Assembly (NCBI GenBank): GCA_015709595.1
Contig: CP054178.1
Location: 2,981,205 to 3,045,204 of the forward strand
Source of the DNA: Phycisphaeraceae bacterium
GTDB taxonomy: Bacteria; Planctomycetota; Phycisphaerae; Phycisphaerales; SM1A02
Reading direction: 5' to 3'
DNA length: 64,000 bases
Both the position numbers and the translations under genes were made by a program. Shown here in pieces: positions 1 to 64,000 of the stretch. The stretch's first letter is position 1. Each line of letters opens with the position of its first letter. The notes beneath the pieces are model-generated. The model did not search any database and was not told where the DNA came from. It saw nothing but the letters and a program-made list of their open reading frames with translations.

Positions 1-22
1 AAGTACGGCGCGACATGTGCTC

Positions 23-64
23 GATGCCGAGTGCTGAGGGGTGACGGCTGATGGCTGATGGCTT
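23..64. repeat. Degenerate heptanucleotide array upstream of ruvB
   Basis: Six consecutive 7-base units can be laid out: gatgccg, agtgctg, aggggtg, acggctg, atggctg, atggctt. The last three are nearly identical. The array overlaps an in-frame ATG at 58, which makes that ATG an unlikely ruvB start. It belongs to the same style of repeat seen near 5.6, 21.5, 37.5, 41.7 and 48.2 kb. Confidence 0.6.
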
Positions 65-129
65 GTTCATTCCCACGATCCATCACCTTCCCCCTTGCCC
101 AGCGGCCCCAAACACGCTCTCATGTCGTC

Positions 130-1173
130 ATGGCGAAGGATCGCATCGTGTCCGCGGCGGCCCGGCGTGAGGATGAGGAGCCGGCCACCTCATTGCTACG
201 CCCCGCGACGCTGGCTGAGTACATCGGCCAGCGCGACCTGATCGAGCGGCTGTCGATCGCCCTGGAAGCCGCCCGCGCCCGCACCGAAGCCGTCGAGCAC
301 GTCCTCCTCCACGGCCCGCCCGGGCTGGGCAAGACCACGCTGGCCCATGTCATCGCGCGTGAGATGGGTACGCGGGCGTATGTCACATCCGGCCCCGCGC
401 TCACCAAGGCGGGCGACCTGGTCGGCATGCTCACGAAGCTGGAGCCGCGCGACATTCTGTTCATCGATGAGATTCACCGGCTGCCCCCCGCCGTGGAGGA
501 GTACATCTACCCCGCCATGGAGGATTGCAAAATCGACTTCACCGTCGATTCCGGCATGCACGCCAAGGTCATCACGCTGCCGCTCAAGCCATTCACGCTG
601 ATCGGGGCGACCACGCGGGCGGGGCTGCTCTCCGGCCCGCTGCGCAGCCGGTTCGGCATCGTGCATCACCTTCGGTACTACGACGAAGCGGACCTGACGC
701 GCATCCTCGACCGCTCCGCACGTCTGTTGCGGATGGACGGCGTCGAGCCAGCCGCCATCGGCGCCATCGCGCGGCGCAGCCGGGGCACGCCCCGCATCGC
801 CAATCGCCTGCTGCGGCGGGTGCGGGACTTCTCACTCGTCCGCGCGCAGGGGCGGCTGACGGATGCCGTCGTGGATGCCGCCCTTGAACTGGAAGGAGTG
901 GACGCCCTCGGCCTCGATCACCTCGATCGGCAGTATCTGCGCGTGATCCTGACGACCTACGAGGGTGGTCCCGTGGGGCTGGAGGCCGTGGCCGCCACGA
1001 TGGGCGAGGACGCGGGTACGCTCGAGGACGTGGTCGAACCCTACCTGCTGCAGTTGGGCTTCATCGCCCGCACGCGACAGGGTCGCCGGGCGACGGCCGC
1101 GGGGGCCGGGCATGTCGGCATGACCTTGTCGCGCAAGCAGACGGATGCGCTCTTTGACGCCGAGGCGAGTTGA
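130..1173 (+). CDS. ruvB: Holliday junction branch-migration ATPase RuvB
   Basis: RuvB is the hexameric AAA+ motor that, with RuvA, drives Holliday junction migration during recombinational repair. The protein carries Walker A (GPPGLGKTT), Walker B with sensor context (LFIDEIHR), the arginine-finger region (SGPLRSRFG) and the winged-helix C-terminus seen in RuvB. From the ATG at 130 it is 347 residues, the usual family length. The in-frame ATG at 58 would add 24 residues without RuvB character and lies in a heptad repeat, so 130 is preferred. The next gene converges from the right. No ruvA or ruvC is visible in the window. No LexA-like operator of the kind proposed at 38.3 kb is seen upstream. 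Confidence 0.96.
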   Translation: MAKDRIVSAAARREDEEPATSLLRPATLAEYIGQRDLIERLSIALEAARARTEAVEHVLLHGPPGLGKTTLAHVIAREMGTRAYVTSGPALTKAGDLVGMLTKLEPRDILFIDEIHRLPPAVEEYIYPAMEDCKIDFTVDSGMHAKVITLPLKPFTLIGATTRAGLLSGPLRSRFGIVHHLRYYDEADLTRILDRSARLLRMDGVEPAAIGAIARRSRGTPRIANRLLRRVRDFSLVRAQGRLTDAVVDAALELEGVDALGLDHLDRQYLRVILTTYEGGPVGLEAVAATMGEDAGTLEDVVEPYLLQLGFIARTRQGRRATAAGAGHVGMTLSRKQTDALFDAEAS

Positions 1174-1287
1174 ACCGCGCTGCATCGCTTCTCTGTGGCT
1201 CCCACCGCCACGTCGCCCGACTTCGTGGTTGCCCTTCGCCTGGCAGGACTCGTCCGGCCGACACGGCGGTGGCACGCGAGGCGCGGG

Positions 1288-1920
1288 TCACAGGCCGTCC
1301 TCCTCCTCCAGCCGCCTGGCCAGGTCGGTCAGTTTCTTACGGTCGAACTCGATCACGTCGCCGGGCTTGATCTCAAGCCGCTTGATCTCGCCGGCCTTGA
1401 GCTCGATGGCGAACTGGGCGGGGCGGCGGCTGGTGTAGCGCTTCAGTCGGGCTTCGTACATGGCCGCCGATTCGCGCGGCTGGCGGAGCGGCTCGGCCTT
1501 CATGGTGTGTGTGGCCGTCACCACGCCCTTGGGGTCGAGGTAGAGGATGTCGATGTCCACCAGGCACTCGTACATCCAGAAGTTGCGGATGTCGGCGTTG
1601 GTGTAGACGAAGATCATGCCGCCACGCTCGGCGATTTCCTTCCGGCCGCTGAGCCCCTTGGTTCGACTGAGAAAGTCCGCGGCGATTTCAAGTGTATATT
1701 CGGCTTCGAGTTCGCCTTTGCCGAGTTTGATTTTGACCTTTTTCCCGGCTTCGTCCTTGTCATCCTTCGGGGGCGGGTTCTGGCCGGGAGGGGGTCCATC
1801 GGTTGCTCCCAGGTCCGCGTCGTGCCATGCGATGGTACGCTCCGTGGCGCAGCCGAAACTCATCGCCACCGTGAGCACCAGGAGTGGAGCAATCGTACTG
1901 AGAGGGAGTCGGGCCATCAT
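1288..1920 (-). CDS. DUF192-family lipoprotein
   Basis: A 210-residue exported protein. The N-terminus is a hydrophobic segment ending in SFGC, which looks like a lipobox, so it is probably a lipoprotein. A Pro/Asp/Lys-rich linker follows (about residues 40-60), then a domain with the DUF192 pattern: GLSGR near the start, the FWMYECLVDIDILYLD core, and the late ELKAGEIKRL...GD segment. DUF192 proteins are small secreted or periplasmic beta-barrels of unknown biochemical role. The gene converges on ruvB and looks monocistronic. Its start codon is doubled (Met-Met), and either could serve. Confidence 0.8.
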   Translation of the reverse strand: MMARLPLSTIAPLLVLTVAMSFGCATERTIAWHDADLGATDGPPPGQNPPPKDDKDEAGKKVKIKLGKGELEAEYTLEIAADFLSRTKGLSGRKEIAERGGMIFVYTNADIRNFWMYECLVDIDILYLDPKGVVTATHTMKAEPLRQPRESAAMYEARLKRYTSRRPAQFAIELKAGEIKRLEIKPGDVIEFDRKKLTDLARRLEEEDGL

Positions 1921-2026
1921 GTGTCCTCCACCTGTGTCGGAGTGGTGTGATCACGGCGGGACTCGCGGATTGGGGCACCCAGCCAAGTCGCCGCCCGGCG
2001 CCTTCGCCTGATGCCTCTCCTTCTCC

Positions 2027-3307
2027 TCACGTCCAGGTATTCACCGTCTCCCCCGACGCAAGGCGGGCCGTCGCGGCGGTCTTCGCTTCGCCGTTGGGGT
2101 GGTGCTGCCCCACGCTCATGGGAAAGTGCTCTCCCTTCCACGAATCCGGGTAGGCGGGATCATCCAGTCCCAGGGCGGCCCTGGTGGGGAAGAGCGGACG
2201 GAAGGTGTCGCACATCACCGCCAGTTCGTTGGTGACCGTCTTGCCCAGCGACTTCTCGATGGTGCCGGGGTGCGGCCCGTGAGGGATGCCCTGCGGGTGC
2301 AGTGTGACCGACCCGACCTCGATGCCCTTGCGGGCCTTGTAGTCGCCTTCGACGTAGTAGAGCACTTCGTCGGAGTCGAGGTTGGAGTGGTTGTAGGGGA
2401 TCGGAATCGCCTGCGGGTGAAAATCCAGCAGCCGCGGGCAGAACGAGCAGATGACGAAGTTCTCGCCCTCGAAGGTCTGGTGCGTGGGCGGCGGCAGGTG
2501 GTGCTTGCCCACGATGGGGCTGAAGTCGTCGATGTTGAAGATGTAGGGGTAGTAGCAGCCGTCCCAGCCGACGACATCGAGCGGGTGGTACGAGTAGATG
2601 TAGGAGTGGACCAGGTCGCGGGCCTTGATGCGGACCTCGAACTCGCCTCGCTCGTCGTAGGTGAGCGGCAGCTGGGGCAGCCGCAGGTCGCGCTCGCAGT
2701 AGGGCGCGTGCTCGAGGAACTGGCTGGTCTTCTTCGAGATGTAGCGAGGCGGAGGCAGGATGTGCGAGCCGTTGGCGGTTTCGAAGCAGATGAATCGAGG
2801 TGGCGGGCTGCTTTCAGAGGGCAGGTCGAACTCCATCCGGTAGATCGTGCCCTTGGGGATGATGATGTAGTCCTTGGGGCCGAACTTCAGCGTGCCGAAC
2901 ATGGTGTACACCGTGCCCGAACCGAAGTGGATGAACAGACATTCGTCGCCCATGGCGTTCTTGAAGTGGTAGTTCATCGGTTCGGCGGGCACGCAGATGG
3001 ACATCTCCACGTCGCGGTTGCCGAACAGCACCACGCGGCCCGTGACGGGGTCGCCCTTGGGCGGATGGGGCATCGTCTTGAGATGACGCATGCGCATCAC
3101 CTCCTGCTCCACGTACTCGACCTTCGTGCTGTACTGGCGCTTCCAGCCGGTCACCTGGGTCGGCGGGTGGATGTGGTAGAGCGTGGACGTGGGGCCGACG
3201 AATCCCTCGGTGCCGAAGACTTCCTCGGAATACAGCGCGCCATCCGGGCGGCGGAAGACAATGTGGCGCTTGGGCGGCAACTGGCCGAGTCTGGTGTAGT
3301 AGGGCAT
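2027..3307 (-). CDS. hmgA: Homogentisate 1,2-dioxygenase family protein
   Basis: This enzyme family opens the ring of homogentisate to maleylacetoacetate using Fe(II), in tyrosine and phenylalanine breakdown. The 426-residue protein has the family opening (PYYTRLGQLPPKRH), the SEEVFGTEGF and YHIHPPTQV segments, and C-terminal cupin metal-site segments with candidate ligands in NHSNLDSDEV and GIPHGPHPG. It resembles the bacterial branch that lacks the long mammalian N-terminus. No other tyrosine-catabolism gene is adjacent, so it is either a stand-alone catabolic gene or a related cupin dioxygenase with a different substrate. The downstream intergenic region is short and shows no clear terminator. 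Confidence 0.85.
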   Translation of the reverse strand: MPYYTRLGQLPPKRHIVFRRPDGALYSEEVFGTEGFVGPTSTLYHIHPPTQVTGWKRQYSTKVEYVEQEVMRMRHLKTMPHPPKGDPVTGRVVLFGNRDVEMSICVPAEPMNYHFKNAMGDECLFIHFGSGTVYTMFGTLKFGPKDYIIIPKGTIYRMEFDLPSESSPPPRFICFETANGSHILPPPRYISKKTSQFLEHAPYCERDLRLPQLPLTYDERGEFEVRIKARDLVHSYIYSYHPLDVVGWDGCYYPYIFNIDDFSPIVGKHHLPPPTHQTFEGENFVICSFCPRLLDFHPQAIPIPYNHSNLDSDEVLYYVEGDYKARKGIEVGSVTLHPQGIPHGPHPGTIEKSLGKTVTNELAVMCDTFRPLFPTRAALGLDDPAYPDSWKGEHFPMSVGQHHPNGEAKTAATARLASGETVNTWT

Positions 3308-3383
3308 GGGCGGTCTCTCGATTCCAGTACTGGCAGGTGTTTGACGCGATTCTAGGGGCGAAACAGGTGCGGCGACCCGTGCG

Positions 3384-4007
3384 TCAGAACGGCACGGGGG
3401 ACTCGAAGGTCAGCCGCTCCTGCGTGCCGGGGTCGGTGACCATGAGGAGGCGGGCGTGCAGCAGCAGGCGCGGAGCGAGGAATCGAACCGCGGCGGGGGC
3501 GTAGAGCGAGTCGCCCAGGATGGGGTGCCCGACCGCGCTCAGGTGGAGACGCAGCTGGTGCGTGCGGCCGGTGACGGGGACGAGATCCAGCCGCGTCCGG
3601 TCGCCCAGATGTTCAATGACGCGCCACCTCGTCACGGAGGGCTTGCCATGCACGCGGTCCACGATGCTCATGGGGCGGTTGTCGATGTCCTTGCGGATGG
3701 GCAGATCGATCTCACCCTCATCTCCGTCGGGCTGGCCTTGAACGATGGCGACATAGGCCTTCTCCGTGCGTCGTTTCTCGAACTGCATGCTCAGCCGCCG
3801 ATGCGTGTCCGGGTCCAGGGCCAGCACCATCACCCCGCTGGTTTCGGAATCAAGCCGGTGGACGATCATCGCGCCGGGAAACAGCGCCGCGGCACGGGAG
3901 GCGATGCAATCCTGGTTCTGCGGTCCCAGTCCCGGCACGGAAAGCAGCCCGGGGGGCTTGTTCACGGCCAGAATCCGATCATTCTTGAACAGAACGTCCA
4001 GCTGCAC
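3384..4007 (-). CDS. RluA-family RNA pseudouridine synthase
   Basis: The 207-residue protein converts uridine to pseudouridine in structured RNA. It has the RluA-family hallmark IVHRLDSETSGVMV, which holds the catalytic aspartate, the NKPPGLLSVPG motif near the N-terminus, and the GRTHQLRLHLSAVGHPILGD segment near the end. It has no N-terminal S4 domain, so it is one of the short RluA/YqcB-like forms. Which RNA it modifies cannot be told from sequence. It lies just upstream of hmgA on the same strand, about 75 bases apart. Confidence 0.88.
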   Translation of the reverse strand: MQLDVLFKNDRILAVNKPPGLLSVPGLGPQNQDCIASRAAALFPGAMIVHRLDSETSGVMVLALDPDTHRRLSMQFEKRRTEKAYVAIVQGQPDGDEGEIDLPIRKDIDNRPMSIVDRVHGKPSVTRWRVIEHLGDRTRLDLVPVTGRTHQLRLHLSAVGHPILGDSLYAPAAVRFLAPRLLLHARLLMVTDPGTQERLTFESPVPF

Positions 4008-4139
4008 GAAACGAGGGTAGCGGGCCCGCGGCCTGGTCCGCGACAGGCGCGACTTTCAACATTCACCGGCTATGATCGACCATTCACCGCCATCCGGCGG
4101 CGGGAAATCGAAGGCCATCGTGGCGGGCTGGAATCATCG

Positions 4140-5552
4140 ATGCGACGACGCGCCCTCATCGTACTTGTGCTGCTGGCGGCGGGAGCGTATCTGCTCTGCC
4201 CCAAGGCCCCCAAAGAACCGACGGCTCACGCGGCGGAGCGCAACAGTCCGGCGCCCGAGCACATCGCCGTCGCCGACTGGCGCGAGGCCGAGCGCGGCAT
4301 CCTGGAGAACCACGTTCAGCTCACCTTCCCCGATCGGTTCATCAAGGCAGGAGAGTCGTACTTCTCTCCGGATGACAGGCAGATCATCTTCCAGGCCGTG
4401 GAAGTGCCCGCGGAAGGGCAGAAGCCGGAGGCGTTCTACCAGATGTACGTCGCCGACGTGGTGTACGACGCTTCGGGCCGCATCGCGGGGCTGACCAACT
4501 ACAAGCGGCTCAGCCCGCCGGGGTCGTCGAACACGTGCGGGTGGTTCCATCCGACCAGGCCCGGCGTGGTGATCTTCGGCTCCACGCTGGGCGTACCGGC
4601 CGATGCCGGGGCCTCGGGGTACCAGCGCGGCACCAGCCGCTACGTGTGGGAGTTTCCCCGTGAAATGACCATCGTGGAGTGCGAGGTCGCCTCGGCGGAC
4701 GGGACGGCGGCGACGCTCAAGCCCCTGCTGGAGAACCGCGAGGCCTACCTGGCCGAATGCGTCATCAGTCCCAACGGCCGATACCTCGTGTACTGCCGTC
4801 GGGTGGAGTCCGAGGGCCAGCGCGGCGGCGACCTGCTCATCCGCGACCTGACCACGGGGCGGGACGTGGTGATCGCCGGTCACGCCGGCTACGATGGCGG
4901 ACCATTCTTCTCACCCGATGGAACGCGGCTCTGCTATCGGTCCGACCGTCGAGGCGACAACCTGCTCCAGATCTTCGTGGCGGAACTGGCCTTCAACGCG
5001 TCCGGCGAGATTACCGGCCTGGCGAGGGAGTTCCAACTTACGGACAACCCCTACGTCAACTGGGCGCCGTTCTGGACCCCGGACGGCCGCTTCCTCGTCT
5101 ACGCCGGCAGTGAGATGGGTCACCGCAACTACGAGGTGTTCATCATCGACGCGGACGCGGGCGACCCGGGGACGAACGGGCGCCCCGCGAAGTACGGCAC
5201 GCGCAACCGGCGCATCACCCACGCCGAGGGGTTTGACGGTCTGCCGGCGTTCAACCGCGATGGATCGGTGATGATCTGGACCAGCCAGCGCGATGAATCG
5301 AAGTCGAGCCAGCTGTGGGCGGCGTCCTTCGTCTTCGACACCCACGCGGCGCCGCTCACCGAACCGGAGCCGGCCCAGGCGCGGCCAGCGCCGATGCCCT
5401 ACGTCGCCGACCCGGAGACCGGGCTGATGTATGTGTACGACCCCGCCACGCACGCCATCATCGCCTACGACCCGCGCACCCACGCCAAGCGCGAAGTGAC
5501 GGACGAAGCGGAGAAGAAGCGGGCGACGGAGTTGATCCGGGGAAAGAATTGA
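4140..5552 (+). CDS. Exported TolB-like WD40/PD40 beta-propeller protein
   Basis: A 470-residue protein that starts with an uncleaved-looking hydrophobic anchor or signal (residues 3-20, RRRALIVLVLLAAGAYLLC), possibly a lipoprotein at the Cys. The body holds at least five PD40-type blades, marked by SPDDRQIIF, SPNGRYLVY, SPDGTRLCY, TPDGRFLVY and NRDGSVMIW, as in the TolB propeller. Such propellers usually act as periplasmic binding platforms. A longer open frame extends upstream antisense to the pseudouridine synthase gene, but residues before the ATG at 4140 have no protein-like character. No Tol-Pal genes are adjacent, so a role in that system is not supported. Confidence 0.8.
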   Translation: MRRRALIVLVLLAAGAYLLCPKAPKEPTAHAAERNSPAPEHIAVADWREAERGILENHVQLTFPDRFIKAGESYFSPDDRQIIFQAVEVPAEGQKPEAFYQMYVADVVYDASGRIAGLTNYKRLSPPGSSNTCGWFHPTRPGVVIFGSTLGVPADAGASGYQRGTSRYVWEFPREMTIVECEVASADGTAATLKPLLENREAYLAECVISPNGRYLVYCRRVESEGQRGGDLLIRDLTTGRDVVIAGHAGYDGGPFFSPDGTRLCYRSDRRGDNLLQIFVAELAFNASGEITGLAREFQLTDNPYVNWAPFWTPDGRFLVYAGSEMGHRNYEVFIIDADAGDPGTNGRPAKYGTRNRRITHAEGFDGLPAFNRDGSVMIWTSQRDESKSSQLWAASFVFDTHAAPLTEPEPAQARPAPMPYVADPETGLMYVYDPATHAIIAYDPRTHAKREVTDEAEKKRATELIRGKN

Positions 5553-5590
5553 TGGGTGAGGGTTGAGCCGCCACCCGCTGGGAAAAACGT

Positions 5591-5735
5591 CAGGCGCCGG
5601 GCTTCAGGCATCGGGAGGTTCCACGCAACTCTCGACGGATGGCGGGCATCGGGGAATCAAGGGATCGGAGAACCAGCGAGCCCGGACCTCGGAACCCCAC
5701 TCCGTTCTCTGTATTCAGCACGCAGCACTTCCACC
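5591..5735. repeat. Heptanucleotide-repeat remnants between propeller gene and nadB
   Basis: The 5' half reads as heptads caggcgc, cgggctt, caggcat, cgggagg (5591-5618). The 3' half has tggcggg/catcggg and, near 5709-5731, attcagcacgcagcact with 7-base spacing. The units are degenerate but match the repeat style found elsewhere in the window. The stretch covers most of the 188-base intergenic gap before nadB. Confidence 0.5.
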
Positions 5736-5740
5736 CGCCC

Positions 5741-7447
5741 ATGCTCACCGCCTACGACCAACGCCGGTACCTGATCCCCTTCCGGTCGCCATTGCTGCCG
5801 CAGATCTTCACCGACACGCTGGTGATCGGCACGGGCGTGGCGGGGCTTCGGGCGGCCATCGAGGCCGCCGGTTCGGGCGACGTGATCGTCCTGGCCAAGA
5901 GGACGTTTGATCAGTCAAACACGACCTGGGCGCAGGGGGGCGTCGCGGCGGTCCTGGCGTCGGATGACACCATCGAAGCCCACGTGGAGGACACGCTCGC
6001 CGCCGGCGCGGGATTATGCGAACCCACCGTGGTGAGAACCTTGGCGGAGGACGGCGCGGCGCGCATTCAGGAGCTGATCGAATGGGGTATGAAGTTTGAC
6101 CGCGACCAGGCAGGACGACTGATGCTCGGGCGCGAGGGCGGACACCACCACCACCGCATCGCCCACAGCCACGGCGACAGAACCGGCGAGGAACTGACGC
6201 GCTGCCTGGCGTCGCATCTTCAGTCGCTGCCCAACGTGCGGCTGTTCGAGAACTGCTTCGCGCTGGATCTGCTGACAGCCGCCGACAATGCTCCCGAGGG
6301 CAACGGCGCCGCGTCGTCCGCTTCCAGCGGTGCGGCCTCGCCCGTGGTCGGAGCCATCACCTACCACCCGCGATACGGGCTGCAGATCATCTGGGCCGGA
6401 TCGACGATTCTCGCCACGGGCGGTGCGGGACAGGTGTATCGGGAGACCACCAATCCCGCCGTGGCCACGGGCGACGGCATGGCGATGGCCTGGCGCGCCG
6501 GGGCAATGCTCGCCGATATGGCGTTCGTTCAGTTTCACCCGACCACGCTGTACGTGGCCGGCGCCAGCCGCGCGCTCATCACCGAGGCGATCCGCGGGGA
6601 GGGGGCGTATCTGGTGGACCGTGAGGGGCGCCGGTTCATGCCGGAAGTGCATCCCATGGCGGAACTGGCGCCGCGCGACGTGGTGAGCCGGGCCATCATC
6701 CGCGAGATGGCCCGAACGCAGGACGCCTGCGTGTTCCTTGACGTCCGTCACATCGGCGGGGCGCGCTTCGCCGAGCGTTTTCCCGCCTTCGATCGGCTGC
6801 TCCGGTCGTTCGACATCGACGCCGGGAAGGATCTCATCCCGGTGCATCCTTCGGCCCACTACACCGTGGGCGGGGTATGGGCCGATCTCGACGGGGCCAC
6901 CACGGTCCCCGGTCTGTACGCGTGCGGCGAGGTGTCGTGCAATGGGCTCCACGGGGCCAATCGGCTGGCCAGCAACTCCCTGCTGGAGGGGCTGGTGTTC
7001 GGTCGCCGCTGCGGCGAGGCGGCGGGACGTCATCATCGCGGCTCGGGCCGGTCGATTCAGATCGTCAGCGACATCCGGCCATCCGATCGGGCGGAACTCG
7101 ATCTGGCCGACGTGCGCAGCTCGCTCCGTTCCGCCATGTGGCGCAACGTGGGCATCGAGCGCACGGGGGTCAAGCTGGCCGATGCACTGGAGATGTTCGG
7201 CTTCTGGGGCCGCTACGTGCTGGACAAGATTTTCGACGATCCCGCGGGGTGGGAAACGCAGAACCTGCTGACGGTGGGGGCGCTCATCACACGGGCGGCA
7301 TTGTGGCGCGAGGAGAGCCGTGGCGGGCATCTCCGCATCGATTGGCCGGAACCTCGGACCGAGTTCGCCCTCCACGATCTGTGGATGCGCTCGCGTCCCC
7401 AGCCCGTTACGCGCCCCGTGGGCTTGCCGCAGGAGGCCGGTGCGTGA
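5741..7447 (+). CDS. nadB: L-aspartate oxidase
   Basis: NadB oxidises L-aspartate to iminoaspartate with FAD, the first step of de novo NAD synthesis. The 568-residue protein has the FAD-binding GTGVAGLRAAIEAA motif, the TTWAQGGVAAVL segment, the HHHHRIAHSHGDRTGEE active-site region and the HPSAHYTVGGV...GLYACGEVSCNGLHGANRLASNSLLEG block, all typical of the fumarate-reductase/NadB flavoprotein family. The start at 5741 gives family length and places the FAD motif near residue 30; upstream in-frame codons run through heptad repeats. nadA and nadC are not in the window. The stop is followed after two bases by the next gene's start, so the two are translationally coupled. Confidence 0.93.
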   Translation: MLTAYDQRRYLIPFRSPLLPQIFTDTLVIGTGVAGLRAAIEAAGSGDVIVLAKRTFDQSNTTWAQGGVAAVLASDDTIEAHVEDTLAAGAGLCEPTVVRTLAEDGAARIQELIEWGMKFDRDQAGRLMLGREGGHHHHRIAHSHGDRTGEELTRCLASHLQSLPNVRLFENCFALDLLTAADNAPEGNGAASSASSGAASPVVGAITYHPRYGLQIIWAGSTILATGGAGQVYRETTNPAVATGDGMAMAWRAGAMLADMAFVQFHPTTLYVAGASRALITEAIRGEGAYLVDREGRRFMPEVHPMAELAPRDVVSRAIIREMARTQDACVFLDVRHIGGARFAERFPAFDRLLRSFDIDAGKDLIPVHPSAHYTVGGVWADLDGATTVPGLYACGEVSCNGLHGANRLASNSLLEGLVFGRRCGEAAGRHHRGSGRSIQIVSDIRPSDRAELDLADVRSSLRSAMWRNVGIERTGVKLADALEMFGFWGRYVLDKIFDDPAGWETQNLLTVGALITRAALWREESRGGHLRIDWPEPRTEFALHDLWMRSRPQPVTRPVGLPQEAGA

Positions 7448-7449
7448 CG

Positions 7450-8082
7450 ATGGGGCTCGCGTCAATCCGGCGTGTGACGATGCGGCGGCCTGCCGCCTGG
7501 GCGATCCTCGCGGGCGTGTCCGGGCTCCTGGGCGGCTGCTCCACCCAGACGATCATCTACAAGGACGTGCCGGAGTACCAGTTGCGCGAGGGCATCGTGC
7601 AGCCGCGCGTCGAGCTGCCCGATGGCACCATCATCATTCATCGCCCGCGCAAGCTCGGGCCGGCCGTGGCGGGCGGCGGTCCGGCGGAGACCAACCCGGA
7701 TGGCACGCCCCGGTTCCGCGCCCTGCAGCCGGAGCAGGTGATCTCCTTCACGCTCAGGTGCATCACCGACGAGACCTACGAGCTGCTGTGGGAGGAGGCG
7801 CTGGCGAAGCACACGAAGGACGAGTACGAGGCGGCGGGGATGGACTTCGACGATTTCGCCGAGTTCATGCGGCGCAACCGCGACGACCTGTTCGCCATGC
7901 TCAACCGCATGGTGATCAGCATGGGCAGCACCGAGGTCATTGTGGAGCAGGGTCCGCTGGGCGGTATTCGCTGCCGCTTCCATCCCTACTACGGCCGGGC
8001 GTTCAAATTCGACACCGTGGACATGGTGTACGAGGGGTACGGGCTGAAGCTGCTGATGATCCGGCCGCGGATCGCGGAGTGA
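7450..8082 (+). CDS. Putative lipoprotein of unknown function
   Basis: A protein of 210 residues from ATG 7450, or 200 from ATG 7480. It opens with basic residues and a hydrophobic stretch ending in GLLGGC, a good lipobox, so it is probably exported and lipidated. The mature part is mixed alpha/beta with an acidic helix (EEALAKHTKDEYEAAGM) and no domain I recognise. The start lies two bases after the nadB stop, so it is probably co-transcribed and coupled with nadB, although a link to NAD synthesis is not evident. A strong hairpin lies about 67 bases after the stop. Confidence 0.75.
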   Translation: MGLASIRRVTMRRPAAWAILAGVSGLLGGCSTQTIIYKDVPEYQLREGIVQPRVELPDGTIIIHRPRKLGPAVAGGGPAETNPDGTPRFRALQPEQVISFTLRCITDETYELLWEEALAKHTKDEYEAAGMDFDDFAEFMRRNRDDLFAMLNRMVISMGSTEVIVEQGPLGGIRCRFHPYYGRAFKFDTVDMVYEGYGLKLLMIRPRIAE

Positions 8083-8149
8083 GAGGGCCGACAGGTCGAA
8101 GCGTGTTTCTCGCTCGCAGACGGTCCGGGCTTGATTCGACCCCTCGGCG

Positions 8150-8183
8150 CGCTTCATGAGCAGCCATGCCTGCTCATGAAGCG
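8150..8183. terminator. Perfect 14-bp hairpin downstream of the nadB operon
   Basis: Arms 8150-8163 (cgcttcatgagcag) and 8170-8183 (ctgctcatgaagcg) are exact complements around a six-base loop. No T-run follows on either strand, so it may act as a transcript 3'-end stabiliser, a Rho-type end or a repeat element rather than a classical intrinsic terminator. Confidence 0.55.
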
Positions 8184-8477
8184 AGGCGCCGCGCGACCCC
8201 TCCTTTCGAAATCCCATGATGCCATTTGGTGGTCGCGGCTGTTTCCTCGTGAGAAGGGATGAGGGCCGATCGCCCCAGCCAAGACGCCTTGGTGAAACCA
8301 TCCATCAGCGTGGAGACGCAACCATGTTCCTCAATATCAATCGTTCATTCCTATTTGGCCTCGCGCTGTCTCTGTCCCCCGCGGCGGCGGGCTTCTTGGG
8401 GGTCTCCTTCGCCTTGGGCTCGGCGGGCGGGGGCGGCGCGGTCGGTCCACGAACTCACGATTGTCCCGAAAATCGAG
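8184..8477. other. Non-coding gap before the DUF1573 cluster
   Basis: About 340 bases separate the hairpin from the next confident start. The stretch holds an ATG at 8324 in frame with the DUF1573 gene, followed by a signal-like hydrophobic stretch and a Gly run. It then loses protein character, and a good promoter lies at 8478-8506 inside it. I see no RNA gene and no other credible reading frame. Confidence 0.4.
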
Positions 8478-8506
8478 TTGGCACTCGAAGGGATACCTGG
8501 TACGCT
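8478..8506 (+). promoter_or_regulatory. Sigma70-like promoter for the 8.5-12.6 kb cluster
   Basis: TTGGCA at 8478-8483 and TACGCT at 8501-8506 are separated by 17 bases, and the -10 is preceded by TGG as in an extended -10. Transcription would start near 8513, 15 bases before the ATG at 8528. This favours 8528 over the in-frame ATG at 8324. Confidence 0.55.
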
Positions 8507-8527
8507 AGACGCGGTTTGGAGTTCGCC

Positions 8528-9598
8528 ATGTACGCGATCGCACTGAAGATCGCTGTGTGGGTGCTCGGGGCCGCTGCGGTCGTTTTCCTATCCTTCGGGG
8601 CTGCGCGGCTCGTTGCAAAAGAATCGGGAAACGCGCTTCGCGTCGGGGGGGGCATCGATCTCGGCGTCATCGAGCCGTTCGCGACCGTGTCGGCTGATAT
8701 TCTCGTCAGAAACGAGTCGGTCGACTGGGTTCATATCGAAGACCTGATCACGACGTGCGGCTGCGTCAAGGCCGCGATGGCGGCCGACAGTGTCGGGCCT
8801 GCGCAGGCCGCGACGCTCCGCATCGTCGCGGATGCCTCGAAGGCTGGCGGCGAGCGCTTCAGCCAGACCGTCTTCCTGATCGCTCGGTCGGCGACAGGCC
8901 GGCGCGAGCAGCACCGCATCCAGGTGACCGGCCAGATCGACCGCTCTGGCGACCTTCGCGCCACTCCGGGGCGGCTCTACGTCGTCGTGCCCGAAGGGGG
9001 CGAAGTGGTGCGCACGATCGAACTCCGAGGGTCCGAAGCCGGGGTCGCGACATTGCCTGCGGAGATCGAGTATTCCGGCGCCAACATTGTCGTGCGCGGT
9101 GACAACCGCGACGGTGCGATCGGACTAGCGAAGCGTACGATGTCGGTGGTTTGCCGCCCGGACGCGGCAGCGGGGGAACTTGTAAAGGGTGAGATCAAGA
9201 TCATTCTCGCCGGGGAGCGTGAAGTGGCGAGCGTGCTGCCGATCACGCTCGAAGTGGTCAAGCCGATCGCACCGTCCCCAGCCGCTCTCTTCGTGGCACT
9301 GACGGAGCGCGGCGCGACTGTAGAAGTCCCCTTCGCTCTCCACTCCTTCGATGGCTCGACGGTGCGCGTCGAGTCGATTGGAGGCGACGCGCCGGTTAGG
9401 TGGCGACGTACTGACCCGGACTCTGACGACGTCATCCTGACATTCGCGAATGATGAGTGGCCTACGGGCATCTCACGCGACGTTATTCGGGCGTGGACGA
9501 GCCAAGGCGATGTAGTAGAAGTTCGATTGGTCATAGTCCGCTCGACCGTCGAGACCGTCGGCGCGGACAGCGGCGAACAACCAACAGATCAGCCCTGA
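8528..9598 (+). CDS. Membrane-anchored DUF1573-domain protein
   Basis: A 356-residue protein with an N-terminal membrane segment (residues 5-29), then a DUF1573-type immunoglobulin-like domain: IDLGVIEPFATVSADILVRN and the conserved TTCGCVKA at residues 75-81. Two further beta-rich repeats follow (up to about residue 340), and the tail is acidic and Pro/Gln-rich. DUF1573 proteins are exported and common in planctomycetes and Bacteroidetes, and their role is unknown. The stop codon overlaps an ATG (ATGA at 9597-9600) in frame with the following cysteine-rich gene, so the genes form an operon. Third codon positions look less GC-biased than in clpC or gyrA nearby (judged by eye). An upstream ATG at 8324 is possible but less likely, given the promoter position. 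Confidence 0.78.
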   Translation: MYAIALKIAVWVLGAAAVVFLSFGAARLVAKESGNALRVGGGIDLGVIEPFATVSADILVRNESVDWVHIEDLITTCGCVKAAMAADSVGPAQAATLRIVADASKAGGERFSQTVFLIARSATGRREQHRIQVTGQIDRSGDLRATPGRLYVVVPEGGEVVRTIELRGSEAGVATLPAEIEYSGANIVVRGDNRDGAIGLAKRTMSVVCRPDAAAGELVKGEIKIILAGEREVASVLPITLEVVKPIAPSPAALFVALTERGATVEVPFALHSFDGSTVRVESIGGDAPVRWRRTDPDSDDVILTFANDEWPTGISRDVIRAWTSQGDVVEVRLVIVRSTVETVGADSGEQPTDQP

Positions 9599-9615
9599 TG
9601 AAAGGAAGAAGACCG

Positions 9616-9981
9616 ATGAAGCAGATCATCTCAGCTGGCATTCTCGCGATCCTCGGGGTCGGCGGTTTCGCGCTGGCGCAGGATCCTGGCAACCGGGGAC
9701 CGAGCGGCAATTGCTGCGACTGGACCGTGAACAATTCCTGTGTGACAGGATCGTGGAACTGCGTGCCATTCCTCAACGGCTGGTGGAAACTCGTCGAGCA
9801 GAACGACTTCCCTGTCTGCGAGACTCGTGACGGCCAGCCCGTCGGATCGTCGTGCACCAGCCATTTGGATGTCTGCGCAAGGTTTGAGATTTACGACAAC
9901 CCCAACTGCACCGGGGAGCCCACCGGAACGGCAACAGCAAGGAAGGGGCATTGCGACGCTGGCTCGGACCAGTGTCTGTGA
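9616..9981 (+). CDS. Secreted ten-cysteine mini-protein
   Basis: A 121-residue protein with a clean signal peptide (MKQIISAGILAILGVGGFALAQ) and a mature part of about 98 residues with ten cysteines, opening GNCCDWTVNNSC and ending CDAGSDQC. The even cysteine count and export suggest a disulfide-bonded extracellular or periplasmic protein. An in-frame ATG at 9598 overlaps the previous stop and could also initiate. aaaggaag precedes ATG 9616 at a suitable distance for a ribosome site, so 9616 is favoured. It lies between the DUF1573 gene and the two-part membrane protein gene. I do not recognise the family; the layout recalls small secreted Cys-rich peptides of planctomycetes. Confidence 0.72.
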   Translation: MKQIISAGILAILGVGGFALAQDPGNRGPSGNCCDWTVNNSCVTGSWNCVPFLNGWWKLVEQNDFPVCETRDGQPVGSSCTSHLDVCARFEIYDNPNCTGEPTGTATARKGHCDAGSDQCL

Positions 9982-10013
9982 CTTGCTCTCGACCCAGACC
10001 GCATTGCCCGGGG

Positions 10014-10020
10014 AAGGAGG
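10014..10020 (+). promoter_or_regulatory. Strong Shine-Dalgarno for the two-part membrane protein
   Basis: aaggagg lies seven bases before the ATG at 10028. It is unusually strong for this window and fixes the start well inside a longer open frame that begins within the preceding gene. Confidence 0.8.
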
Positions 10021-10027
10021 TAATCCC

Positions 10028-12553
10028 ATGACAGCCCTCGGTAGCACATTGACGCTTTGGTTGTGGATGTGCGGTGCTGGGTGGCAGGACTCCGAAACCG
10101 TCCGCTCTCTGCTGGAGGCACGGTTGTTACGGCTCCAGCATGTTGTGGTGGAATATCGGCAGGCAGAAGAGACTCTAATCGCTCTCGGCGACAAGACCGA
10201 AGTGAACGGAGTGAGCGTTACCTTCGACGATGCGTTCCGGGAGAAGATCTGTCGCCTCACAATGCTAGGTGGCGACGTTCTGTACGATGTGCGAATTGCC
10301 GACTCTTGCCTCGATGCGGTGCGCTCCGGAGAGATTGCAGAGCCCGTTCATGCGGTGCGACTCTTGACGCGCGAGCGCGACGAGAAACTGATTCAGCCGG
10401 CACCAGGGCGCGAATACTACGGGAATGTACGTGACCCGTCTACTCTGCCGACCTCTCTTGTGATGCATCAGGCGCTGGGCATCGCCCTCGCGAATCGAGA
10501 GGTCGTGTGGATCACGCAGGGGTTGCTCGCCTCCGCAGGGTTGGCGATCAGTTCGTCAGGGGACGTGGAAGTCGAATGGGTTGACCCGAGTGACTCGAAG
10601 CACCGTTGGCTGTTCGCGCGCGACGCGGGCATGGCCCTCGCACGCTACTCAGTACTCCCTCGGAACGCGGTGTTCGAGACTCTTGTCATTGAGAATGCGG
10701 ACTTCAGACAGGTCGACGGAGTCTTGCTGCCTTTCCGTGTCGAGCAACGACGGTATCGCGAGATCGACGGCCAGCGCCGTGTGAGTCACGAAACACACAT
10801 CGACGTCGAGTGGTATCGTCTTCCCACGAGTCGTCGGGACGATTTGCGGATCAAGTGGCCGCCAGGAGTCCCGGTCTACGATGCCCGAACCGGAACCCGA
10901 TACGAACCCGACGGAGCGGGTGGGCTCCAGGAGGTACATTCGCGCCTCACCGGGGAGGATGGCCCGGAGGGAACTGATTCGCCGGTTCGTTCAACTAACA
11001 CTCGAACGTCTTCCCTATCGGGGTGGGGTGCGATTCTGATTGGCGTGATCGCTGGAGGGCTGGCCCTTATCCTGTCGAGTCGCTCATCTCGACAAATGAC
11101 GGTGTCCGGAACGCGGGTGCCGAGCGCCTTGATCATCGGGTGTTTCATCACGGGGGCATTCGGTTACGCACGTCCTGCGCTTTGTCAGGATGCGGCATCG
11201 TCGGATCGGCTGAATCTCGGAGACTCCCTTGAGAAAGGCCTTCGCGACTGGGCAGATCGCCGTGCTCGCTTTCTCGTCAACGCATCAGGCATCATTGTAG
11301 AGCGCCTCACGCGTGACCTTCAACTCGACGCCCAACAGCGCGCCAATGGCGTGGAGTTGTTCTTGACCTATCTTGACGAGCTGGAGGTCGCCAGCAAAGC
11401 GTTCAATTCGGCAATGAAGCAGTGGAAGGCGGAGTACTGGGCAGGTCGAATTATGCTTGAAGAGAACGTCATCCAATTTCCCGGAGAATCAGCGACTGTC
11501 GGGTGGAAGGTAGCGACCGACGTCGGCCCCGACGGCGCGGTGCACTACACGTTGGCGCCGTTGGAGGCGGTAGATGGCGAGTATAAGCGTGCGAGTGGGA
11601 TGGAATATGCTCGTTTGTACAGAGAGATGGTGTTGGCTCCGACGCAGGCGGCCCGCAATCGAATGGTTCAGAACATCGTTGCGATGCTCGATGAGACCCA
11701 GTTGCGGCTCTGGAATCATCGCGGCTACCGCCGATTCGAGATCGCACTTCATGATGCGATGACGCCCCGAACCGCCGGTCGGCCCAATCCAGACCCGGAT
11801 ATGCTGGGCCTTCTCGAAGAGGCCGCTCTCCACGGAGGTGAGCTCGAGGCCTTCGCCTCCGTGATCTTCGCCCCGCTCACGTTCGAGCAGAGTGCGAACG
11901 TGGAGGCAGAAAGGGTCGAACTGTCGAGCATCGCGGCCATAATCGAAGCGTTCGAGATCACCTATCTGGCCGCGCTCGAAGGCCAGCGTGAGCGATGGGA
12001 GGACGTGTTCAAGTACCGCGCGAAGGGACTGGAGAAAGCCGATCCCGAGGCCCAGCGCGTGGAGAATGGATTGCGGCGCATGTATCGCAACACGTGGGGC
12101 GTCCGGCAAGGGCTTGTGTCCAACCTCCAAGCCGCCGTGGTGGAAGCGGTCGGGCCGGAGGCCGCGGCACAATGGGAGGAGCGCTTCGTCGAGCGCTGCT
12201 CGCCATGGCTCTTCGAGCCGGATCGGATAGACGCCATCGCAACACGCCTTGAAACGGTCGAGGTCGCTGCCGACTTACGCGAGACCCTCGAACGGATCAT
12301 TGCGGAATACGAAACGGATCGACGGCAACTGCGGATCCGTACTTCGCAGGCGACGATCGACCTGCGTGGTTCGAAGCCGGAGGGACAGGCGGACATTCAA
12401 GCACAGATACATCGTCTGCTCGGGGCGCGAGAGCAAATCGAGGACCGCACTATCGCGGCCATCCGCGCGATCTTGCAGTCGCGTGCGCCGGGGGTCGTGT
12501 CGGCCGTCATGGGTGATCCACCGCCGCCCGCAGATGCGGGTGGCAATGAGTGA
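10028..12553 (+). CDS. Two-part exported/membrane protein, apparent fusion of two genes
   Basis: An 841-residue protein with two halves. Residues 1-356 start with a short hydrophobic segment, continue as a beta-rich exported domain (DVEVEWVDP, VLPRNAVFETLVIENADFRQVDGVLLPF, reminiscent of LolA-like folds) and end in a membrane segment (GWGAILIGVIAGGLALIL) plus SSRSSRQ, which looks like a natural C-terminus. Residue 357 is a Met that opens what looks like a fresh signal peptide (VPSALIIGCFITGAFGYARPALCQ), followed by about 450 mostly helical, charged residues. No stop separates them. At the junction (11096-11099) the bases are ATGA, so a one-base shift would restore two overlapping genes. No known enzyme motif is seen in either half. 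Part of the 8.5-12.6 kb cluster. Confidence 0.7.
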   Translation: MTALGSTLTLWLWMCGAGWQDSETVRSLLEARLLRLQHVVVEYRQAEETLIALGDKTEVNGVSVTFDDAFREKICRLTMLGGDVLYDVRIADSCLDAVRSGEIAEPVHAVRLLTRERDEKLIQPAPGREYYGNVRDPSTLPTSLVMHQALGIALANREVVWITQGLLASAGLAISSSGDVEVEWVDPSDSKHRWLFARDAGMALARYSVLPRNAVFETLVIENADFRQVDGVLLPFRVEQRRYREIDGQRRVSHETHIDVEWYRLPTSRRDDLRIKWPPGVPVYDARTGTRYEPDGAGGLQEVHSRLTGEDGPEGTDSPVRSTNTRTSSLSGWGAILIGVIAGGLALILSSRSSRQMTVSGTRVPSALIIGCFITGAFGYARPALCQDAASSDRLNLGDSLEKGLRDWADRRARFLVNASGIIVERLTRDLQLDAQQRANGVELFLTYLDELEVASKAFNSAMKQWKAEYWAGRIMLEENVIQFPGESATVGWKVATDVGPDGAVHYTLAPLEAVDGEYKRASGMEYARLYREMVLAPTQAARNRMVQNIVAMLDETQLRLWNHRGYRRFEIALHDAMTPRTAGRPNPDPDMLGLLEEAALHGGELEAFASVIFAPLTFEQSANVEAERVELSSIAAIIEAFEITYLAALEGQRERWEDVFKYRAKGLEKADPEAQRVENGLRRMYRNTWGVRQGLVSNLQAAVVEAVGPEAAAQWEERFVERCSPWLFEPDRIDAIATRLETVEVAADLRETLERIIAEYETDRRQLRIRTSQATIDLRGSKPEGQADIQAQIHRLLGAREQIEDRTIAAIRAILQSRAPGVVSAVMGDPPPPADAGGNE

Positions 12554-12623
12554 TCGCTCCATTTTCGAGATGACAAACGTCGCAAGTTGATGCAAGGGTC
12601 CGATCGAGCCTAAAACGTGCTCG

Positions 12624-15194
12624 TCACTTCTTGCCCGACGCTGCCGCGGCGGCGGCCTTCTTGGGCGGCTCTTCCGCCTTGGGCTCGGTCGCGGGCGTCG
12701 GCGCGGGCAGATCCTCGGCCACGAAGTAGAGGTTCTCCGCCTCGTCCTTGCGCGTCACGATGATCTTCTGTCCGCTGTGGAAGTCGCCGGTGAGCAGCGA
12801 CTCGGCCAGCGGGTCCTCCACGTAGGTGCCGATGGCGCGGCGCAGGGGACGGGCGCCGAAGTCGGGGTTGAAGCCCTTCTCGATCAGGAAATCCTTGGCC
12901 TTCAGGTCGAGTTCAAGGGCCATGTTCTTGGCGGAGAGCCGCTCGCGCACCTTGGCCAGTTCGATTTCGATGATGTGGTACAGGTCGTCCTTCACCAGCG
13001 GGCGGAAGACGATGACCTCATCGAGGCGGTTGATGAACTCGGGCCGGAAGAACTTCTCGATCTCCGACATGAGCGTGGACTTCATCTTGTCGTAGTCCTG
13101 CACCTCGGCGCGCTTGCCGAAGCCGAACGCCGCCCCGCCCTTGATCAGGTCGGCGCCGATGTTCGACGTCATGATGAGGATGGTGTTCTTGAAGTCCACG
13201 TGACGGCCGAAGGAATCGGTGAGCCGACCCTCCTCCATGATCTGCAGGAGCATGTTGAAGACGTCGGGGTGGGCCTTCTCGACCTCATCGAGCAGGATGA
13301 CCGCGTAGGGCCGGCGCCGCACCCGCTCGGTGAGCTGGCCGCCCTCCTCGTAACCCACGTAGCCGGGGGGCGCGCCGATCAGGCGGCTGACGTTGTGCTT
13401 CTCCATGTACTCCGACATGTCGAGGTACACGAGGGCGTCGGCGTCGCCGAACATGAACTCGGCCAGCGCCTTGGCCAGCAGCGTCTTGCCCACGCCGGAG
13501 GGGCCGACGAAGATGAACGAGCCCATCGGGCGCTTGGGATCCTTGAGCCCCGAGCGCGCCTTGCGGATGGCCCGCGCCACCGCCTTGACCGCCTCGTCCT
13601 GCGAGACCACCGTCTTGTGGAGCTCGGCCTCCAGCTGCATGAGCCGGGCCGACTCCTCCTTCTCGAGCCGGGTGAGCGGCACGCCGGTCATCTTGCTGAC
13701 GACCTCGGCGATGATTTCCGCGTCCACCGTGCCGCCGACCTCCATGGTCTGACGCTTCCACTCCTCCTGGAGCTTCTCCTTGTCCTTGCGCAGTTTCTCC
13801 GCCTGGTCGCGCAGTTCGGCGGCCTTCTCATAGTCGGCGTTCTTGACCGCCTCGTCCTTGGCGATGGAGAGACGCTCGATCTTCTCCTCGATCTCGGCCA
13901 GGTTCGGCGGCTTGGTCATGGACTTCAGCCGCAGGCGCGCCCCGGCCTCGTCGATCACGTCGATCGACTTGTCCGGCTGCACGCGGGCGGTGATGTAACG
14001 GTCCGACAACTCCACCGCCTCGGCGATGGCGTCGTCGGTGATGCGCACGCGATGGTGCTCCTCGTAGCGGGGGCGCAGCCCCTTGAGAATCTCGATGGTC
14101 TGGCTCTTGCTGGGCGGCTCGACGATGATCGACTGGAAGCGCCGCTCCAGGGCCGCGTCCTTCTCGATGTACTTGCGGTACTCGTCAAAGGTGGTGGCGC
14201 CGATGCACTGGATCTCCCCGCGGCTGAGCGCGGGCTTGAGCACGTTGCTGGCGTCGATGGCGCCTTCCGCGCCGCCCGCGCCGACCAGCGTGTGCAGCTC
14301 GTCGATGAACAGGATGACGTTCTTGGCGCGGCGGACTTCGTTCATCACCGCCTTGATGCGCTCCTCGAACTGACCGCGGTACTTGGTGCCGGCGACCATC
14401 ATCGCCAGGTCGAGCACCACAAGCCGCCGATCGTGCAGCAGGTCCGGTACGTCCTTGCTGACGATGGCCTGGGCCAGCCCTTCCACGATGGCGGTCTTGC
14501 CCACGCCCGCCTCACCCAGCAGGACGGGGTTGTTCTTGGTGCGACGGCAGAGCACCTGGATCAGACGCTCGATCTCGTCCTTGCGGCCGATGACCGGATC
14601 GAGCTGCCCGGCCCGGGCCAGCTCGGTCAGGTCGCGCCCGAAGGAATCGAGCGCCGGAGTCTTGCTCTTGGTGCGCTGCTGGGGCTGACCGCCTCCGCTG
14701 CTGGCGGGCTGTTCGCCCGCGGGCTCCAGCGGGTCACCGGCTTCCTCGCTTTCCACTCCCGCTCCCAGCAGGTTGAGCACTTCCTCACGCACCTGCTCGA
14801 GCTTGAGCCCCAGGTTCATGAGCACCTGGGCGGCGACGCCATCGTGCTCGCGCAGCAGCCCGAGCAGCAGGTGCTCGGTGCCGACGTAGTTGTGGTTGAG
14901 GTTGCGGGCCTCCTCGATGGCGTACTCGATGACCTTCTTGGCGCGAGGGGTCTGCGGCAACTTGCCCATCGTCACCATCTCGGGCCCGCTCTTGACGAGT
15001 TTTTCGACCTCGAGCCGCACCTTGCGCAGATCCACATCGAGGTTCTTGAGCACGTTGGCGCCCACACCCGAACCCTCCTTGACCAGCCCGAGGAGGATGT
15101 GCTCCGTGCCGATGTACTCGTGGTTGAAGCGCTGGGCCTCCTGGTTGGCCAGCGCCATCACCTTGCGGGCACGATCAGTGAGTCGTTCGAACAT
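12624..15194 (-). CDS. clpC: ATP-dependent Clp protease ATPase subunit ClpC
   Basis: ClpC is the Hsp100 unfoldase that feeds substrates to ClpP. The 856-residue protein has two N-terminal Clp repeats ([13 protein letters not shown] and [10 protein letters not shown]), a first AAA+ module with [15 protein letters not shown], a UVR-type coiled linker ([16 protein letters not shown]) that separates ClpC from ClpB and ClpA, and a second AAA+ module with [15 protein letters not shown] and [24 protein letters not shown]. The last 40 residues are an Ala/Pro/Lys-rich extension. The start at MFERL matches the family; four codons further upstream are also open. No mcsA, mcsB or ctsR is adjacent. Divergent from the gene at 15415. 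Confidence 0.97.
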
Positions 15195-15414
15195 GATCCA
15201 CTCCATTGGCCGGCCGAGCCGGGTAGGTCGTTGGGGTCAGTGATCCGCCGCCGCCCATTCCTTCAGACACCGTCAGACGGTCGCGGCAACGCGCATCCAT
15301 TGAAAATGACAGCGAAGCCCGTGCCGAAAGTCCAGAGACGACGTAGTCTTTCTTCGGCGAAGAGTCGCCCCCGGATGACAAATCCGCAGCGCCGGGGCTG
15401 CCGGATGCCTTCCC

Positions 15415-16713
15415 ATGCCCATCCTGCATGTCATTCTGGCAGTGCTGTGTCACCTGGGCGCTTCCGGACTTGCGGATGATCTCGATCCGCCGCGAAAGGT
15501 CACCTTTCGTCTGGCCGATGGGGTGCGCTTCGTCGGCGACATGACGAAGTGGGATCGGGATTCGTTTGATGGTACGTTTGGAAGGCGGCTCTGGATCGAG
15601 CTTCATCCCGATGATGGTTGGCGCCTGTTCCGATCGCTGATGGATGACCAGTCGGCTCGCCACTGGCTGGATCTGGCCCGCGTGTTCATGCAGATCGAGA
15701 AGCAGGAGGCGCGGGTAGAAAACGCCCTTCGCACCGCCACGCGTCTCGATCCCGAAGTTGCGCCCGAGATTCCCGCCCTGCGCGCCGAGGCCGTTGAACT
15801 TGTCCGCGAACGACGTGAGCGAGAAGAGGCCCGCGCCCGCAACACGCTGCAGACCACGTCGCCCGAGGCGAGGCCCTGGCCAGCCGATCCGTGGCCTGTC
15901 CTGACGACGCAGGAGCAGGCGGCCGCGCGCCTCAGCGTGATCGGCGACGCGGAAGCCATGCTCAGGCAGGCGGGTCTGACCCATGAACCCGTCGAGTCCG
16001 ACTACTTCATCATCTACTCCGATGCTCCGCGCCTGGACGTGGCCGGCTGGGCGGTGCGGCTGGATCGGCGCTGCCGCGAGCTGCTCCAACTGCTGGGAAT
16101 GGCGGAGAACGTCAATCCCTTCTGGGGCAAGGCCGTGGTCTTCGTGTTCGAGGAAGGGGACCAGTTCCGGCTCTTCGAGGCCGGGGCGTTCCGGTTCTAC
16201 GCCACCAACGCCATTCAAGCCATCACGCACTACAGCGGCCCGAAGGCATTCATCGTCGCGGCGCGTCAGAAGGACGGCGTGCTGCACGAACATGCCCTTG
16301 CCCGCGAGATGGTCCACGCGGTGCTGCACAGAACCCACGCGCCACGCCGTCTGCCCCCGTGGGCCAATGAGGGACTGGCGGAGTTCATCGCGCAGAAGAT
16401 CATCGACGGATCGACCATTCACGATGGATTGCGGCCCGTGGCGCTGCGGCTCATCCGCACCGGTCAGCCCCTGCGCGACATTGTTGACGCCACCTGGGAG
16501 AGCGAGTTCTGGCCGGGGCGCGACAACGCCGGTCCGGCCATCGGGCACCTGATGATCGAGTACCTCGTCAAGTCCAACCACGCCGCCTTCGTGGAGTGGG
16601 TGAAACTCAGCAAGACCGGCACGGACTGGCGCGAAGCGATGACACGGACCTTCGGCGGAACCGTCGAACAGTTCCTCGAGGCGTTCGTGCGGTATTTCCG
16701 CGTCAACGACTGA
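15415..16713 (+). CDS. Exported peptidase-MA-like protein with a degenerate HExxH site
   Basis: A 432-residue protein with a signal peptide (MPILHVILAVLCHLGASGLA). The N-terminal part contains a tetratricopeptide-like helical segment (about residues 80-145). The C-terminal part resembles gluzincin peptidases of planctomycetes: LAREMVHAVLH at about 295-305, followed by PPWANEGLAEFIA. In the active family the zinc motif is HExxH plus the Glu of NEGLAE. Here residues 297-301 are R-E-M-V-H, so the first zinc-binding His is Arg. The protein is probably a non-catalytic relative unless the nearby H291/H293 substitute. Divergent from clpC; function unknown. Confidence 0.72.
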   Translation: MPILHVILAVLCHLGASGLADDLDPPRKVTFRLADGVRFVGDMTKWDRDSFDGTFGRRLWIELHPDDGWRLFRSLMDDQSARHWLDLARVFMQIEKQEARVENALRTATRLDPEVAPEIPALRAEAVELVRERREREEARARNTLQTTSPEARPWPADPWPVLTTQEQAAARLSVIGDAEAMLRQAGLTHEPVESDYFIIYSDAPRLDVAGWAVRLDRRCRELLQLLGMAENVNPFWGKAVVFVFEEGDQFRLFEAGAFRFYATNAIQAITHYSGPKAFIVAARQKDGVLHEHALAREMVHAVLHRTHAPRRLPPWANEGLAEFIAQKIIDGSTIHDGLRPVALRLIRTGQPLRDIVDATWESEFWPGRDNAGPAIGHLMIEYLVKSNHAAFVEWVKLSKTGTDWREAMTRTFGGTVEQFLEAFVRYFRVND

Positions 16714-16893
16714 CCACGGGACGGGAGTCGCCCCTTACTCGTTGCCCCGGGTCGGCAGCCAACGCACATCACAGGGACGTTCATCGGACTGTCCGGGCAA
16801 ACGCAAGGCGGGACGGCCCGAGTGCATGGAGTCGGTTGACCCGACTTGGTTCCGCGTGAACCAGAGTGCGCGGGCGTGCAACCGCGGAATACC

Positions 16894-17382
16894 ATGCGCC
16901 CCATGCGAGCATCAGCCGAAGGCGTTGTGGAGGCCATCTTCATCACTTCCGAACCCGCCGCCCCCATGCGCGAGGTATCGCAGGTCGAAGCAGTGGCGGG
17001 AAAGGGTCTCGCCGGAGACCGATACGCGGCCATGGCGGGCACCTTCTCGAAGGAAGGTCACGTCGAGCAGCAGGTGACGCTGATTGAAGCCGAGGCGATC
17101 GAGGCGGTGCGGCGGGACTATCAACTCGACTATCGCCCCATCGACTCACGCCGCAACATTCTGACGCGCGGGGTGGCGGTCAATCACCTGGTGGGTCGGG
17201 AGTTCACCATCGGCCCGGTCCGGCTTCGCGGGGTGAAACTCGCCGAGCCATGCGGCCACATGGAGAAACTCTGCGGCAAGGAAGGCGCCCGCAAGGCCCT
17301 GATCCACCGCGGCGGGCTGCGGGCGGAGATTCTCGCGGGGGGCGCCATCCGAACTGGAGATGCGATCCGGGTGATCCCCTGA
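16894..17382 (+). CDS. MOSC-domain protein
   Basis: A 162-residue protein consisting of one MOSC domain: G-K-G-LAGDRYA near residue 35, QVTLIEAEAIEAV, the RRNILTRGVAVNHLVGREF segment and EPCGHMEKLCG, which carries the conserved cysteine thought to bind a sulfur or molybdenum cofactor group. MOSC proteins of this short type resemble YiiM and handle molybdenum-cofactor-linked reductions or sulfur transfer. The start at 16894 gives family length; ATG 16903 is an alternative. It stands alone, with no moa or moe genes nearby. Confidence 0.82.
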   Translation: MRPMRASAEGVVEAIFITSEPAAPMREVSQVEAVAGKGLAGDRYAAMAGTFSKEGHVEQQVTLIEAEAIEAVRRDYQLDYRPIDSRRNILTRGVAVNHLVGREFTIGPVRLRGVKLAEPCGHMEKLCGKEGARKALIHRGGLRAEILAGGAIRTGDAIRVIP

Positions 17383-17474
17383 ACTGCTGGTTTCAGGATG
17401 CGGACCCACGCGGTATCATGCCTTGAGGCCGCGACGGATGGCGTACCCCATGAATCGTCGCGGCGAGGTGCTTC

Positions 17475-18935
17475 ATGGCGCGGTTGGATCGAACTCGTCG
17501 GTACCTCTGGAACGCGACGCTGGTCGGCTGTCTGCTGGCGGTTGGCCTGCTGGGCGGCGTTCACGCGCGGGCTGATGTAATCGTCCTGCGCGATGGCCGA
17601 ACGCTCTACGGCGAGGTTGTGTCCGAGACCGACAAGACCGTCGCCTTTCGCCACCAGATCGACGGCGTCTGGACCACGCAGACCATTGACCGAAGCAGCA
17701 TCAAGGCGCTCTATCCGCAGGAAGGCGATCAGTCAGATGGGGCGGGCAAGCCCGGCGGCGGGGGATCGGACCCGTCCGGTGCTCCGGCCTCTGCGCCAAG
17801 GCCGACACCCCAGCGCAGTCCGATGGCCGCGCCGGGGCAGCGCAGGCCGGGCGCGCCGCTGGTGGCGGTGATTCCCCTGCACGGTCAGGTGGGCGGTCTG
17901 ATGGATGGGAGCACCGCGGGCACCTTCGACGCCATGCTGCTGGAGGGGTGCTTGGAGGAGGCCGAGAAGCAGGGCGCTTCGCTGGTCGTTCTCGACATCC
18001 GCAGTCCCGGCGGACTGGTGAGCGACATGGAGGCGATCAGCGAACTGATCCTCGACTGGAACGACCGCCTCCGTCTCGTGGCGTGGCCTGACGAGGCCTT
18101 CAGCGCCGCAGCCATCATCACGCTGTGCTGCCGCGACATCATCGTGAGGCCTACGTCGTTGATCGGCGCCGCGACCATCGTTACCCGTGATCGGGAGGGC
18201 GGCCTGAGCGCGCTGGACGCCAAGATGGCGTCGCCCCACTACGCCAGGCAGCGACAGTACATGGAGCGCGCGGGGCGTCCCTACGCCGTCGTGGCGGCGA
18301 TGACGATTCAGGAAGCCGCGCTCTGGTGGTCGCCCGTGGAGGGATTCGTCACCGAGACGCCGCGCGACTCGACGGGGTGGACGGCGGTGGACAGCCCCTC
18401 CACCATCCTCACCATGACCGGAAGCGACGCGGTGACGTGGGGGCTCGCCGCCGGCTCCGCGAACAAGCTTGAGGACGTTGTGGCGCTGTGCGGCATTGCG
18501 GATGACTATGACGTGCTTGATCTGACGGAGTTCTCGAATCGACAGAATCAGGCGGCGGATCGGCGGCTGAATGACGTGCAGTCGCAGTTCGACGCCTACT
18601 TTCGCTCGCTGGCGGCGCTGAACCAGAAGATGATCGGACTGTTCGAGGCCCGCCAGCGCGGCGACGCCCGGTCGGTCGATTCCCTGCGGAAGGACGTGGG
18701 ACGCGAGATCGGCAAGGTGCGCAACGCCGGGCGTCAGATTGAGCGCGCCGCCAGGGCCGGCGCCTCGCGCAACATCACCGTGCCCAGGGAGTATGTCTCC
18801 CAGATCGAACGCGATCAAGACCTGCTCAGTCAGGTTCCCGCGCTGCTGCGATCGGACAGCGCCAGCGACTGGAGCCAGGCGGGGCAGAAGGTCGGAACCG
18901 TGCTGCGGGAGTGGCAGAAGATCGTCGGACAGTAA
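17475..18935 (+). CDS. Exported NfeD/ClpP-class Ser-Lys protease-like protein
   Basis: A 486-residue protein: signal peptide to about residue 33, a small SH3-like domain (VIVLRDGRTLYGEVVSE), a Pro/Gly-rich linker (residues 85-127), then a ClpP-fold domain beginning VAVIPLHGQVGG. It contains VVLDIRSPGGLVSDM (about 171-185). A candidate nucleophile is S210 in DEAFSAAAII, and K250 in LDAKMASP sits 40 residues later, close to the Ser-Lys spacing known for NfeD1b proteases. A helical tail follows (residues 340-486). The NfeD family cleaves hydrophobic stretches of membrane proteins; activity here is inferred. No NfeD C-terminal OB domain or stomatin partner is seen. Confidence 0.75.
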   Translation: MARLDRTRRYLWNATLVGCLLAVGLLGGVHARADVIVLRDGRTLYGEVVSETDKTVAFRHQIDGVWTTQTIDRSSIKALYPQEGDQSDGAGKPGGGGSDPSGAPASAPRPTPQRSPMAAPGQRRPGAPLVAVIPLHGQVGGLMDGSTAGTFDAMLLEGCLEEAEKQGASLVVLDIRSPGGLVSDMEAISELILDWNDRLRLVAWPDEAFSAAAIITLCCRDIIVRPTSLIGAATIVTRDREGGLSALDAKMASPHYARQRQYMERAGRPYAVVAAMTIQEAALWWSPVEGFVTETPRDSTGWTAVDSPSTILTMTGSDAVTWGLAAGSANKLEDVVALCGIADDYDVLDLTEFSNRQNQAADRRLNDVQSQFDAYFRSLAALNQKMIGLFEARQRGDARSVDSLRKDVGREIGKVRNAGRQIERAARAGASRNITVPREYVSQIERDQDLLSQVPALLRSDSASDWSQAGQKVGTVLREWQKIVGQ

Positions 18936-19058
18936 CACCTCGGCGGACCAGTCGCCATCAGCGGTTGTCGGACGGCTCGGTATCGGCCGCGGCTGACCCG
19001 TGAAGCCGTGGTCCTACCCCGTCCCCCTATACTTGACAGGGGCGCCTTGGATGAACCG

Positions 19059-20174
19059 ATGGTCCGCGAACGCGTCATTCCGCGGCTTGCCGTGACGTTG
19101 CCGTTGTCGCTGCTGCTGCATGGCGGGCTGGTATTGCTGTTCGCCGCCCGGGGGCAGGCGGAGCAGTCCGCCCGCGTCAGCCCGGATGCGTCGCTGGAGG
19201 CGCCCGAGCGGTCGCCTGAACCGCAACTGGGTCTCGACAAGGAACTTCCCGCCAGCGTGGACTGGGTCGGGTACGACGAGTACCGCAAGCACCTTGCCCG
19301 ACTGGCTGAAACTGAGCAGGCGGCGATGACTGACAAGCCGCCTCCGGGCGGGCCGGAGGAGTCACCCGATTCGACGGCTCAGGATGTGACGGAGGCCGCC
19401 GCACCGTCTCCGCCGGATGTGACGGCATCCGACGTTGCCGGTTCCCCCGCGTCCGAGGACGAGGCCGTGGATCATGACGTTCAGGAACCGGCCGCCGATT
19501 CGCGGGAAACCGTCACGGCTGCTCCCGAGGCGGTGCCCATCATGGCGCCGAAGTCGGCCACCGCTGATGTGCCGGAGTCAATGCCGGTCGAGCCGGCGCG
19601 GCTCAACCCGCTGCTGGGGCCGGTGGTGGAGCGGATCGAGGAGATGATCCGCGCCTCCGTCGTTGCTCGTGCCGAGGCGTCGTTACAGGAGTCGCCCGCC
19701 ACGCAGTCCCGACCGACGCAATCGCCATCCGAGACGCCGCCGCCCGTCCCCGCCGCGCCATCGGCTCCATCCGTGCCGCCGGGTCAGCCGGTGGAGCATC
19801 ACGATGAAACGGGGGATGTGACCGATCGGCAGTCCGACGCCACGTCGCGGCTGGACGTGACGCGCGATCAGTGGCAGATGGGCAAACCCCTGGCGGGCAA
19901 GGGCGTCGAACTCAAGCCGCGACGGGCCGAGGTGCCGCTCTTCACCCGTTTCACTGCGGCGATCAGAGCCAACCCGATCTGCCGCATGGAGTTTGATCGC
20001 GGCGGCAGGGTGGTGCGCGCCATGATCCTGGGGCCGTCAGGCGATCCGCGGGTGGATGAGAACATTCTCAACTCGCTCTACAGCTGGCGGGCGTCCGGCG
20101 CGTCCATCGAGGCGCTGGGGGACAACGATGTCTTCGTCGTGGAGCTTCGCTACGTGCTGATGTCAGGGCGATGA
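19059..20174 (+). CDS. TonB-like energy-transducer protein
   Basis: A 371-residue protein with one N-terminal membrane segment (LAVTLPLSLLLHGGLVLLF, the SLLLHG pattern typical of TonB), a long Pro/Ala/Glu-rich periplasmic spacer with low complexity (residues 40-270), and a C-terminal domain of about 80 residues (RANPICRMEFDRGGRVVRAM, then ENILNSLYSWRASG) that fits the TonB C-terminal fold. TonB transmits the proton-motive force from ExbB/ExbD to outer-membrane receptors. A lone ExbD is encoded at 37.6 kb, but no ExbB is in the window. A GTG or ATG further upstream is possible; 19059 places the membrane helix near the N-terminus. Confidence 0.72.
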   Translation: MVRERVIPRLAVTLPLSLLLHGGLVLLFAARGQAEQSARVSPDASLEAPERSPEPQLGLDKELPASVDWVGYDEYRKHLARLAETEQAAMTDKPPPGGPEESPDSTAQDVTEAAAPSPPDVTASDVAGSPASEDEAVDHDVQEPAADSRETVTAAPEAVPIMAPKSATADVPESMPVEPARLNPLLGPVVERIEEMIRASVVARAEASLQESPATQSRPTQSPSETPPPVPAAPSAPSVPPGQPVEHHDETGDVTDRQSDATSRLDVTRDQWQMGKPLAGKGVELKPRRAEVPLFTRFTAAIRANPICRMEFDRGGRVVRAMILGPSGDPRVDENILNSLYSWRASGASIEALGDNDVFVVELRYVLMSGR

Positions 20175-20204
20175 TGGCGCCCCCGCGGGTTCTTGCGCGT
20201 CCCG

Positions 20205-21308
20205 TCAGCCCTTCACCAGGTCGGCGTTGGTGGGAAAGCGTTTGAGCGCGTTGAGCAGCTGCTCGATCTGCACGTGGGGCGGCATGTTGATGAGCCGACG
20301 TCGCAGCGCGGTGACGGTCTTGAGTTCCTGCTCGTTGAGCAGCAGGTGCTCCTTGCGTGTGCCGCTGGCGGCCAGGTTGATGGCGGGAAAGAGGCGTCGC
20401 TCGGCGATGGATCGGTCGAGAATCAACTCCATGTTGCCGGTGCCCTTGAACTCCTCAAAGATGATCTGATCGGCCCGCGAGCCGGTGTCGACAAGGCAGG
20501 TGGCGATGATGGTGAGCGAGCCGCCTTCCTCCGCCTTGCGGGCGGAGCCGAAGAGTTGCTTGGGCACCTCCAGGGCGCGGGAATCCAGCCCGCCCGACAT
20601 GGTGCGCCCGCTGCTGGCGTAGCGGCGCGAGTTGTTGAACGCCCGGCCCACGCGAGTCAGCGAGTCGAGCAGCACCACCACGTCGCGCCCGTCCTCGATG
20701 AGCCGCTTGGCCCGGTCGATGGCGGTGATGGCGAGGTTGATGTGCGTCTCGATGTCCTGATCGTTGGACGAGGCAAGCACCTGTGCCGGCACGTTGCGCT
20801 TGAAGTCGGTCACTTCCTCGGGACGTTCGTCGATGAGCAGGGCGATGAGCTCGACGTTCGGGTGATTGCGGGCGATGCCCGAGGCGATGTTCTGCAGCAG
20901 AATGGTCTTGCCCGCCTTGGGCGGCGCCACGATCAATCCACGCGTGCCGAAACCAATGGGGCAGAACAGATCAATCAGGCGGCACGACGGGGCGCAGCCG
21001 GGATGCTCCAGGGTCATGCGCGGCTGGGGATCGAGCGGCGTGAGATCCTCGAATCGCTTGCGAGGCGGGCCGGGCGCCGGTGGCGATGGCGCCGCGTTGG
21101 AATCGCGTGGCGCCTCGGGATGGGCGGCCTCGCCATCCGGCCCCACGCTCTCCACCGTCACCACCTGATCGACAGCGGGACGCGAGCCGCCGCCCCGTCG
21201 GCGACGGCGGCGCCTGGACCTTCGATGATTCACGTCGTTCTCCCGCGGCTGCCCGGCGCGCAGCAGGGATGGATGGTCGGACACCGCCGGTGCGTTTGTT
21301 TCATTCAT
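20205..21308 (-). CDS. rho: Transcription termination factor Rho, atypical N-terminus
   Basis: Rho is the RNA-translocating hexameric ATPase that ends transcription. The 367-residue protein has the complete motor: Walker A (APPKAGKT, about 128-135), LLIDERPEEVTDF, the Q-loop region (LLDSLTRVGRAFNNS) and the R-loop region (GSRADQIIFEEFKGTGN). The N-terminal 85 residues hold an arginine-rich run (HRRSRRRRRRRGGGSR) and a Pro/Ala-rich spacer. The usual cold-shock-like RNA-binding domain (the GVLEI...GFGFLR segment of other Rho proteins) is absent, so it is shorter than the usual 410-430 residues. The start is ATG 21308; a GTG at 21362 in frame adds 18 residues but no domain. Downstream of psuG on the same strand. 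Confidence 0.93.
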   Translation of the reverse strand: MNETNAPAVSDHPSLLRAGQPRENDVNHRRSRRRRRRRGGGSRPAVDQVVTVESVGPDGEAAHPEAPRDSNAAPSPPAPGPPRKRFEDLTPLDPQPRMTLEHPGCAPSCRLIDLFCPIGFGTRGLIVAPPKAGKTILLQNIASGIARNHPNVELIALLIDERPEEVTDFKRNVPAQVLASSNDQDIETHINLAITAIDRAKRLIEDGRDVVVLLDSLTRVGRAFNNSRRYASSGRTMSGGLDSRALEVPKQLFGSARKAEEGGSLTIIATCLVDTGSRADQIIFEEFKGTGNMELILDRSIAERRLFPAINLAASGTRKEHLLLNEQELKTVTALRRRLINMPPHVQIEQLLNALKRFPTNADLVKG

Positions 21309-21603
21309 GGGTGCGTTCTGCACGCTTGTCTCGATCTGCCCCGATGGACGACCGGCCTGCACGGCGGGGCGCGTGGATCAGAAGCATCCTTGGCGCTGCT
21401 CGCCGGCTCCGCCGCGCTCCAGCGCGACTCGCCGAACGTCCTGCCGACCCGCAAGTCGGTCGGACTGGATGGATTGAACTCGCCATCCCGGGAGGCGCTC
21501 AGGCCTGCGAAGCCGGCGCTCTCTCGGGAATAGTCAACAGTCAAACGGGACCAAAGTCAAGTCCAATCCTGCTATCGGACGTTCTTTGGCCGTCCTTGAG
21601 AGA
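21309..21603. other. Gap between rho and psuG
   Basis: About 295 bases without a credible gene. On the minus strand TTGACT occurs twice, at 21551-21556 and 21534-21539, within a heptad-like array (21532-21566). One of these could be a -35 element for rho, but I see no convincing -10 at the right distance. Confidence 0.35.
21532..21566. repeat. Short heptad array upstream of rho
   Basis: Five 7-base units: agtcaac, agtcaaa, cgggacc, aaagtca, agtccaa. It is a small and degenerate copy of the heptad-repeat type seen elsewhere in the window. It lies in the 5' region of rho, read on the minus strand. Confidence 0.4.
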
Positions 21604-22593
21604 TCACGTGGTCTTCCGTGCCCTCTCCTGGGCGGACATGGCGGCTGCGATCCGTCCGGCCAGGGATGCGTTGGCGAGCAACAGCCCGATATTGGCCCGA
21701 AGCGAAGCGCCGTGGGTGAGTCGCGCAATCTGATCAAGCAGGGCGGGCGTGCGCGCCGCTCCCTCGATGCCGGCACGCCTGGCGTCGGCCTCCGCCCGCG
21801 CCGCCGCCGCCTCGTAGGCCTGGATCGGCACGGCCAGCGTGGGATCGACTGGCTGCACCACCAGCACGGCGGATGGATTCCCGAGCGCCCAGTGCATCAG
21901 GCAGGCACGGGCGATCTCATCGGGCGAATCCAGTTGGTGGGGGAGCGGCAGCGCGGGGTCGGGCGGGCAGACGAAGCGCGGGAAGTGTGAGACGCCGCAG
22001 CCGATGACGGGCACGCCGAGCGATTCGAGAATCTCGAACGTCGCGGGCACGTCCAGGATCGACTTGGCTCCGGCGCACACCACGCACACCGGCGTCTGAG
22101 CGAGGGCGATCAGGTCGCCGGAGACATCGGGGCGTGTTGTCCAGCCCGGATGGACGCCCCCGATGCCGCCCGTGGCGAAGACGCGGATGGGCACGGGCGT
22201 GACGGCGGCACAGGTTGCGATCGCGCCCGCGACAGTGGTTCCGGCGGACGCGCCGCGGACGAGCAGCGGGCCGAGATCACGCGCCGAGGCCTTGAACACG
22301 GCGGGGTCGCATGCCAGTTCCGCGATCGCGCTCTCGCTCAGCCCCGCACGGAGCGCACCGCGAAGCACGGCGGTGAGAGCCGGTGCGGCGCCCGCGGCGA
22401 GGACCGCGCGCGACATGGCGCGGGCCGCCTCGACATTGATCGGCTCGCCCGGCCGCCACCTGTCGTGGGGCAGGGGTAGAGTCGCCGGCCACGGGGTGCG
22501 CGGAAGCCCATGCGTCACCACCGCCGTCTCCAGGCCGACCACCGGGCGGCCTTCGGTCAACGCGGCCGCGACTTCAGTGCTCAGTTCGATCAT
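21604..22593 (-). CDS. psuG: Pseudouridine-5'-phosphate glycosidase
   Basis: PsuG reversibly splits pseudouridine 5'-phosphate into uracil and ribose 5-phosphate, the second step of pseudouridine salvage. The 329-residue protein shows the family opening (VGLETAVVTHGLPRP-like), the ARDLGPLLVRGASAGTTVAGAI segment, VFATGGIGGVHPG, and the DISADL-equivalent region (RPDVSGDLIALAQTPVCVVCAGAKSILD). A TTG at 22611 would add six residues; ATG 22593 is preferred. No pseudouridine kinase (psuK) is adjacent. It follows the helicase gene at close spacing and probably shares its transcript. An insertion around residues 32-50 (PRTPWPATLPLPHDRWRPG) looks longer than in E. coli PsuG. Confidence 0.9.
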   Translation of the reverse strand: MIELSTEVAAALTEGRPVVGLETAVVTHGLPRTPWPATLPLPHDRWRPGEPINVEAARAMSRAVLAAGAAPALTAVLRGALRAGLSESAIAELACDPAVFKASARDLGPLLVRGASAGTTVAGAIATCAAVTPVPIRVFATGGIGGVHPGWTTRPDVSGDLIALAQTPVCVVCAGAKSILDVPATFEILESLGVPVIGCGVSHFPRFVCPPDPALPLPHQLDSPDEIARACLMHWALGNPSAVLVVQPVDPTLAVPIQAYEAAAARAEADARRAGIEGAARTPALLDQIARLTHGASLRANIGLLLANASLAGRIAAAMSAQERARKTT

Positions 22594-22630
22594 GGTGGTG
22601 CGTGGCTTCAACGTGTTGCGTGAACACGTT

Positions 22631-23974
22631 TCATCGTCGCCTCAGGCGCATGCGTCCGCCAAGACGGCGCGGCGGCGGGGAGACCGGCACCACGCCGCCG
22701 GGGAATCGCGTGGGATCCTGAGCGTCCTCGGGCGTCACGGGCAGTGGAAGGTGGCGCGAATGATGCATGGCGCCGCGGGTGGCCACTTCCTCGGCGCGCT
22801 CGCGCTCGGCGAGCACCTCGGCGGGGATGGGGCCCGGAATGAAGTCCGGATAGTCCTTGCGGGGCACCTCGCGATTGATGAGCAGTTCGATCGAGGTGAG
22901 CAGTTCGCCCTCCTCCGGCGTGACGAATGTCCACGCCACACCGTTGCGTCCCAGCCGGGCGGTGCGCCCGATGCGATGCACGTAGACCTCGGGATCGACG
23001 GGAATGTCGTAGTTGATGACGTGGGAGATGCCGGAGACGTCCAGTCCGCGCGAGGCGACGTCGGAGGCGATGAGGACGGAGAGTTTTCCGCCTCGCAGTT
23101 TCTCCATCACCTGGTCGCGTTTGCGCTGGTACATGTCGCCGTGGATGGAATGGGCCTCGATGCCGTGCTTGGTCAGGAAGGCGGTGACGCGGTCGACCTC
23201 GCGCTTGGTGGCGCAGAAGACCACGGTCAGCGCCGGCTCCTCGTGCGTGAGCAGGTGGAGCAGCAGCCGCCGTTTGTCCCACCGCTGCACGATGAAGTGC
23301 GTCTGATCGACCTGGGCCACGGTGAGCGAGCCGTCGGTGCTGACCAGCTTCTCCGGGTCGCGCATGAACTTGCGGGCCAGCGACTCGATCTCGGGCGAGA
23401 TGGTCGCCGAAACGAAGATCGTCTGTCGCTGGGTGGGGATGCGCGAGAGGATGCGGCGGATATCGTCCCGGAAGCCGATGTCAAGCATCCGGTCCACTTC
23501 GTCCAGCACGACGAAGCGCACCTTGTCGTAGGGCAGTTCGCCGGACTGGTGCAGGTCCATGACGCGGCCTGGGGTGCCCACGATGATGGCGGGGTTCTTG
23601 AGCAGGCGCGAGATCTGGGCGTGGCGTCGTTCGCCGCCGTAGATGGGCGTCACCCGCACGTGCGTGTGTCGGGCGAAATCGCGCAGCTCGCGGCTGACCT
23701 GAAGGGCCAGTTCGCGCGTGGGGACGAGGATGATGGCCTGGAGACCGCCCTCGGGATCGACTTGATTGATGAGCGGCAGCCCGAAGGCCGCCGTCTTGCC
23801 CGTGCCCGTCTTGGCCTGGCCCAGCACGTCCTTTCCGGCCAGCACGGGGGGAATCAGCATCCCCTGGATGCCGGTAGGTCGTTCGAAGCCCTTTTCGTGC
23901 AGGCCGCGCAGGATCTCGGGTTTCAGGCCGATGGATTCAAAGGTGACGTCAGAGCAGAAAATGCGTTCTTGCAT
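22631..23974 (-). CDS. DEAD-box ATP-dependent RNA helicase
   Basis: A 447-residue RNA helicase with the full motif set in order: Q motif (FERPTGIQ), motif I (AKTGTGKT), PTRELALQ, TPGR, motif II as DEVD (VVLDEVDRML), SAT, then the second RecA domain with VVFCATKR, ASDVASRGLDV and HRIGRTARLGR. Motif II reads DEVD rather than DEAD, which is common in this group. The tail is basic (RRLGGRMRLRRR), probably for RNA contact. It resembles the RhlE/CshA class that acts in ribosome assembly or RNA decay. The start at 23974 (MQERIF) gives a typical length; a longer open frame upstream covers the divergent alr promoter region and is unlikely. Confidence 0.93.
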   Translation of the reverse strand: MQERIFCSDVTFESIGLKPEILRGLHEKGFERPTGIQGMLIPPVLAGKDVLGQAKTGTGKTAAFGLPLINQVDPEGGLQAIILVPTRELALQVSRELRDFARHTHVRVTPIYGGERRHAQISRLLKNPAIIVGTPGRVMDLHQSGELPYDKVRFVVLDEVDRMLDIGFRDDIRRILSRIPTQRQTIFVSATISPEIESLARKFMRDPEKLVSTDGSLTVAQVDQTHFIVQRWDKRRLLLHLLTHEEPALTVVFCATKREVDRVTAFLTKHGIEAHSIHGDMYQRKRDQVMEKLRGGKLSVLIASDVASRGLDVSGISHVINYDIPVDPEVYVHRIGRTARLGRNGVAWTFVTPEEGELLTSIELLINREVPRKDYPDFIPGPIPAEVLAERERAEEVATRGAMHHSRHLPLPVTPEDAQDPTRFPGGVVPVSPPPRRLGGRMRLRRR

Positions 23975-24210
23975 GCGTGTGCTTTGTCGGACGCCAGGAT
24001 CGGCGTGTTGACCCGCCCCTGTCCGGATCGCCCGGAACTCCCCGCACGATGGCCCGATGCGGGCGATGGTGTGGACTGGCTGTCGGGCGGTCGCCGCAGC
24101 GTCGATTGAATCTGATGATAGGATCACGGCGTGGTCGATACCACCGGTGCGCAGCGGAAGCGCCCGATCGACCCCCGGGCCGCGTTCCCGGGGAAGCGCC
24201 ACGGCCGGCC

Positions 24211-25533
24211 ATGCGAGCAACCAGCGTCATCCAGATCGACCTGTCGGCGATTGACCACAACATGCGGGTGATTCGCCGCATGGTGGGGCCGGACGTATCC
24301 ATCTGCTGCATTGTGAAGGCCGACGCCTACGGGCTGGGGGCCGCTCGACTGATCCGTCGCCTTGAAACGGGGGGCGTGGGGGATGCGGGTGGTGGCGGAA
24401 ACGGGGGGGGTGGGGCGGCGTTGCTCGCCGTCTATTCCACCGAGCAGGCGGCGGACCTGGTTCGCGGGGCCGTCACCGTACCCGTGCTCGTGCTCATGCC
24501 GGTGTGGGAGATGGACCGCACGGACGAGTTGTACCGGGCGATGGTTTCAGGCCGTCTTCATGTGACGGTGCATGGCGAACGGCACCTGGAGGCGGTGGCC
24601 CGCATCGCCGAGCGGTTCGGCGCCACGGTGCCCGTTCACCTGGAGATCGACACGGGGCTGACCCGTGGAGGGATGGGGCTTGATGAAGCCGCCCGTGTCC
24701 TGCGGCGCGTGGCGGGAAGCCGCTGGCTTCGCCTGGCCGGACTCTTCACGCACTTCGCCAGCCCGACGACGGACCAGCCATCCACCGATCGGCAGATGCG
24801 GCAATTCAGCGATTTTCTGAGCGCCAACGAGCCGTGCATTCCGGCAGACTGCATCATTCACGCCGCCAGCACGGGGGCAGTCATCCGGCATCCGCGCTAT
24901 CACGCGGGCATGGTGCGCATCGGGCTGGCATGGATGGGGTACGCGGTGGAGACGATCGAGTCGGGCGAAGTGCTGCCCGAGGCCGCCGAACTCCAGCCGG
25001 TCGTCACCTGGGCGTCCCGCATCGTGCATCTCCGCGAGGTGCCGGTGGGCGCCTCAGTGGGGTACGGCGGTCGCTGGCGAGCGTCCCGAGCGTCGCGCCT
25101 CGCGCTTGTTCCGGTTGGATACGCGGACGGCTATCCCACCGCGTGCGGGGGCCGCGATGGAGAAACCCCCGGCATGGTGGCCGTTCTCGTCGCAACCGGG
25201 CCAACGCTGCGGCGGTGCTGGGCGCCGGTCGTCGGCGCCGTTAGCATGGATCAGATCACCATCGATGTGACCGATCTGCCGGAGGTCGGCGTGGGCACGA
25301 CGGTGGAACTGATCTCACCCGATCCGGACGCGCCCAATCACCTGCCGACCATCGCCCGACGGGCCGGGCTGATCGCCCACGACATGCTGTGCCGCCTGAA
25401 TCCGAGGATTCGGCGGGTTCACGTCGTCCGGCCACCGCTGATCGAGCCCAAGCCAGCGGCGTTGCCGGGTTTGACGGCGCTGCACGTGGAGCAGGCGGCG
25501 GAATCGCGGGAATCAGCTCAATCCGTTGGCTGA
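24211..25533 (+). CDS. alr: Alanine racemase
   Basis: Alr interconverts L- and D-alanine with PLP, supplying D-Ala for peptidoglycan. The 440-residue protein has the PLP-lysine motif VKADAYGLGA (K36), HLEIDTGLTRGGM, the GLFTHFAS segment and the GAVSMDQITIDVTD block with the second-domain beta barrel. It is longer than the usual 360-380 residues because of a glycine-rich insert at residues 54-68 (encoded by a very G-rich stretch) and a C-terminal tail of about 40 residues. The start at 24211 fits the family N-terminus. Divergent from the helicase gene, and about 226 bases before mqnA. Confidence 0.93.
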   Translation: MRATSVIQIDLSAIDHNMRVIRRMVGPDVSICCIVKADAYGLGAARLIRRLETGGVGDAGGGGNGGGGAALLAVYSTEQAADLVRGAVTVPVLVLMPVWEMDRTDELYRAMVSGRLHVTVHGERHLEAVARIAERFGATVPVHLEIDTGLTRGGMGLDEAARVLRRVAGSRWLRLAGLFTHFASPTTDQPSTDRQMRQFSDFLSANEPCIPADCIIHAASTGAVIRHPRYHAGMVRIGLAWMGYAVETIESGEVLPEAAELQPVVTWASRIVHLREVPVGASVGYGGRWRASRASRLALVPVGYADGYPTACGGRDGETPGMVAVLVATGPTLRRCWAPVVGAVSMDQITIDVTDLPEVGVGTTVELISPDPDAPNHLPTIARRAGLIAHDMLCRLNPRIRRVHVVRPPLIEPKPAALPGLTALHVEQAAESRESAQSVG

Positions 25534-25759
25534 TCGTGTCGAAGAAGGGAGAGCGAGCCGCCGCGGGTTCGGGACTCTCGCCACCCTTCTACGCAGGTCC
25601 GCGTATGCCGACCCGCCTGGATCTGGAGATGTCCCGACCTGCGGCGGCTCTCGTTTTGGCGGTCTGCTCGGGAGAGCGGACGTCCCCGCCCGGCCCGGCG
25701 TGATGCCGAGGCGTCCCGATGGTTGGCGGTCGACGCCTTCATCCACGCTACCATCGTTC

Positions 25760-26650
25760 ATGGTTTCCAACACCCTCGGCGCGGCGAGTGATCCCGCCTC
25801 CACAGACCTCATCCCACGCATCGGCGTCGTCAGCTTCGTCAATACGCTGCCGCTCATTGACGGGCTTGAGGTGCTGGCGAATGTCGAGTGGCGCCACTCG
25901 GTGCCCAGCGGGTTGATTGACCGGCTGCTTTCGCGCGAGGTCGATCTGGCCCTCTGTTCGTCGATCGATTACCAGCGATCACCGGAGCCGCTGGTGATTG
26001 TGCCCTGCGGCATCCTCGGCTGCGACGGCCCGACGCTGACGGTGCGGCTCTACGCCTCGAAGCCCATCCACACGCTCTCACGCGTGTACTGCGACACCGA
26101 CAGCCACACCTCGGTCGTGCTGATGCGCATCCTGCTGCGCGAAATCTACGGCGTTGATCCGGCCATCATCGACTACGACGCCCGCGAGCACGTGGCGGGC
26201 AACAGGCCGGTCGAGTGGCCCGAGGCGATGCTGCTGATCGGCGACAAGGTCGTGACGGATTCGCCGCCCGCGGTGCGCTACCCCCACCAGCTCGACCTCG
26301 GGGCAGCGTGGGCCAACCTCACCGGTCTGCCCTTCATCTTCGCCGCCTGGATGGCCCGTGCCGACACGCCGGTGGAGCGGTACGCCGCCGCGGCCATGGC
26401 CCTGGACCGTCAGCGACGCGCCAACACCCTGCGGCTCGAGTGGCTAGTGCAGACGCGCGCGGCACCGCGCGGCTGGCCGGTGGACCTTGCTCGCACCTAC
26501 CTGGGCGAGTACCTGTCGTACGAGTGGACCGATCCGCGTCGCGCCGGCATGGAAATGTTCTTCGCCAAGGCGAAGGAGCATGACTTCATCGACGCCCTCC
26601 GCGGGGTTGAGGTCGTTGATTTCGCGCGTCGAAGCCGTCACGCCCGCTGA
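25760..26650 (+). CDS. mqnA: Chorismate dehydratase, futalosine menaquinone pathway
   Basis: MqnA dehydrates chorismate to 3-enolpyruvylbenzoate, the entry step of the futalosine route to menaquinone. The 296-residue protein has the family opening (RIGVVSFVNTLPLIDGL), the conserved SSIDYQ segment, VYCDTDSHTSVVLMRILL, and LLIGDKVVTDSP...YPHQLDLGAAWANLTGLPFIFAAW, all characteristic of the MqnA/MqnD periplasmic-binding-protein fold. The acidic region between 25534 and 25759 is not coding. Other mqn genes are not in the window. The gene converges on the isomerase-like gene, 22 bases away. Confidence 0.93.
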   Translation: MVSNTLGAASDPASTDLIPRIGVVSFVNTLPLIDGLEVLANVEWRHSVPSGLIDRLLSREVDLALCSSIDYQRSPEPLVIVPCGILGCDGPTLTVRLYASKPIHTLSRVYCDTDSHTSVVLMRILLREIYGVDPAIIDYDAREHVAGNRPVEWPEAMLLIGDKVVTDSPPAVRYPHQLDLGAAWANLTGLPFIFAAWMARADTPVERYAAAAMALDRQRRANTLRLEWLVQTRAAPRGWPVDLARTYLGEYLSYEWTDPRRAGMEMFFAKAKEHDFIDALRGVEVVDFARRSRHAR

Positions 26651-26672
26651 TCGTTTGTTCCTCGGAAGCGAC

Positions 26673-27590
26673 CTACGCGCCGTGAAGCACGCGCCGCATG
26701 CGCGACAGGATGTCCGCCAGCCGCTCTCGCCCCCCGCCGCCCACTTCAGCGGTGGCCCAGCCGGAGTAGCCGATCTCGTCCAGCGCGGCGGTGACTGCCG
26801 GCCAGTCGCAGTCGCCCTCGCCGATCTCGACGTTGAACCCCTTCCACAGCCCCTCCTCGTCGCGCTTCTTGCGGCTGAACTCCTTGATATCCAGCTTGAA
26901 GATGCGTCTGCCGAGAATCCTCACCCAGTGCTCCGGCCAGCCGTCGGTGACGATGTTGCCCACGTCGAAGTACCAGCCCACCACGTCCGGGTGCTCGAAC
27001 TCGTCCACGTAGCGAGCGGCCTCCAGCGGGCTGAGCAGGAACTTGTTCCACACGTTCTCGAAGGCGATGCGGATCCCCAGTTCCTTGGCCAGCGGCAGCA
27101 CCCGGCGGATCTCCCGCTGCGACCGCTCGTAGGCGTCGGCGTAGGAGACCTGCTTGTTCACCACCGCCGGAACGACGAGAACCGTGTCGCCGCCGTAGGC
27201 CCGGCAATCCTGAAGGGCGATCTCCAGCGCCTTGACGCCCTCGGCACGCACCGCCGGATCAGGGTGCGAGAAGGGCTTGGACCAGTGGACGGAATCGACC
27301 ACGCCATGCACCGGCAGGCCAGTCGATTCGATCGCCTCGCGCACTTCGTTCTTGTCGAGGTTGGATGGCGCGTCGAGCTCGACGCCGTCGTACCCCAGCT
27401 CCTTCAGCAGCGAGAACTTCTCTCGCACGCTTCCCGGCCCGGCGACCATTCCGAACTTGACGGCCAGCTTGATGGCCCGGGATGATCGCCTGCGCGCCGT
27501 CAGCGATCCGGCCATCTCCGGGATCAGCGTCGCCGCGCCGGTCGCCGCCAGCGCCAGGGTGTTCGTCTTCAGGAATGTTCGTCGGTTCAT
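26673..27590 (-). CDS. Tat-exported sugar phosphate isomerase/epimerase-like protein
   Basis: A 305-residue protein with a twin-arginine signal (MNRRTFLKTNTLALAATGAA), then a TIM-barrel of the xylose-isomerase/AP-endonuclease-2 superfamily: FGMVAGPGSVREKFSLLKELGYDGVELD, VLVVPAVVNK, the FENVWNKFLLSPLEAARYVDEFE motif, and the WYFDVGNIVTDGWPEHW and KLDIKEF segments that carry typical metal ligands (Glu, Asp, His, Glu). Members act as sugar isomerases or 3-keto-sugar enzymes in planctomycetes. The Tat signal implies a folded enzyme exported with cofactor. tatA lies about 148 bases downstream of the start on the same strand. Confidence 0.85.
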   Translation of the reverse strand: MNRRTFLKTNTLALAATGAATLIPEMAGSLTARRRSSRAIKLAVKFGMVAGPGSVREKFSLLKELGYDGVELDAPSNLDKNEVREAIESTGLPVHGVVDSVHWSKPFSHPDPAVRAEGVKALEIALQDCRAYGGDTVLVVPAVVNKQVSYADAYERSQREIRRVLPLAKELGIRIAFENVWNKFLLSPLEAARYVDEFEHPDVVGWYFDVGNIVTDGWPEHWVRILGRRIFKLDIKEFSRKKRDEEGLWKGFNVEIGEGDCDWPAVTAALDEIGYSGWATAEVGGGGRERLADILSRMRRVLHGA

Positions 27591-27738
27591 GGGTTCATCC
27601 CCTCGACCCGATCCGGGCGGGCCGTGTCACGCATGACAGTAGCCGATCTGCGCCGTGGGGCCGAATGTGCAACGACAGCGCCGCCAGACGTAGTGGGGGC
27701 GACGGATCTCCCGAAGAACGGAACGCTTCAACACCTTG

Positions 27739-28032
27739 TCAATGCTGTGACGCCTCGGTGGTGCGCTCCACCTTGGCGGCGCCCATGGGGGCGCGATCGT
27801 CCGACGCGATCTGTCGGGGGGGGGACTTGGGCGCGGAGGACTCCGTCTCGATCTCGTCCTCGATGCCCTTGATGCCCCGCTTGAACTCCACGATGCTCTT
27901 GCCGAGACTGCGTCCGACCTCCGGAAGGCGGCGACCGAAGATGATCAGCCCCAGCACCAGCAGGATGATCCACTCACTGCCGCCCGGCAGGCCGAAGGCG
28001 AGAATGGTGGAAATGGCGGGTTCGGTGAACAT
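27739..28032 (-). CDS. tatA: Sec-independent translocase subunit TatA/TatE
   Basis: TatA forms the membrane-weakening component of the twin-arginine export pathway. The 97-residue protein has one short membrane helix (EWIILLVLGLIIFG), the FGRRLPEVGRSLGKSIVEFKRGIKG amphipathic hinge-helix pattern, and a charged, disordered tail. The start at 28032 has an AGGA seven bases upstream; an in-frame ATG at 28062 adds ten residues. tatC and tatB are not adjacent. The next gene downstream on the same strand encodes a Tat-signal protein, which may be coincidence or a functional pairing. Confidence 0.9.
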   Translation of the reverse strand: MFTEPAISTILAFGLPGGSEWIILLVLGLIIFGRRLPEVGRSLGKSIVEFKRGIKGIEDEIETESSAPKSPPRQIASDDRAPMGAAKVERTTEASQH

Positions 28033-28142
28033 GACTGATCCTTGAGAAGGCGAAACCGACATCAGATTCTACGTCCCAAATCGCACCGGGGCGCAGGGGC
28101 GCCTCACTTTGGCGCGATGGCGATGTTCTCCAGGAGAGCCCC

Positions 28143-28200
28143 GACCGTCAGGGAGCGGTCCTCTGGGGTCGGTCACTCCGCTCCCTGGCGGTCGCGGCTC
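28143..28200. repeat. REP-like palindrome, intergenic copy
   Basis: Arms 28143-28158 (gaccgtcagggagcgg) and 28178-28193 (ccgctccctggcggtc) are complementary except for one position, and are followed by gcggctc. The same sequence pair occurs inside nrdJ at 45245-45310. The copy lies in the 230-base gap between the SGNH gene and tatA. Confidence 0.75.
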
Positions 28201-28264
28201 GCGCTGCAGGACACGAACGACCGGCCACATCCGGTATTGCCGGTCGCGCCGGATCGGTTGCGGC

Positions 28265-28858
28265 TCACCGCAGCATGGTGGTGATGCAGGAAGCGACCGC
28301 GGCGGCGGCCCGGTGCCGCCCGGCCTCGGTCAGGGAGACGCCGTCCGGAGCCAGGTACTCATCGTCCCGCTCCGCGATGGCCCGATCCAGGTGATTGATG
28401 AGCACATTATCGGCCAGCATGATCTGCGTGGCGGCGATGTTGTACTCCTCGATGTCGCGGTTGGACCGGTCGAAGGATGTGCCCGGCTGGTCGCACTGCA
28501 GCCGATCGATGACCGGCGTGGTCAGCGCGAAGATCACGTCATTTCCAAGACGCCCCTTGCACGCATCCACGACGCGCTGCAGGTTCAGTTCATACTCGCC
28601 GATGGGCACCGCATGGCGCTGTTCGGCGCGGAACCATCGCACGTCGTCCAGTCCGGCGTTGAAATGAACCACGTCCGGCTTGAACTCGTCGAGCAGGCGG
28701 TCGATGGTCTCCGCCAGATCCGCGCTGCTTCCGGTGCTGCTGACCGGTCCGAGCACATCCACCTCCACGTCTCCGTGCTTGGCCAGCTCCGAGGCCAGCA
28801 GGGGCTGGTAGGACAGTCGGATGAAATCGCCCAGCAGCAGCACGCGCGCGTTCGGCAT
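28265..28858 (-). CDS. SGNH/GDSL-like protein lacking catalytic Ser and His
   Basis: A 197-residue cytoplasmic protein (no signal peptide) with the layout of short SGNH hydrolases: block I near residue 10, an N-containing block (VVHFNAGLDDV, residues 64-73), and a C-terminal block V (PDGVSLTEAG). In active relatives block I is GDS and block V is D-x-x-H. Here block I is GDF (F12 in place of the nucleophilic Ser) and block V reads D172-G-V-S175, with Ser in place of His. Both key residues are missing, so hydrolase activity is unlikely and a binding role is more plausible. It stands alone between tatA and mltA. Confidence 0.72.
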   Translation of the reverse strand: MPNARVLLLGDFIRLSYQPLLASELAKHGDVEVDVLGPVSSTGSSADLAETIDRLLDEFKPDVVHFNAGLDDVRWFRAEQRHAVPIGEYELNLQRVVDACKGRLGNDVIFALTTPVIDRLQCDQPGTSFDRSNRDIEEYNIAATQIMLADNVLINHLDRAIAERDDEYLAPDGVSLTEAGRHRAAAAVASCITTMLR

Positions 28859-28935
28859 GGATGGCTCCGTGATTCCAGAGCATGCATCATAGCGAATGAA
28901 TCACGCGAGATGGGCCGCTTCGCCGACGAAAGAGT

Positions 28936-28958
28936 GTCGTCCGATGCAGCCGGACGAC
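28936..28958 (+). other. Hairpin in the mltA leader
   Basis: Arms 28936-28943 (gtcgtccg) and 28951-28958 (cggacgac) pair perfectly around a seven-base loop, 38 bases before the mltA start. It may affect translation or mRNA stability; no T-run follows. Confidence 0.4.
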
Positions 28959-28995
28959 GCCTGTTCATTTCGCACCCTGCCCGGAGACGCCGCCC

Positions 28996-30228
28996 ATGAC
29001 GGCCCGTCGGATCGCCCATGCCCTGTTGCTCGCCTCGTCCGGCCTGCTGGCCGCGTGTCAGAACACGCCTGAAGTCACGAAGCCGGATTACTCACGCCAG
29101 CTGCGCCCTGGCGAATCGGCCCTGCGGCTCATCACCGACCCCGCCCGCATGCCCGATCTGGCCGGGGCCTATGACCGCAGCCGCAACGAAGCCGACCTGA
29201 TGCTGCAGGCCATCGATCAGAGCATCACTTGGTTCAACGCCCCGTCGAGTCGCCAGTTCTTCCCCTTCAGCACAGCGGGCCGGTCGATCACCCACGAACA
29301 GGCCCGGGCCAGCGTTCACGCCTTCCGGCAGGCGTACGAGAGCGCGGGCGGCGGCCGCGAGTTTGCGGCGGAAATCAGGGCCCGCTTCGACGTGTACGAA
29401 AGCGTCGGCTACAACGGCGAGGGCATCGTGCTCTACACCGGGTACTACGCGCCGATCTTCGACGCCAGCCGCACGCCCAGCGCCACGTATCGATGCCCGT
29501 TGTACAAGCGTCCCGCCGACCTGGCGACGGACCCCGTGACCGGCGAGCCGCGCGGGCGCTCCATGCCCGACGGATCCACCGCGCCCTATCCCACCCGGCG
29601 GGAGATCGAATCATCCGGCATGCTGGCGGGGACGGAGCTGGTCTGGCTGAAGGATGAACTGGACGCCTACATCGTGCAGGTGAACGGCTCGGCCAAGTTG
29701 CGCTTGGATGACGGCTCCATCATGTACGTGGGCTACGCGGGGAAGACCGACCGACCCTATACCGGGCTGGGCCGGATGATGGTGGACGAGGGGCTGATCC
29801 CGCCGGATCAACTCTCGCTGACGGCCATCAAGGCGTACTTCCGCAAGGATCCGGCCAGGGTGAAGTCGCTGATTCAGCGGAATGAGTCGTACGTGTTCTT
29901 CACCGAGTATCCGGACTCCAACTGGCCGGCGGGATCGCTGGGTGTGCGCGTCACCGAGCGGGCCACCCTGGCCACGGACAAGAAGATTTATCCCCGAGGC
30001 GGGGTGGTGCTGGTGGATACGCAGGCGGTCACGCTCAGCCAGGCCAAGCGGCGATTCTTCCAGTTCATGATGGACCAGGACACGGGCGGCGCCATTCAGG
30101 CCCCGGGACGGGCGGACATCTTCATGGGCACGGGCGAAACCGCCGAAGTCCTCGCGGGCGGGCAGTACGCCGAGGGGCGCCTGTACTACTTCTTCCTCAA
30201 GCCCGGCGAATCGCTCGCCGGACCGTGA
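28996..30228 (+). CDS. mltA: MltA-type membrane-bound lytic murein transglycosylase
   Basis: MltA cleaves the glycan strands of peptidoglycan to anhydro-muropeptides during wall growth. The 410-residue protein starts with a lipoprotein signal (ALLLASSGLLAAC), followed by the MltA insert domain with GYYAPIFDASRTPS...YPLYKRP-type and PTRREIE segments. It ends with the 3D domain, MDQDTGGAIQAPGRADIFMGTG, holding the catalytic Asp equivalent (D in ADIFMG). Length and order match the family. A strong intrinsic terminator follows at 30267-30303. Confidence 0.92.
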   Translation: MTARRIAHALLLASSGLLAACQNTPEVTKPDYSRQLRPGESALRLITDPARMPDLAGAYDRSRNEADLMLQAIDQSITWFNAPSSRQFFPFSTAGRSITHEQARASVHAFRQAYESAGGGREFAAEIRARFDVYESVGYNGEGIVLYTGYYAPIFDASRTPSATYRCPLYKRPADLATDPVTGEPRGRSMPDGSTAPYPTRREIESSGMLAGTELVWLKDELDAYIVQVNGSAKLRLDDGSIMYVGYAGKTDRPYTGLGRMMVDEGLIPPDQLSLTAIKAYFRKDPARVKSLIQRNESYVFFTEYPDSNWPAGSLGVRVTERATLATDKKIYPRGGVVLVDTQAVTLSQAKRRFFQFMMDQDTGGAIQAPGRADIFMGTGETAEVLAGGQYAEGRLYYFFLKPGESLAGP

Positions 30229-30266
30229 ACACTCCGGCCTGGAACGTCGCATCGTCGCGCAACAGA

Positions 30267-30303
30267 ACGGACCGGCGCCGTGGCGCCGGTCCGTGTTCTT
30301 TGC
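30267..30303 (+). terminator. Intrinsic terminator of mltA
   Basis: Arms 30267-30279 (acggaccggcgcc) and 30282-30294 (ggcgccggtccgt) are perfectly complementary (13 bp), followed by gttctttg. This is a strong GC hairpin with a modest T-rich tail, between two convergent genes. Confidence 0.85.
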
Positions 30304-30341
30304 TGTCCATCATGAAGCGGCGAAGACCACCGCCCGATGAC

Positions 30342-30953
30342 TCAGAACCGGCCCACCATCACCATGGCGACGGCCGGGTTGCCCGAGCTGTTGGTGCGAG
30401 TGAGGATCACATCCACCCAGTATGCCTTTCGGGAGAAGTCGAAACTGAAGTTCGTGGTCGGTGTGATGAAGCGCGTCTGGTAGCCGTTGTTGGCGGCGTA
30501 CTGATCGCTGTTGAAGGTCATCCGCGTCACCGTGGCGCCGGTGAGCAGGTCGAACTCCTTCAGATAGGCGATCACGCGGGCGCCGGCGCCGTTGTCGCGG
30601 TAGCGCACGTAGAGGAATGGGTCGGGCTCATTGCTCGTGAGATTGGCGTTGGTCGTGACCGGATACCGCAGCACGACGTTGGACGAGGCGCCGGCGGCGG
30701 GGTCAATCGAGGCGATGGCGCCCGTGTAGACGACGATGTTGAAGTCCACTTCGTCGGGCAGGCCGGCCGCCCCGATCATGGTCCAGTAGGGCAACCCGCC
30801 GCCGTCGGGGAAGCCGTCATCCAGCGACCGCTTCGTGTCGTCGGTCGGCTGAAGCGCGACGAACGCGACGGTGGCCACGGCAAGACACGCCGCGCCGACT
30901 GCCGCCCAGCCCAGCGCGCGATGATTGAACACCCGGTTGAACAGACCTTTCAT
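30342..30953 (-). CDS. Exported protein of unknown function
   Basis: A 203-residue protein with an N-terminal membrane or signal segment (LGWAAVGAACLAVATVAFVAL, about residues 14-34) and a beta-rich mature part. The body has WTMIGAAGLPDEVDFNIVVYTG, VVLRYPVTTNAN, FLYVRYRDNGAGARVIAYLKEFDLLTG and SRKAYWVDVILTRTNS, with no known family motif. The start at 30953 has a good ribosome site (gaaggag). It lies downstream of the redoxin-copper protein gene on the same strand, with its own promoter candidate at 30982-31009. Periplasmic location is likely. Confidence 0.65.
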   Translation of the reverse strand: MKGLFNRVFNHRALGWAAVGAACLAVATVAFVALQPTDDTKRSLDDGFPDGGGLPYWTMIGAAGLPDEVDFNIVVYTGAIASIDPAAGASSNVVLRYPVTTNANLTSNEPDPFLYVRYRDNGAGARVIAYLKEFDLLTGATVTRMTFNSDQYAANNGYQTRFITPTTNFSFDFSRKAYWVDVILTRTNSSGNPAVAMVMVGRF

Positions 30954-30981
30954 GAACGACTCCTTCTCAAGGTTCCGGACG

Positions 30982-31009
30982 ATGATACCGCCGCATCGGA
31001 GAGAGCCAA
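30982..31009 (-). promoter_or_regulatory. Candidate promoter for the small exported protein
   Basis: On the minus strand TTGGCT (31009-31004) and TATCAT (30987-30982) are 16 bases apart, about 29 bases before the ATG at 30953. Confidence 0.4.
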
Positions 31010-31076
31010 CTCCGAGGATCGCCCCTCGTGAAGTGTGCGGCACCTCGCATCCCCTCTCGCAAGGAGGGAACTGGCG

Positions 31077-32879
31077 TCACTCGTCACGCCAGTACTCGAA
31101 GTACCCGATCATCATTTCGTCCCAGGTCTGCTCCCCGAAGCGGACACGGGCCTTGGGATTCGGGTTGGCGGGGTTTCCGTCACTATTGTCGTACCAGGCG
31201 GTGCAGGTCAGCTTCGTGCCCGCTGGGACGCGGATCGGCTCGCGCAGCACGTATCGCGTCTGCCAGTTGAAGTCGTAGCGGGGGATGTCCAGCACCACTT
31301 CGCTCGTGCCGTCCGGCCACGTGAGTTCGTAGCGGTATGCCTTGCCACGCACGTGCATGTGCGGCGCGAAGGACTGGATCACCGCCGGGCGGCTGAACGT
31401 GGTCGTGGCCTTCACTTCGTGGTTCGACGCGCCCGGCGGGATGTCCAGCCGCGTGGTCATCGCGGCGGAGGTGTGCATCTCGCGCTCTGGCGCGGTGTCG
31501 GCGAAGATGAAGCCGATCTGGGTTCGGTCCTCAACGGCTCGCCCGTTGGGTGTGTAGTGCAGCTGGAACTTCAGCCACGCACCCGCGGGCAGGCGCTTGG
31601 CGGTGCCCTCGGGGTACATGGTCGTGGCCTGCCCCGGCACCAGCCCGGCGAAGTAACCCTGCAGCCCGCCCTGCCAGCGGGCCTGAATCTCGCGCCGCGT
31701 TTCGCCCTCGCGCGGCGGCTCCTCGATGAACACCAGCACGTGATGCACCACCTCCGGGTGCGTGGGGCGGATTTCCATCGCCCTGATCCACCGATCCTCG
31801 GGGAAATCCGTCTTCACATACTGGTAGCGATACCCCATCGCACCCTGGGCGGGCACGCTGACGGGGTCTGGAATGGTCACGACCGCGTGCGGCTCGCCGA
31901 TCTCCCACCCTTCCGTCCACACCAGCGGACGCGGGGCGTCTGACGGGTCGCCTTCGAGGCACCCATCCTCGATCCAGCGGAAGAGCGCGTCCCGGTCGCG
32001 TGCAGATAGCGAACGATCATTCAGGAACGCCCGCGACCCCTCCCCCGCATGCCAGGGCGGCATCACGCCCGTCTCGATCGACTGGCGGATCGCCCCGCGA
32101 CGGGCGCGCACCTGCTGGTATGTCTCCAGTGCGAAGGGGGCCACGCCGTCCTCCCGGTGGCAGGACTGGCAGTGCTGCTGCATGATCCGACTGATGCGGC
32201 TGTGGTAGGTGATGGCCGGTTCCACGGGCTGAACGTCACGACCCGACCAATCGACGGCGCAGCCGGGTGCGGTGGTGGCGCGCACGTCCGGCGTCCGATT
32301 GGCCAGCACCGCGTCGATCGCTCTGAGCAGATAGGTGTGCCGGGGCGCTTCGTGCTGGAAGCCGATGCCGTACTGATCGTCGATCGCGCCACGGTACATC
32401 AGCGTGCGCGATCCGTCGAGCAGGAACACATCCGTCGTGCGGTCGCATCCCAGCGTGCGCGCGATGGTTCCTTCACGGTCGGCCACGTAGGCGCCCTGGA
32501 AGCCGTACGCCGCCTTCTCCGCTCGCATCTGTTCGACGGTGTCGATTTCGCTGGGATTGACGTAGAGAAACCGAACGTCCTTGTCGCCGAGCGCCTGCTC
32601 GATCTCCGCCAGGCGTGGGCCGTACTTTTTTGAAAGCGGGCAGCCCACGTCGCGGATGGCGATGACCAGCGGCCGGCCTTCGGCGTATCGGGCGAGAGAG
32701 GTCGCCTCGCCCGCGATCGATGTGAACGGCAGATCGGGCGCCAGTTCGCCAACCCGGTGCAGTCGATGATCCACCGCGATCGAGGGCGCTTCCTTGTACG
32801 CGCCGGGACCGTCCTGTCCAGCGGCGGTTGTCGCGCCGAGCGCGCCGATCAGGATGAGAAGACTCGACGATCGTGCCAT
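31077..32879 (-). CDS. Exported redoxin / cytochrome c / copper monooxygenase-like fusion
   Basis: A 600-residue exported protein (signal peptide to residue 20) with three parts. Residues 40-195 form a redoxin domain (GELAPDLPFTSI, DVGCPLSKKYGP, with one Cys at 80). Residues 225-310 form a cytochrome c-like domain with a heme site, C237-x-x-C240-H241, and likely Met ligand in GVMPPW. Residues 320-600 resemble dicopper monooxygenases (PHM/DBH type): VVHH (H379/H380), QLHYTPNG (H441), HMH (H507/H509) and DEMM (M589/M590) match the two copper sites, His3 and His2-Met. It may hydroxylate a substrate in the periplasm with heme as electron relay. The start at 32879 gives a clean signal; upstream in-frame residues do not. 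Confidence 0.8.
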   Translation of the reverse strand: MARSSSLLILIGALGATTAAGQDGPGAYKEAPSIAVDHRLHRVGELAPDLPFTSIAGEATSLARYAEGRPLVIAIRDVGCPLSKKYGPRLAEIEQALGDKDVRFLYVNPSEIDTVEQMRAEKAAYGFQGAYVADREGTIARTLGCDRTTDVFLLDGSRTLMYRGAIDDQYGIGFQHEAPRHTYLLRAIDAVLANRTPDVRATTAPGCAVDWSGRDVQPVEPAITYHSRISRIMQQHCQSCHREDGVAPFALETYQQVRARRGAIRQSIETGVMPPWHAGEGSRAFLNDRSLSARDRDALFRWIEDGCLEGDPSDAPRPLVWTEGWEIGEPHAVVTIPDPVSVPAQGAMGYRYQYVKTDFPEDRWIRAMEIRPTHPEVVHHVLVFIEEPPREGETRREIQARWQGGLQGYFAGLVPGQATTMYPEGTAKRLPAGAWLKFQLHYTPNGRAVEDRTQIGFIFADTAPEREMHTSAAMTTRLDIPPGASNHEVKATTTFSRPAVIQSFAPHMHVRGKAYRYELTWPDGTSEVVLDIPRYDFNWQTRYVLREPIRVPAGTKLTCTAWYDNSDGNPANPNPKARVRFGEQTWDEMMIGYFEYWRDE

Positions 32880-32961
32880 GAATGCAGTTCCATCGGTGCG
32901 AGGAAGTGAAGCGTCTCCTGATGGTTCGACGCGGTGCGGCGGGCGTTTCACGCACCTCCCG

Positions 32962-34062
32962 TCACTGGTTCGGGTCAATGAGCGCCTTGACCACCCGCCC
33001 CGTTTCAACGGCGTGCAGGGCCTCGTTGGCGCGGTCCAGTCCGTAGCGTTCCAGTTTGATCAGCGACCACGGGTGCGCCCGCTCGGCGTTGGCCATGATC
33101 TGCACGCCGCGATAGAAGTGGGAGAAGTCCGATCCCCAGCAGCCGCGGATGTCCAGATGCTTCCTGTTGATGTCCAGGTGCGGGTTGAGCGGCACATCGC
33201 CATGATCGGTGTACTGGCCCACCACGACGACCCGTCCCGCGTCGCGCGTGAACCTGAGCGCCTGCGTTACCGCCGCGGGCGGCCCCGCCGCCTCGATGGT
33301 CACGTCCGCGCCGCGACCCTGGGTGTGCTGGCGAACCCAGTCCAGCCGCTGAAGTTCGCTCATCTCCTCGATGTTGCACACCGCGTCCGCGCCGACCTTG
33401 CGGGCGGTTTCAAGACGGGCCGTCGGCGCCCCGATGCACAGCACCTTGAGTGCTCCGGCCATCCTGGCGAAGATCACGCATGACAGTCCCACCGGCCCGC
33501 TCCCCAGCACCAGTACGGTGTCGCCAAGCATGATCTGGGCGCGGTCCGTGGCGTGCAGGGCGGTGGGCAGCGAGCAGCCGCCCGCCATGAAGGCGTCGTA
33601 GCCCACGCCCTCCAGCGAAATGACCCGCGTTCCCGGCTTGAGGTACAACTGCTGTGACCAGCCGCCGGTCAGGCCGTCCTGCTCGACGCCGTAGGTGATG
33701 CCGTACACCTTGCGGTGGGGGCATCGCGTGCTGGCCTTGGCGACCAGACAGTGCCAGCAGGCGAAGCAGGTTCTGTGGACATCCAGAAAGGTGACGGCTT
33801 CGCCTTCGCGCATCGCACGGCCGTAAATGTCACGAATCGTGCCGCGAATCTTGCCGAGCCGCCCCACCGAAACGTGACCGGGCACGATCGGATAGGGCAC
33901 GCCTGCCAGGCGTCCGTCGCGCAGGTGAACATCCGTGCCGCACACCTCGCTGAGCTCCACTTCGAGAATGGCGGAATCCGTCTCAAGTTGCGGCTCGGGA
34001 TACTCGCGGACTTCCACCGGCCGACCGGGACCGGGCATGATGGCGGCTCGAACCGTTGGCAC
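32962..34062 (-). CDS. Zinc-dependent alcohol dehydrogenase family protein (MDR)
   Basis: A 366-residue medium-chain dehydrogenase. The catalytic-zinc Cys is in EVCGTDVHL, and the structural zinc loop reads C-F-A-C-W-H-C...C (residues about 98-113). The NAD(P)-binding segment is VLVLGSGPVGLSCVIFA. The conserved GHE of the active-site motif is GHV here (PIVPGHVSVG), so a conserved Glu is replaced by Val while the His is kept. The substrate is unknown; relatives act on polyols or other secondary alcohols. It sits alone, divergent from gyrA across about 240 bases. Confidence 0.87.
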   Translation of the reverse strand: MPTVRAAIMPGPGRPVEVREYPEPQLETDSAILEVELSEVCGTDVHLRDGRLAGVPYPIVPGHVSVGRLGKIRGTIRDIYGRAMREGEAVTFLDVHRTCFACWHCLVAKASTRCPHRKVYGITYGVEQDGLTGGWSQQLYLKPGTRVISLEGVGYDAFMAGGCSLPTALHATDRAQIMLGDTVLVLGSGPVGLSCVIFARMAGALKVLCIGAPTARLETARKVGADAVCNIEEMSELQRLDWVRQHTQGRGADVTIEAAGPPAAVTQALRFTRDAGRVVVVGQYTDHGDVPLNPHLDINRKHLDIRGCWGSDFSHFYRGVQIMANAERAHPWSLIKLERYGLDRANEALHAVETGRVVKALIDPNQ

Positions 34063-34305
34063 GGACTGCTCCTCGTGAGGGTGCGGGCGTTGGGGCGGGA
34101 CAATAGGCCCCGATCATCCGCTGGTCGGTCGATCTGGCGCGGCAGATGCATCCAATCAAACCCCCCGGAAACCGTGCTGGTGCGGTGAAAAAAAGCATCG
34201 GCGCGCCTACCATCGTCGTCCAATTCGGAGCCGCGCATTCGGCCCCGAATCATCGCCAGAATGGCCCCTGTCAGCGTGCCTTGACGCACCCTTCCGACGC
34301 CCCTT

Positions 34306-36930
34306 ATGGCTGACCAGACCAACGACTATTCGAACCCCGATGACCCCTCGTCCGGGACGCCCGGCGGCTCCGGTGGCGGCGGTTTCATCGGCCACGTGGT
34401 GGATCGCGAGATCGAGCGCGAGCTGCATGACAGCTACCTCACCTACGCGATGTCCACCATCATGGATCGCGCCCTGCCGGATGTGCGCGACGGGCTCAAG
34501 CCCAGCCAGCGCCGCATCCTGGTGGCGATGAACGATCTGAATCTCGGCCCGGGGCGCAAGCACATCAAGTGCGCCAAGATCTGCGGCGACACGTCCGGCA
34601 ACTACCACCCGCACGGCGAGGGCGTCATCTACCCCACCCTGGTCAACATGGCCCAGGAGTGGAAGATGCGCCACCCCCTCATCGACCCCCAGGGCAACTT
34701 CGGCTCGATCGGCGGCGACCCGCCCGCCCACATGCGCTACACCGAGGCGCGCATGACCGCCGCCGCGGTGGAGCTGCTGCAGGATCTCAACCTCGACACG
34801 GTGGACTTCCAGCCCAACTACGACGAGCGGCTGCAGGAGCCGCTGGTGCTTCCCGCGCGATTCCCCAACCTGCTGGTCAACGGGTCCAGCGGCATCGCGG
34901 TGGGCATGGCCTCGTCCATCCCGCCGCACAATCTGGGGGAGATCTGCGACGCCATCGTGGCGGTGATCGACAGGCCCGACATCTCCCTGCTCGACCTGCT
35001 GTCGATCGTGCCCGGGCCGGACTTCCCGACCGGGGGCGTGATCATGGGACGACGGGGGATCATGGAGGCGTACTCGCACGGACGAGGCCGCATCACCGTG
35101 CGCGGGCGCGTCCATGTCGAAAGCAACGGCGGGCGTGAGCAGATCGTCATCGACGAGATTCCCTATCAGGTGGTGCAGGGCACCCTGATGGAGAAGGCCA
35201 CCGAGGTGGTCAAGGAAGGCCGGATCGCCGATGTATCCAACATCCGCGACGAATCCGGCCGCAAGCACCGCACCCGCATCGTGGTGGAACTCAAGCGCGG
35301 GGCCTCGCCCGAGGTGGTGGAGAAGCAGCTGTACGAACACACGCCGCTGCAATCCACGTTCTCGATCATCAACATCGCCATCGTCGATCACCAGCCGCGC
35401 ACGCTCTCGCTCCGGCAGATGCTCGACGAGTACATCCGCCACCGCGCCGAGGTCATCACCCGGCGCACCCGCCACCTGCTGCAGCAGGCCAAGAAGCGGG
35501 CTCACGTGCTGGAGGGACTGATCTACGCGGTCTGCGACATTGACGAAGTGATCGCCATCATTCGCTCCAGCCAGACGCGCGAGGAGGCGATCGACAAACT
35601 GGCGGCCCGCCGCTTCCGCATCGCATCCGATCACGCCTACGCGCCCAAGATTCCCGTCCGGCTGATCGAGGCCGCGGCCCGTGGCGAGGGAGCACTGCTG
35701 ACCCGCGTGCAGGCGGAGGCCATCGGCGCGCTGCGACTCATTCAACTGGTCGGCCTGGAGATCGACAAACTTACCGGCGAATACGCCAACCTGCTCGAGG
35801 AAATTGACGGCTACGAGCGCATTCTCGCCGACGAGCGCCTGGTGCGGAACATCATCCGTCAGGACGCCATCGACCTGAAGGCGAAGTACGCCACACCCCG
35901 GCAGACTCATATCGAGGACGCGGACGTCGAGGATTTCGACGTGGGCGACCTCATCACCCCCCACGAAGTCGTGGTGACGATCTCCCACGAGGGCTACGTG
36001 AAGCGGCTGCCCACCGACACCTACCGCGAGCAGGGACGCGGCGGGCGGGGGGTGAAGGCGTCGGACGCCCGCGACGGCGACTTCATCGAGCACCTCTTCG
36101 TCTCCTCCACCCACGACGACCTGCTGTGCTTCACCACCACGGGCCGGGTCTTCCGCATGAAGGTGTACCAGATCCCCGAGGGATCGCGCACCAGCCGGGG
36201 ACGGGCCATCATCAACCTGCTCGACCTGCGCCCGGAGGAGAAGGTCTGCGCCTTCCTGCCCATTCGCGACTTCGAGAAGCGCGAGGACTTCCTGTTCTTC
36301 GCCACCGCGATGGGGCGCGTCAAGCGCACCGCCCTGGCGGACTACCGCAACGTCAACCGCTCGGGCATCATCGCGCTGAATCTCAACGAGGGCGATCACC
36401 TCGTGGACGTGATCCACACCAGCGGCTCCGATCACGTGCTGCTGGCCACCGCGCAGGGCATGGCCATCCGCTTCGATGAAAACGATGTTCGCGTCATGGG
36501 CCGCGCCGCCGCGGGCGTGTGGGGCATTGACCTTGCCGAGGGCGATACGGTGGTGGGGCTGGTGCCCGCCATCGACGGGACGGATCTGCTCACCGTCACC
36601 GAGAACGGCTATGGCAAGCGCACCGCCATGACGGAGTACCTCGTGCAGTCCGAGGACGGCTCCACCAGGCCCCAGAGCCGGGGCGGCAAGGGACGCATCG
36701 ACATCCGCGCCAACGAGCGCAACGGACGCGTCGTCTCCATCCGCTGCGTGCGCGAGGGCGACAGCATCATGGTCATCTCCGAGGGCGGCATGATGGTCCG
36801 CATTCCCGCGTCAGACGTTTCCCGCATCGGGCGCAACACCCAGGGCGTGCGCGTGGTCAATCTGAAGGAAGGCGACCGCGTTGTCGCCACCGCCCGCGTG
36901 GCCGAGTCGGATTCGGAGGCCGAGGGGTGA
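34306..36930 (+). CDS. gyrA: DNA gyrase subunit A
   Basis: GyrA is the breakage-rejoining subunit of DNA gyrase. The 874-residue protein has the winged-helix core with catalytic tyrosine Y145 (AHMRYTEARM), the tower and coiled-coil regions, and a beta-pinwheel C-terminal domain that begins with the GyrA box QGRGGRG (Q-x-R-G-G-R-G), which marks gyrase rather than topoisomerase IV. An N-terminal Gly/Ser-rich extension of 28 residues precedes the core. In the quinolone region the two usual contact residues (E. coli S83 and D87) are G106 and P110. gyrB is not adjacent. Divergent from the dehydrogenase gene. Confidence 0.97.
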   Translation: MADQTNDYSNPDDPSSGTPGGSGGGGFIGHVVDREIERELHDSYLTYAMSTIMDRALPDVRDGLKPSQRRILVAMNDLNLGPGRKHIKCAKICGDTSGNYHPHGEGVIYPTLVNMAQEWKMRHPLIDPQGNFGSIGGDPPAHMRYTEARMTAAAVELLQDLNLDTVDFQPNYDERLQEPLVLPARFPNLLVNGSSGIAVGMASSIPPHNLGEICDAIVAVIDRPDISLLDLLSIVPGPDFPTGGVIMGRRGIMEAYSHGRGRITVRGRVHVESNGGREQIVIDEIPYQVVQGTLMEKATEVVKEGRIADVSNIRDESGRKHRTRIVVELKRGASPEVVEKQLYEHTPLQSTFSIINIAIVDHQPRTLSLRQMLDEYIRHRAEVITRRTRHLLQQAKKRAHVLEGLIYAVCDIDEVIAIIRSSQTREEAIDKLAARRFRIASDHAYAPKIPVRLIEAAARGEGALLTRVQAEAIGALRLIQLVGLEIDKLTGEYANLLEEIDGYERILADERLVRNIIRQDAIDLKAKYATPRQTHIEDADVEDFDVGDLITPHEVVVTISHEGYVKRLPTDTYREQGRGGRGVKASDARDGDFIEHLFVSSTHDDLLCFTTTGRVFRMKVYQIPEGSRTSRGRAIINLLDLRPEEKVCAFLPIRDFEKREDFLFFATAMGRVKRTALADYRNVNRSGIIALNLNEGDHLVDVIHTSGSDHVLLATAQGMAIRFDENDVRVMGRAAAGVWGIDLAEGDTVVGLVPAIDGTDLLTVTENGYGKRTAMTEYLVQSEDGSTRPQSRGGKGRIDIRANERNGRVVSIRCVREGDSIMVISEGGMMVRIPASDVSRIGRNTQGVRVVNLKEGDRVVATARVAESDSEAEG

Positions 36931-37066
36931 TGGACGGTGCTGGTGCAGGCGACTGGCTCTCATCAGATCCCCCACGCGGCGCTGAAGCCCTGCAGGCGGT
37001 CCCGGAATCGACTCAGCACTTCAACCGACCTGCGGGTTGAACCCTATCCCGGTCATCCTGTGATTC

Positions 37067-37075
37067 TGATACACT
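37067..37075 (+). promoter_or_regulatory. Extended -10 promoter element before the STAS gene
   Basis: TGATACACT (TG-n-TACACT) ends at 37075, 31 bases before the ATG at 37106. No matching -35 is visible, as expected for some extended -10 promoters. Confidence 0.4.
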
Positions 37076-37105
37076 GATGGGGCACGGGCGGGTTGGAGCG
37101 TTGCA

Positions 37106-37462
37106 ATGCCGATCAATGAATGGTCCGATGACATCCTGATCGCCGAACTGAGCGATGAGCCGAGTTTCTCGGAGGAGTTCAACGTCCTCATGAAGCGGCT
37201 GGAGAGTCGCGGTTCGACTCCCCCCGACGTGATCGTGGACCTGAAGGACGTCACCTTCCTCAATTCCTCCAACATCGCCCAGTTGCTGCGACTGCGGCAA
37301 GTGCTGCTCAACGCCAACCGGCGTCTTCGCATCTGCTCCGCCCGTGACCCGGTGTGGTCGATGCTGCTGATCACGGGACTGGACAAGGTCTTCGACTTCG
37401 TTGACGACGTGGCCACGTCGCTCGCATCGCTGCAGATCGAGGAGGAAGTGGGGGAAGAGTGA
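37106..37462 (+). CDS. STAS-domain protein (anti-sigma-factor antagonist-like)
   Basis: A 118-residue single STAS domain. It has FSEEFNVLMKRLESRGSTPPDVIVDLKDVTFLNSSNIAQLLRLRQ, in which NSS at the position of the phosphorylatable Ser of SpoIIAA-type anti-anti-sigma factors is visible, followed by NRRLRICSARDPVWSMLLITGLDKVF. Such proteins bind an anti-sigma kinase and release a sigma factor, or act in other switches. No partner kinase or sigma gene is in the window. The acidic tail (EEEVGEE) is short. Confidence 0.82.
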   Translation: MPINEWSDDILIAELSDEPSFSEEFNVLMKRLESRGSTPPDVIVDLKDVTFLNSSNIAQLLRLRQVLLNANRRLRICSARDPVWSMLLITGLDKVFDFVDDVATSLASLQIEEEVGEE

Positions 37463-37480
37463 GCGGGAAGGCGTGAGACA

Positions 37481-37536
37481 TTGGGCGCCAGGCATCAGGC
37501 ACCCGGCGTGGCGCACGGGCCATCGGGTCAGGCCGC
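37481..37536. repeat. Heptanucleotide array between the STAS and exbD genes
   Basis: Eight 7-base units: ttgggcg, ccaggca, tcaggca, cccggcg, tggcgca, cgggcca, tcgggtc, aggccgc. Units 2 and 3 differ by one base. About 40 bases later, CCCGATCACC occurs twice (37575-37584 and 37599-37608), just before the ATG of exbD. Confidence 0.55.
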
Positions 37537-37608
37537 ACGTCCCGACGCCCCGGACCCTCCGCTCCGCCACATTGCCCGATCACCGCTTTCCCAAGTCACC
37601 CGATCACC

Positions 37609-38094
37609 ATGACGACGCCGCTCCCCATCCGCCTCCGCCGCCCCAACGAGGATGTCCGCATCGAGGTGGTGCCGCTCATCGACGTGATCTTTCTGGTGCT
37701 CACATTCTTCATCTACGCGATGGTGCTGATGATCCCCGCCAGGGTGCTGCCGATGCGTCTGCAGCCCCTCACCAGCGGTACGCGCGGCGAGGCGGCGCCC
37801 GCCGTGACGGTAAGCATCACGCGTGACGGGCGCATCGCCGTGGACCGTGCCCCCACCACGTTGGATGGTCTGCTCACAGCCGTGCAAGCGGCGGTCGGGG
37901 ACAGGCAGGACACGATCGTGTATATCGCCACGGAGGAAACCCCCGCATCCGGCGATCCCGCATCCGTCGGCGGCGCTGGTGAGGCGACGATCGATCGGCT
38001 CCCCATGTTCATCGACCTGTACGCCCGGCTGGCGCGGTCGGGACTCAACATCCGGCTGGTGGGGAGACCGACGGACGTATCGCCCGGCGATTGA
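37609..38094 (+). CDS. exbD: ExbD/TolR-family biopolymer transport protein
   Basis: A 161-residue protein with one N-terminal membrane helix (VPLIDVIFLVLTFFIYAMVL) that holds the conserved Asp (PLIDVIF) through which protons drive ExbD/TolR. A periplasmic domain (residues 60-160) has the ITRDGRIAVDRAP and TLDGLLTAVQAA segments. Its usual partner ExbB/TolQ is not adjacent. A TonB-like protein is encoded at 19 kb. The periplasmic domain carries a short Ser/Ala/Gly insert before the last strand. Confidence 0.88.
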   Translation: MTTPLPIRLRRPNEDVRIEVVPLIDVIFLVLTFFIYAMVLMIPARVLPMRLQPLTSGTRGEAAPAVTVSITRDGRIAVDRAPTTLDGLLTAVQAAVGDRQDTIVYIATEETPASGDPASVGGAGEATIDRLPMFIDLYARLARSGLNIRLVGRPTDVSPGD

Positions 38095-38308
38095 ACGGTC
38101 AGATCGGGTTGTGCGCGCTTCGTCGCGCCTTCAGCGGTGCACGCTCAAGCTGGGCCGGTGGTCATGTCCGGTATGGCTTCCGGGCCGGTTCAGCCGTCGC
38201 CGATAACCATGCTGATTCACGACGCGGCTTCCCATAACAGCCCGTCGATTCTTGCGCCGTGTGATCCCTGACCCTCGCCGGATGTTCAAAAAGTGGGTTC
38301 TGTCGGAC

Positions 38309-38337
38309 TTGACATACGGATCGTGTTCGGGTAACGT
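38309..38337 (+). promoter_or_regulatory. lexA-operon promoter
   Basis: TTGACA (38309-38314, perfect consensus) and TAACGT (38332-38337) are separated by exactly 17 bases, the best promoter in the window. Transcription would start near 38344, giving a leader of about 130 bases before the ATG at 38477. Confidence 0.75.
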
Positions 38338-38347
38338 AAACCGAACA
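38324..38347. promoter_or_regulatory. Candidate LexA operator overlapping the -10 box
   Basis: A perfect inverted repeat, TGTTCGG (38324-38330), ten bases, CCGAACA (38341-38347), spans the -10 element of the promoter that feeds lexA. Its half-site spacing differs from the operators known for E. coli (CTGT-N8-ACAG) and Bacillus (CGAAC-N4-GTTCG). Autorepression by LexA is an inference from position. Confidence 0.55.
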
Positions 38348-38476
38348 GATTGGGCGTCAGCTTCTGCAGGGTCGGTTTCCGTCTGGTCGAGAACAGGTCC
38401 GCGACAGGCAGGTCGGATCGGCGACATCCCCCAATGGGTCGTGTCACCGGCGCGGCTCGCCACAAGGGAGCGAACC

Positions 38477-39322
38477 ATGACTCTTCCACTGATTCAAACC
38501 GGCCCCGGCGGAGACTTCGTGTTGCGGTACATGCCTCGCGGGAGGCGCCTGGTGGTGGAGCAGGGCTCGCCCTCGGGCGACGCCGAGGCCGATGGCGGAT
38601 TCAGAAGGGACGATGCGTGGTCCGGAAACGATGCAGCCAGATCGAATCGAACGCTTGCCCGACATGGCGGCGATTGCGGCGCTTCGCCTTCCTGGGCGAC
38701 AACCCCTCGTCTGACTTGGCTCGATCGACTGCTTTCCTTGCTGGGGTTGGCGCCGACCCGCCGTGCGGCGGCGTTGGCCGAGGATGGGAAAGGCAATGGC
38801 GTCGCGGTCGTTGCTTCCGCGCAGATCGACTTGCGTCAGCGGCTGCGCGCCGTGCCGGACGAGGCGGCCCGCTGGCGCGCCGCAATGGGCTGGCTCAACA
38901 GTCAGCGCCTGGTGATGCTGCTCGGTCGTCAGGCGATGGAGCAGGCGCGGGAGCATGCGGAATCTCCGCAGCTCGACGGCGCCAGCCATCCGGCTGTCGA
39001 AATCGAATCACGATCCGGTGCAGCCGTGGAGGTTGGTGGTGGTCGGGATGGGGGATCGCTCCCCGCGCCTCGTTCGATCGCGCTCTTTGTTTCTCGCTCG
39101 ACACAGGAGATCAGGCATGAATCTCACACCCAAGCAGCTGCGGATTCTCAAGATGATCCGCGACTGGCGCGTCGCGTACGGCTATTCGCCGACGATGCAG
39201 GAAATCGCCGACGAAATCGGCGTCAGCAAGGTCACGGTGTTCGAGCACGTCGAGGCGCTGATCCGCAAGGGCGCGCTGGAGCGCGACCCCAACAAGGCAC
39301 GCTCTTTGTCGGTGGCGGCTGA
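38477..39322 (+). CDS. Hypothetical protein upstream of lexA
   Basis: A predicted 281-residue protein starting with a good ribosome site (aagggag) 6 bases before the ATG. The first 200 residues read like protein (TWLDRLLSLLGLAP, DLRQRLRAVPDEAARWRAAMGWLNSQRLVMLLGRQAMEQA), with a helical, Arg/Ala-rich character and no known domain or membrane segment. The frame continues 206 bases into lexA, which is unusual. The protein's last part may be an artefact of a lost stop or a frameshift before lexA. Its position between the proposed LexA-controlled promoter and lexA makes it a candidate DNA-damage gene. Confidence 0.5.
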   Translation: MTLPLIQTGPGGDFVLRYMPRGRRLVVEQGSPSGDAEADGGFRRDDAWSGNDAARSNRTLARHGGDCGASPSWATTPRLTWLDRLLSLLGLAPTRRAAALAEDGKGNGVAVVASAQIDLRQRLRAVPDEAARWRAAMGWLNSQRLVMLLGRQAMEQAREHAESPQLDGASHPAVEIESRSGAAVEVGGGRDGGSLPAPRSIALFVSRSTQEIRHESHTQAAADSQDDPRLARRVRLFADDAGNRRRNRRQQGHGVRARRGADPQGRAGARPQQGTLFVGGG

Positions 39323-39734
39323 CGCGCTGGTGCCCGATGAGGAGAAGCCCATGGCCTTTCCGCTGGTGGGCAAGATTGCCGCCGGTTACCCGATCGAGAA
39401 GTTCGAACAGGACGACCGGCTCGACTTGGAGGAAGTCTTCGGCCCGCGCGTTGGGCAGAAGGCGGGCTGCTTCGCCCTGCAGGTGGACGGTGACTCGATG
39501 CAGGATGAGGGCATTCTGGATGGCGACTACGTCATCATTGAACGCCGCCAGACCGCCCGCAACGGCGAGCGCGTCGTCGCCCTGCTGCCCAACGGCGAAA
39601 CCACGCTCAAACGCTTCTACAAGGAGCGTGACGGCCGCATTCGTCTCCAACCCTCCAACAGCCAGTTCAAACCCATCGTGGTGAAGGACTGCAAGATCCA
39701 AGGCGTGGTGATCGGCGTGCTGAGGCGATATTGA
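39117..39734 (+). CDS. lexA: SOS repressor LexA
   Basis: LexA represses DNA-damage genes until RecA filaments trigger its self-cleavage. The 205-residue protein has the N-terminal winged-helix (LTPKQLRILKMIRDW, TMQEIADEIGVSKVTVFEHVEALIRKG), the Ala-Gly cleavage site A89-G90 (GKIAAGYPI), nucleophile S127 (DGDSM) and general base K165 (ETTLKRF). The start has an AGGAG 7 bases upstream. The cleavage-site region resembles typical LexA. It converges on the uncharacterised gene at 39872. Confidence 0.95.
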   Translation: MNLTPKQLRILKMIRDWRVAYGYSPTMQEIADEIGVSKVTVFEHVEALIRKGALERDPNKARSLSVAADALVPDEEKPMAFPLVGKIAAGYPIEKFEQDDRLDLEEVFGPRVGQKAGCFALQVDGDSMQDEGILDGDYVIIERRQTARNGERVVALLPNGETTLKRFYKERDGRIRLQPSNSQFKPIVVKDCKIQGVVIGVLRRY

Positions 39735-39871
39735 GCCGGGTTCATATCGTTCAACCCAGCCGGCGTATCCCACGCTTTGCACCTGGCGGGGGGGCGCCCG
39801 AGTATTCGCTGAACTCAAGAGCCGGGCATCACGACCGTGCGCGCTCCCCAGTTGTCAACACGCTCTGCGCT

Positions 39872-40837
39872 TCACACCTGCGACAGGATAAGTCGCAGCT
39901 TATGCGGCGATTCACCCTGACCAGTCAGCACGCTCAATCGAGCGGCTTCGCAGAGCGAGAGGACGCGCTCCCACGCGGGAGGTGGCGGCTTCACTGACGC
40001 GGGATCGAGATGCGCGAGGATGGCTCGCGCCAGCACGTCAACGGCCTGCAGCGACGGCCTGTTCGACTGATCCACCACCCGTCCCGTTTCATCCAGCCAG
40101 GCATACGAGTTGTCGGTGATTCGCAGAACGCCTCGCGGGCCGAGGATGATCACTTCCCGGCTCCAGTCCGGGGCATCGTCCGACACGGTCAGTCCGGCGG
40201 CCATGGGTCCGTCGAAGCGCACGATGGCCGTCAGCACGCCATCGAGGTCCGCAAGCGTCTGCGGTGGGCGCTTGCCGCCCCGGGCCGGTTGCGTGGCATC
40301 CACCTGCTCACAGGGTTCCAGCAGGTGGTCGATGGTCTCCATGGCGTCGGCCAGCCGGGCGGCGAGCGGACCGAACGTGGAAGGCCCGCGAAACATGAGG
40401 TGAACGAATTCCCGTGGTCCAAACTCCGTGAGCACGTCGAGCGCCGAGCGCACCACGGGAGAGTCGATGAATCGTGGGATGAAATCCGGGAGCGCCGTCG
40501 CCGCCTCGACCTCGGGCAGACTCATCGGGGGACGGAGTGACAGCATGGGAATGGCCCGGCCGCGGGCGGCTTCGAGCGTTTCGCTGACGACGGGCTGCCG
40601 CGACAGGAGCAGAAGCACATCCTGGTCAGACTCGATCACCGTTCGGCGCAGGTCTGCGACCTGAGCAAGCCCCAGCGACTCGGCAAGCCGGGCCGCCTCC
40701 GACTCGCGCGGGGATGCGATGACGGCGGGCATCTGCAACCGCGTGAGCAGACCGGCGATCAGGTGCTCATGCGGCTCATCCGCCCAGATCAACAGTCGCC
40801 GCCCCCGGCCCGAAGACTCGAACGCCTCGCGTGTCAT
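39872..40837 (-). CDS. Uncharacterised protein, possible Gfo/Idh/MocA-like
   Basis: A 321-residue protein with a Rossmann-like start (RRLLIWADEPHEHLIAGLLTRLQMPAVIASPRESEAARLAESLG) and VLLLLSRQPVVSETLEAARGRAIPMLSLRPP, resembling the N-terminal half of oxidoreductases of the Gfo/Idh/MocA type. A later beta-rich part (VIILGPRGVLRITDNSYAWLDETGRVV) recalls their C-terminal domain. The GxGxxG dinucleotide motif is not evident, so enzymatic activity is uncertain. The start at 40837 is the only ATG that avoids overlap with rnpB, which is transcribed divergently. Function unknown. Confidence 0.6.
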   Translation of the reverse strand: MTREAFESSGRGRRLLIWADEPHEHLIAGLLTRLQMPAVIASPRESEAARLAESLGLAQVADLRRTVIESDQDVLLLLSRQPVVSETLEAARGRAIPMLSLRPPMSLPEVEAATALPDFIPRFIDSPVVRSALDVLTEFGPREFVHLMFRGPSTFGPLAARLADAMETIDHLLEPCEQVDATQPARGGKRPPQTLADLDGVLTAIVRFDGPMAAGLTVSDDAPDWSREVIILGPRGVLRITDNSYAWLDETGRVVDQSNRPSLQAVDVLARAILAHLDPASVKPPPPAWERVLSLCEAARLSVLTGQGESPHKLRLILSQV

Positions 40838-40842
40838 GGCCG

Positions 40843-40848
40843 TATAGT
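40843..40848 (+). promoter_or_regulatory. rnpB -10 box
   Basis: TATAGT lies so that transcription would start at about 40855, within a few bases of the first paired base of the RNase P RNA. No strong -35 is seen. Confidence 0.55.
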
Positions 40849-40850
40849 AT

Positions 40851-41236
40851 GGCGTGGACAGGCGGCCGCCGGCGTTGCAAGACGCACGGAGGAAAGTCCG
40901 AACACGACAGGACACGGTGACGGGCAACACCCGCCGACTCCGGTCGTGGAGTCAGGGAAAGTGCCACAGAAAACACACCGCGAAGGGCGCAAGCCCCCGC
41001 AAGGGTGAAAAGGTGCGGTAAGAGCGCACCGCCCGGGTGGCGACATCCGGGGCAGGGCAAACCCCACCGCGTGCAAGCGCAAGCAGTTCCCGGGCGTTTC
41101 GGCGCCGGTCCCGGTCCGGGGCTTCGCAAGACGGGAGCGGGTCGCGTGCTTCAGGCGTCCGGCAACGGACGTCGCAGAGAAATGGTCGCCGCGGGCTCCG
41201 ATCGGGGCTCGACAGAATTCGGCTTACGTCCACGCC
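40851..41236 (+). ncRNA. rnpB: RNase P RNA, bacterial class A
   Basis: The catalytic RNA of ribonuclease P that matures tRNA 5' ends. Ends pair as helix P1: GGCGTGGAC (40851-40859) with GTCCACGCC (41228-41236), nine perfect pairs. Conserved class A segments appear in order: GAGGAAAGTCCGAACAC, ACAGAAAACAC, GGTAAGAGCGCACC, CAGGGCAAACCCC and ACAGAATTCGGCTTAC near the 3' end. About 386 nucleotides, the usual size. The -10 box lies immediately before the 5' end and a hairpin follows the 3' end. It is divergent from the gene at 39872. Confidence 0.97.
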
Positions 41237-41244
41237 ACGACCCG

Positions 41245-41264
41245 ACAGGCCCGCAAGGGCCTGT
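41245..41264 (+). terminator. Hairpin after rnpB
   Basis: Arms acaggccc (41245-41252) and gggcctgt (41257-41264) enclose the tetraloop gcaa, nine bases after the rnpB 3' end. The sequence tgtcgttgg follows, with only a weak T-rich tail. Confidence 0.6.
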
Positions 41265-41287
41265 TGTCGTTGGTTCCAGCTTTCCCG

Positions 41288-41325
41288 AAAAGAACCCCGG
41301 GACGGTGGTGGGGACCGTCCCGGGG
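41288..41325 (-). terminator. Intrinsic terminator on the minus strand
   Basis: Perfect 12-bp arms ccccgggacggt (41295-41306) and accgtcccgggg (41314-41325) with a seven-base loop. Read on the minus strand the hairpin is followed by ttcttttc, the classical tail. The nearest minus-strand coding end is nrdJ, about 480 bases upstream, so a long 3' UTR or a separate transcript ends here. Confidence 0.75.
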
Positions 41326-41393
41326 TAGGAGGGGAAGAAGAAGCCCGTGCTGTGTGAGTGTGGGACCTGAGGGAGGCGGGCCTCTCCTTCTAC

Positions 41394-41416
41394 GGCGCGG
41401 GCGTTGCACCCGCGCC
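41394..41416. other. 8-bp hairpin in the non-coding region
   Basis: Arms ggcgcggg (41394-41401) and cccgcgcc (41409-41416) pair perfectly around a seven-base loop (cgttgca). Confidence 0.45.
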
Positions 41417-41481
41417 AGCCATGTGTGAACGGATTTCACCGCAGTGGCGCAGCGGACGCCGAGACGGAAGACCGACGAAAA

Positions 41482-41652
41482 GCGATGGGAGACGGTCGCC
41501 CGCGGGGAAGGCCGCCCCGGCTTTCCGTAGGGGGCGGCTGGGGCGCGCTGTGGGCCTCGTTGCCCGGTTCCGTGCGTCCCCTCTTGGTTGCAAGGAGGAT
41601 CCATCCACTCGCCGACCGTTCCATCCGGCCGCGTCGAGCCGTCTCCCATCGC
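41482..41652. ncRNA. Candidate structured RNA closed by a 14-bp helix
   Basis: gcgatgggagacgg (41482-41495) pairs perfectly with ccgtctcccatcgc (41639-41652), enclosing 143 bases that contain a further hairpin (gccgcccc with ggggcggc). Size (about 170 nt) and overall shape recall 6S RNA or a riboswitch-like element. No promoter was identified, and the strand is unknown (minus preferred, since a minus-strand terminator follows). Confidence 0.3.
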
Positions 41653-41710
41653 GCGTGAGCCACGTCCATCGTCGGAGCGTCTGGATGGACGAGGCGTGTG
41701 TCATGCAGAA

Positions 41711-41773
41711 GTGCTGAGTACGAGGTGCTGAGTGCGAAGTGCTGGGTGCCGAGTGAATACCGAGTAGTGCGGG
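41711..41773. repeat. Heptanucleotide array downstream of nrdJ
   Basis: Nine 7-base units starting at 41711: gtgctga, gtacgag, gtgctga, gtgcgaa, gtgctgg, gtgccga, gtgaata, ccgagta, gtgcggg. This is the clearest array in the window and lies just beyond the nrdJ stop. Confidence 0.75.
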
Positions 41774-41802
41774 TCGATGGCTTCAAGGCCCGCCTGTCCT
41801 GA

Positions 41803-44800
41803 TCACGAGCATCCCATCGAGTTGCCGCAGTTGAGGCACTTGTAGCAGGTGCCATTGCGGACAGTGATCGAGCCGCACACATCGCAGGCCGGCGCGTCGC
41901 CCATGAGCGAGGCGTTGGCCTGATTCATCACGCTGGGCTGCGACTCGACCTGCACGATGCGCTCCCGCTGGGTTTCACGCTGAGTCATGGTCATGCGCAG
42001 ACCGCCGGACGGCCTTTCGGCTCGTGGGGCGTGCGATGATGAGGCCGCACCAGCGGGGTTGCCGCCGTCCGATGGTTCGTCGCCCATGGCGAAGCGCGAC
42101 TCCATGCGCGGTGCGGCGGGCTTGGACTCGACAAGCGGCGCGTCATCCTCGCGGTCTTCGGCCGTCGGCGCCGGGCTCACTCCCTTGGCGGGGCGCCGGT
42201 CCGGCGCGTTCTGTTCGCGGTAGCCGTCAATGAACTGCATGCCCATCCAGCGGAAGATGTAGTCCACCAGCGACTTGGCGAAGGGGATGTCCGGGTTGGT
42301 GGTCATGCCCATCGGCTCGAAGCGCTGATGCTCGAACTTCTTGACAAGACTGGACATGGGCACGCCGTACTGAAGCGCCACGCTGATGGCGGTGCCCAGC
42401 GAGTCCATCAGTCCGCCGATGGTCGAGCCCTCCTTGGCCATGGTGATGAACAGTTCGCCGGGCGAGCCGTCCTCGTACAGCCCGACGATGAGATAGCCCT
42501 CGTGACCGGCCACGTTGAACTTGTGGGTGATCGACTCGCGCGTGTCGGTGAGGCGGCGACGGAGCGGACGCTCCACCACCTTCTCCACGATGCGCTCGAT
42601 GTACTTGATCTCCGGTTCAGCGGGCGGGCTGGTCGTCGCGGTTGCGGCGGTCGTCGGGGCGGAGGCGGGAGCGCCGAGGACGGCGGAGGAGGTCAACGAG
42701 GTCGAGATCGCAGACCCCAGTTCCGCAACTGCGGTTGATACTTCCCCCAGGGCTTGCTCCACATCGTCCTCGTCCTGATCCTCTTCGCCGTCGCCGATGT
42801 TGGCCTTGGTGCTCAGCGGCTGGCTCAGTTTGCACCCGTCGCGGTAGAGAGCGTTGGCCTTGAGCCCCAGCTCCCACGACAGCCGGTACGCCGCCGCGAT
42901 GTCCTCCACCGTCGCCTCGTTGGGCAGGTTGATGGTCTTGGAGATCGCGCCGGAGATGAACGGCTGGGCCGCCGCCATCATGCGAATGTGCCCGCTGGTG
43001 GCGATGAACCGCTGGCCCAGCTTGCCGCACTTGTTGGCGCAGTCGAAGACGGGCAGGTGCTCGGGCTTGAGGAAGGGCGCGCCCTCGACGGTCTGCGTGC
43101 CGCACACCGCCAGGTTGAGCGCCTCGATCTGTTTGCTCGACAGCCCCAGGGCCTTGAGCCCGTTGAAGGAAGGATCCTTGCGGGCCTTTTCGACGTCAAC
43201 CCCCAGCGAGCGCAGCACGCGTTCGGGCATCGACCAGGCGTTGAACGCCATGCCGATCTCGAACACCGTGGGAAGGGCGTTCTCGACCTCGACCAGCTCC
43301 TCGGCCCGGTATCCGCGCGAGACCAGGAAGTCGCGCAGGGCGGCCCCGTCGTCCTGCGCGTCCGCGGGCATCTTCGTCTCGAGCGAGAGCGTGCCCATGA
43401 CGTAGGTGACGATGGCGTCGATCTGCCTGGCGTCATAACCCAGCGCGTGCAGGGCCGGTCGCAGCGAGGCGTTGGCGATCTTGAAGTACCCGCCGCCGGC
43501 CAGCTTCTTGAACTTGACCAGCGCGAAGTCCGGCTCGACGCCCGTGGTGTCGCAGTCCATCAGCAGCCCGATGGTGCCGGTGGGGGCGATGACGGTGGTC
43601 TGGGCGTTGCGGTAGCCGTGCTTCATGCCCAGCTCGAGCGCATCATCCCAGGCCCGCGTGGCGCGATCGAGCATCTCCACCGCGTTGGCGAGGTTGAGGC
43701 GCCCGCCGCGCACCAGCCCGTGGTTGATGGGCACGGGGCGGATGTGGAGCTGCTCGTACTCGCTGGAATCACGCGGCGCGCCGTGGGCCGCCAGCCGGTG
43801 GTTGCGGATCACCCGCAGCATCGACTCGCGGTTCTCCGCGTAGCCGGGGAAGGGCCCCTGCTCCGCGGCCATCTCGGCGCTGGCGGCGTAGGAGCGTCCC
43901 GTCATGATGGCGCTGAGCATGCCGCAGATCGCCCGGCCTTCCTCGCTGTCGTACGGAATGCCCGCCTGCATGAGCATCGCGCCCAGGTTGGCGTAGCCCA
44001 GCCCCAGCGTGCGGAACTTCCACGAAAGCTCGGCGATCTCCTGCGACGGGAACGACGCCATCAGCACCGAGATCTCCAGCACGATCGTCCACAGCCGGAT
44101 GGCGTGCTCGTAACCCTCCAGGTCAAAGACGCGGTTCTCGGCGTCGTAGAACTTCAGCACGTTGATCGACGCCAGATTGCACGCCGTGTTGTCGAGGAAC
44201 ATGTACTCCGAGCACGGGTTGCTGGCGTTGATCCGTCCCGAGTTCGGGCACGTGTGCCAGGCGTTGATGGTGCTGTCGAACTGCAGGCCCGGGTCGGCGC
44301 AGCGCCACGCCGCGGCGCAGATCTGCCGCCACAGGTCGCGCGCCTTGAGCGTCTTGGCCGGCTTGCCGTCGGTGCGCTTGGTGAGCGTCCAGTCGCCGTC
44401 CGCGTCCACCTGCCTGAAGAACTCGTCCGTCAGCCGCACCGAGTTGTTGGAGTTCTGCCCGGAAACCGTGTAGTACGCCTCGCCGTTGAAGTCGTAATCC
44501 AGCTTCAGCCCCAGCGACTCGGCCAGCTCCTTGTGGTCCTTCGAGAGGTGCTTCATGCCCTCGACGAGCGCGGCGACCTTGATCTCCTCGCGCACCTTCC
44601 AGTTGATGAACTGCTCAATGTCCGGGTGGTCGGCGTTGAGGCAGACCATCTTGGCCGCCCGTCGCGTGGTGCCGCCCGACTTGATGGCCCCGGCGGCCCG
44701 GTCGCCGATGCGCAGCCACGACATCAGCCCGCTAGACTTGCCGCCGCCCGAAAGGTTCTCGTTCTCCCCGCGCAGCGAGGAGAAGTTGGTGCCCGTGCCC

Positions 44801-45564
44801 GAGCCGTACTTGAACAAGCGCGCCTCGCGCACCCACAGGTCCATGATGCCGCCCGGGTTGACCAGGTCATCGTTGACCGACTGGATGAAGCAGGCGTGCG
44901 GTTGGGGATGCGTGTAGGCGTCCGACGCCAGCGACACCGTGCCCGTGGCGTGGTCGGCGATCCAGTGCCCCTGGGGCGGGCCGGAGATGCCGTACGCCCA
45001 GTTCAAGCCGGTGTTGAACCACTGGGGCGAGTTGGGCGCCGCCACCTGGGTGAGCATCATCCACGCGAGCTCGTCGTAGAACGCCTGGGCGTCCTCATCA
45101 GTGGCGAAGTAGCCGTACTGCTTGCCCCAATGCGTCCAGCAGCCCGCCAGCCGGTGAATCACCTGCCGCGCCGACTTCTCCGGGCCGGTCGAGGGCTTGA
45201 GTGAACTGTGCCCGCTCGTCTGTGACCCGCGCCCACTCACCAGTGAGCCGCGCCCGTCAGGAAGCGGTGCTTTGTGCGAGGAGCCAACCGCTCCCTCACG
45301 GTCGCGGCTCGCTTCGGGTGCGCTTTCCTCGATCCCTCGATGCCTCGATCCCTCGGCGCCTTCCTCCGGCACGCCCGCCTTGCGGAAGTACTTGCTCACC
45401 ATGATGTCCACGGCGAGCTGACTCCACGACTTGGGCATCTCGGCGTCCTTCATCTCGAAGACGACCGAGCCGTCGGCGTTGGAGATGCGCGAGGTGCGCC
45501 TGGCCCACTCGACGGAGTCGTAGACGTTCTTTCCAGCAGTCGTGAATCGGCGTGTGATCTTCAT
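41803..45564 (-). CDS. nrdJ: Vitamin B12-dependent (class II) ribonucleotide reductase
   Basis: NrdJ reduces ribonucleotides to deoxyribonucleotides with adenosylcobalamin, with no oxygen need. The 1253-residue protein has the class II core: the MISHLV-like SPQWFNTGLNWAYG region, the NPCSEYMFLDNTACNLASINVLKF block, GTIGLLMDCDTTGVEPDFALVKFKKLAGGG, and the C-terminal zinc ribbon (CDVCGS...CYKCLNCGNSMGC). The residues 68-125 that link the N-terminal domain to HRLAG differ completely from the family and contain REP and 8-base repeats (see findings). It lies downstream of dcd, 108 bases apart, so deoxynucleotide genes are clustered. No B12 riboswitch is recognisable upstream. Confidence 0.96.
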   Translation of the reverse strand: MKITRRFTTAGKNVYDSVEWARRTSRISNADGSVVFEMKDAEMPKSWSQLAVDIMVSKYFRKAGVPEEGAEGSRHRGIEESAPEASRDREGAVGSSHKAPLPDGRGSLVSGRGSQTSGHSSLKPSTGPEKSARQVIHRLAGCWTHWGKQYGYFATDEDAQAFYDELAWMMLTQVAAPNSPQWFNTGLNWAYGISGPPQGHWIADHATGTVSLASDAYTHPQPHACFIQSVNDDLVNPGGIMDLWVREARLFKYGSGTGTNFSSLRGENENLSGGGKSSGLMSWLRIGDRAAGAIKSGGTTRRAAKMVCLNADHPDIEQFINWKVREEIKVAALVEGMKHLSKDHKELAESLGLKLDYDFNGEAYYTVSGQNSNNSVRLTDEFFRQVDADGDWTLTKRTDGKPAKTLKARDLWRQICAAAWRCADPGLQFDSTINAWHTCPNSGRINASNPCSEYMFLDNTACNLASINVLKFYDAENRVFDLEGYEHAIRLWTIVLEISVLMASFPSQEIAELSWKFRTLGLGYANLGAMLMQAGIPYDSEEGRAICGMLSAIMTGRSYAASAEMAAEQGPFPGYAENRESMLRVIRNHRLAAHGAPRDSSEYEQLHIRPVPINHGLVRGGRLNLANAVEMLDRATRAWDDALELGMKHGYRNAQTTVIAPTGTIGLLMDCDTTGVEPDFALVKFKKLAGGGYFKIANASLRPALHALGYDARQIDAIVTYVMGTLSLETKMPADAQDDGAALRDFLVSRGYRAEELVEVENALPTVFEIGMAFNAWSMPERVLRSLGVDVEKARKDPSFNGLKALGLSSKQIEALNLAVCGTQTVEGAPFLKPEHLPVFDCANKCGKLGQRFIATSGHIRMMAAAQPFISGAISKTINLPNEATVEDIAAAYRLSWELGLKANALYRDGCKLSQPLSTKANIGDGEEDQDEDDVEQALGEVSTAVAELGSAISTSLTSSAVLGAPASAPTTAATATTSPPAEPEIKYIERIVEKVVERPLRRRLTDTRESITHKFNVAGHEGYLIVGLYEDGSPGELFITMAKEGSTIGGLMDSLGTAISVALQYGVPMSSLVKKFEHQRFEPMGMTTNPDIPFAKSLVDYIFRWMGMQFIDGYREQNAPDRRPAKGVSPAPTAEDREDDAPLVESKPAAPRMESRFAMGDEPSDGGNPAGAASSSHAPRAERPSGGLRMTMTQRETQRERIVQVESQPSVMNQANASLMGDAPACDVCGSITVRNGTCYKCLNCGNSMGCS
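45245..45310. repeat. REP-like palindrome inside nrdJ
   Basis: Imperfect arms 45245-45268 (gagccgcgcccgtcaggaag, then cggt) and 45287-45310 (accgctccctcacggtcgcg, then gctc), the same element as at 28143-28200. It lies in frame inside nrdJ and is translated. Confidence 0.8.
45328..45359. repeat. 8-base tandem repeat inside nrdJ
   Basis: Four units on the plus strand: ctcgatcc, ctcgatgc, ctcgatcc, ctcggcgc. It lies next to the palindrome within the same in-frame insertion, towards the N-terminal side of the protein. Confidence 0.7.
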
Positions 45565-45672
45565 TCTGTTCCCTCCCGGCCGTGCCGGGTGTTGGGAAAA
45601 CCATGAATATTCGTTCGTGGCCGGCTGTCTGCTTGGCAGACGAGCCGCTCCGAAAGCGCTTTCGCAGCGCCA

Positions 45673-46245
45673 CTAGTCAACCATTGGTAATGTCAGCCCC
45701 GCCTGGTCCTGGTACTTGCCGCCCTTGTCCGCGTACGACTTGGCGCAGACCCGGTCGGCCTTGATGAAGACGATCTGGGCGATGCCCTCGTTGGCGTAGA
45801 TCTTGGCGGGCAGGGGGGTGGTGTTGCTGATCTCGATGGTCACCTTGCCGCGCCACTCCGGCTCCAGCGGAGTCACGTTCACGATGATGCCGCACCGCGC
45901 GTAGGTGCTCTTGCCCACGCAGATGGCCAGCACATCGCGGGGCACGCGGATCACCTCCACCGTCTCCGCCAGCGCGAAGGAGTTGGGCGGGATGATCACG
46001 TGGTCGCGGCCGGTCTGTCGCGTGTCGATGGTGATGAACATCTCATCATCGAACTTCTTGGGATCGACGATGGCCTGTCCGCCGTTGCGGGCCACGTTGG
46101 TGAAGATCTTGAAGAGCGTGCCCACGCGCACGTCGTAGCCGTAGGACGACACGCCGTACGAGACGCGCCCGGCCCGCTTGATGTTCTCTTCGAACGGCTC
46201 GATGCCGACGAGTTCCCGAATCTGCGAATCGCACAGGACAGCCAT
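45673..46245 (-). CDS. dcd: dCTP deaminase
   Basis: Dcd converts dCTP to dUTP for dTMP synthesis. The 190-residue protein has the trimer-fold motifs: [14 protein letters not shown] near residue 30, [38 protein letters not shown] (with the KSTxAR block), [22 protein letters not shown] and the C-terminal [13 protein letters not shown]. Length matches the family. The downstream gene nrdJ, on the same strand, is also in deoxynucleotide synthesis. The small hairpin between them (GTCTGC-GCAGAC near 45627) and a 14-base palindrome (45651-45664) may be regulatory or terminator elements. Confidence 0.95.
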
Positions 46246-46777
46246 GGCAGTACCCTCACAGTTCCCGAATCGTTCAGCCGCGCTTTCGCGCCTCGGCCCA
46301 CACTCGAACCTGGCGGTTGATCCGTTCCCACACCATTTCGCCCCCTCTCAATGCTTCGATCCTCCGAACGGCCCACCCGCCCGAGGGGATCATCGGCATT
46401 TTCATCATACGCACTACAGGTTGGGCCGCAACCATTTGCAGGCCCAAAATGTCGTGGAAGCGGTGAAATGAACGGAAGATCAAGCCAGCGGGCAGTTTAC
46501 CGGCCTTCTGGAGAAAGGCAAACCGCAATCCTTCGTGGTGGATAACCTGTCAGCCCCTGTCAGATCACAAGATGTTGTGGTGGTCGGTTCCGCCGACCTG
46601 CTCGACCCGTCATCGGGCTGAAACGCCCACGGGATGGGCATTTCCGGGCGACGCTGATTCGCCTCCTGGCTTTCCGGATCCGTCGCCGTCGGGTGGCTGA
46701 TCGCCGGCGACCAGTCACCGAGACCTCAACCCAACCGCCGGCAACTCGCTGCGCCCCGTCCCCTACACTGCATCCGC
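46246..46777. other. Gap between dcd and the ABC exporter
   Basis: 532 bases without a credible gene; the open frames here lack ribosome sites and known motifs. A candidate -10 (TACACT, 46764-46769) lies just before the ATPase start. I see no RNA gene or repeat. Confidence 0.4.
46764..46769 (+). promoter_or_regulatory. Candidate -10 box of the ABC exporter
   Basis: TACACT, preceded by CCCC. GGCAAC lies 18 bases upstream (46740-46745). The same GGCAAC-N18-TACAAT layout occurs at 50879-50908 before the PQQ-type protein gene. Confidence 0.35.
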
Positions 46778-47491
46778 ATGACCATGGCACAGCCCATCCT
46801 GGCGCTCGAGGGGGTCGTTCATCGGTACAACCACGGTGCTGGCGGGGGAGCGCCGATCGAGGTTCTTCGAGGCGTATCGCTGCAGGTGCATCGGGGCGAT
46901 TCGGTGGCCATCGTCGGACCTTCCGGCTCGGGCAAGAGCACGTTGCTCACCATCATGGGCGCGATGGCGGCGCCGACGAGCGGCGTGGTGCGGCTCGACG
47001 GCCAGGACATCACGCGGTTCAATCCGGAGCAACTCGCCGATGTGCGCAATCGCAAGATCGGCTTCGTGTTTCAGTCGCACCATCTGCTGCCGCAGTGTTC
47101 GGCGCTGGAAAACGTGCTGATTCCCACGCTGGCGTCGCGCGAGCGCGGCCGGGCGGACGCGCACGCCGCCACTGCCCGCGAACTGCTCGCCTCGGTGGGG
47201 CTGGGCGGGCGATTGCATCACCGGCCAGGCGAACTCTCCGGCGGCGAGTGCCAGCGCGTGGCGCTGGTGCGGGCCCTCATCAACGACCCGGTGCTGGTGC
47301 TGGCGGATGAGCCGACGGGTTCGCTTGACGGCCGCTCCGCCGACGCGATGGGCGACCTGCTGGTGACGCTCAACCGCGACCGGGGCATGACGCTGGTGGT
47401 GGTGACGCACTCGGACCGGCTGGCGTCGCGCCTGGGCCGCGTGCTGGAGTTGCGGGACGGCCTGCTGCACGCCGCGGGGGACGCAACGTGA
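46778..47491 (+). CDS. ABC exporter ATPase (LolD/MacB-like)
   Basis: A 237-residue ABC ATPase with Walker A (GPSGSGKST), Q-loop (VFQSHHLLP), signature LSGGECQRV, Walker B (VLADEPTGS) and H-switch (VVTHSD). It clusters by motif with LolD/MacB ATPases that work with FtsX-type permeases. The permease GTG start overlaps its stop by four bases (GTGA), so the two subunits are co-translated. No substrate-binding gene is nearby. Confidence 0.92.
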   Translation: MTMAQPILALEGVVHRYNHGAGGGAPIEVLRGVSLQVHRGDSVAIVGPSGSGKSTLLTIMGAMAAPTSGVVRLDGQDITRFNPEQLADVRNRKIGFVFQSHHLLPQCSALENVLIPTLASRERGRADAHAATARELLASVGLGGRLHHRPGELSGGECQRVALVRALINDPVLVLADEPTGSLDGRSADAMGDLLVTLNRDRGMTLVVVTHSDRLASRLGRVLELRDGLLHAAGDAT

Positions 47492-50400
47492 CGCGCTGGT
47501 CGCTGGCCAGGCGCGGGGCGATGTTCCGCTGGCGCACGTCGTTGGGCGTGATGCTCGGAGTGGCCGTGGCCGCCGCCGTGCTCACCGGCGCGCTGGCGGT
47601 GGGCGATTCGGCACGGCAGACGCTGCGGGCGCAGGCGATGGCGCGGATTGGGCATGTTCGCGCGGTGATCGCGGCGGGCGATCGCTTCTTCCGCGCGGCG
47701 CTGGCGGATGATCTGCGTCAGGCCGCGCCCGGCGCCGAACCGGCGGCGGTGCTGTACCTGCGCGGGGTGGCGGGCTCGTTCGACGGCTCGATGCGCGTCA
47801 ACAACGTGCAGGTGCTGGGCGTGGACGGGCGCTTCGTGGGATTGTTCGGATCGAGCGAGGCGGCGACGGACGAGCACGCCGCACCCGCGCCGGGCGAGGC
47901 ATGGCTCAACGCGGCGCTGGCGAACCGACTGGGCGCATCGGCGGGGCAGGAACTGCTGCTGCGCGTGGAGAAGCCCTCGGCCCTGCCTCGCGACGTGGTG
48001 ATCGCGCGCGTGGATGACGCCTCGCTGGGTCTGCGCGTACGGGTGTCGAAGATCGTGGGAGACGAGCAGGGCGGCCGCTTCTCGCTCCAGGCCAGTCCGC
48101 TGCCGCCGATGAACGCCCTGGTCAACCGCGACTGGCTCGCCGCTCAGGTGGGGCAGGATGGTCGGGCCAACGTCATGCTGGTGGGGACGGGCAGTGGGCA
48201 CTCGGAACTCGGAACCCGGAACGTGGAACCCCCCCGTACCCAGTACTCAGCACTCAGTACTCCACTTGCCGCCCTTGACGCCGCCCTGGGCCGCGTGTGG
48301 ACGCTGGACGACGCCGAGTTGGAGTTGATTCCGCGCGAGTCGATCGGGCAGTTCGAGGTTCGCAGCCGCCGCATCTTTCTGGATGGAGTCGTTGAGCAGG
48401 CGGCGCGCGGGCTGGATCTTCCCGCGCTGGGGGTGCTGACGTACTTCGTGAACGAGATTCGTCGGCGCGAACGGACGACGCCGTACTCGATGATCTCCGC
48501 GATCGCACCGCTGTCGGGCGGCGAAGCGGCCGCGCCGCTGCTTCATCCGCTCGCGCAGCCGCCCGTGGGGGACGAGTTGGTTCTCGGTGCGTGGCTGGCG
48601 GAGGATCTCGATGCGAACGTCGGCGATGAGATCGAGCTGCGCTACTACGCCCTGCGCGACGGGCGTGAACTGGAGGAGGCGACGACCACGGTGCGCGTGA
48701 GCGGCGTCGCGCCGATGGAGGGACGAGCCGTCGATTCGCACCTGATGCCCGAGTTTCCGGGCATTTCCGACGCCGAGAGCAGCCGCGACTGGGAGCCGGG
48801 GGTGCCCATTCACCTGGAGCGCATCCGTCCGAAGGATGAGCAGTACTGGGACGATCATCGCGGCTCCCCCAAGGGGTTCGTCTCGCTCGAGAACGGACAG
48901 CGGATGTGGGCGAATCGGTTCGGAACGCTGACGGCGATTCGAGCGCCGATCGAGCATGGTGATCGGCTGACCTCGGCGCTGCGCGAACGGCTTGATCCCG
49001 CGTCGTTCGGGCTGACGTTCCGCGACCTGCGGGAGGAGGCGGCGCGGACCGGGCGTGCCGCCACCGACCTTGGCGGGCTGTTCATCGGGCTGAGCATGTT
49101 CCTCGTGGTGGCGGCCCTGCTGCTGGCGTCGATGCTGTTCGTCTTCGGCATCGAGCAGCGCTCGGGCGAGATCGGCTCGCTGCTGGCGATCGGCTGGCGG
49201 CGGCACATGGTCAGGGGGTTGATGCTGCGCGAGGCGGTGCTGATCGTGGGGGCGGGTTCGGCGCTGGGCGCCGCGCTGGGCGTGGGGTACGCATTCATCG
49301 TGCTGAACCTGCTCAGCTCCATCTGGAGCGGCGCGGTGGCGGACGCGGCCATCACCCCGCACATCCGTGTGCCGACGCTGTTGATGGGCGCCGGTGTCAC
49401 GGGTGCGATGTCGCTGGGCACGATTGTGGTCGCGCTGCGCGGCCGTACGGCGCGCAGCCCCGTGGAGCTGCTGGCGATCGCGCGCGGGTCGGATGACGCC
49501 TCGTCGCCTCGGGACGGCCGCCGGGCGTGGTCGAAGTGGATCGCGCTGGCGGCGTCGCTGGGCGCGTGGGGGTTGCTGATCGCGGGACTGCGAGACGGCT
49601 CCGCCGGCGCGTTCTTCGGCGCCGGCATGAACGTGATGGTCGCGCTGCTGGCGTTGATTCGCGTTCGACTGATGGCGGCGCAGCGGCGCGGCGCCGCGAC
49701 GCTGCGCTCGCTGGCCGGGCTGGGCGTGCGCAACGCGGTGCGGCGCCCAGGGCGAAGCATCGCCACCGCGTCGCTGCTCGCCGTGGGCGTGTTCCTGGTG
49801 CTGGCGGTGAGCGCCTACCGGCTGAGCGAGGTGCGCGACCCGACCGATCGGCGCGGTGGCACGGGCGGGTTCGCCCTGATCGGCACGTCCACGCTGCCCG
49901 TGTTTCAGGATCTGGGTACGGATCGCGGGCAGGAGACATACGCGGTTGACCCGCGCATCGCCCAGGTGATCGACGTTCTTCCCCTGCGCGTGCGTGAGGG
50001 CGATGAGGCGAGCTGCCTGAACCTCGGCTCCGCCGCGCGTCCCCGGCTGGCGGGCGTGCGCGTGGCGGCGCTGGCGGAGCGCGGGGCGTTCTCCTTCGCC
50101 GCCAGTCCGCCGACGGCGCAGGACGAATCGCCCTGGCTCTCGTTGGCTCGGGAGGAACCGGATGGCGCGGTTCCCGCCATCGGCGACGAGACCAGCGTGA
50201 CATGGTCGCTCCACAAGCGTGTGGGTGACACGATTGAACTGTCGGATGACCAGGGGCGACCCATCCGCATCCGCATCGTCGGAACCGTGCGGAACTCGAT
50301 TCTGCAAGGGCTTCTCCTGATCGACGAGCAGGCGTTTCAGCGTCTGTACCCCACTGAGACGGGATACCGCATGTTCCTGATCGACGCGCCGGCGGATCGG

Positions 50401-50877
50401 CGCGATGACGTGGCGCGCTCGCTGACGCGATCGCTCAGCGACGTGGGGCTGGAAGTCGAACGCGCCGACGCGCGGCTGGCCAACTTCAATCGCGTGCAGA
50501 ACACGTATCTTGTCATCTTTCAGGCGTTGGGCGGGCTGGGATTGGTGCTGGGCACGGCGGGCCTGGGCGTGGTGGTGCTGCGGAACCTGCTCGATCGGCG
50601 GCGCGAAGTGGCGATGCTGCGCGCCGTGGGGTACCGGGCCGGAGTCATCCGCCGACTCATCGTGAGCGAGCACGCCGGGCTGCTGGCGGCGGGCGTGGGC
50701 TGCGGGCTGGCGGGGGGTCTGCTGGCCGCGGCGCCGGCCGCTGTGCGGGGTGAGGTTCCCTGGGGGCTGCTCGCCGGCCTGGTGGGGGGCATGATTGTCG
50801 TGGGACTGGCATGCGTGGTGACCGCCACACGAGCGGCGGCTCGAGGCGACCTGGCGCGGGCGCTCCAGAGCGAGTAG
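47488..50877 (+). CDS. Large FtsX-type ABC permease
   Basis: An 1129-residue membrane protein of the FtsX/MacB-like family: an N-terminal membrane helix (SLGVMLGVAVAAAVLTGAL), a large periplasmic domain (to about residue 525), a first group of three helices (around 530-660), a second periplasmic domain, and a final group of helices (ALGGLGLVLGTAGLGVVVLRNLL...GLLAGLVGGMIVVGLACVV). This size suggests two fused permease halves, as in the large exporters that move lipoproteins or antibiotics. Residues 237-260 come from an in-frame heptad array and are unlikely to be ancestral. Starts with GTG overlapping the ATPase stop. Confidence 0.85.
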   Translation: MTRWSLARRGAMFRWRTSLGVMLGVAVAAAVLTGALAVGDSARQTLRAQAMARIGHVRAVIAAGDRFFRAALADDLRQAAPGAEPAAVLYLRGVAGSFDGSMRVNNVQVLGVDGRFVGLFGSSEAATDEHAAPAPGEAWLNAALANRLGASAGQELLLRVEKPSALPRDVVIARVDDASLGLRVRVSKIVGDEQGGRFSLQASPLPPMNALVNRDWLAAQVGQDGRANVMLVGTGSGHSELGTRNVEPPRTQYSALSTPLAALDAALGRVWTLDDAELELIPRESIGQFEVRSRRIFLDGVVEQAARGLDLPALGVLTYFVNEIRRRERTTPYSMISAIAPLSGGEAAAPLLHPLAQPPVGDELVLGAWLAEDLDANVGDEIELRYYALRDGRELEEATTTVRVSGVAPMEGRAVDSHLMPEFPGISDAESSRDWEPGVPIHLERIRPKDEQYWDDHRGSPKGFVSLENGQRMWANRFGTLTAIRAPIEHGDRLTSALRERLDPASFGLTFRDLREEAARTGRAATDLGGLFIGLSMFLVVAALLLASMLFVFGIEQRSGEIGSLLAIGWRRHMVRGLMLREAVLIVGAGSALGAALGVGYAFIVLNLLSSIWSGAVADAAITPHIRVPTLLMGAGVTGAMSLGTIVVALRGRTARSPVELLAIARGSDDASSPRDGRRAWSKWIALAASLGAWGLLIAGLRDGSAGAFFGAGMNVMVALLALIRVRLMAAQRRGAATLRSLAGLGVRNAVRRPGRSIATASLLAVGVFLVLAVSAYRLSEVRDPTDRRGGTGGFALIGTSTLPVFQDLGTDRGQETYAVDPRIAQVIDVLPLRVREGDEASCLNLGSAARPRLAGVRVAALAERGAFSFAASPPTAQDESPWLSLAREEPDGAVPAIGDETSVTWSLHKRVGDTIELSDDQGRPIRIRIVGTVRNSILQGLLLIDEQAFQRLYPTETGYRMFLIDAPADRRDDVARSLTRSLSDVGLEVERADARLANFNRVQNTYLVIFQALGGLGLVLGTAGLGVVVLRNLLDRRREVAMLRAVGYRAGVIRRLIVSEHAGLLAAGVGCGLAGGLLAAAPAAVRGEVPWGLLAGLVGGMIVVGLACVVTATRAAARGDLARALQSE
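48197..48266. repeat. Heptanucleotide array inside the ABC permease gene
   Basis: Ten units from 48197: ggcactc, ggaactc, ggaaccc, ggaacgt, ggaaccc, ccccgta, cccagta, ctcagca, ctcagta, ctccact. It is translated in frame as part of the periplasmic domain. Confidence 0.8.
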
Positions 50878-50902
50878 CGGCAACGTCCGGGCTGACTCCC
50901 CC

Positions 50903-50908
50903 TACAAT
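50903..50908 (+). promoter_or_regulatory. Candidate -10 box of the PQQ-propeller gene
   Basis: TACAAT preceded by CCCC, 85 bases before the ATG at 50994. GGCAAC is 18 bases upstream, matching the layout at 46764. Confidence 0.4.
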
Positions 50909-50993
50909 CTGCGTGAGCGGTTGGTGATGTATCGTCTCGCTATGGGAGACGCGGGGAACGACTCCGTAACTTTCACACGCAGGGGTGCGCGAC

Positions 50994-52823
50994 ATGAGCA
51001 AGGGTCGCCTGATGGCTTGCACGGGTCTGGTGATGACGCTGGGCTGGGCGCCGGTAGTCGTTGCCGCTTCACAGCAGGCGGACCAGTCCGCCACTGACGA
51101 CGCCGTCGCCGCGCGCGACAAGGCGTTCGAGGAGATGCTCAGCGGCGTGCAGCTGGTGGGATACTTCACCATGGATGACGCGCCGGATCGAGCGCCGAGC
51201 GAGGAGCGTTACACCATCACCAAGGTCACCAGGCAGCGCGGCGACCTGTGGCGCTTCGACACGCGCGTGCAGTACGGCGAGCGGGATGTCACGCTGCCTA
51301 TCGTGGTGCCCGTCAAGTGGGCGGATGACACCCCGATGGTGTCGCTCACCAACTTCGGCATCCCGGGGCTGGGCACGTACTCGGCCCGCGTGGTTTTTTA
51401 CGACGGCAAGTACGCCGGCATGTGGAAGGGCGGGCGACGCGGCGGGCTGATGTACGGGCGCATCGAGCGGCTGTCCACGGACCCCGCCGCCGACCTCCCC
51501 AAGCCCGCTGCGGATGCGGACAAGCAGGCGTCGGGGCACTGGCCTCTCTTCCGCGGACCGGCCTCGGGCGGCGTGGCGCAGGGGCACGCCACGGCCACCC
51601 GGTGGAATGTCGAGAAGGGCGAGAACATCGCGTGGAAGACGCCGATTCCCGGGTTGGCCCACTCCAGCCCCGTGATCTGGGGCGATCACCTGTTCGTCAC
51701 CACCGCGGTCCGTCAGGGCGAAGGGCCGGATGAACTGAAGGTCGGCTTGTACGGCAGCATCGCGCCGGTGCCGGATGACTCGGTGCATGCCTTCAAGGTC
51801 TACTGCCTCAACAAGCGCACGGGCGAGATACTCTGGGAGCGCACCGCCGTCGAGGCCGTTCCGAAGATCAAGCGCCACCCCAAGGGCAGTCACGCCGCCT
51901 CGTCTCCCGCCACGGATGGTCGGCACGTCGTCGCGCTGTTCGCGTCAGAAGGACTCTACTGCTACGACGTGGAAGGCAACCTGAAGTGGAAGCGCGACCT
52001 GGGCGTGCTCGACTCGGGCTACTACCTGGTGAAGGACGCCCAGTGGGGCTTCGCCAGTTCGCCGGTGATCTTCGAGAACAAGGTCATCATCCAGTGCGAC
52101 GTGCAGGAGAACTCGTTTCTCGCCGCCCTCGATCTTGAGACAGGCGAGACGATCTGGCGCACCGAGCGCACGGATGTGCCAACCTGGGGTACGCCCGCCA
52201 TCGACACGGCTAACGGGCGACGGCAGGTCATCGTCAACGGCTACCGCCACATCGGGGGCTATCACCTGGACACCGGCGAGCCGTTGTGGAAGCTCGAGGG
52301 CGGCGGCGACATCCCCGTGCCAACGCCAGTCGTGTGGAACTCCCTGGTCTTCATCACCAACGCTCATGGGCGCATGGCGCCGATCTACGCCATCCGGCTC
52401 GACGCGGCCAAGGGTGACCTGAGCACCGAGCCCGACAGCGGCCACCTGGCGTGGTGGGTGCGCAGCCGCGGCAATTACATGCAGACCCCCCTGGTCTACG
52501 ACGGACTGCTCTACTGCTGCGGCGACTCGGGCATGCTTTCCTGCTACCGGGCCGAGACGGGCGACCTGCTCTACCGCGAGCGCGTCGGCGCCGGGCAGAC
52601 CGGATTCACCGCGTCGATCGTGGCGGCGGACGGCAAGATCTACATCACCAGCGAGGAAGGCGACATTCACGTCGTCAGGGCGGGTGAAACCTTCGAGATC
52701 ATCGCATCCAACGAGATGGGCGAAACCTGCATGGCCTCGCCCGCCATCTCCGAGGGCGTGCTGTACTTCCGCACCCGCGGGCACATGGTGGCGGTGGAGG
52801 CCGGTGAGCAAGGGCCACGCTGA
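50994..52823 (+). CDS. Exported PQQ-type beta-propeller protein
   Basis: A 609-residue protein with a signal peptide (to about residue 25) and an N-terminal domain (residues 35-165, beta-rich, ending before the PAADADK linker). A PQQ-like quinoprotein propeller then runs from about residue 180 to the end: WPLFRGPASGGVAQGHATATRWNVEKGENIAWKTPIPG, with blades such as GEILWERT, LKWKRDLGVLD, GETIWRTERTDVPTWGTPAI and GEPLWKLEGGGDIP. It resembles BamB and the many PQQ-repeat proteins of planctomycetes. A binding or scaffolding role at the envelope is likely; no dehydrogenase residues are evident. Confidence 0.82.
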   Translation: MSKGRLMACTGLVMTLGWAPVVVAASQQADQSATDDAVAARDKAFEEMLSGVQLVGYFTMDDAPDRAPSEERYTITKVTRQRGDLWRFDTRVQYGERDVTLPIVVPVKWADDTPMVSLTNFGIPGLGTYSARVVFYDGKYAGMWKGGRRGGLMYGRIERLSTDPAADLPKPAADADKQASGHWPLFRGPASGGVAQGHATATRWNVEKGENIAWKTPIPGLAHSSPVIWGDHLFVTTAVRQGEGPDELKVGLYGSIAPVPDDSVHAFKVYCLNKRTGEILWERTAVEAVPKIKRHPKGSHAASSPATDGRHVVALFASEGLYCYDVEGNLKWKRDLGVLDSGYYLVKDAQWGFASSPVIFENKVIIQCDVQENSFLAALDLETGETIWRTERTDVPTWGTPAIDTANGRRQVIVNGYRHIGGYHLDTGEPLWKLEGGGDIPVPTPVVWNSLVFITNAHGRMAPIYAIRLDAAKGDLSTEPDSGHLAWWVRSRGNYMQTPLVYDGLLYCCGDSGMLSCYRAETGDLLYRERVGAGQTGFTASIVAADGKIYITSEEGDIHVVRAGETFEIIASNEMGETCMASPAISEGVLYFRTRGHMVAVEAGEQGPR

Positions 52824-52957
52824 GCGAGTGATTCGTCGAAATCGAGCAGATTCGCCGATGTCGTTCTCGCCGGGGCCGTACAATGCGCCAGACGAGGCGC
52901 GACAGGCCTTGCGGCCACCCAGGGGGGGCAACCGGGGGCCGACCGGAGTGTGCGACG

Positions 52958-53377
52958 ATGCTCTTCAAGATTTCCCGGATTCTTGAGCAGTTCGCCCGCA
53001 TTCCCGGGTTGAGTTTTCTGTCGCGGTACTCCAATCAGGCCGTCAAGCACTACAGCATGATCCGGGACCGCAAGGACCGGATGGAGGAAATCCGGGACGA
53101 CGTGAAGGCCGCCGGCAAGTCGGTGGGAGTCGGAGGGAGCGGCGGGGGGGCGCGCGAGGCGCGTCGGGTCAATCGCACCGCGTCCGCCTCGGGTGGCGAA
53201 GGCGGCTGGGGCGCGCCGCCGGCCGGTGCGCCGCCCCGCGGGTCGGTCGGTCGCACCTCGCCATCGGCTCCACCGCCCAATGTCGGCCGTGCGCCTTCGG
53301 GCGACAAGCCGATCTCGATGATGACGGACGCCGAGCGCGCCGCGCGGCGGGCCAACCGGCGCAAGGCCGGAGAATAA
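52958..53377 (+). CDS. Small protein with conserved helix and low-complexity tail
   Basis: A 139-residue protein. The first 50 residues (MLFKISRILEQFARIPGLSF...QAVKHYSMIRDRKDRMEEI) look helical and structured. The rest is Gly/Ala/Pro/Ser/Arg-rich and probably disordered, ending KPISMMTDAERAARRANRRKAGE. I do not recognise a family. The start at 52958 is chosen for its protein-like N-terminus. It precedes the convergent coiled-coil protein gene. Confidence 0.55.
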   Translation: MLFKISRILEQFARIPGLSFLSRYSNQAVKHYSMIRDRKDRMEEIRDDVKAAGKSVGVGGSGGGAREARRVNRTASASGGEGGWGAPPAGAPPRGSVGRTSPSAPPPNVGRAPSGDKPISMMTDAERAARRANRRKAGE

Positions 53378-53404
53378 GGCGCGGTGCAGCAGGTCCGCCC
53401 GGCG

Positions 53405-54484
53405 TCACCCCGCCTTCTTGGCGTCCTTGAGCACCTGGTCGCCCAGCTTGGCCAGCGCCTGGGCCTCGGACTTGATGTCCGCGCACAGCTTGGCGATGGC
53501 GCCTTTCGAGCCGCCGAAACCCGTCAGCGCGCGTTTGGCGGCGTCGTCCGCTCCGGCCTTGATCGACTTCTTCACGCTGTCGATCGTTGATCGCGTCTCC
53601 TTCAGCTTGGCGATCAGGGCCAGCCGGTCGCGGCGCAGGTTCTTCACCGCCGCGCCCATCTTGACGCCCTGCTTGAGATCCTTCTCGGTCTTGAGGTGCT
53701 TCTCGAACTTCTGCAGTTCGCGGTCCAGCGCCTTGTCCACCAGGTCGATGAACTCGTCCGCGTGCTCCGTGTAGCCGTCGCACGCGGCGGTCGCCTCGCG
53801 CAGCGTGACCGCGGCGTCGCCCCTCTTTTCCTTGGCGACGAAGTGCTTGGAGCATGCGTCTCCCACGCTCGCCCGCGTATCGGATTCCGCGGTCAGATGC
53901 CGCCCGCCCACGTGTTCGCCGAGTTCACCGATGTCGCCGGTGACTTCCTCCCACTTCTTCGCGTCCTTGGCGGAGAGTCCGCCCTTGCCGTGGGTGAAGG
54001 CGCCGCGCACGATCTTCGCCTCTTCGATGCGGCACAGGCCGAAGGTCATGGTGTCATGCAGCTCGAGTGACGGACTTCTGGCGGCCAGGGTCTTCCACTT
54101 CTTCTCCACCTTTTCGCGCAGGTCATTGCGGAAGTCGTCCGCGATGTCCTCGATGCGGGCGTTGGTCTTCTCCACCAGCGACATCGCCTCGTCGGCGGCC
54201 TTGTCGTCGCCCCGCTTCTCGTCCTCCTGCTTCTTCCTGACCTGCTTGACGAGTTCCTCCAGTTCATCGTTGATCTTCCTGCCGAACTCGTCGAGCATCT
54301 TGTCGATCACGCCCTCGACATTCTTCTGCGTGGGCGGATCGACGGCGCCGCCCTTCACCTGCAGCTGCAGGATGAACTTGACGTTCGCCTTGCCGATGTC
54401 GATCAAACCCTTCACCGAGGGAACCTTCACCAGTTTGCGGCCGTCCACGTCCAACTCGGTCTTGCTGATGCGATCGCCTGGCAT
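53405..54484 (-). CDS. Coiled-coil protein divergent from the TssB-TssC fusion
   Basis: A 359-residue, highly charged, largely helical protein: helices with strong K/E patterning (EELVKQVRKKQEDEKRGDDKAADEAMSLVEKTNARIEDIADDF, then KALDRELQKFEKHLKTEKDL) around a middle part with HDTMTFGLCRIEEAKIV and GGRHLTAESD. No signal peptide or membrane segment. The start has a good ribosome site (GAGGAGA). The gene is transcribed divergently from the sheath-like gene at 54624, with about 140 bases between the two starts, so they may share control. The family is unknown to me; a structural or regulatory partner of the sheath protein is an inference. Confidence 0.62.
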   Translation of the reverse strand: MPGDRISKTELDVDGRKLVKVPSVKGLIDIGKANVKFILQLQVKGGAVDPPTQKNVEGVIDKMLDEFGRKINDELEELVKQVRKKQEDEKRGDDKAADEAMSLVEKTNARIEDIADDFRNDLREKVEKKWKTLAARSPSLELHDTMTFGLCRIEEAKIVRGAFTHGKGGLSAKDAKKWEEVTGDIGELGEHVGGRHLTAESDTRASVGDACSKHFVAKEKRGDAAVTLREATAACDGYTEHADEFIDLVDKALDRELQKFEKHLKTEKDLKQGVKMGAAVKNLRRDRLALIAKLKETRSTIDSVKKSIKAGADDAAKRALTGFGGSKGAIAKLCADIKSEAQALAKLGDQVLKDAKKAG

Positions 54485-54573
54485 GATGGTCTCCTCATGT
54501 TGCGAACGACCTCTTCCCGCCGCCGCCCTCGCCGGGCCGCCGCGCGTCGCCTCGCGTCGCGGGGTCGTTCCGT

Positions 54574-54579
54574 TATAAT
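54574..54579 (+). promoter_or_regulatory. Candidate -10 box before the sheath fusion gene
   Basis: A perfect TATAAT, 45 bases before the GTG start of the sheath fusion. No good -35 is visible. Confidence 0.45.
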
Positions 54580-54611
54580 CGAGACCACCACTTGATGCCA
54601 GCCGCTTTCAC

Positions 54612-54617
54612 AGGAGG
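54612..54617 (+). promoter_or_regulatory. Shine-Dalgarno of the sheath fusion gene
   Basis: AGGAGG six bases before the GTG at 54624. It fixes this non-ATG start, which would otherwise be doubtful. Confidence 0.8.
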
Positions 54618-54623
54618 TTCGCC

Positions 54624-56414
54624 GTGAAGTACTCGTTCAACTTCGGCGTCGTGAGCAGAACGGGCGGCACGAGGCCAGGCGCGGCGTCCGCAGGCGGGGG
54701 AGGCGGGGGAGCGTTCCGCATCGCCCTGCTGGGCGACTTCTCCGGGCGCGCCAACCGCGGCGAACTGGAGACCGGCGACGCCCTCGCCAAGCGCAAGCCG
54801 ATCCGGGTGGATGTGGACACCATTGACGCCGTCATCCAGCGGCTCAAGATCACCCTCTCACTCCCCCTGGGTCAGGACGCCGCCATCTCCGTGCCCATCG
54901 GCGGCATGGACGACTTCCACCCCGACCAGCTCTTCGAGAAGGTGGATGTCTTCACCGAACTCGGCGCGTTGCGCCGTCGGCTGCAATCCTCCGCCACCGC
55001 CGACAAGGCCATCAAGGAAGTCCAGTCCTGGGCGGGCAAGGGGAAGAAGGTCCGTACGCCGAGGAACGCTTCCGCCCGCGGGGCGGAGCTTCCCGCCGGG
55101 GCCACGCTGGATGACTTCGCCAACCTGCTGGGGCGTCCGACCTCCGCCGCCGGCGGGGGCGGCAAGGCGGCTCAGCAGGCCGCCGACCTGGTGAAGAAGA
55201 TCGTCGGCCCCTACATCGTGCCCGCCAGGGATCCCAGGCGGGACGCCATGCTCGCCGCCGTCGATACCGCCCTGTCGGACGCCATGCGCGCCCTGCTCCA
55301 CCACCCCGACTTCCAGGTGATGGAGTCGATCTGGCGCGGCGTTGACTTTCTCACCCGTCGCCTGGAGACCGATTCCTCGCTCCAGATCATCCTCTACGAC
55401 CTCACGGCCCAGGAGCTGGCCGCCGATCTGGCCGCCGCGGATGACCTGGCGGAGACAGGGCTCTACCGACTCCTCGTGGAGCAGCCCGCCCTGGACGCCC
55501 AGCAGGGTCCGCTCTCCCTCATCATCGGGCTGTACACCTTCGAGATGACCCCCCCGCACGCCGAGCTGCTGGGCCGGGTGGCCAAACTCGCCGCCAGCGC
55601 GGGCGCGGGCGGCGCGCCGTTCATCGCCGCCATCAGCGCCGATGTGCTGACCATGCTGAAGGATGAAGATGTCCACCCGATGATCCTCGACGCCTGGAAG
55701 CAGCTCGGCTTGCTGCCCGAAGCCAACTACCTCGGGCTGACCGTTCCCCGCTTCCTGCTGCGCCGCCCCTACGGCGAGCGGACGGACCCCATCGACCAGT
55801 TCGACTTCGAGGAGTTCACCCCCGCCGCGGGTCTCTCCGCCATGCTGTGGGGCCACGGCGGGTTCATCGCCGCCCTGCTGCTGGGCGAAACCTTCCGCAA
55901 GCAGGGAAAGAAGATGAAGCCGGGCTCGATTCTCTCCGTGGGCGACATGCCCTACCACTTCTTCACCGACGCCGATGGCGACCAGGTCGCCCTGCCCTGC
56001 ACCGAGCGCCTCATCAACCTCCGCACCGCCGAGCAACTGACCAGACGACGCTTCATGCCCCTGCTCTCCATGCAGGGCAAGCCGGAAGTCCGGCTCGGGT
56101 CACTCTGCTCGCTGGCCGGCCCGTGGGCGCCGGTGACGATCAAGCCGGACGCGACGGCCGCAGCGCCCCAGCCCGCCGCCGCCGAGGATGCGTCCGGCGG
56201 AGACAGCCCCGCCCAGGAATCAGCCCAGGACGCCGAACTGGCGGCCCTGCTGGCGGAGATCGGCGGAGATTCCGGGGGCGGGGGGGGAGAGGAAGGCGCG
56301 AGCCAGGAGCCGCCAGCCAGCCGCGAAGAGCCAACCGCCGCCGACACCCCCGCCTCCCCGGAAGAAGAAGAACCCATGGACCCGGAACTGGCGGCTCTTC
56401 TGGCGGAGTTGTAG
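54624..56414 (+). CDS. TssB-TssC fusion, contractile-sheath-like protein
   Basis: A 596-residue protein. Residues 25-150 match the small sheath subunit TssB of type VI secretion: RIALLGDFSGRANRGELE, RPIRVDVDTIDAVIQRLKI and PIGGMDDFHPDQLFEKV. Residues 185-490 match the large subunit TssC: LHHPDFQVMESIWRGVDFLTRRL, SLQIILYDLT, ILDAWKQLGLLPEANYLGLTVPRFLLRRPYGE, MLWGHGGFIAALLL and CTERLINLRTAEQLTRRRFMPLLSMQG. A 100-residue acidic tail follows with ELAALLAE repeated twice. Both halves are normally separate genes. No other type VI genes (baseplate, tube, ClpV, spike) are in the window. A contractile-sheath or sheath-derived structural role is inferred. Confidence 0.82.
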   Translation: MKYSFNFGVVSRTGGTRPGAASAGGGGGGAFRIALLGDFSGRANRGELETGDALAKRKPIRVDVDTIDAVIQRLKITLSLPLGQDAAISVPIGGMDDFHPDQLFEKVDVFTELGALRRRLQSSATADKAIKEVQSWAGKGKKVRTPRNASARGAELPAGATLDDFANLLGRPTSAAGGGGKAAQQAADLVKKIVGPYIVPARDPRRDAMLAAVDTALSDAMRALLHHPDFQVMESIWRGVDFLTRRLETDSSLQIILYDLTAQELAADLAAADDLAETGLYRLLVEQPALDAQQGPLSLIIGLYTFEMTPPHAELLGRVAKLAASAGAGGAPFIAAISADVLTMLKDEDVHPMILDAWKQLGLLPEANYLGLTVPRFLLRRPYGERTDPIDQFDFEEFTPAAGLSAMLWGHGGFIAALLLGETFRKQGKKMKPGSILSVGDMPYHFFTDADGDQVALPCTERLINLRTAEQLTRRRFMPLLSMQGKPEVRLGSLCSLAGPWAPVTIKPDATAAAPQPAAAEDASGGDSPAQESAQDAELAALLAEIGGDSGGGGGEEGASQEPPASREEPTAADTPASPEEEEPMDPELAALLAEL

Positions 56415-56461
56415 GCGGAGAGGATTCCCGACGCCGCCGAACACTGACGAACCGCATGCAT

Positions 56462-57544
56462 TCAGGCCACGGTGATCCCGGGGTCGAGGTAGACGTCCTG
56501 AATGGCGTTGAGGAGTTTCACGCCCTCGCTCATGGGCTTCTGGAAGGCCTTGCGGCCGGAGATCAGCCCCATGCCGCCGGCCCGCTTGTTGATGACGGCG
56601 GTGCGCACGGCGTCGGCCAGATCGCTCGCCCCCTTGCTTTCGCCGCCGGAGTTGATGAGTCCGCAGCGTCCCATGTAGCAGTTGATGACCTGGTAGCGGC
56701 AGAGGTCGATGGGGTGGTCGGAGCAGAGGTCGGTGTACATGCGCTCATCGAGCTTGCCGTAGGAGGAGCCGCCGGTGTTGAGGGCCTTGTACCCGCCGTT
56801 GCGCTCCGGCAGTTTCTGCTTGATGATGTCGGCCTGGATGGTGACGCCCAGGTGATTGGCCTGCCCGGTCAGGTCGGCGGCGGTGTGGTAATCCTTGCCG
56901 TCAACCTTGAAGGTGCTGTTCCGCAGGTAGCACCAGAGGATGGTGGCCATGCCCAGCGAGTGGGCGTGCTGGAAGCACTCGGCGATCTCAACGATCTGGC
57001 GGCCAGATTCCTCGCTGCCGAAGTAGATGGTGGCGCCGACGGCCACCGCGCCGAGGTTCCACGCCTCTTCCACCGTACCGAAGAGGATCTGGTCGTGCTT
57101 GTTGGGGTAGGTGAGCAGCTCGTTGTGGTTGATTTTGACGATGAAGGGGATTCGGTGGGCGTATGTTCGCGCCACGGAGCCGAGGACGCCGAAGGTGGTG
57201 GCCACGGCGTTGCAGCCGCCCTCGATGGCGAGTTTCACGATGTTCTCGCCGTCGAAGTAGATGGGGTTCTTGGCGAAGGAGGCGCCGCCGGAGTGCTCGA
57301 TGCCCTGATCGACCGGCAGAATGGAGAGGTAGCCGGTGTTGGCGAGGCGGCCGTGGGAGAAGAGCTGCTGGAGGGAGCGGAGCACCTGGGGCGAGCGGTC
57401 GGACCCCGCCCACACGCGGTCCACGAAGTCCGGCCCGGGGAGATGAAGGTGCTTGCGGTCCACCTTGGCCCGATGGGTGAGCAGGGCGTCGGCGTCGGAA
57501 CCGAGGGCTTCGAGAACCGGAGAACGGCTGGCGACCATGGTCAT
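56462..57544 (-). CDS. fba: Class I fructose-bisphosphate aldolase (DhnA type)
   Basis: Cleaves fructose 1,6-bisphosphate to two triose phosphates in glycolysis and gluconeogenesis. The 360-residue TIM-barrel protein has the DhnA-type motifs: [43 protein letters not shown] and [19 protein letters not shown]. The start at 57544 (MTMVASRS) has GAGGA eight bases upstream; a longer in-frame start at 57574 adds ten residues. It is monocistronic between the sheath gene and murC. Confidence 0.9.
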
Positions 57545-57679
57545 GGGGAATCCTCGTCGTGTGTGAGAGGACATGATAAGCGGGATGGGCGCGGTGTTCC
57601 GGCGGGAAGCACGGAGAACGCCCGGCGGGCTGCCGCGATTCTCATCCGCCAGGTCCGTATTCCTGCCGGTGGGGCCCGT

Positions 57680-59239
57680 TCAGGCCGCGTGCAGCGACAT
57701 GGAGGCGGCGAGGAATTGGCGGCCGACCTTCCACACCGGCCCGGCGCCCATGATGACCAGCAGGTCGCCGCCCTTGCAGAGGAGTTCAAGCTGCTCCACG
57801 ATGGCCTCGAAGGGGTAGAGGTGCATGGCGGTCACGCCGCGCGTGCGGAGGCGATCGACGAGATCCTGGGCGCTGACCTTCGTCTTCTCGATCTCCGAGT
57901 CGCGGACGAAATAGATGTGGGGCACGATGACGACATCGGCGTGCGAGAATGAGTTGGCGAACTCCTCCAGCAGAAATCGCGTGCGGCTGTGCTGGTGGGG
58001 CTGGAAGACGCAGATGAGGCGCGCGGGCCGGATGAAGTCGCGCAAGGCCCGAAGGGTGGATTCGATCTCGGTGGGGTGGTGGCCGTAGTCGTCGTAGACC
58101 AGCACCTGGCCGCCGCCGGGAAGGGTGCGGGTTCCCAGCCGCTGCATGCGACGATCGACGCCGGCGAACGTGGAGAGTGCTTCCGAAATACGCTCCCACG
58201 GCGCCCCACACCAGTGGGCGAGAATGGCCGCCGCCGCGGTGTTGAGCACCATGTGCTCGCCCGGCATGGGGAGCACCCACGAGCCGAGGGCCGCCTCCTG
58301 CCGCAGAATCGTGACGCGGTTGGCGGAAGGGGAGTAGGTGACCTGGTAGTCCGCCCAGGGGCTGAAGCCGAAGGTCATCACCTCGCACGCCAGCCCGGCG
58401 GTGACCTCGCGGCGGTGAGCGCCTTCGTGGGCGATGAGCAGGCGGCCGCCCTCGCGCGACGAAGGCAGAAGTTGCGCGAACTCGCCGAAGGCCTTCACGA
58501 TCTCATCAAGCGACCCATAGATGTCGAGATGATCGGCCTCGATGTTGTTGATGAGGGCCATCGTGGGCCGGTGGTGATGAAAGGAGCGGTTGAACTCGCA
58601 GGCCTCCGCCAGCAGGATGCCGGGCTTGCCGGCGAGGGAAAACGTCCCTGTCCCGTTCTCTGTTTGCGGCACCAGGGCGCCGCCCGTGCGCGAGCCGCCG
58701 CCGATCTGGGCGCAGGTGGCGCCCACGATGAAACTCGGGTCCAGCCCGGCGTGGATGAGCACGTGGGCCAGCATGGCGGTGGTGGTGCTCTTGCCGTGCG
58801 TGCCCGCGATGGAGATGCCGGTGAAGCCCGACTGCAGCCGCCCCAGGGCCTCGGCGTAGGAGAGGACCGGAATGCCGCGATCGCCCGCCGCGAGCATCTC
58901 CGGGTGGTCCGGCTTGATGGCGGCGGAGGCGATGACAAGGGTGCATTCCTCCGGCAGCCGCCCGGCCTGCTGGTCGGCGGTGACGGGAATGCCGTCGCGG
59001 CTCAGCGCGTCGGTGAGTTCGCTGGGCACGCTGTCCGACCCGGCGCAGGTCGCCCCGGCATTGCGGATCAGTCGCGCCAGCCCGGACATGCCGCACCCGC
59101 CGATGCCGATGAACCAGACATGCTGTCCGGCGAAAAAGGGGGATCGATGACCACTGGGCTGGTGATGCGCGCCGGCGGCCGCCGTGCCGCGCGTGGAGAC
59201 GCCGCGATCCGTCACGGTGAGCGTGCTCATGGGATGCAT
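57680..59239 (-). CDS. murC: UDP-N-acetylmuramate--L-alanine ligase
   Basis: MurC adds L-alanine to UDP-MurNAc with ATP, the first amino acid of the peptidoglycan stem. The 519-residue protein has the N-terminal GIGGCGMSGLARL Rossmann motif, the ATP-binding GTHGKSTTTAML, NIEADHLDIYGS with catalytic residues, the VYDDYGHHPTEIESTLRALR segment and the C-terminal PHQHSRT block. An N-terminal Ala/Gly/His-rich extension of about 35 residues precedes the first motif. It is a lone mur gene here rather than part of a division cluster. The start may also be ATG 59230. Confidence 0.95.
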   Translation of the reverse strand: MHPMSTLTVTDRGVSTRGTAAAGAHHQPSGHRSPFFAGQHVWFIGIGGCGMSGLARLIRNAGATCAGSDSVPSELTDALSRDGIPVTADQQAGRLPEECTLVIASAAIKPDHPEMLAAGDRGIPVLSYAEALGRLQSGFTGISIAGTHGKSTTTAMLAHVLIHAGLDPSFIVGATCAQIGGGSRTGGALVPQTENGTGTFSLAGKPGILLAEACEFNRSFHHHRPTMALINNIEADHLDIYGSLDEIVKAFGEFAQLLPSSREGGRLLIAHEGAHRREVTAGLACEVMTFGFSPWADYQVTYSPSANRVTILRQEAALGSWVLPMPGEHMVLNTAAAAILAHWCGAPWERISEALSTFAGVDRRMQRLGTRTLPGGGQVLVYDDYGHHPTEIESTLRALRDFIRPARLICVFQPHQHSRTRFLLEEFANSFSHADVVIVPHIYFVRDSEIEKTKVSAQDLVDRLRTRGVTAMHLYPFEAIVEQLELLCKGGDLLVIMGAGPVWKVGRQFLAASMSLHAA

Positions 59240-59293
59240 TCTATCGGCCGGTGAAGGGCGGCGGCATTGGAGATTGAGGACGCGCCGGAGTCG

Positions 59294-60187
59294 TCACGCG
59301 CCGCTCATCGCGACCTTCACCAACTCCCCCAGATACGCCCGAATCCCCTGGTGTCCGCGATCCAGCGGCACCCCCAGCGAACGGGCCGCATCCTTGGTGA
59401 ACTGATTCTTCGGTTGAGGGGGGCTGGAGAAGTCGATCTCCGCCGCGATGCCCAGGTGATCGGCGATCATCTGGGCGATGTCCGCCCACCGGGCGTAGCA
59501 GTCAGCCAAGTTGTAGACCCGGCCCGAGGCGTCCGGGTTGCCGACGGCGGAAGCGACGGCGACGGCCACATCGTCCACATGGACGAACTTGCCTCCGCCG
59601 GGGCGGGTGAAGGGGCGACGGTCCCGAATCTGCCGGATGATCGGGTAGCCGATGGACCGTTCGATCCTGGGATCGATGCCGTACACCGCGCAAGGCCGCA
59701 GAGCGGAGACGAACCGGCCCTGCTCGAAGTGGGCGGCCCACAGGTGATCCTCGATCGCCGCCTTGCACGCGCCGTAGAGCGAGGCCGGACGCAGCGGGTG
59801 ATCCTCATCCACCATTCCACTCCACCGGGGGCGCATGTCGTGATGCACCGCGATGGAACTGATGAACACAAACGGTCTCGGCGCGGAGGCGTGAAGGAAG
59901 CGAATGGAAGCAAGCAGGTTGCGCTCCAGGTGCCGATTGGCGTCGCCTGACTTGAGGGCGTCCCAGTCAAAGCTGTTGTGGACGACCGCGTCGGCCTCAC
60001 GCAGCAGAGCGGGCCAGCAGTGCGGGTCGGCGTGGTCGCCCTCGATGAAACGATCGACGAACGGAGCCACGTGATCGCGGCGGCTGGTCGATCGCACCAG
60101 CCCGGTCACTTGATGACCGCGGGCGTGCAGGGCGCGGGCGATGACGGAGCCGATGAAGCCGGAGGAACCGGTCAGGGCGATGCGCAT
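59294..60187 (-). CDS. NAD-dependent sugar epimerase/dehydratase family protein
   Basis: A 297-residue extended short-chain dehydrogenase with the nucleotide-binding motif GSSGFIGSVIARAL, the SSIAVHHD active-site serine region, YGACK (Y-x-x-x-K catalytic pair) and a GGGKFVHVDDVAVAVASAVG segment. The substrate cannot be read from sequence; members act on nucleotide sugars, or in some cases on divinyl reductase-like substrates. It lies between murC and ffh on the same strand. Confidence 0.83.
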   Translation of the reverse strand: MRIALTGSSGFIGSVIARALHARGHQVTGLVRSTSRRDHVAPFVDRFIEGDHADPHCWPALLREADAVVHNSFDWDALKSGDANRHLERNLLASIRFLHASAPRPFVFISSIAVHHDMRPRWSGMVDEDHPLRPASLYGACKAAIEDHLWAAHFEQGRFVSALRPCAVYGIDPRIERSIGYPIIRQIRDRRPFTRPGGGKFVHVDDVAVAVASAVGNPDASGRVYNLADCYARWADIAQMIADHLGIAAEIDFSSPPQPKNQFTKDAARSLGVPLDRGHQGIRAYLGELVKVAMSGA

Positions 60188-60271
60188 GGGTGTGGCGTCT
60201 CAGCGAACCATGGCGGGCAAGGCCGTCAAGTGGGGTGGGGAGTACGTGAGGTGACCGGGGTGTGAGTCATA

Positions 60272-61765
60272 TCACCGGCTCTTCTTCTTTCTCGCCTTGA
60301 AGCCCGGCTTCTGCTTGGCCACTACCGTCGAGCCGCGGCTGGCGAAGGTGGGCATGCCGCGCATGCCCGGCATCAGGTTCGGGTCCATCTTCGCCAGTTC
60401 ACGGATCGCCTTGAGCTTGCCGCCCGCGCCGACGCCCGCCATCTGCTGCGTCATCTTCTGGATCAGCTCGAACTGCTTGATGAGCTTGTTCACCTCCACC
60501 GGCGTGGTGCCCGACCCCTTGGCGATGCGCTTGATGCGCGACTTGCTCAGCAGCGTGACGTCATCCCGCTCGGCGGGCGTCATCGAGTGGACGATCCCCT
60601 CCAGCCGATTGAGCTGCTTCTCATCAATCTCCACGTCCTTCAGCATCGAGCTGACGCCCGGCAGCATGCCCAGCAACTGCTTCATCGGGCCCATGCGGCG
60701 GATCGAGCGCAGCTGCTTGAGGAAGTCGTCCATCGTCAGCTTGCCGGCGGCCATCTTCTCGGCCATGCGGGCGGCTTCTTCCTCGCTGACCTCCTGCTGG
60801 GCCTTCTCCACCAGCGACACCACGTCGCCCATGCCCAGCATGCGGCTGGCGATGCGCTCGGGGTGGAACTCCTCCAGGGCGTCGAACTTCTCGCCCACGC
60901 CGATGAACTTGATCGGCGCGCCGGTCACGTGCTTGACCGACAGCGCCGCGCCGCCGCGCGTGTCGCTGTCGAACTTGGTCAGGATCACTCCGTCGATCGC
61001 CAGCCGCTGGTGGAACACCTTGGCGCTGTTCACCGCGTCCTGCCCGACCATGGCGTCCACGACCAGGTAAATCTGGTGCGGGTTGATGGCGCGGTTGACG
61101 GCCTCCAGCTCCTTCATCAGGTCGTCGTTGATGTGCAGACGGCCCGCGGTGTCGAGGATCAGCACGTCGTACCGCTCCTCCCGCGCCTTCTTGAGCGCCC
61201 GCTGACACACGCCCACGGCCACGCCGACGGCCTTGCCGTACTCGGCGCACTTGTCCGGCTCGCCGTAGAAGCCCACGCGCTGCTGCCCCTTGGCCTCGCG
61301 ATCCACGCCCTCCACCACCAGGCGCAGCTGCTCCACCGCCGCGGGCCGCTGCAGGTCGGCTGCGGCCACCAGCACGCTGCGTCCATTGCGGCGCAGGTAC
61401 GCCGCCAGTTTGCCGCAGGTGGTGGTCTTGCCGCTCCCCTGCAGACCGCACATCATGATCACGGTGGGCCCGGGGTCCACGATCATCACGTGGCTGTCCA
61501 CCGGCCCCATCATCTCAACAAGCCGCTTGTGGACGATGCCCACCATCTCCTGCCCCGGCTTGAGCGACTTGGTTACCTGTGTGCCGAGTGCATCCTGCAG
61601 CACCTGGTCGCAGAACGTCTTGACCACATCGAGGTGGACATCCGCCTCCAGCAAGGCGGTGCGCACATCGCGCATGGCTTCAGCGACGTTGTCCTCGGTG
61701 ATGCGCCCGCGCCCGGACAGGTTGCGGAAGACGCCGTTGAGACGCTCGGAGAGTGTGGCGAACAT
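60272..61765 (-). CDS. ffh: Signal recognition particle protein Ffh (SRP54)
   Basis: Ffh is the GTPase that binds signal sequences and the 4.5S RNA and targets ribosomes to the membrane. The 497-residue protein has the N-domain helical start, the G-domain motifs GLQGSGKTT, DTAGRLHINDDLM and TKFDSDTRGGAAL, and a methionine-rich M-domain (KMTQQMAGVGAGGKLKAIRELAKM, with LMPGMRGMP) plus a basic tail (KARKKKSR). No ftsY gene is nearby. About 250 bases of non-coding sequence lie upstream. Confidence 0.96.
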   Translation of the reverse strand: MFATLSERLNGVFRNLSGRGRITEDNVAEAMRDVRTALLEADVHLDVVKTFCDQVLQDALGTQVTKSLKPGQEMVGIVHKRLVEMMGPVDSHVMIVDPGPTVIMMCGLQGSGKTTTCGKLAAYLRRNGRSVLVAAADLQRPAAVEQLRLVVEGVDREAKGQQRVGFYGEPDKCAEYGKAVGVAVGVCQRALKKAREERYDVLILDTAGRLHINDDLMKELEAVNRAINPHQIYLVVDAMVGQDAVNSAKVFHQRLAIDGVILTKFDSDTRGGAALSVKHVTGAPIKFIGVGEKFDALEEFHPERIASRMLGMGDVVSLVEKAQQEVSEEEAARMAEKMAAGKLTMDDFLKQLRSIRRMGPMKQLLGMLPGVSSMLKDVEIDEKQLNRLEGIVHSMTPAERDDVTLLSKSRIKRIAKGSGTTPVEVNKLIKQFELIQKMTQQMAGVGAGGKLKAIRELAKMDPNLMPGMRGMPTFASRGSTVVAKQKPGFKARKKKSR

Positions 61766-62022
61766 GCGGGGAAGACCTTCGGGAAGTACCCGTCACCGCC
61801 CGCGTGGGATGCGGGCATGCCGTGGGGGGAAGTGAAGGTCAGTGCTGTGACCGCAGCGGGGGGATGATAGCGAGGCGGCTGGGGTGGAACAGGAGAACGC
61901 GAGAGCCGCTGCGAGTGATTCCGAGTCTCACGTTCGTCGGGACGGACGTGGTCCGCGAACGGTGGACACATGTCGACTCCGCTTGAGGCGTTGGGTCGGC
62001 TTGCAACCCGCTGCGGCATGCT

Positions 62023-63393
62023 TCACTGGTACCGCGCCCACCGGATCAGCTCGATCGGCGAAGGCGGCTTGCCCGACATCAGCACGCCGACGCGGAAGAT
62101 CTTGGCCGCCAGCCACACCATGCCCACCACGCACGCGTAGCCCCACACGATGCTGGCGATCACCTGCCACAGGGGCACGTGCTCGTCGGCGCAGAGCCGC
62201 AGGATCATCACGAAGGGTGTGGCGGGTGGCACGAAACTGAAGATCGTGGCGATCATCCCGTTGGGTGCCTGGCTGATGGGCATCCACAGCATCAGCGGGA
62301 ACATGAGCAGGATCATCACCGGCGTCAGCAGCGAGTTGGCCTCGCGGATGTCGCTCACTGCGCTGCCCACGGCGGCCATCATCGAGGCCACCATGAAGTA
62401 CGCCATGAAGAAGAAGACGCCCAGGTACACCAGCTGCGTCCACGGCACCAGCCCGGACTGAGACAGCATGACAAGAGCGAACACTCCCGCCGCGGAATAG
62501 ACGCCGAGGATCACCAGCCCCACCGCCGCCTGGCCAAGGATCTTTCCCGCCAGCAGTTGCAGCGGGCTGACGGCGGAGAGCAGCACCTCCATCACCTTGT
62601 TCGACTTCTCCTCGATGGTGGAGTTGAGCAGGTGCTGCCCGGTGGAGAAGACCGAGATCCACAGGAGCATCATGAAGGCCATGGGAATGATGAAGCGGCG
62701 GATCTCGCGCAGCTTCTCCGTCTCCTGGGCCACCTCGCCCGAGGCCAGCAGGCGGTTGGTGGCGGCGCGGGGGCGCTCCAGCACCGCCCGGGTGCGCGCC
62801 AGGTCCATCCCCGCACGCTCGGCGCGCACCCGCACCGCGGCGCGGCCCAGACGCTCCTCGATGAGCGAGGTGTGGGTGCCCTCCAACCCCTCGGCCACGA
62901 AGAGATCAAAGGTGGCGCTCGAACCATTGACGGGGATGTCCAGCGCCTGGGGCGGAATGATCGCCGCCGCGAGAATCTCGCCGCCGCGCACCATGGCGCT
63001 GAGCGACTCGGGCGTGGCCCCGTCCGGCGCCGCGGCGACCTCGACCCTGATCTCGCCCCGCTGCATGGGGTTGGCGTTCACGCCACTGGCAAGGTTGCCC
63101 TCGCCCATGATCTGTTCGAGCCCTTGAGCGGCTTCCTTAACCTGCTCGGCGGCGTCACGGTCGATGGACCTGGGGTCGAACTCCAGCGTCGCGGCCTTCA
63201 CCAGTTCGCCAGTCGGGTCGATCACCAGCACCTTGCCGACCAGAGGCGGGGGCTTGTGCGTGGCGAGGATCACCCCGGCCACCGCGCCCACGGCCACGAC
63301 GAGCACCGGCACGCCCAGCACCGCCAGGAAGAACGCCAAGGTCAGCGCCGTGGATTTGAAGTCGCGCCAGGCGACGATGAGCACCTTATTCAC
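62023..63393 (-). CDS. ABC-2 type transporter permease (NatB-like)
   Basis: A 456-residue membrane protein with an N-terminal helix (LAFFLAVLGVPVLVVAVGAVAGVIL), a large soluble loop (residues 45-245), and a group of C-terminal helices (IPMAFMMLLWISVFSTG, VILGVYSAAGVFALVML, YLGVFFFMAYFMVASMMAAVG, ASIVWGYACVVGMVWLA). This matches ABC-2 exporters such as NatB/YhaP that move sodium or drugs. Its start overlaps the stop of the ATPase by eight bases, so both are co-translated. Confidence 0.85.
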   Translation of the reverse strand: MNKVLIVAWRDFKSTALTLAFFLAVLGVPVLVVAVGAVAGVILATHKPPPLVGKVLVIDPTGELVKAATLEFDPRSIDRDAAEQVKEAAQGLEQIMGEGNLASGVNANPMQRGEIRVEVAAAPDGATPESLSAMVRGGEILAAAIIPPQALDIPVNGSSATFDLFVAEGLEGTHTSLIEERLGRAAVRVRAERAGMDLARTRAVLERPRAATNRLLASGEVAQETEKLREIRRFIIPMAFMMLLWISVFSTGQHLLNSTIEEKSNKVMEVLLSAVSPLQLLAGKILGQAAVGLVILGVYSAAGVFALVMLSQSGLVPWTQLVYLGVFFFMAYFMVASMMAAVGSAVSDIREANSLLTPVMILLMFPLMLWMPISQAPNGMIATIFSFVPPATPFVMILRLCADEHVPLWQVIASIVWGYACVVGMVWLAAKIFRVGVLMSGKPPSPIELIRWARYQ

Positions 63394-64000
63394 GGCTGAG
63401 CTCCTCCCTGGCCGTCCGGGCGGCCTCGGCGCCGCGATCGGCCATCACGAGGCGGATGAACACCTCCTCCATCGTCAGCCGACGGAGCTCGACGGATCGC
63501 ACGGAGCACCGGGCCACGATGTGCCGCAGCACGTCCTGCCGGTCGGCGTTTCCCTCCAGCTCCAGCTCCCACGCGCCGGTCTCCGGCATCGGTTCGGCTC
63601 GGACGACGCCGGGAATGGAGGCGAAGTCCGCCGCCCCGTTGAGCGGCTCGGCGACGATGGTGCGCGGGTCAAACCTGGCCCGGATCTCCGCCAGCGTGGC
63701 GTCCAGCAGCTTGACGCCCTTGTTGATGAGAAAGAAACGGTCGCAGATCAGCTCCGCCTGGTGAAGCACGTGAGTGGAGAAGATGATGGTTCGGCCAAGA
63801 CCGTGCAACTCGCGGATCAACTGGTTGAGCAGCGCCGAGTTGACAGGGTCCAGCCCCGAGAACGGTTCATCCAGAATGATGAGGTCCGGCTCGTGGATGA
63901 CCGCGGCCAGGAACTGCACCTTCTGCTGCATGCCCTTCGAGAGCTCCTGGCACTTCTTGCGGTTCACGCCGGGCAGTTGAATCTTCTCCAGCCAGTCGGC
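63386..64000 (-). CDS. ABC-2 exporter ATPase, cut by the window edge
   Basis: A partial ABC ATPase (NatA-like); the N-terminal part with Walker A lies beyond position 64000. Visible are the signature (LSKGMQQKVQ), Walker B (LIILDEPFSGLDP), the H-switch (STHVLHQAE) and a C-terminal regulatory domain (LLDATLAEIRARFD...TMEEVFIRLV). It overlaps the permease start and works with it as an exporter. Confidence 0.88.
   Translation of the reverse strand, partial: ADWLEKIQLPGVNRKKCQELSKGMQQKVQFLAAVIHEPDLIILDEPFSGLDPVNSALLNQLIRELHGLGRTIIFSTHVLHQAELICDRFFLINKGVKLLDATLAEIRARFDPRTIVAEPLNGAADFASIPGVVRAEPMPETGAWELELEGNADRQDVLRHIVARCSVRSVELRRLTMEEVFIRLVMADRGAEAARTAREELSRE

Follow-up and report, generated by a model that had tools for sequence, protein, structure and literature searches.

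In Bacteroidetes, the NVEALA/DUF1573 gene neighbourhoods encode a small exported peptide near a DUF1573 protein. DUF1573 proteins (PF07610) are widespread and of unknown role, and the family includes selenoproteins that carry UGC at the position of a CxC motif, as listed in two reviews (PMC9312934, PMC13188914). An invariant CxC on an Ig fold is also found in CsgC, a periplasmic protein of the curli system (E0' -139 mV, with -167 mV for a CGC peptide), for which a redox role in the assembly of the secreted product has been proposed (PMC3173608; see also PMC4316792).

The planctomycete locus described here encodes four kinds of protein, designated A, B, L and H. Protein A passes the Pfam cut-off for DUF1573 and has CGC at the site of the CxC motif, but it differs from other DUF1573 proteins in being tied to a Cys-rich mini-protein, B, and a membrane protein, L, and in the second Ig-like domain that follows. 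Protein A is comparable to CsgC in its periplasmic Ig-like domain; its CGC, however, apparently lies in another loop than the CxC of CsgC, which is not membrane-anchored, and none of the module proteins searched matches a curli family. The exported domain of L has the same predicted fold as the LolA/LolB carriers and RseB, but L lacks a Pfam LolA match and is tethered by a C-terminal transmembrane (TM) helix. The C-terminal segment of H superposes on CnrX, whereas H is a larger protein than CnrX and the LTXXQ-type periplasmic helical proteins, falls below their Pfam cut-offs and has no invariant residues. The first-pass annotation knew of no described system with such a layout, and none was found in the literature searched (DUF1573 with cysteine-rich proteins; NVEALA). 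We place the layout among periplasmic chaperone/redox assembly modules, a categorically new system being the minority case.

Organization of the locus and its copies

The window, that is, the whole stretch of 64,000 nucleotides analyzed, corresponds to G000:C1:2981205-3045204 of a host genome that consists of a single contig of 3.84 Mb. Its open reading frames include three consecutive, co-oriented genes, A, B and C, on the + strand (8528-12553; Table 1), in agreement with the first-pass annotation. The close or overlapping starts reported there were likewise found, as the ATG of an alternative start of B, at 9598, overlaps the stop codon of A in the form TGATG, and Shine-Dalgarno-like sequences precede all three genes. 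The good promoter did not hold up: a sigma-70 scan returned none on the + strand (one promoter-like site overall, against 0.9 expected), and the best candidate, read by eye, is weak. By hydropathy, A has a single TM near its N-terminus, B starts with a signal peptide, and C carries a TM between two exported-looking halves, in agreement with the proposal that all three are envelope proteins. Codon use is less GC-biased than in the surroundings, as first observed, with GC3 values of 0.75 in A, 0.75 in B, 0.67 in the L-half of C and 0.70 in its H-half, against a background of 0.85 +/- 0.058 (61 ORFs). Because the other four copies of the gene set in this genome are mostly low as well (0.61-0.78, except one H at 0.88), a foreign origin was not adopted. 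A recent transfer was considered and rated low. The window also contains an RNase P RNA of bacterial class A (40850-41241).

The description of C as a two-part protein is explained by the fact that C joins L and H, which are separate proteins in relatives. The two halves are retained, but the view of a three-gene unit gives way to that of a set of four components, two of which, L and H, are fused in this locus. The fusion could be a recent event or an assembly indel. The internal Met of C (residue 357, DNA 11096) is followed by a second hydrophobic, signal-like stretch. The ATG of this Met, at the start of the H-half, shares bases with a TGA in another frame, an arrangement also seen in ATGA-coupled gene pairs.

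Table 1. Features of the locus, in window coordinates, and further copies of the module in the host genome (G000)
Feature	Position	Strand	Remarks
Candidate promoter TTGGCA-N17-TACGCT	8478..8506	+	Weak; 8/12 consensus bases; read by eye; under scan threshold
Gene A, membrane-anchored DUF1573 protein, 356 aa	8528..9598	+	Upstream SD GGAG; Pfam and module A profile
A: N-terminal transmembrane anchor, residues 3-21	8534..8590	+	Hydropathy
A: DUF1573 domain, residues 43-134	8654..8929	+	Pfam; relative's domain predicted PapD/ASH-like Ig fold
A: Cys-Gly-Cys motif, residues 77-79	8756..8764	+	Kept by almost all module A proteins
Gene B, exported 10-Cys mini-protein	9616..9981	+	Alternative start 9598; signal peptide
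Gene C, L-H fusion, 841 aa	10028..12553	+	Strong SD GGAGG; profile scores
C: L-half, likely divergent member of the LolA/LolB-like membrane protein family	10028..11095	+	L profile; fold assigned on relative L121
C: transmembrane helix, residues 330-348	11015..11071	+	Hydropathy
C: H-half, helical and exported, starting at an internal Met followed by a signal-like segment	11096..12553	+	H profile, model
C: helical segment resembling CnrX (periplasmic metal-sensor fold)	12215..12532	+	VIA superposition
Module copy L038	near 818 kb of G000		H-B-L-A
Module copy L055	near 1169 kb of G000		H-B-L-A, overlapping starts
Module copy L010	near 1683 kb of G000		B-L-A-H
Module copy L054	near 2524 kb of G000		H-B-L-A

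When C and A were searched separately in genomes of the same family, both matched one contig of genome G036. The genes there are ordered H (helical, like the C-terminal half of C), B (12 mature Cys), L (exported domain with a C-terminal TM) and A (DUF1573), with the start of A overlapping L; the whole of C as a query gave no match in the named-genome scan. The host genome contains five copies of the set in total, one in the window and four others, the latter mostly in the order H-B-L-A. L and H are separate genes in the other four and fused only in the window, where the order A-B-(L+H) represents one rearranged variant. The genes tested around the five copies differ at each site and bear no relation to one another (ClpC, diacylglycerol kinase, SOD, M20 peptidase, CtaA and an EF-hand protein). 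A NadB-like protein encoded next to the module in the window has its closest matches, at 65%, in Phycisphaerae/Phycisphaerales MAGs, which places the genome near these.

The L profile matches 25 of 181 genomes of the same family (19 of 45 genera) and 18 of 392 sampled genomes of the phylum; the latter include B-L-A sets in another family of the same taxonomic order, and weaker L or L-A cases occur elsewhere in the sample. Co-occurrence was examined by running HMMs for the four parts on fetched loci picked through L. At the 44 L loci of the family genomes, B adjoins L in 32 (a count that takes in five mini-genes recognised by inspection), A in 28 and H in 28, with B, A and H all present at 17. 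Both B and A are found at 23 of the 37 loci with enough flank, B only at 5, A only at 2 and neither at 7 (Fisher p 0.002, with kinship ignored and loci selected through L). The order varies, with A-B-L in L112 and L119 and adjacent L-H in L104, and L and A are fused into a single ORF in L095, L107-L111, L121 and others; therefore, the same parts are kept while their order changes. H-L pairs without A or B also occur (L094, L098, L102, L104 and L114), as do a few B-L loci without A. Across genomes the homologues are kept together in order at the level of the module, rather than being single and scattered, and the existence of a four-part planctomycete envelope module is well supported. It is repeatedly reused, usually as H-B-L-A with coupled or overlapping starts. 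The module is real, but DUF1573 and H also occur outside it: seven DUF1573 genes of the host genome exceed the Pfam cut-off, four of them in modules, and the H-type family has 15 matches there, nine of which lie away from the five copies and from a tandem copy at 1689 kb.

Family assignment and predicted folds of A, L and H

The DUF1573 anchor proposed for A is confirmed by its N-terminal TM and by its Pfam score, which is 30.8 bits as a protein and 33.6 bits in the genome search (cut-off 26.1). Against a module A profile built without it, window A reaches 67.0 bits, compared to 9.3 for the best of 300 shuffles, and by this score its assignment to the module A family is certain. Module A proteins consist of an N-terminal anchor and two predicted Ig-like domains, and the first of these carries a Cys-Gly-Cys that is present in nearly all members. 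A natural L-A fusion from a relative, L121 (P0004), was modelled with a mean pLDDT of 76.8. Its residues 494-590 superimpose on the PapD-like domain of HYDIN (Z 10.3, rmsd 2.2) and, with Z of about 8-9, on the N-terminal domains of Caf1M, CsuC and FimC, which are pilus chaperones (8.5-8.8 for Caf1M and FimC). The CGC immediately follows strand three of the modelled domain. Searches of PDB sequences with the A profile returned nothing convincing.

L comprises an exported domain and a C-terminal TM anchor. Residues 66-333 of the L121 model superimpose on LolB of Porphyromonas with a Z of 13.9 (rmsd 3.9 over 220 residues), and the L domain further matches LolA3 (Z 13.4), a Vibrio LolA-like protein (Z 13.0) and RseB (Z 8.2). 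From this relative, the exported domain of L is predicted to adopt the curved β-sheet half-barrel fold of LolA/LolB. The Pfam LolA model matches none of the 35 L members, no convincing Pfam match of any kind was obtained for them, and PDB sequence searches with the L profile were equally without a convincing result. The L-half of the window, the model of which has low pLDDT, scores 14.4 bits against an L profile from which it was left out, where the best of 300 shuffles reaches 7.7, and likely belongs to the L family.

The H-half of the window gives 95.5 bits against an H profile built without it, compared to 11.4 for the best of 300 shuffles; judged from the profile, its place in the H family is certain. 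Its model has pLDDT values mostly above 80. The last 100 residues superimpose on CnrX in VIA (Z 10.7, rmsd 2.3), a Z that is within the chance range of helical bundles, and a Foldseek search with the C model found no PDB match. No Pfam LTXXQ or Metal_resist match exceeds the cut-off (the best, at E 0.002, has 19.2 bits where 24.3 are required), and two of the 29 H members show weak LTXXQ matches (E up to 0.1). Judged by their predicted folds, L, A and H are each similar to periplasmic carriers, chaperones or sensors, a likeness that shows no function by itself.

The mini-proteins and a candidate disulfide role for A

Window B carries exactly ten Cys and a signal peptide, as first read. The B genes of relatives encode a signal peptide and a conserved 12-Cys framework. 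The expectation of homologues with conserved cysteines is borne out at the level of the module, where mini-proteins occupy the same place, but not for window B, which scores 7.2 bits on a B profile built without the window sequence, equal to the best of 300 shuffles (7.2). In the genome search the profile matches exactly the other four copies and leaves window B unmatched, and single-sequence searches with window B yielded no convincing relatives. Because profiles do not recover it, window B is assigned only by its position beside A and L, its export signal and its high Cys content, and is therefore a divergent or replaced mini-protein. Pfam and NCBIfam searches gave no convincing match among 31 B proteins, and none of the 31 matches the Pfam NVEALA model. 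The mini-proteins adjacent to L have no obvious lipobox.

No thioredoxin match, and so no thioredoxin fold with CXXC, was detected in A, B or C. A UGC variant in selenoproteins usually marks a catalytic redox Cys. MauE is a family linked to disulfide formation, and at L047 (8235-9509, minus strand) DUF1573 is fused behind a MauE domain (PF07291, above the Pfam cut-off). In one case (n=1), the L-A fusion of L107 (G342:C80, 5035-6645, minus strand), CGG replaces CGC and the strand that carries it has no B gene; a divergent set next to it retains CGC together with a B. The conservation of CGC, the UGC selenoproteins, the MauE fusion, the example of CsgC and the CGG case therefore make a disulfide role of A on B the leading hypothesis.

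In the mechanism we propose, B would be the product of the module. After Sec export it may be held by L and H, acting as carrier and chaperone, while the CGC of A would make or shuffle its disulfides prior to release; B would then pass to the envelope or to the outside, each paralogous copy serving its own B. We infer the action of A on B indirectly, and consider such a dedicated periplasmic folding or assembly station, in which the CGC of the DUF1573 protein would carry out thiol-disulfide reactions on B while L and H would serve as its carrier and chaperone, the best explanation, plausible though somewhat short of probable. The L-A fusions, the L-H fusion of the window, the co-occurrence of B, A and H, the restriction of B profile matches to the other four copies, the LolA/LolB-like and PapD-like folds predicted for L and A, and the redox clues around CGC argue for it. 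The size of the H family, the seven DUF1573 genes, the H-L pairs without A or B, the few B-L loci without A and the unrecognised window B argue against it, as do the weak and poorly modelled L-half of the window, a CnrX Z near chance and the apparently different loop of the CGC relative to CsgC.

A bolder form of this reading, in which a PapD-like DUF1573 protein would be a CGC thiol-disulfide chaperone lacking the thioredoxin fold and would, together with a membrane-tethered LolA-like carrier, mature a secreted family of 12-Cys mini-proteins as a previously undescribed envelope machinery of Planctomycetota, appears doubtful; if true, it would provide the first defined function for DUF1573. 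Since the module ties a DUF1573 protein to a candidate substrate and to partners with carrier or chaperone folds, a redox-chaperone function is directly testable. With B and L, the analysis further delineates two protein families absent from Pfam, in a repeated, recombining gene set of a little-studied phylum.

Alternative roles of the module

Envelope proteins rich in Cys are a recurrent feature of the PVC group, and the B copies are divergent from one another, as expected of surface proteins. B might accordingly be a disulfide cross-linked structural block of the envelope or cell surface, for which L, A and H would form a co-assembled scaffold rather than catalysts. We regard this as unlikely, as folds of the LolA and PapD types usually belong to carriers and chaperones, and the UGC selenoprotein variants point to a catalytic Cys. 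A complex that senses envelope stress or redox state, in which L and H would form the membrane sensor, A would be a redox transducer and B a redox-sensitive ligand, is suggested by the structural matches of L to RseB, itself a LolA-fold protein, and of H to CnrX, a sensor domain. L and A, however, have no large cytoplasmic domain, and no sigma or anti-sigma gene is present among the flanking genes tested at the five copies, a set that varies by copy; we hold a sensing role to be improbable, and a sigma-factor locus was likewise considered and rated low.

The even number of mature Cys in most B proteins bears on a third possibility, that of metal handling, with B as a periplasmic metallothionein-like protein, the CGC of A as a Cu(I)/Hg site and H as a metal sensor. 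The Cys-rich character of B is consistent with it, as are the CnrX-like end domain of H and a weak Metal_resist match in one L member (E 0.002). Even Cys numbers in exported proteins, however, favour disulfides over metal, the H alignment is devoid of invariant residues, and no metal transporter occurs among the tested neighbours, which leaves metal handling very improbable. Finally, although B is small, exported, Cys-rich and diverse between copies, as would be a secreted antagonistic, bacteriocin-like peptide for which L, A and H served in maturation or immunity, its Sec-type signal peptide instead of a double-glycine leader, the lack of a peptidase-exporter among the tested neighbours and the coexistence of five copies make this highly improbable, and a bacteriocin cluster was rated low.

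Small Cys-rich genes were also seen at two other loci. At L235 (G338:C1, 4811-7116, minus strand), in a distant family, two similar exported mini-proteins with 8 Cys in another framework flank an L-like gene, and a small ORF at L236 (G545:C1, 6853-7248, minus strand) encodes 29 Cys in repeated motifs.
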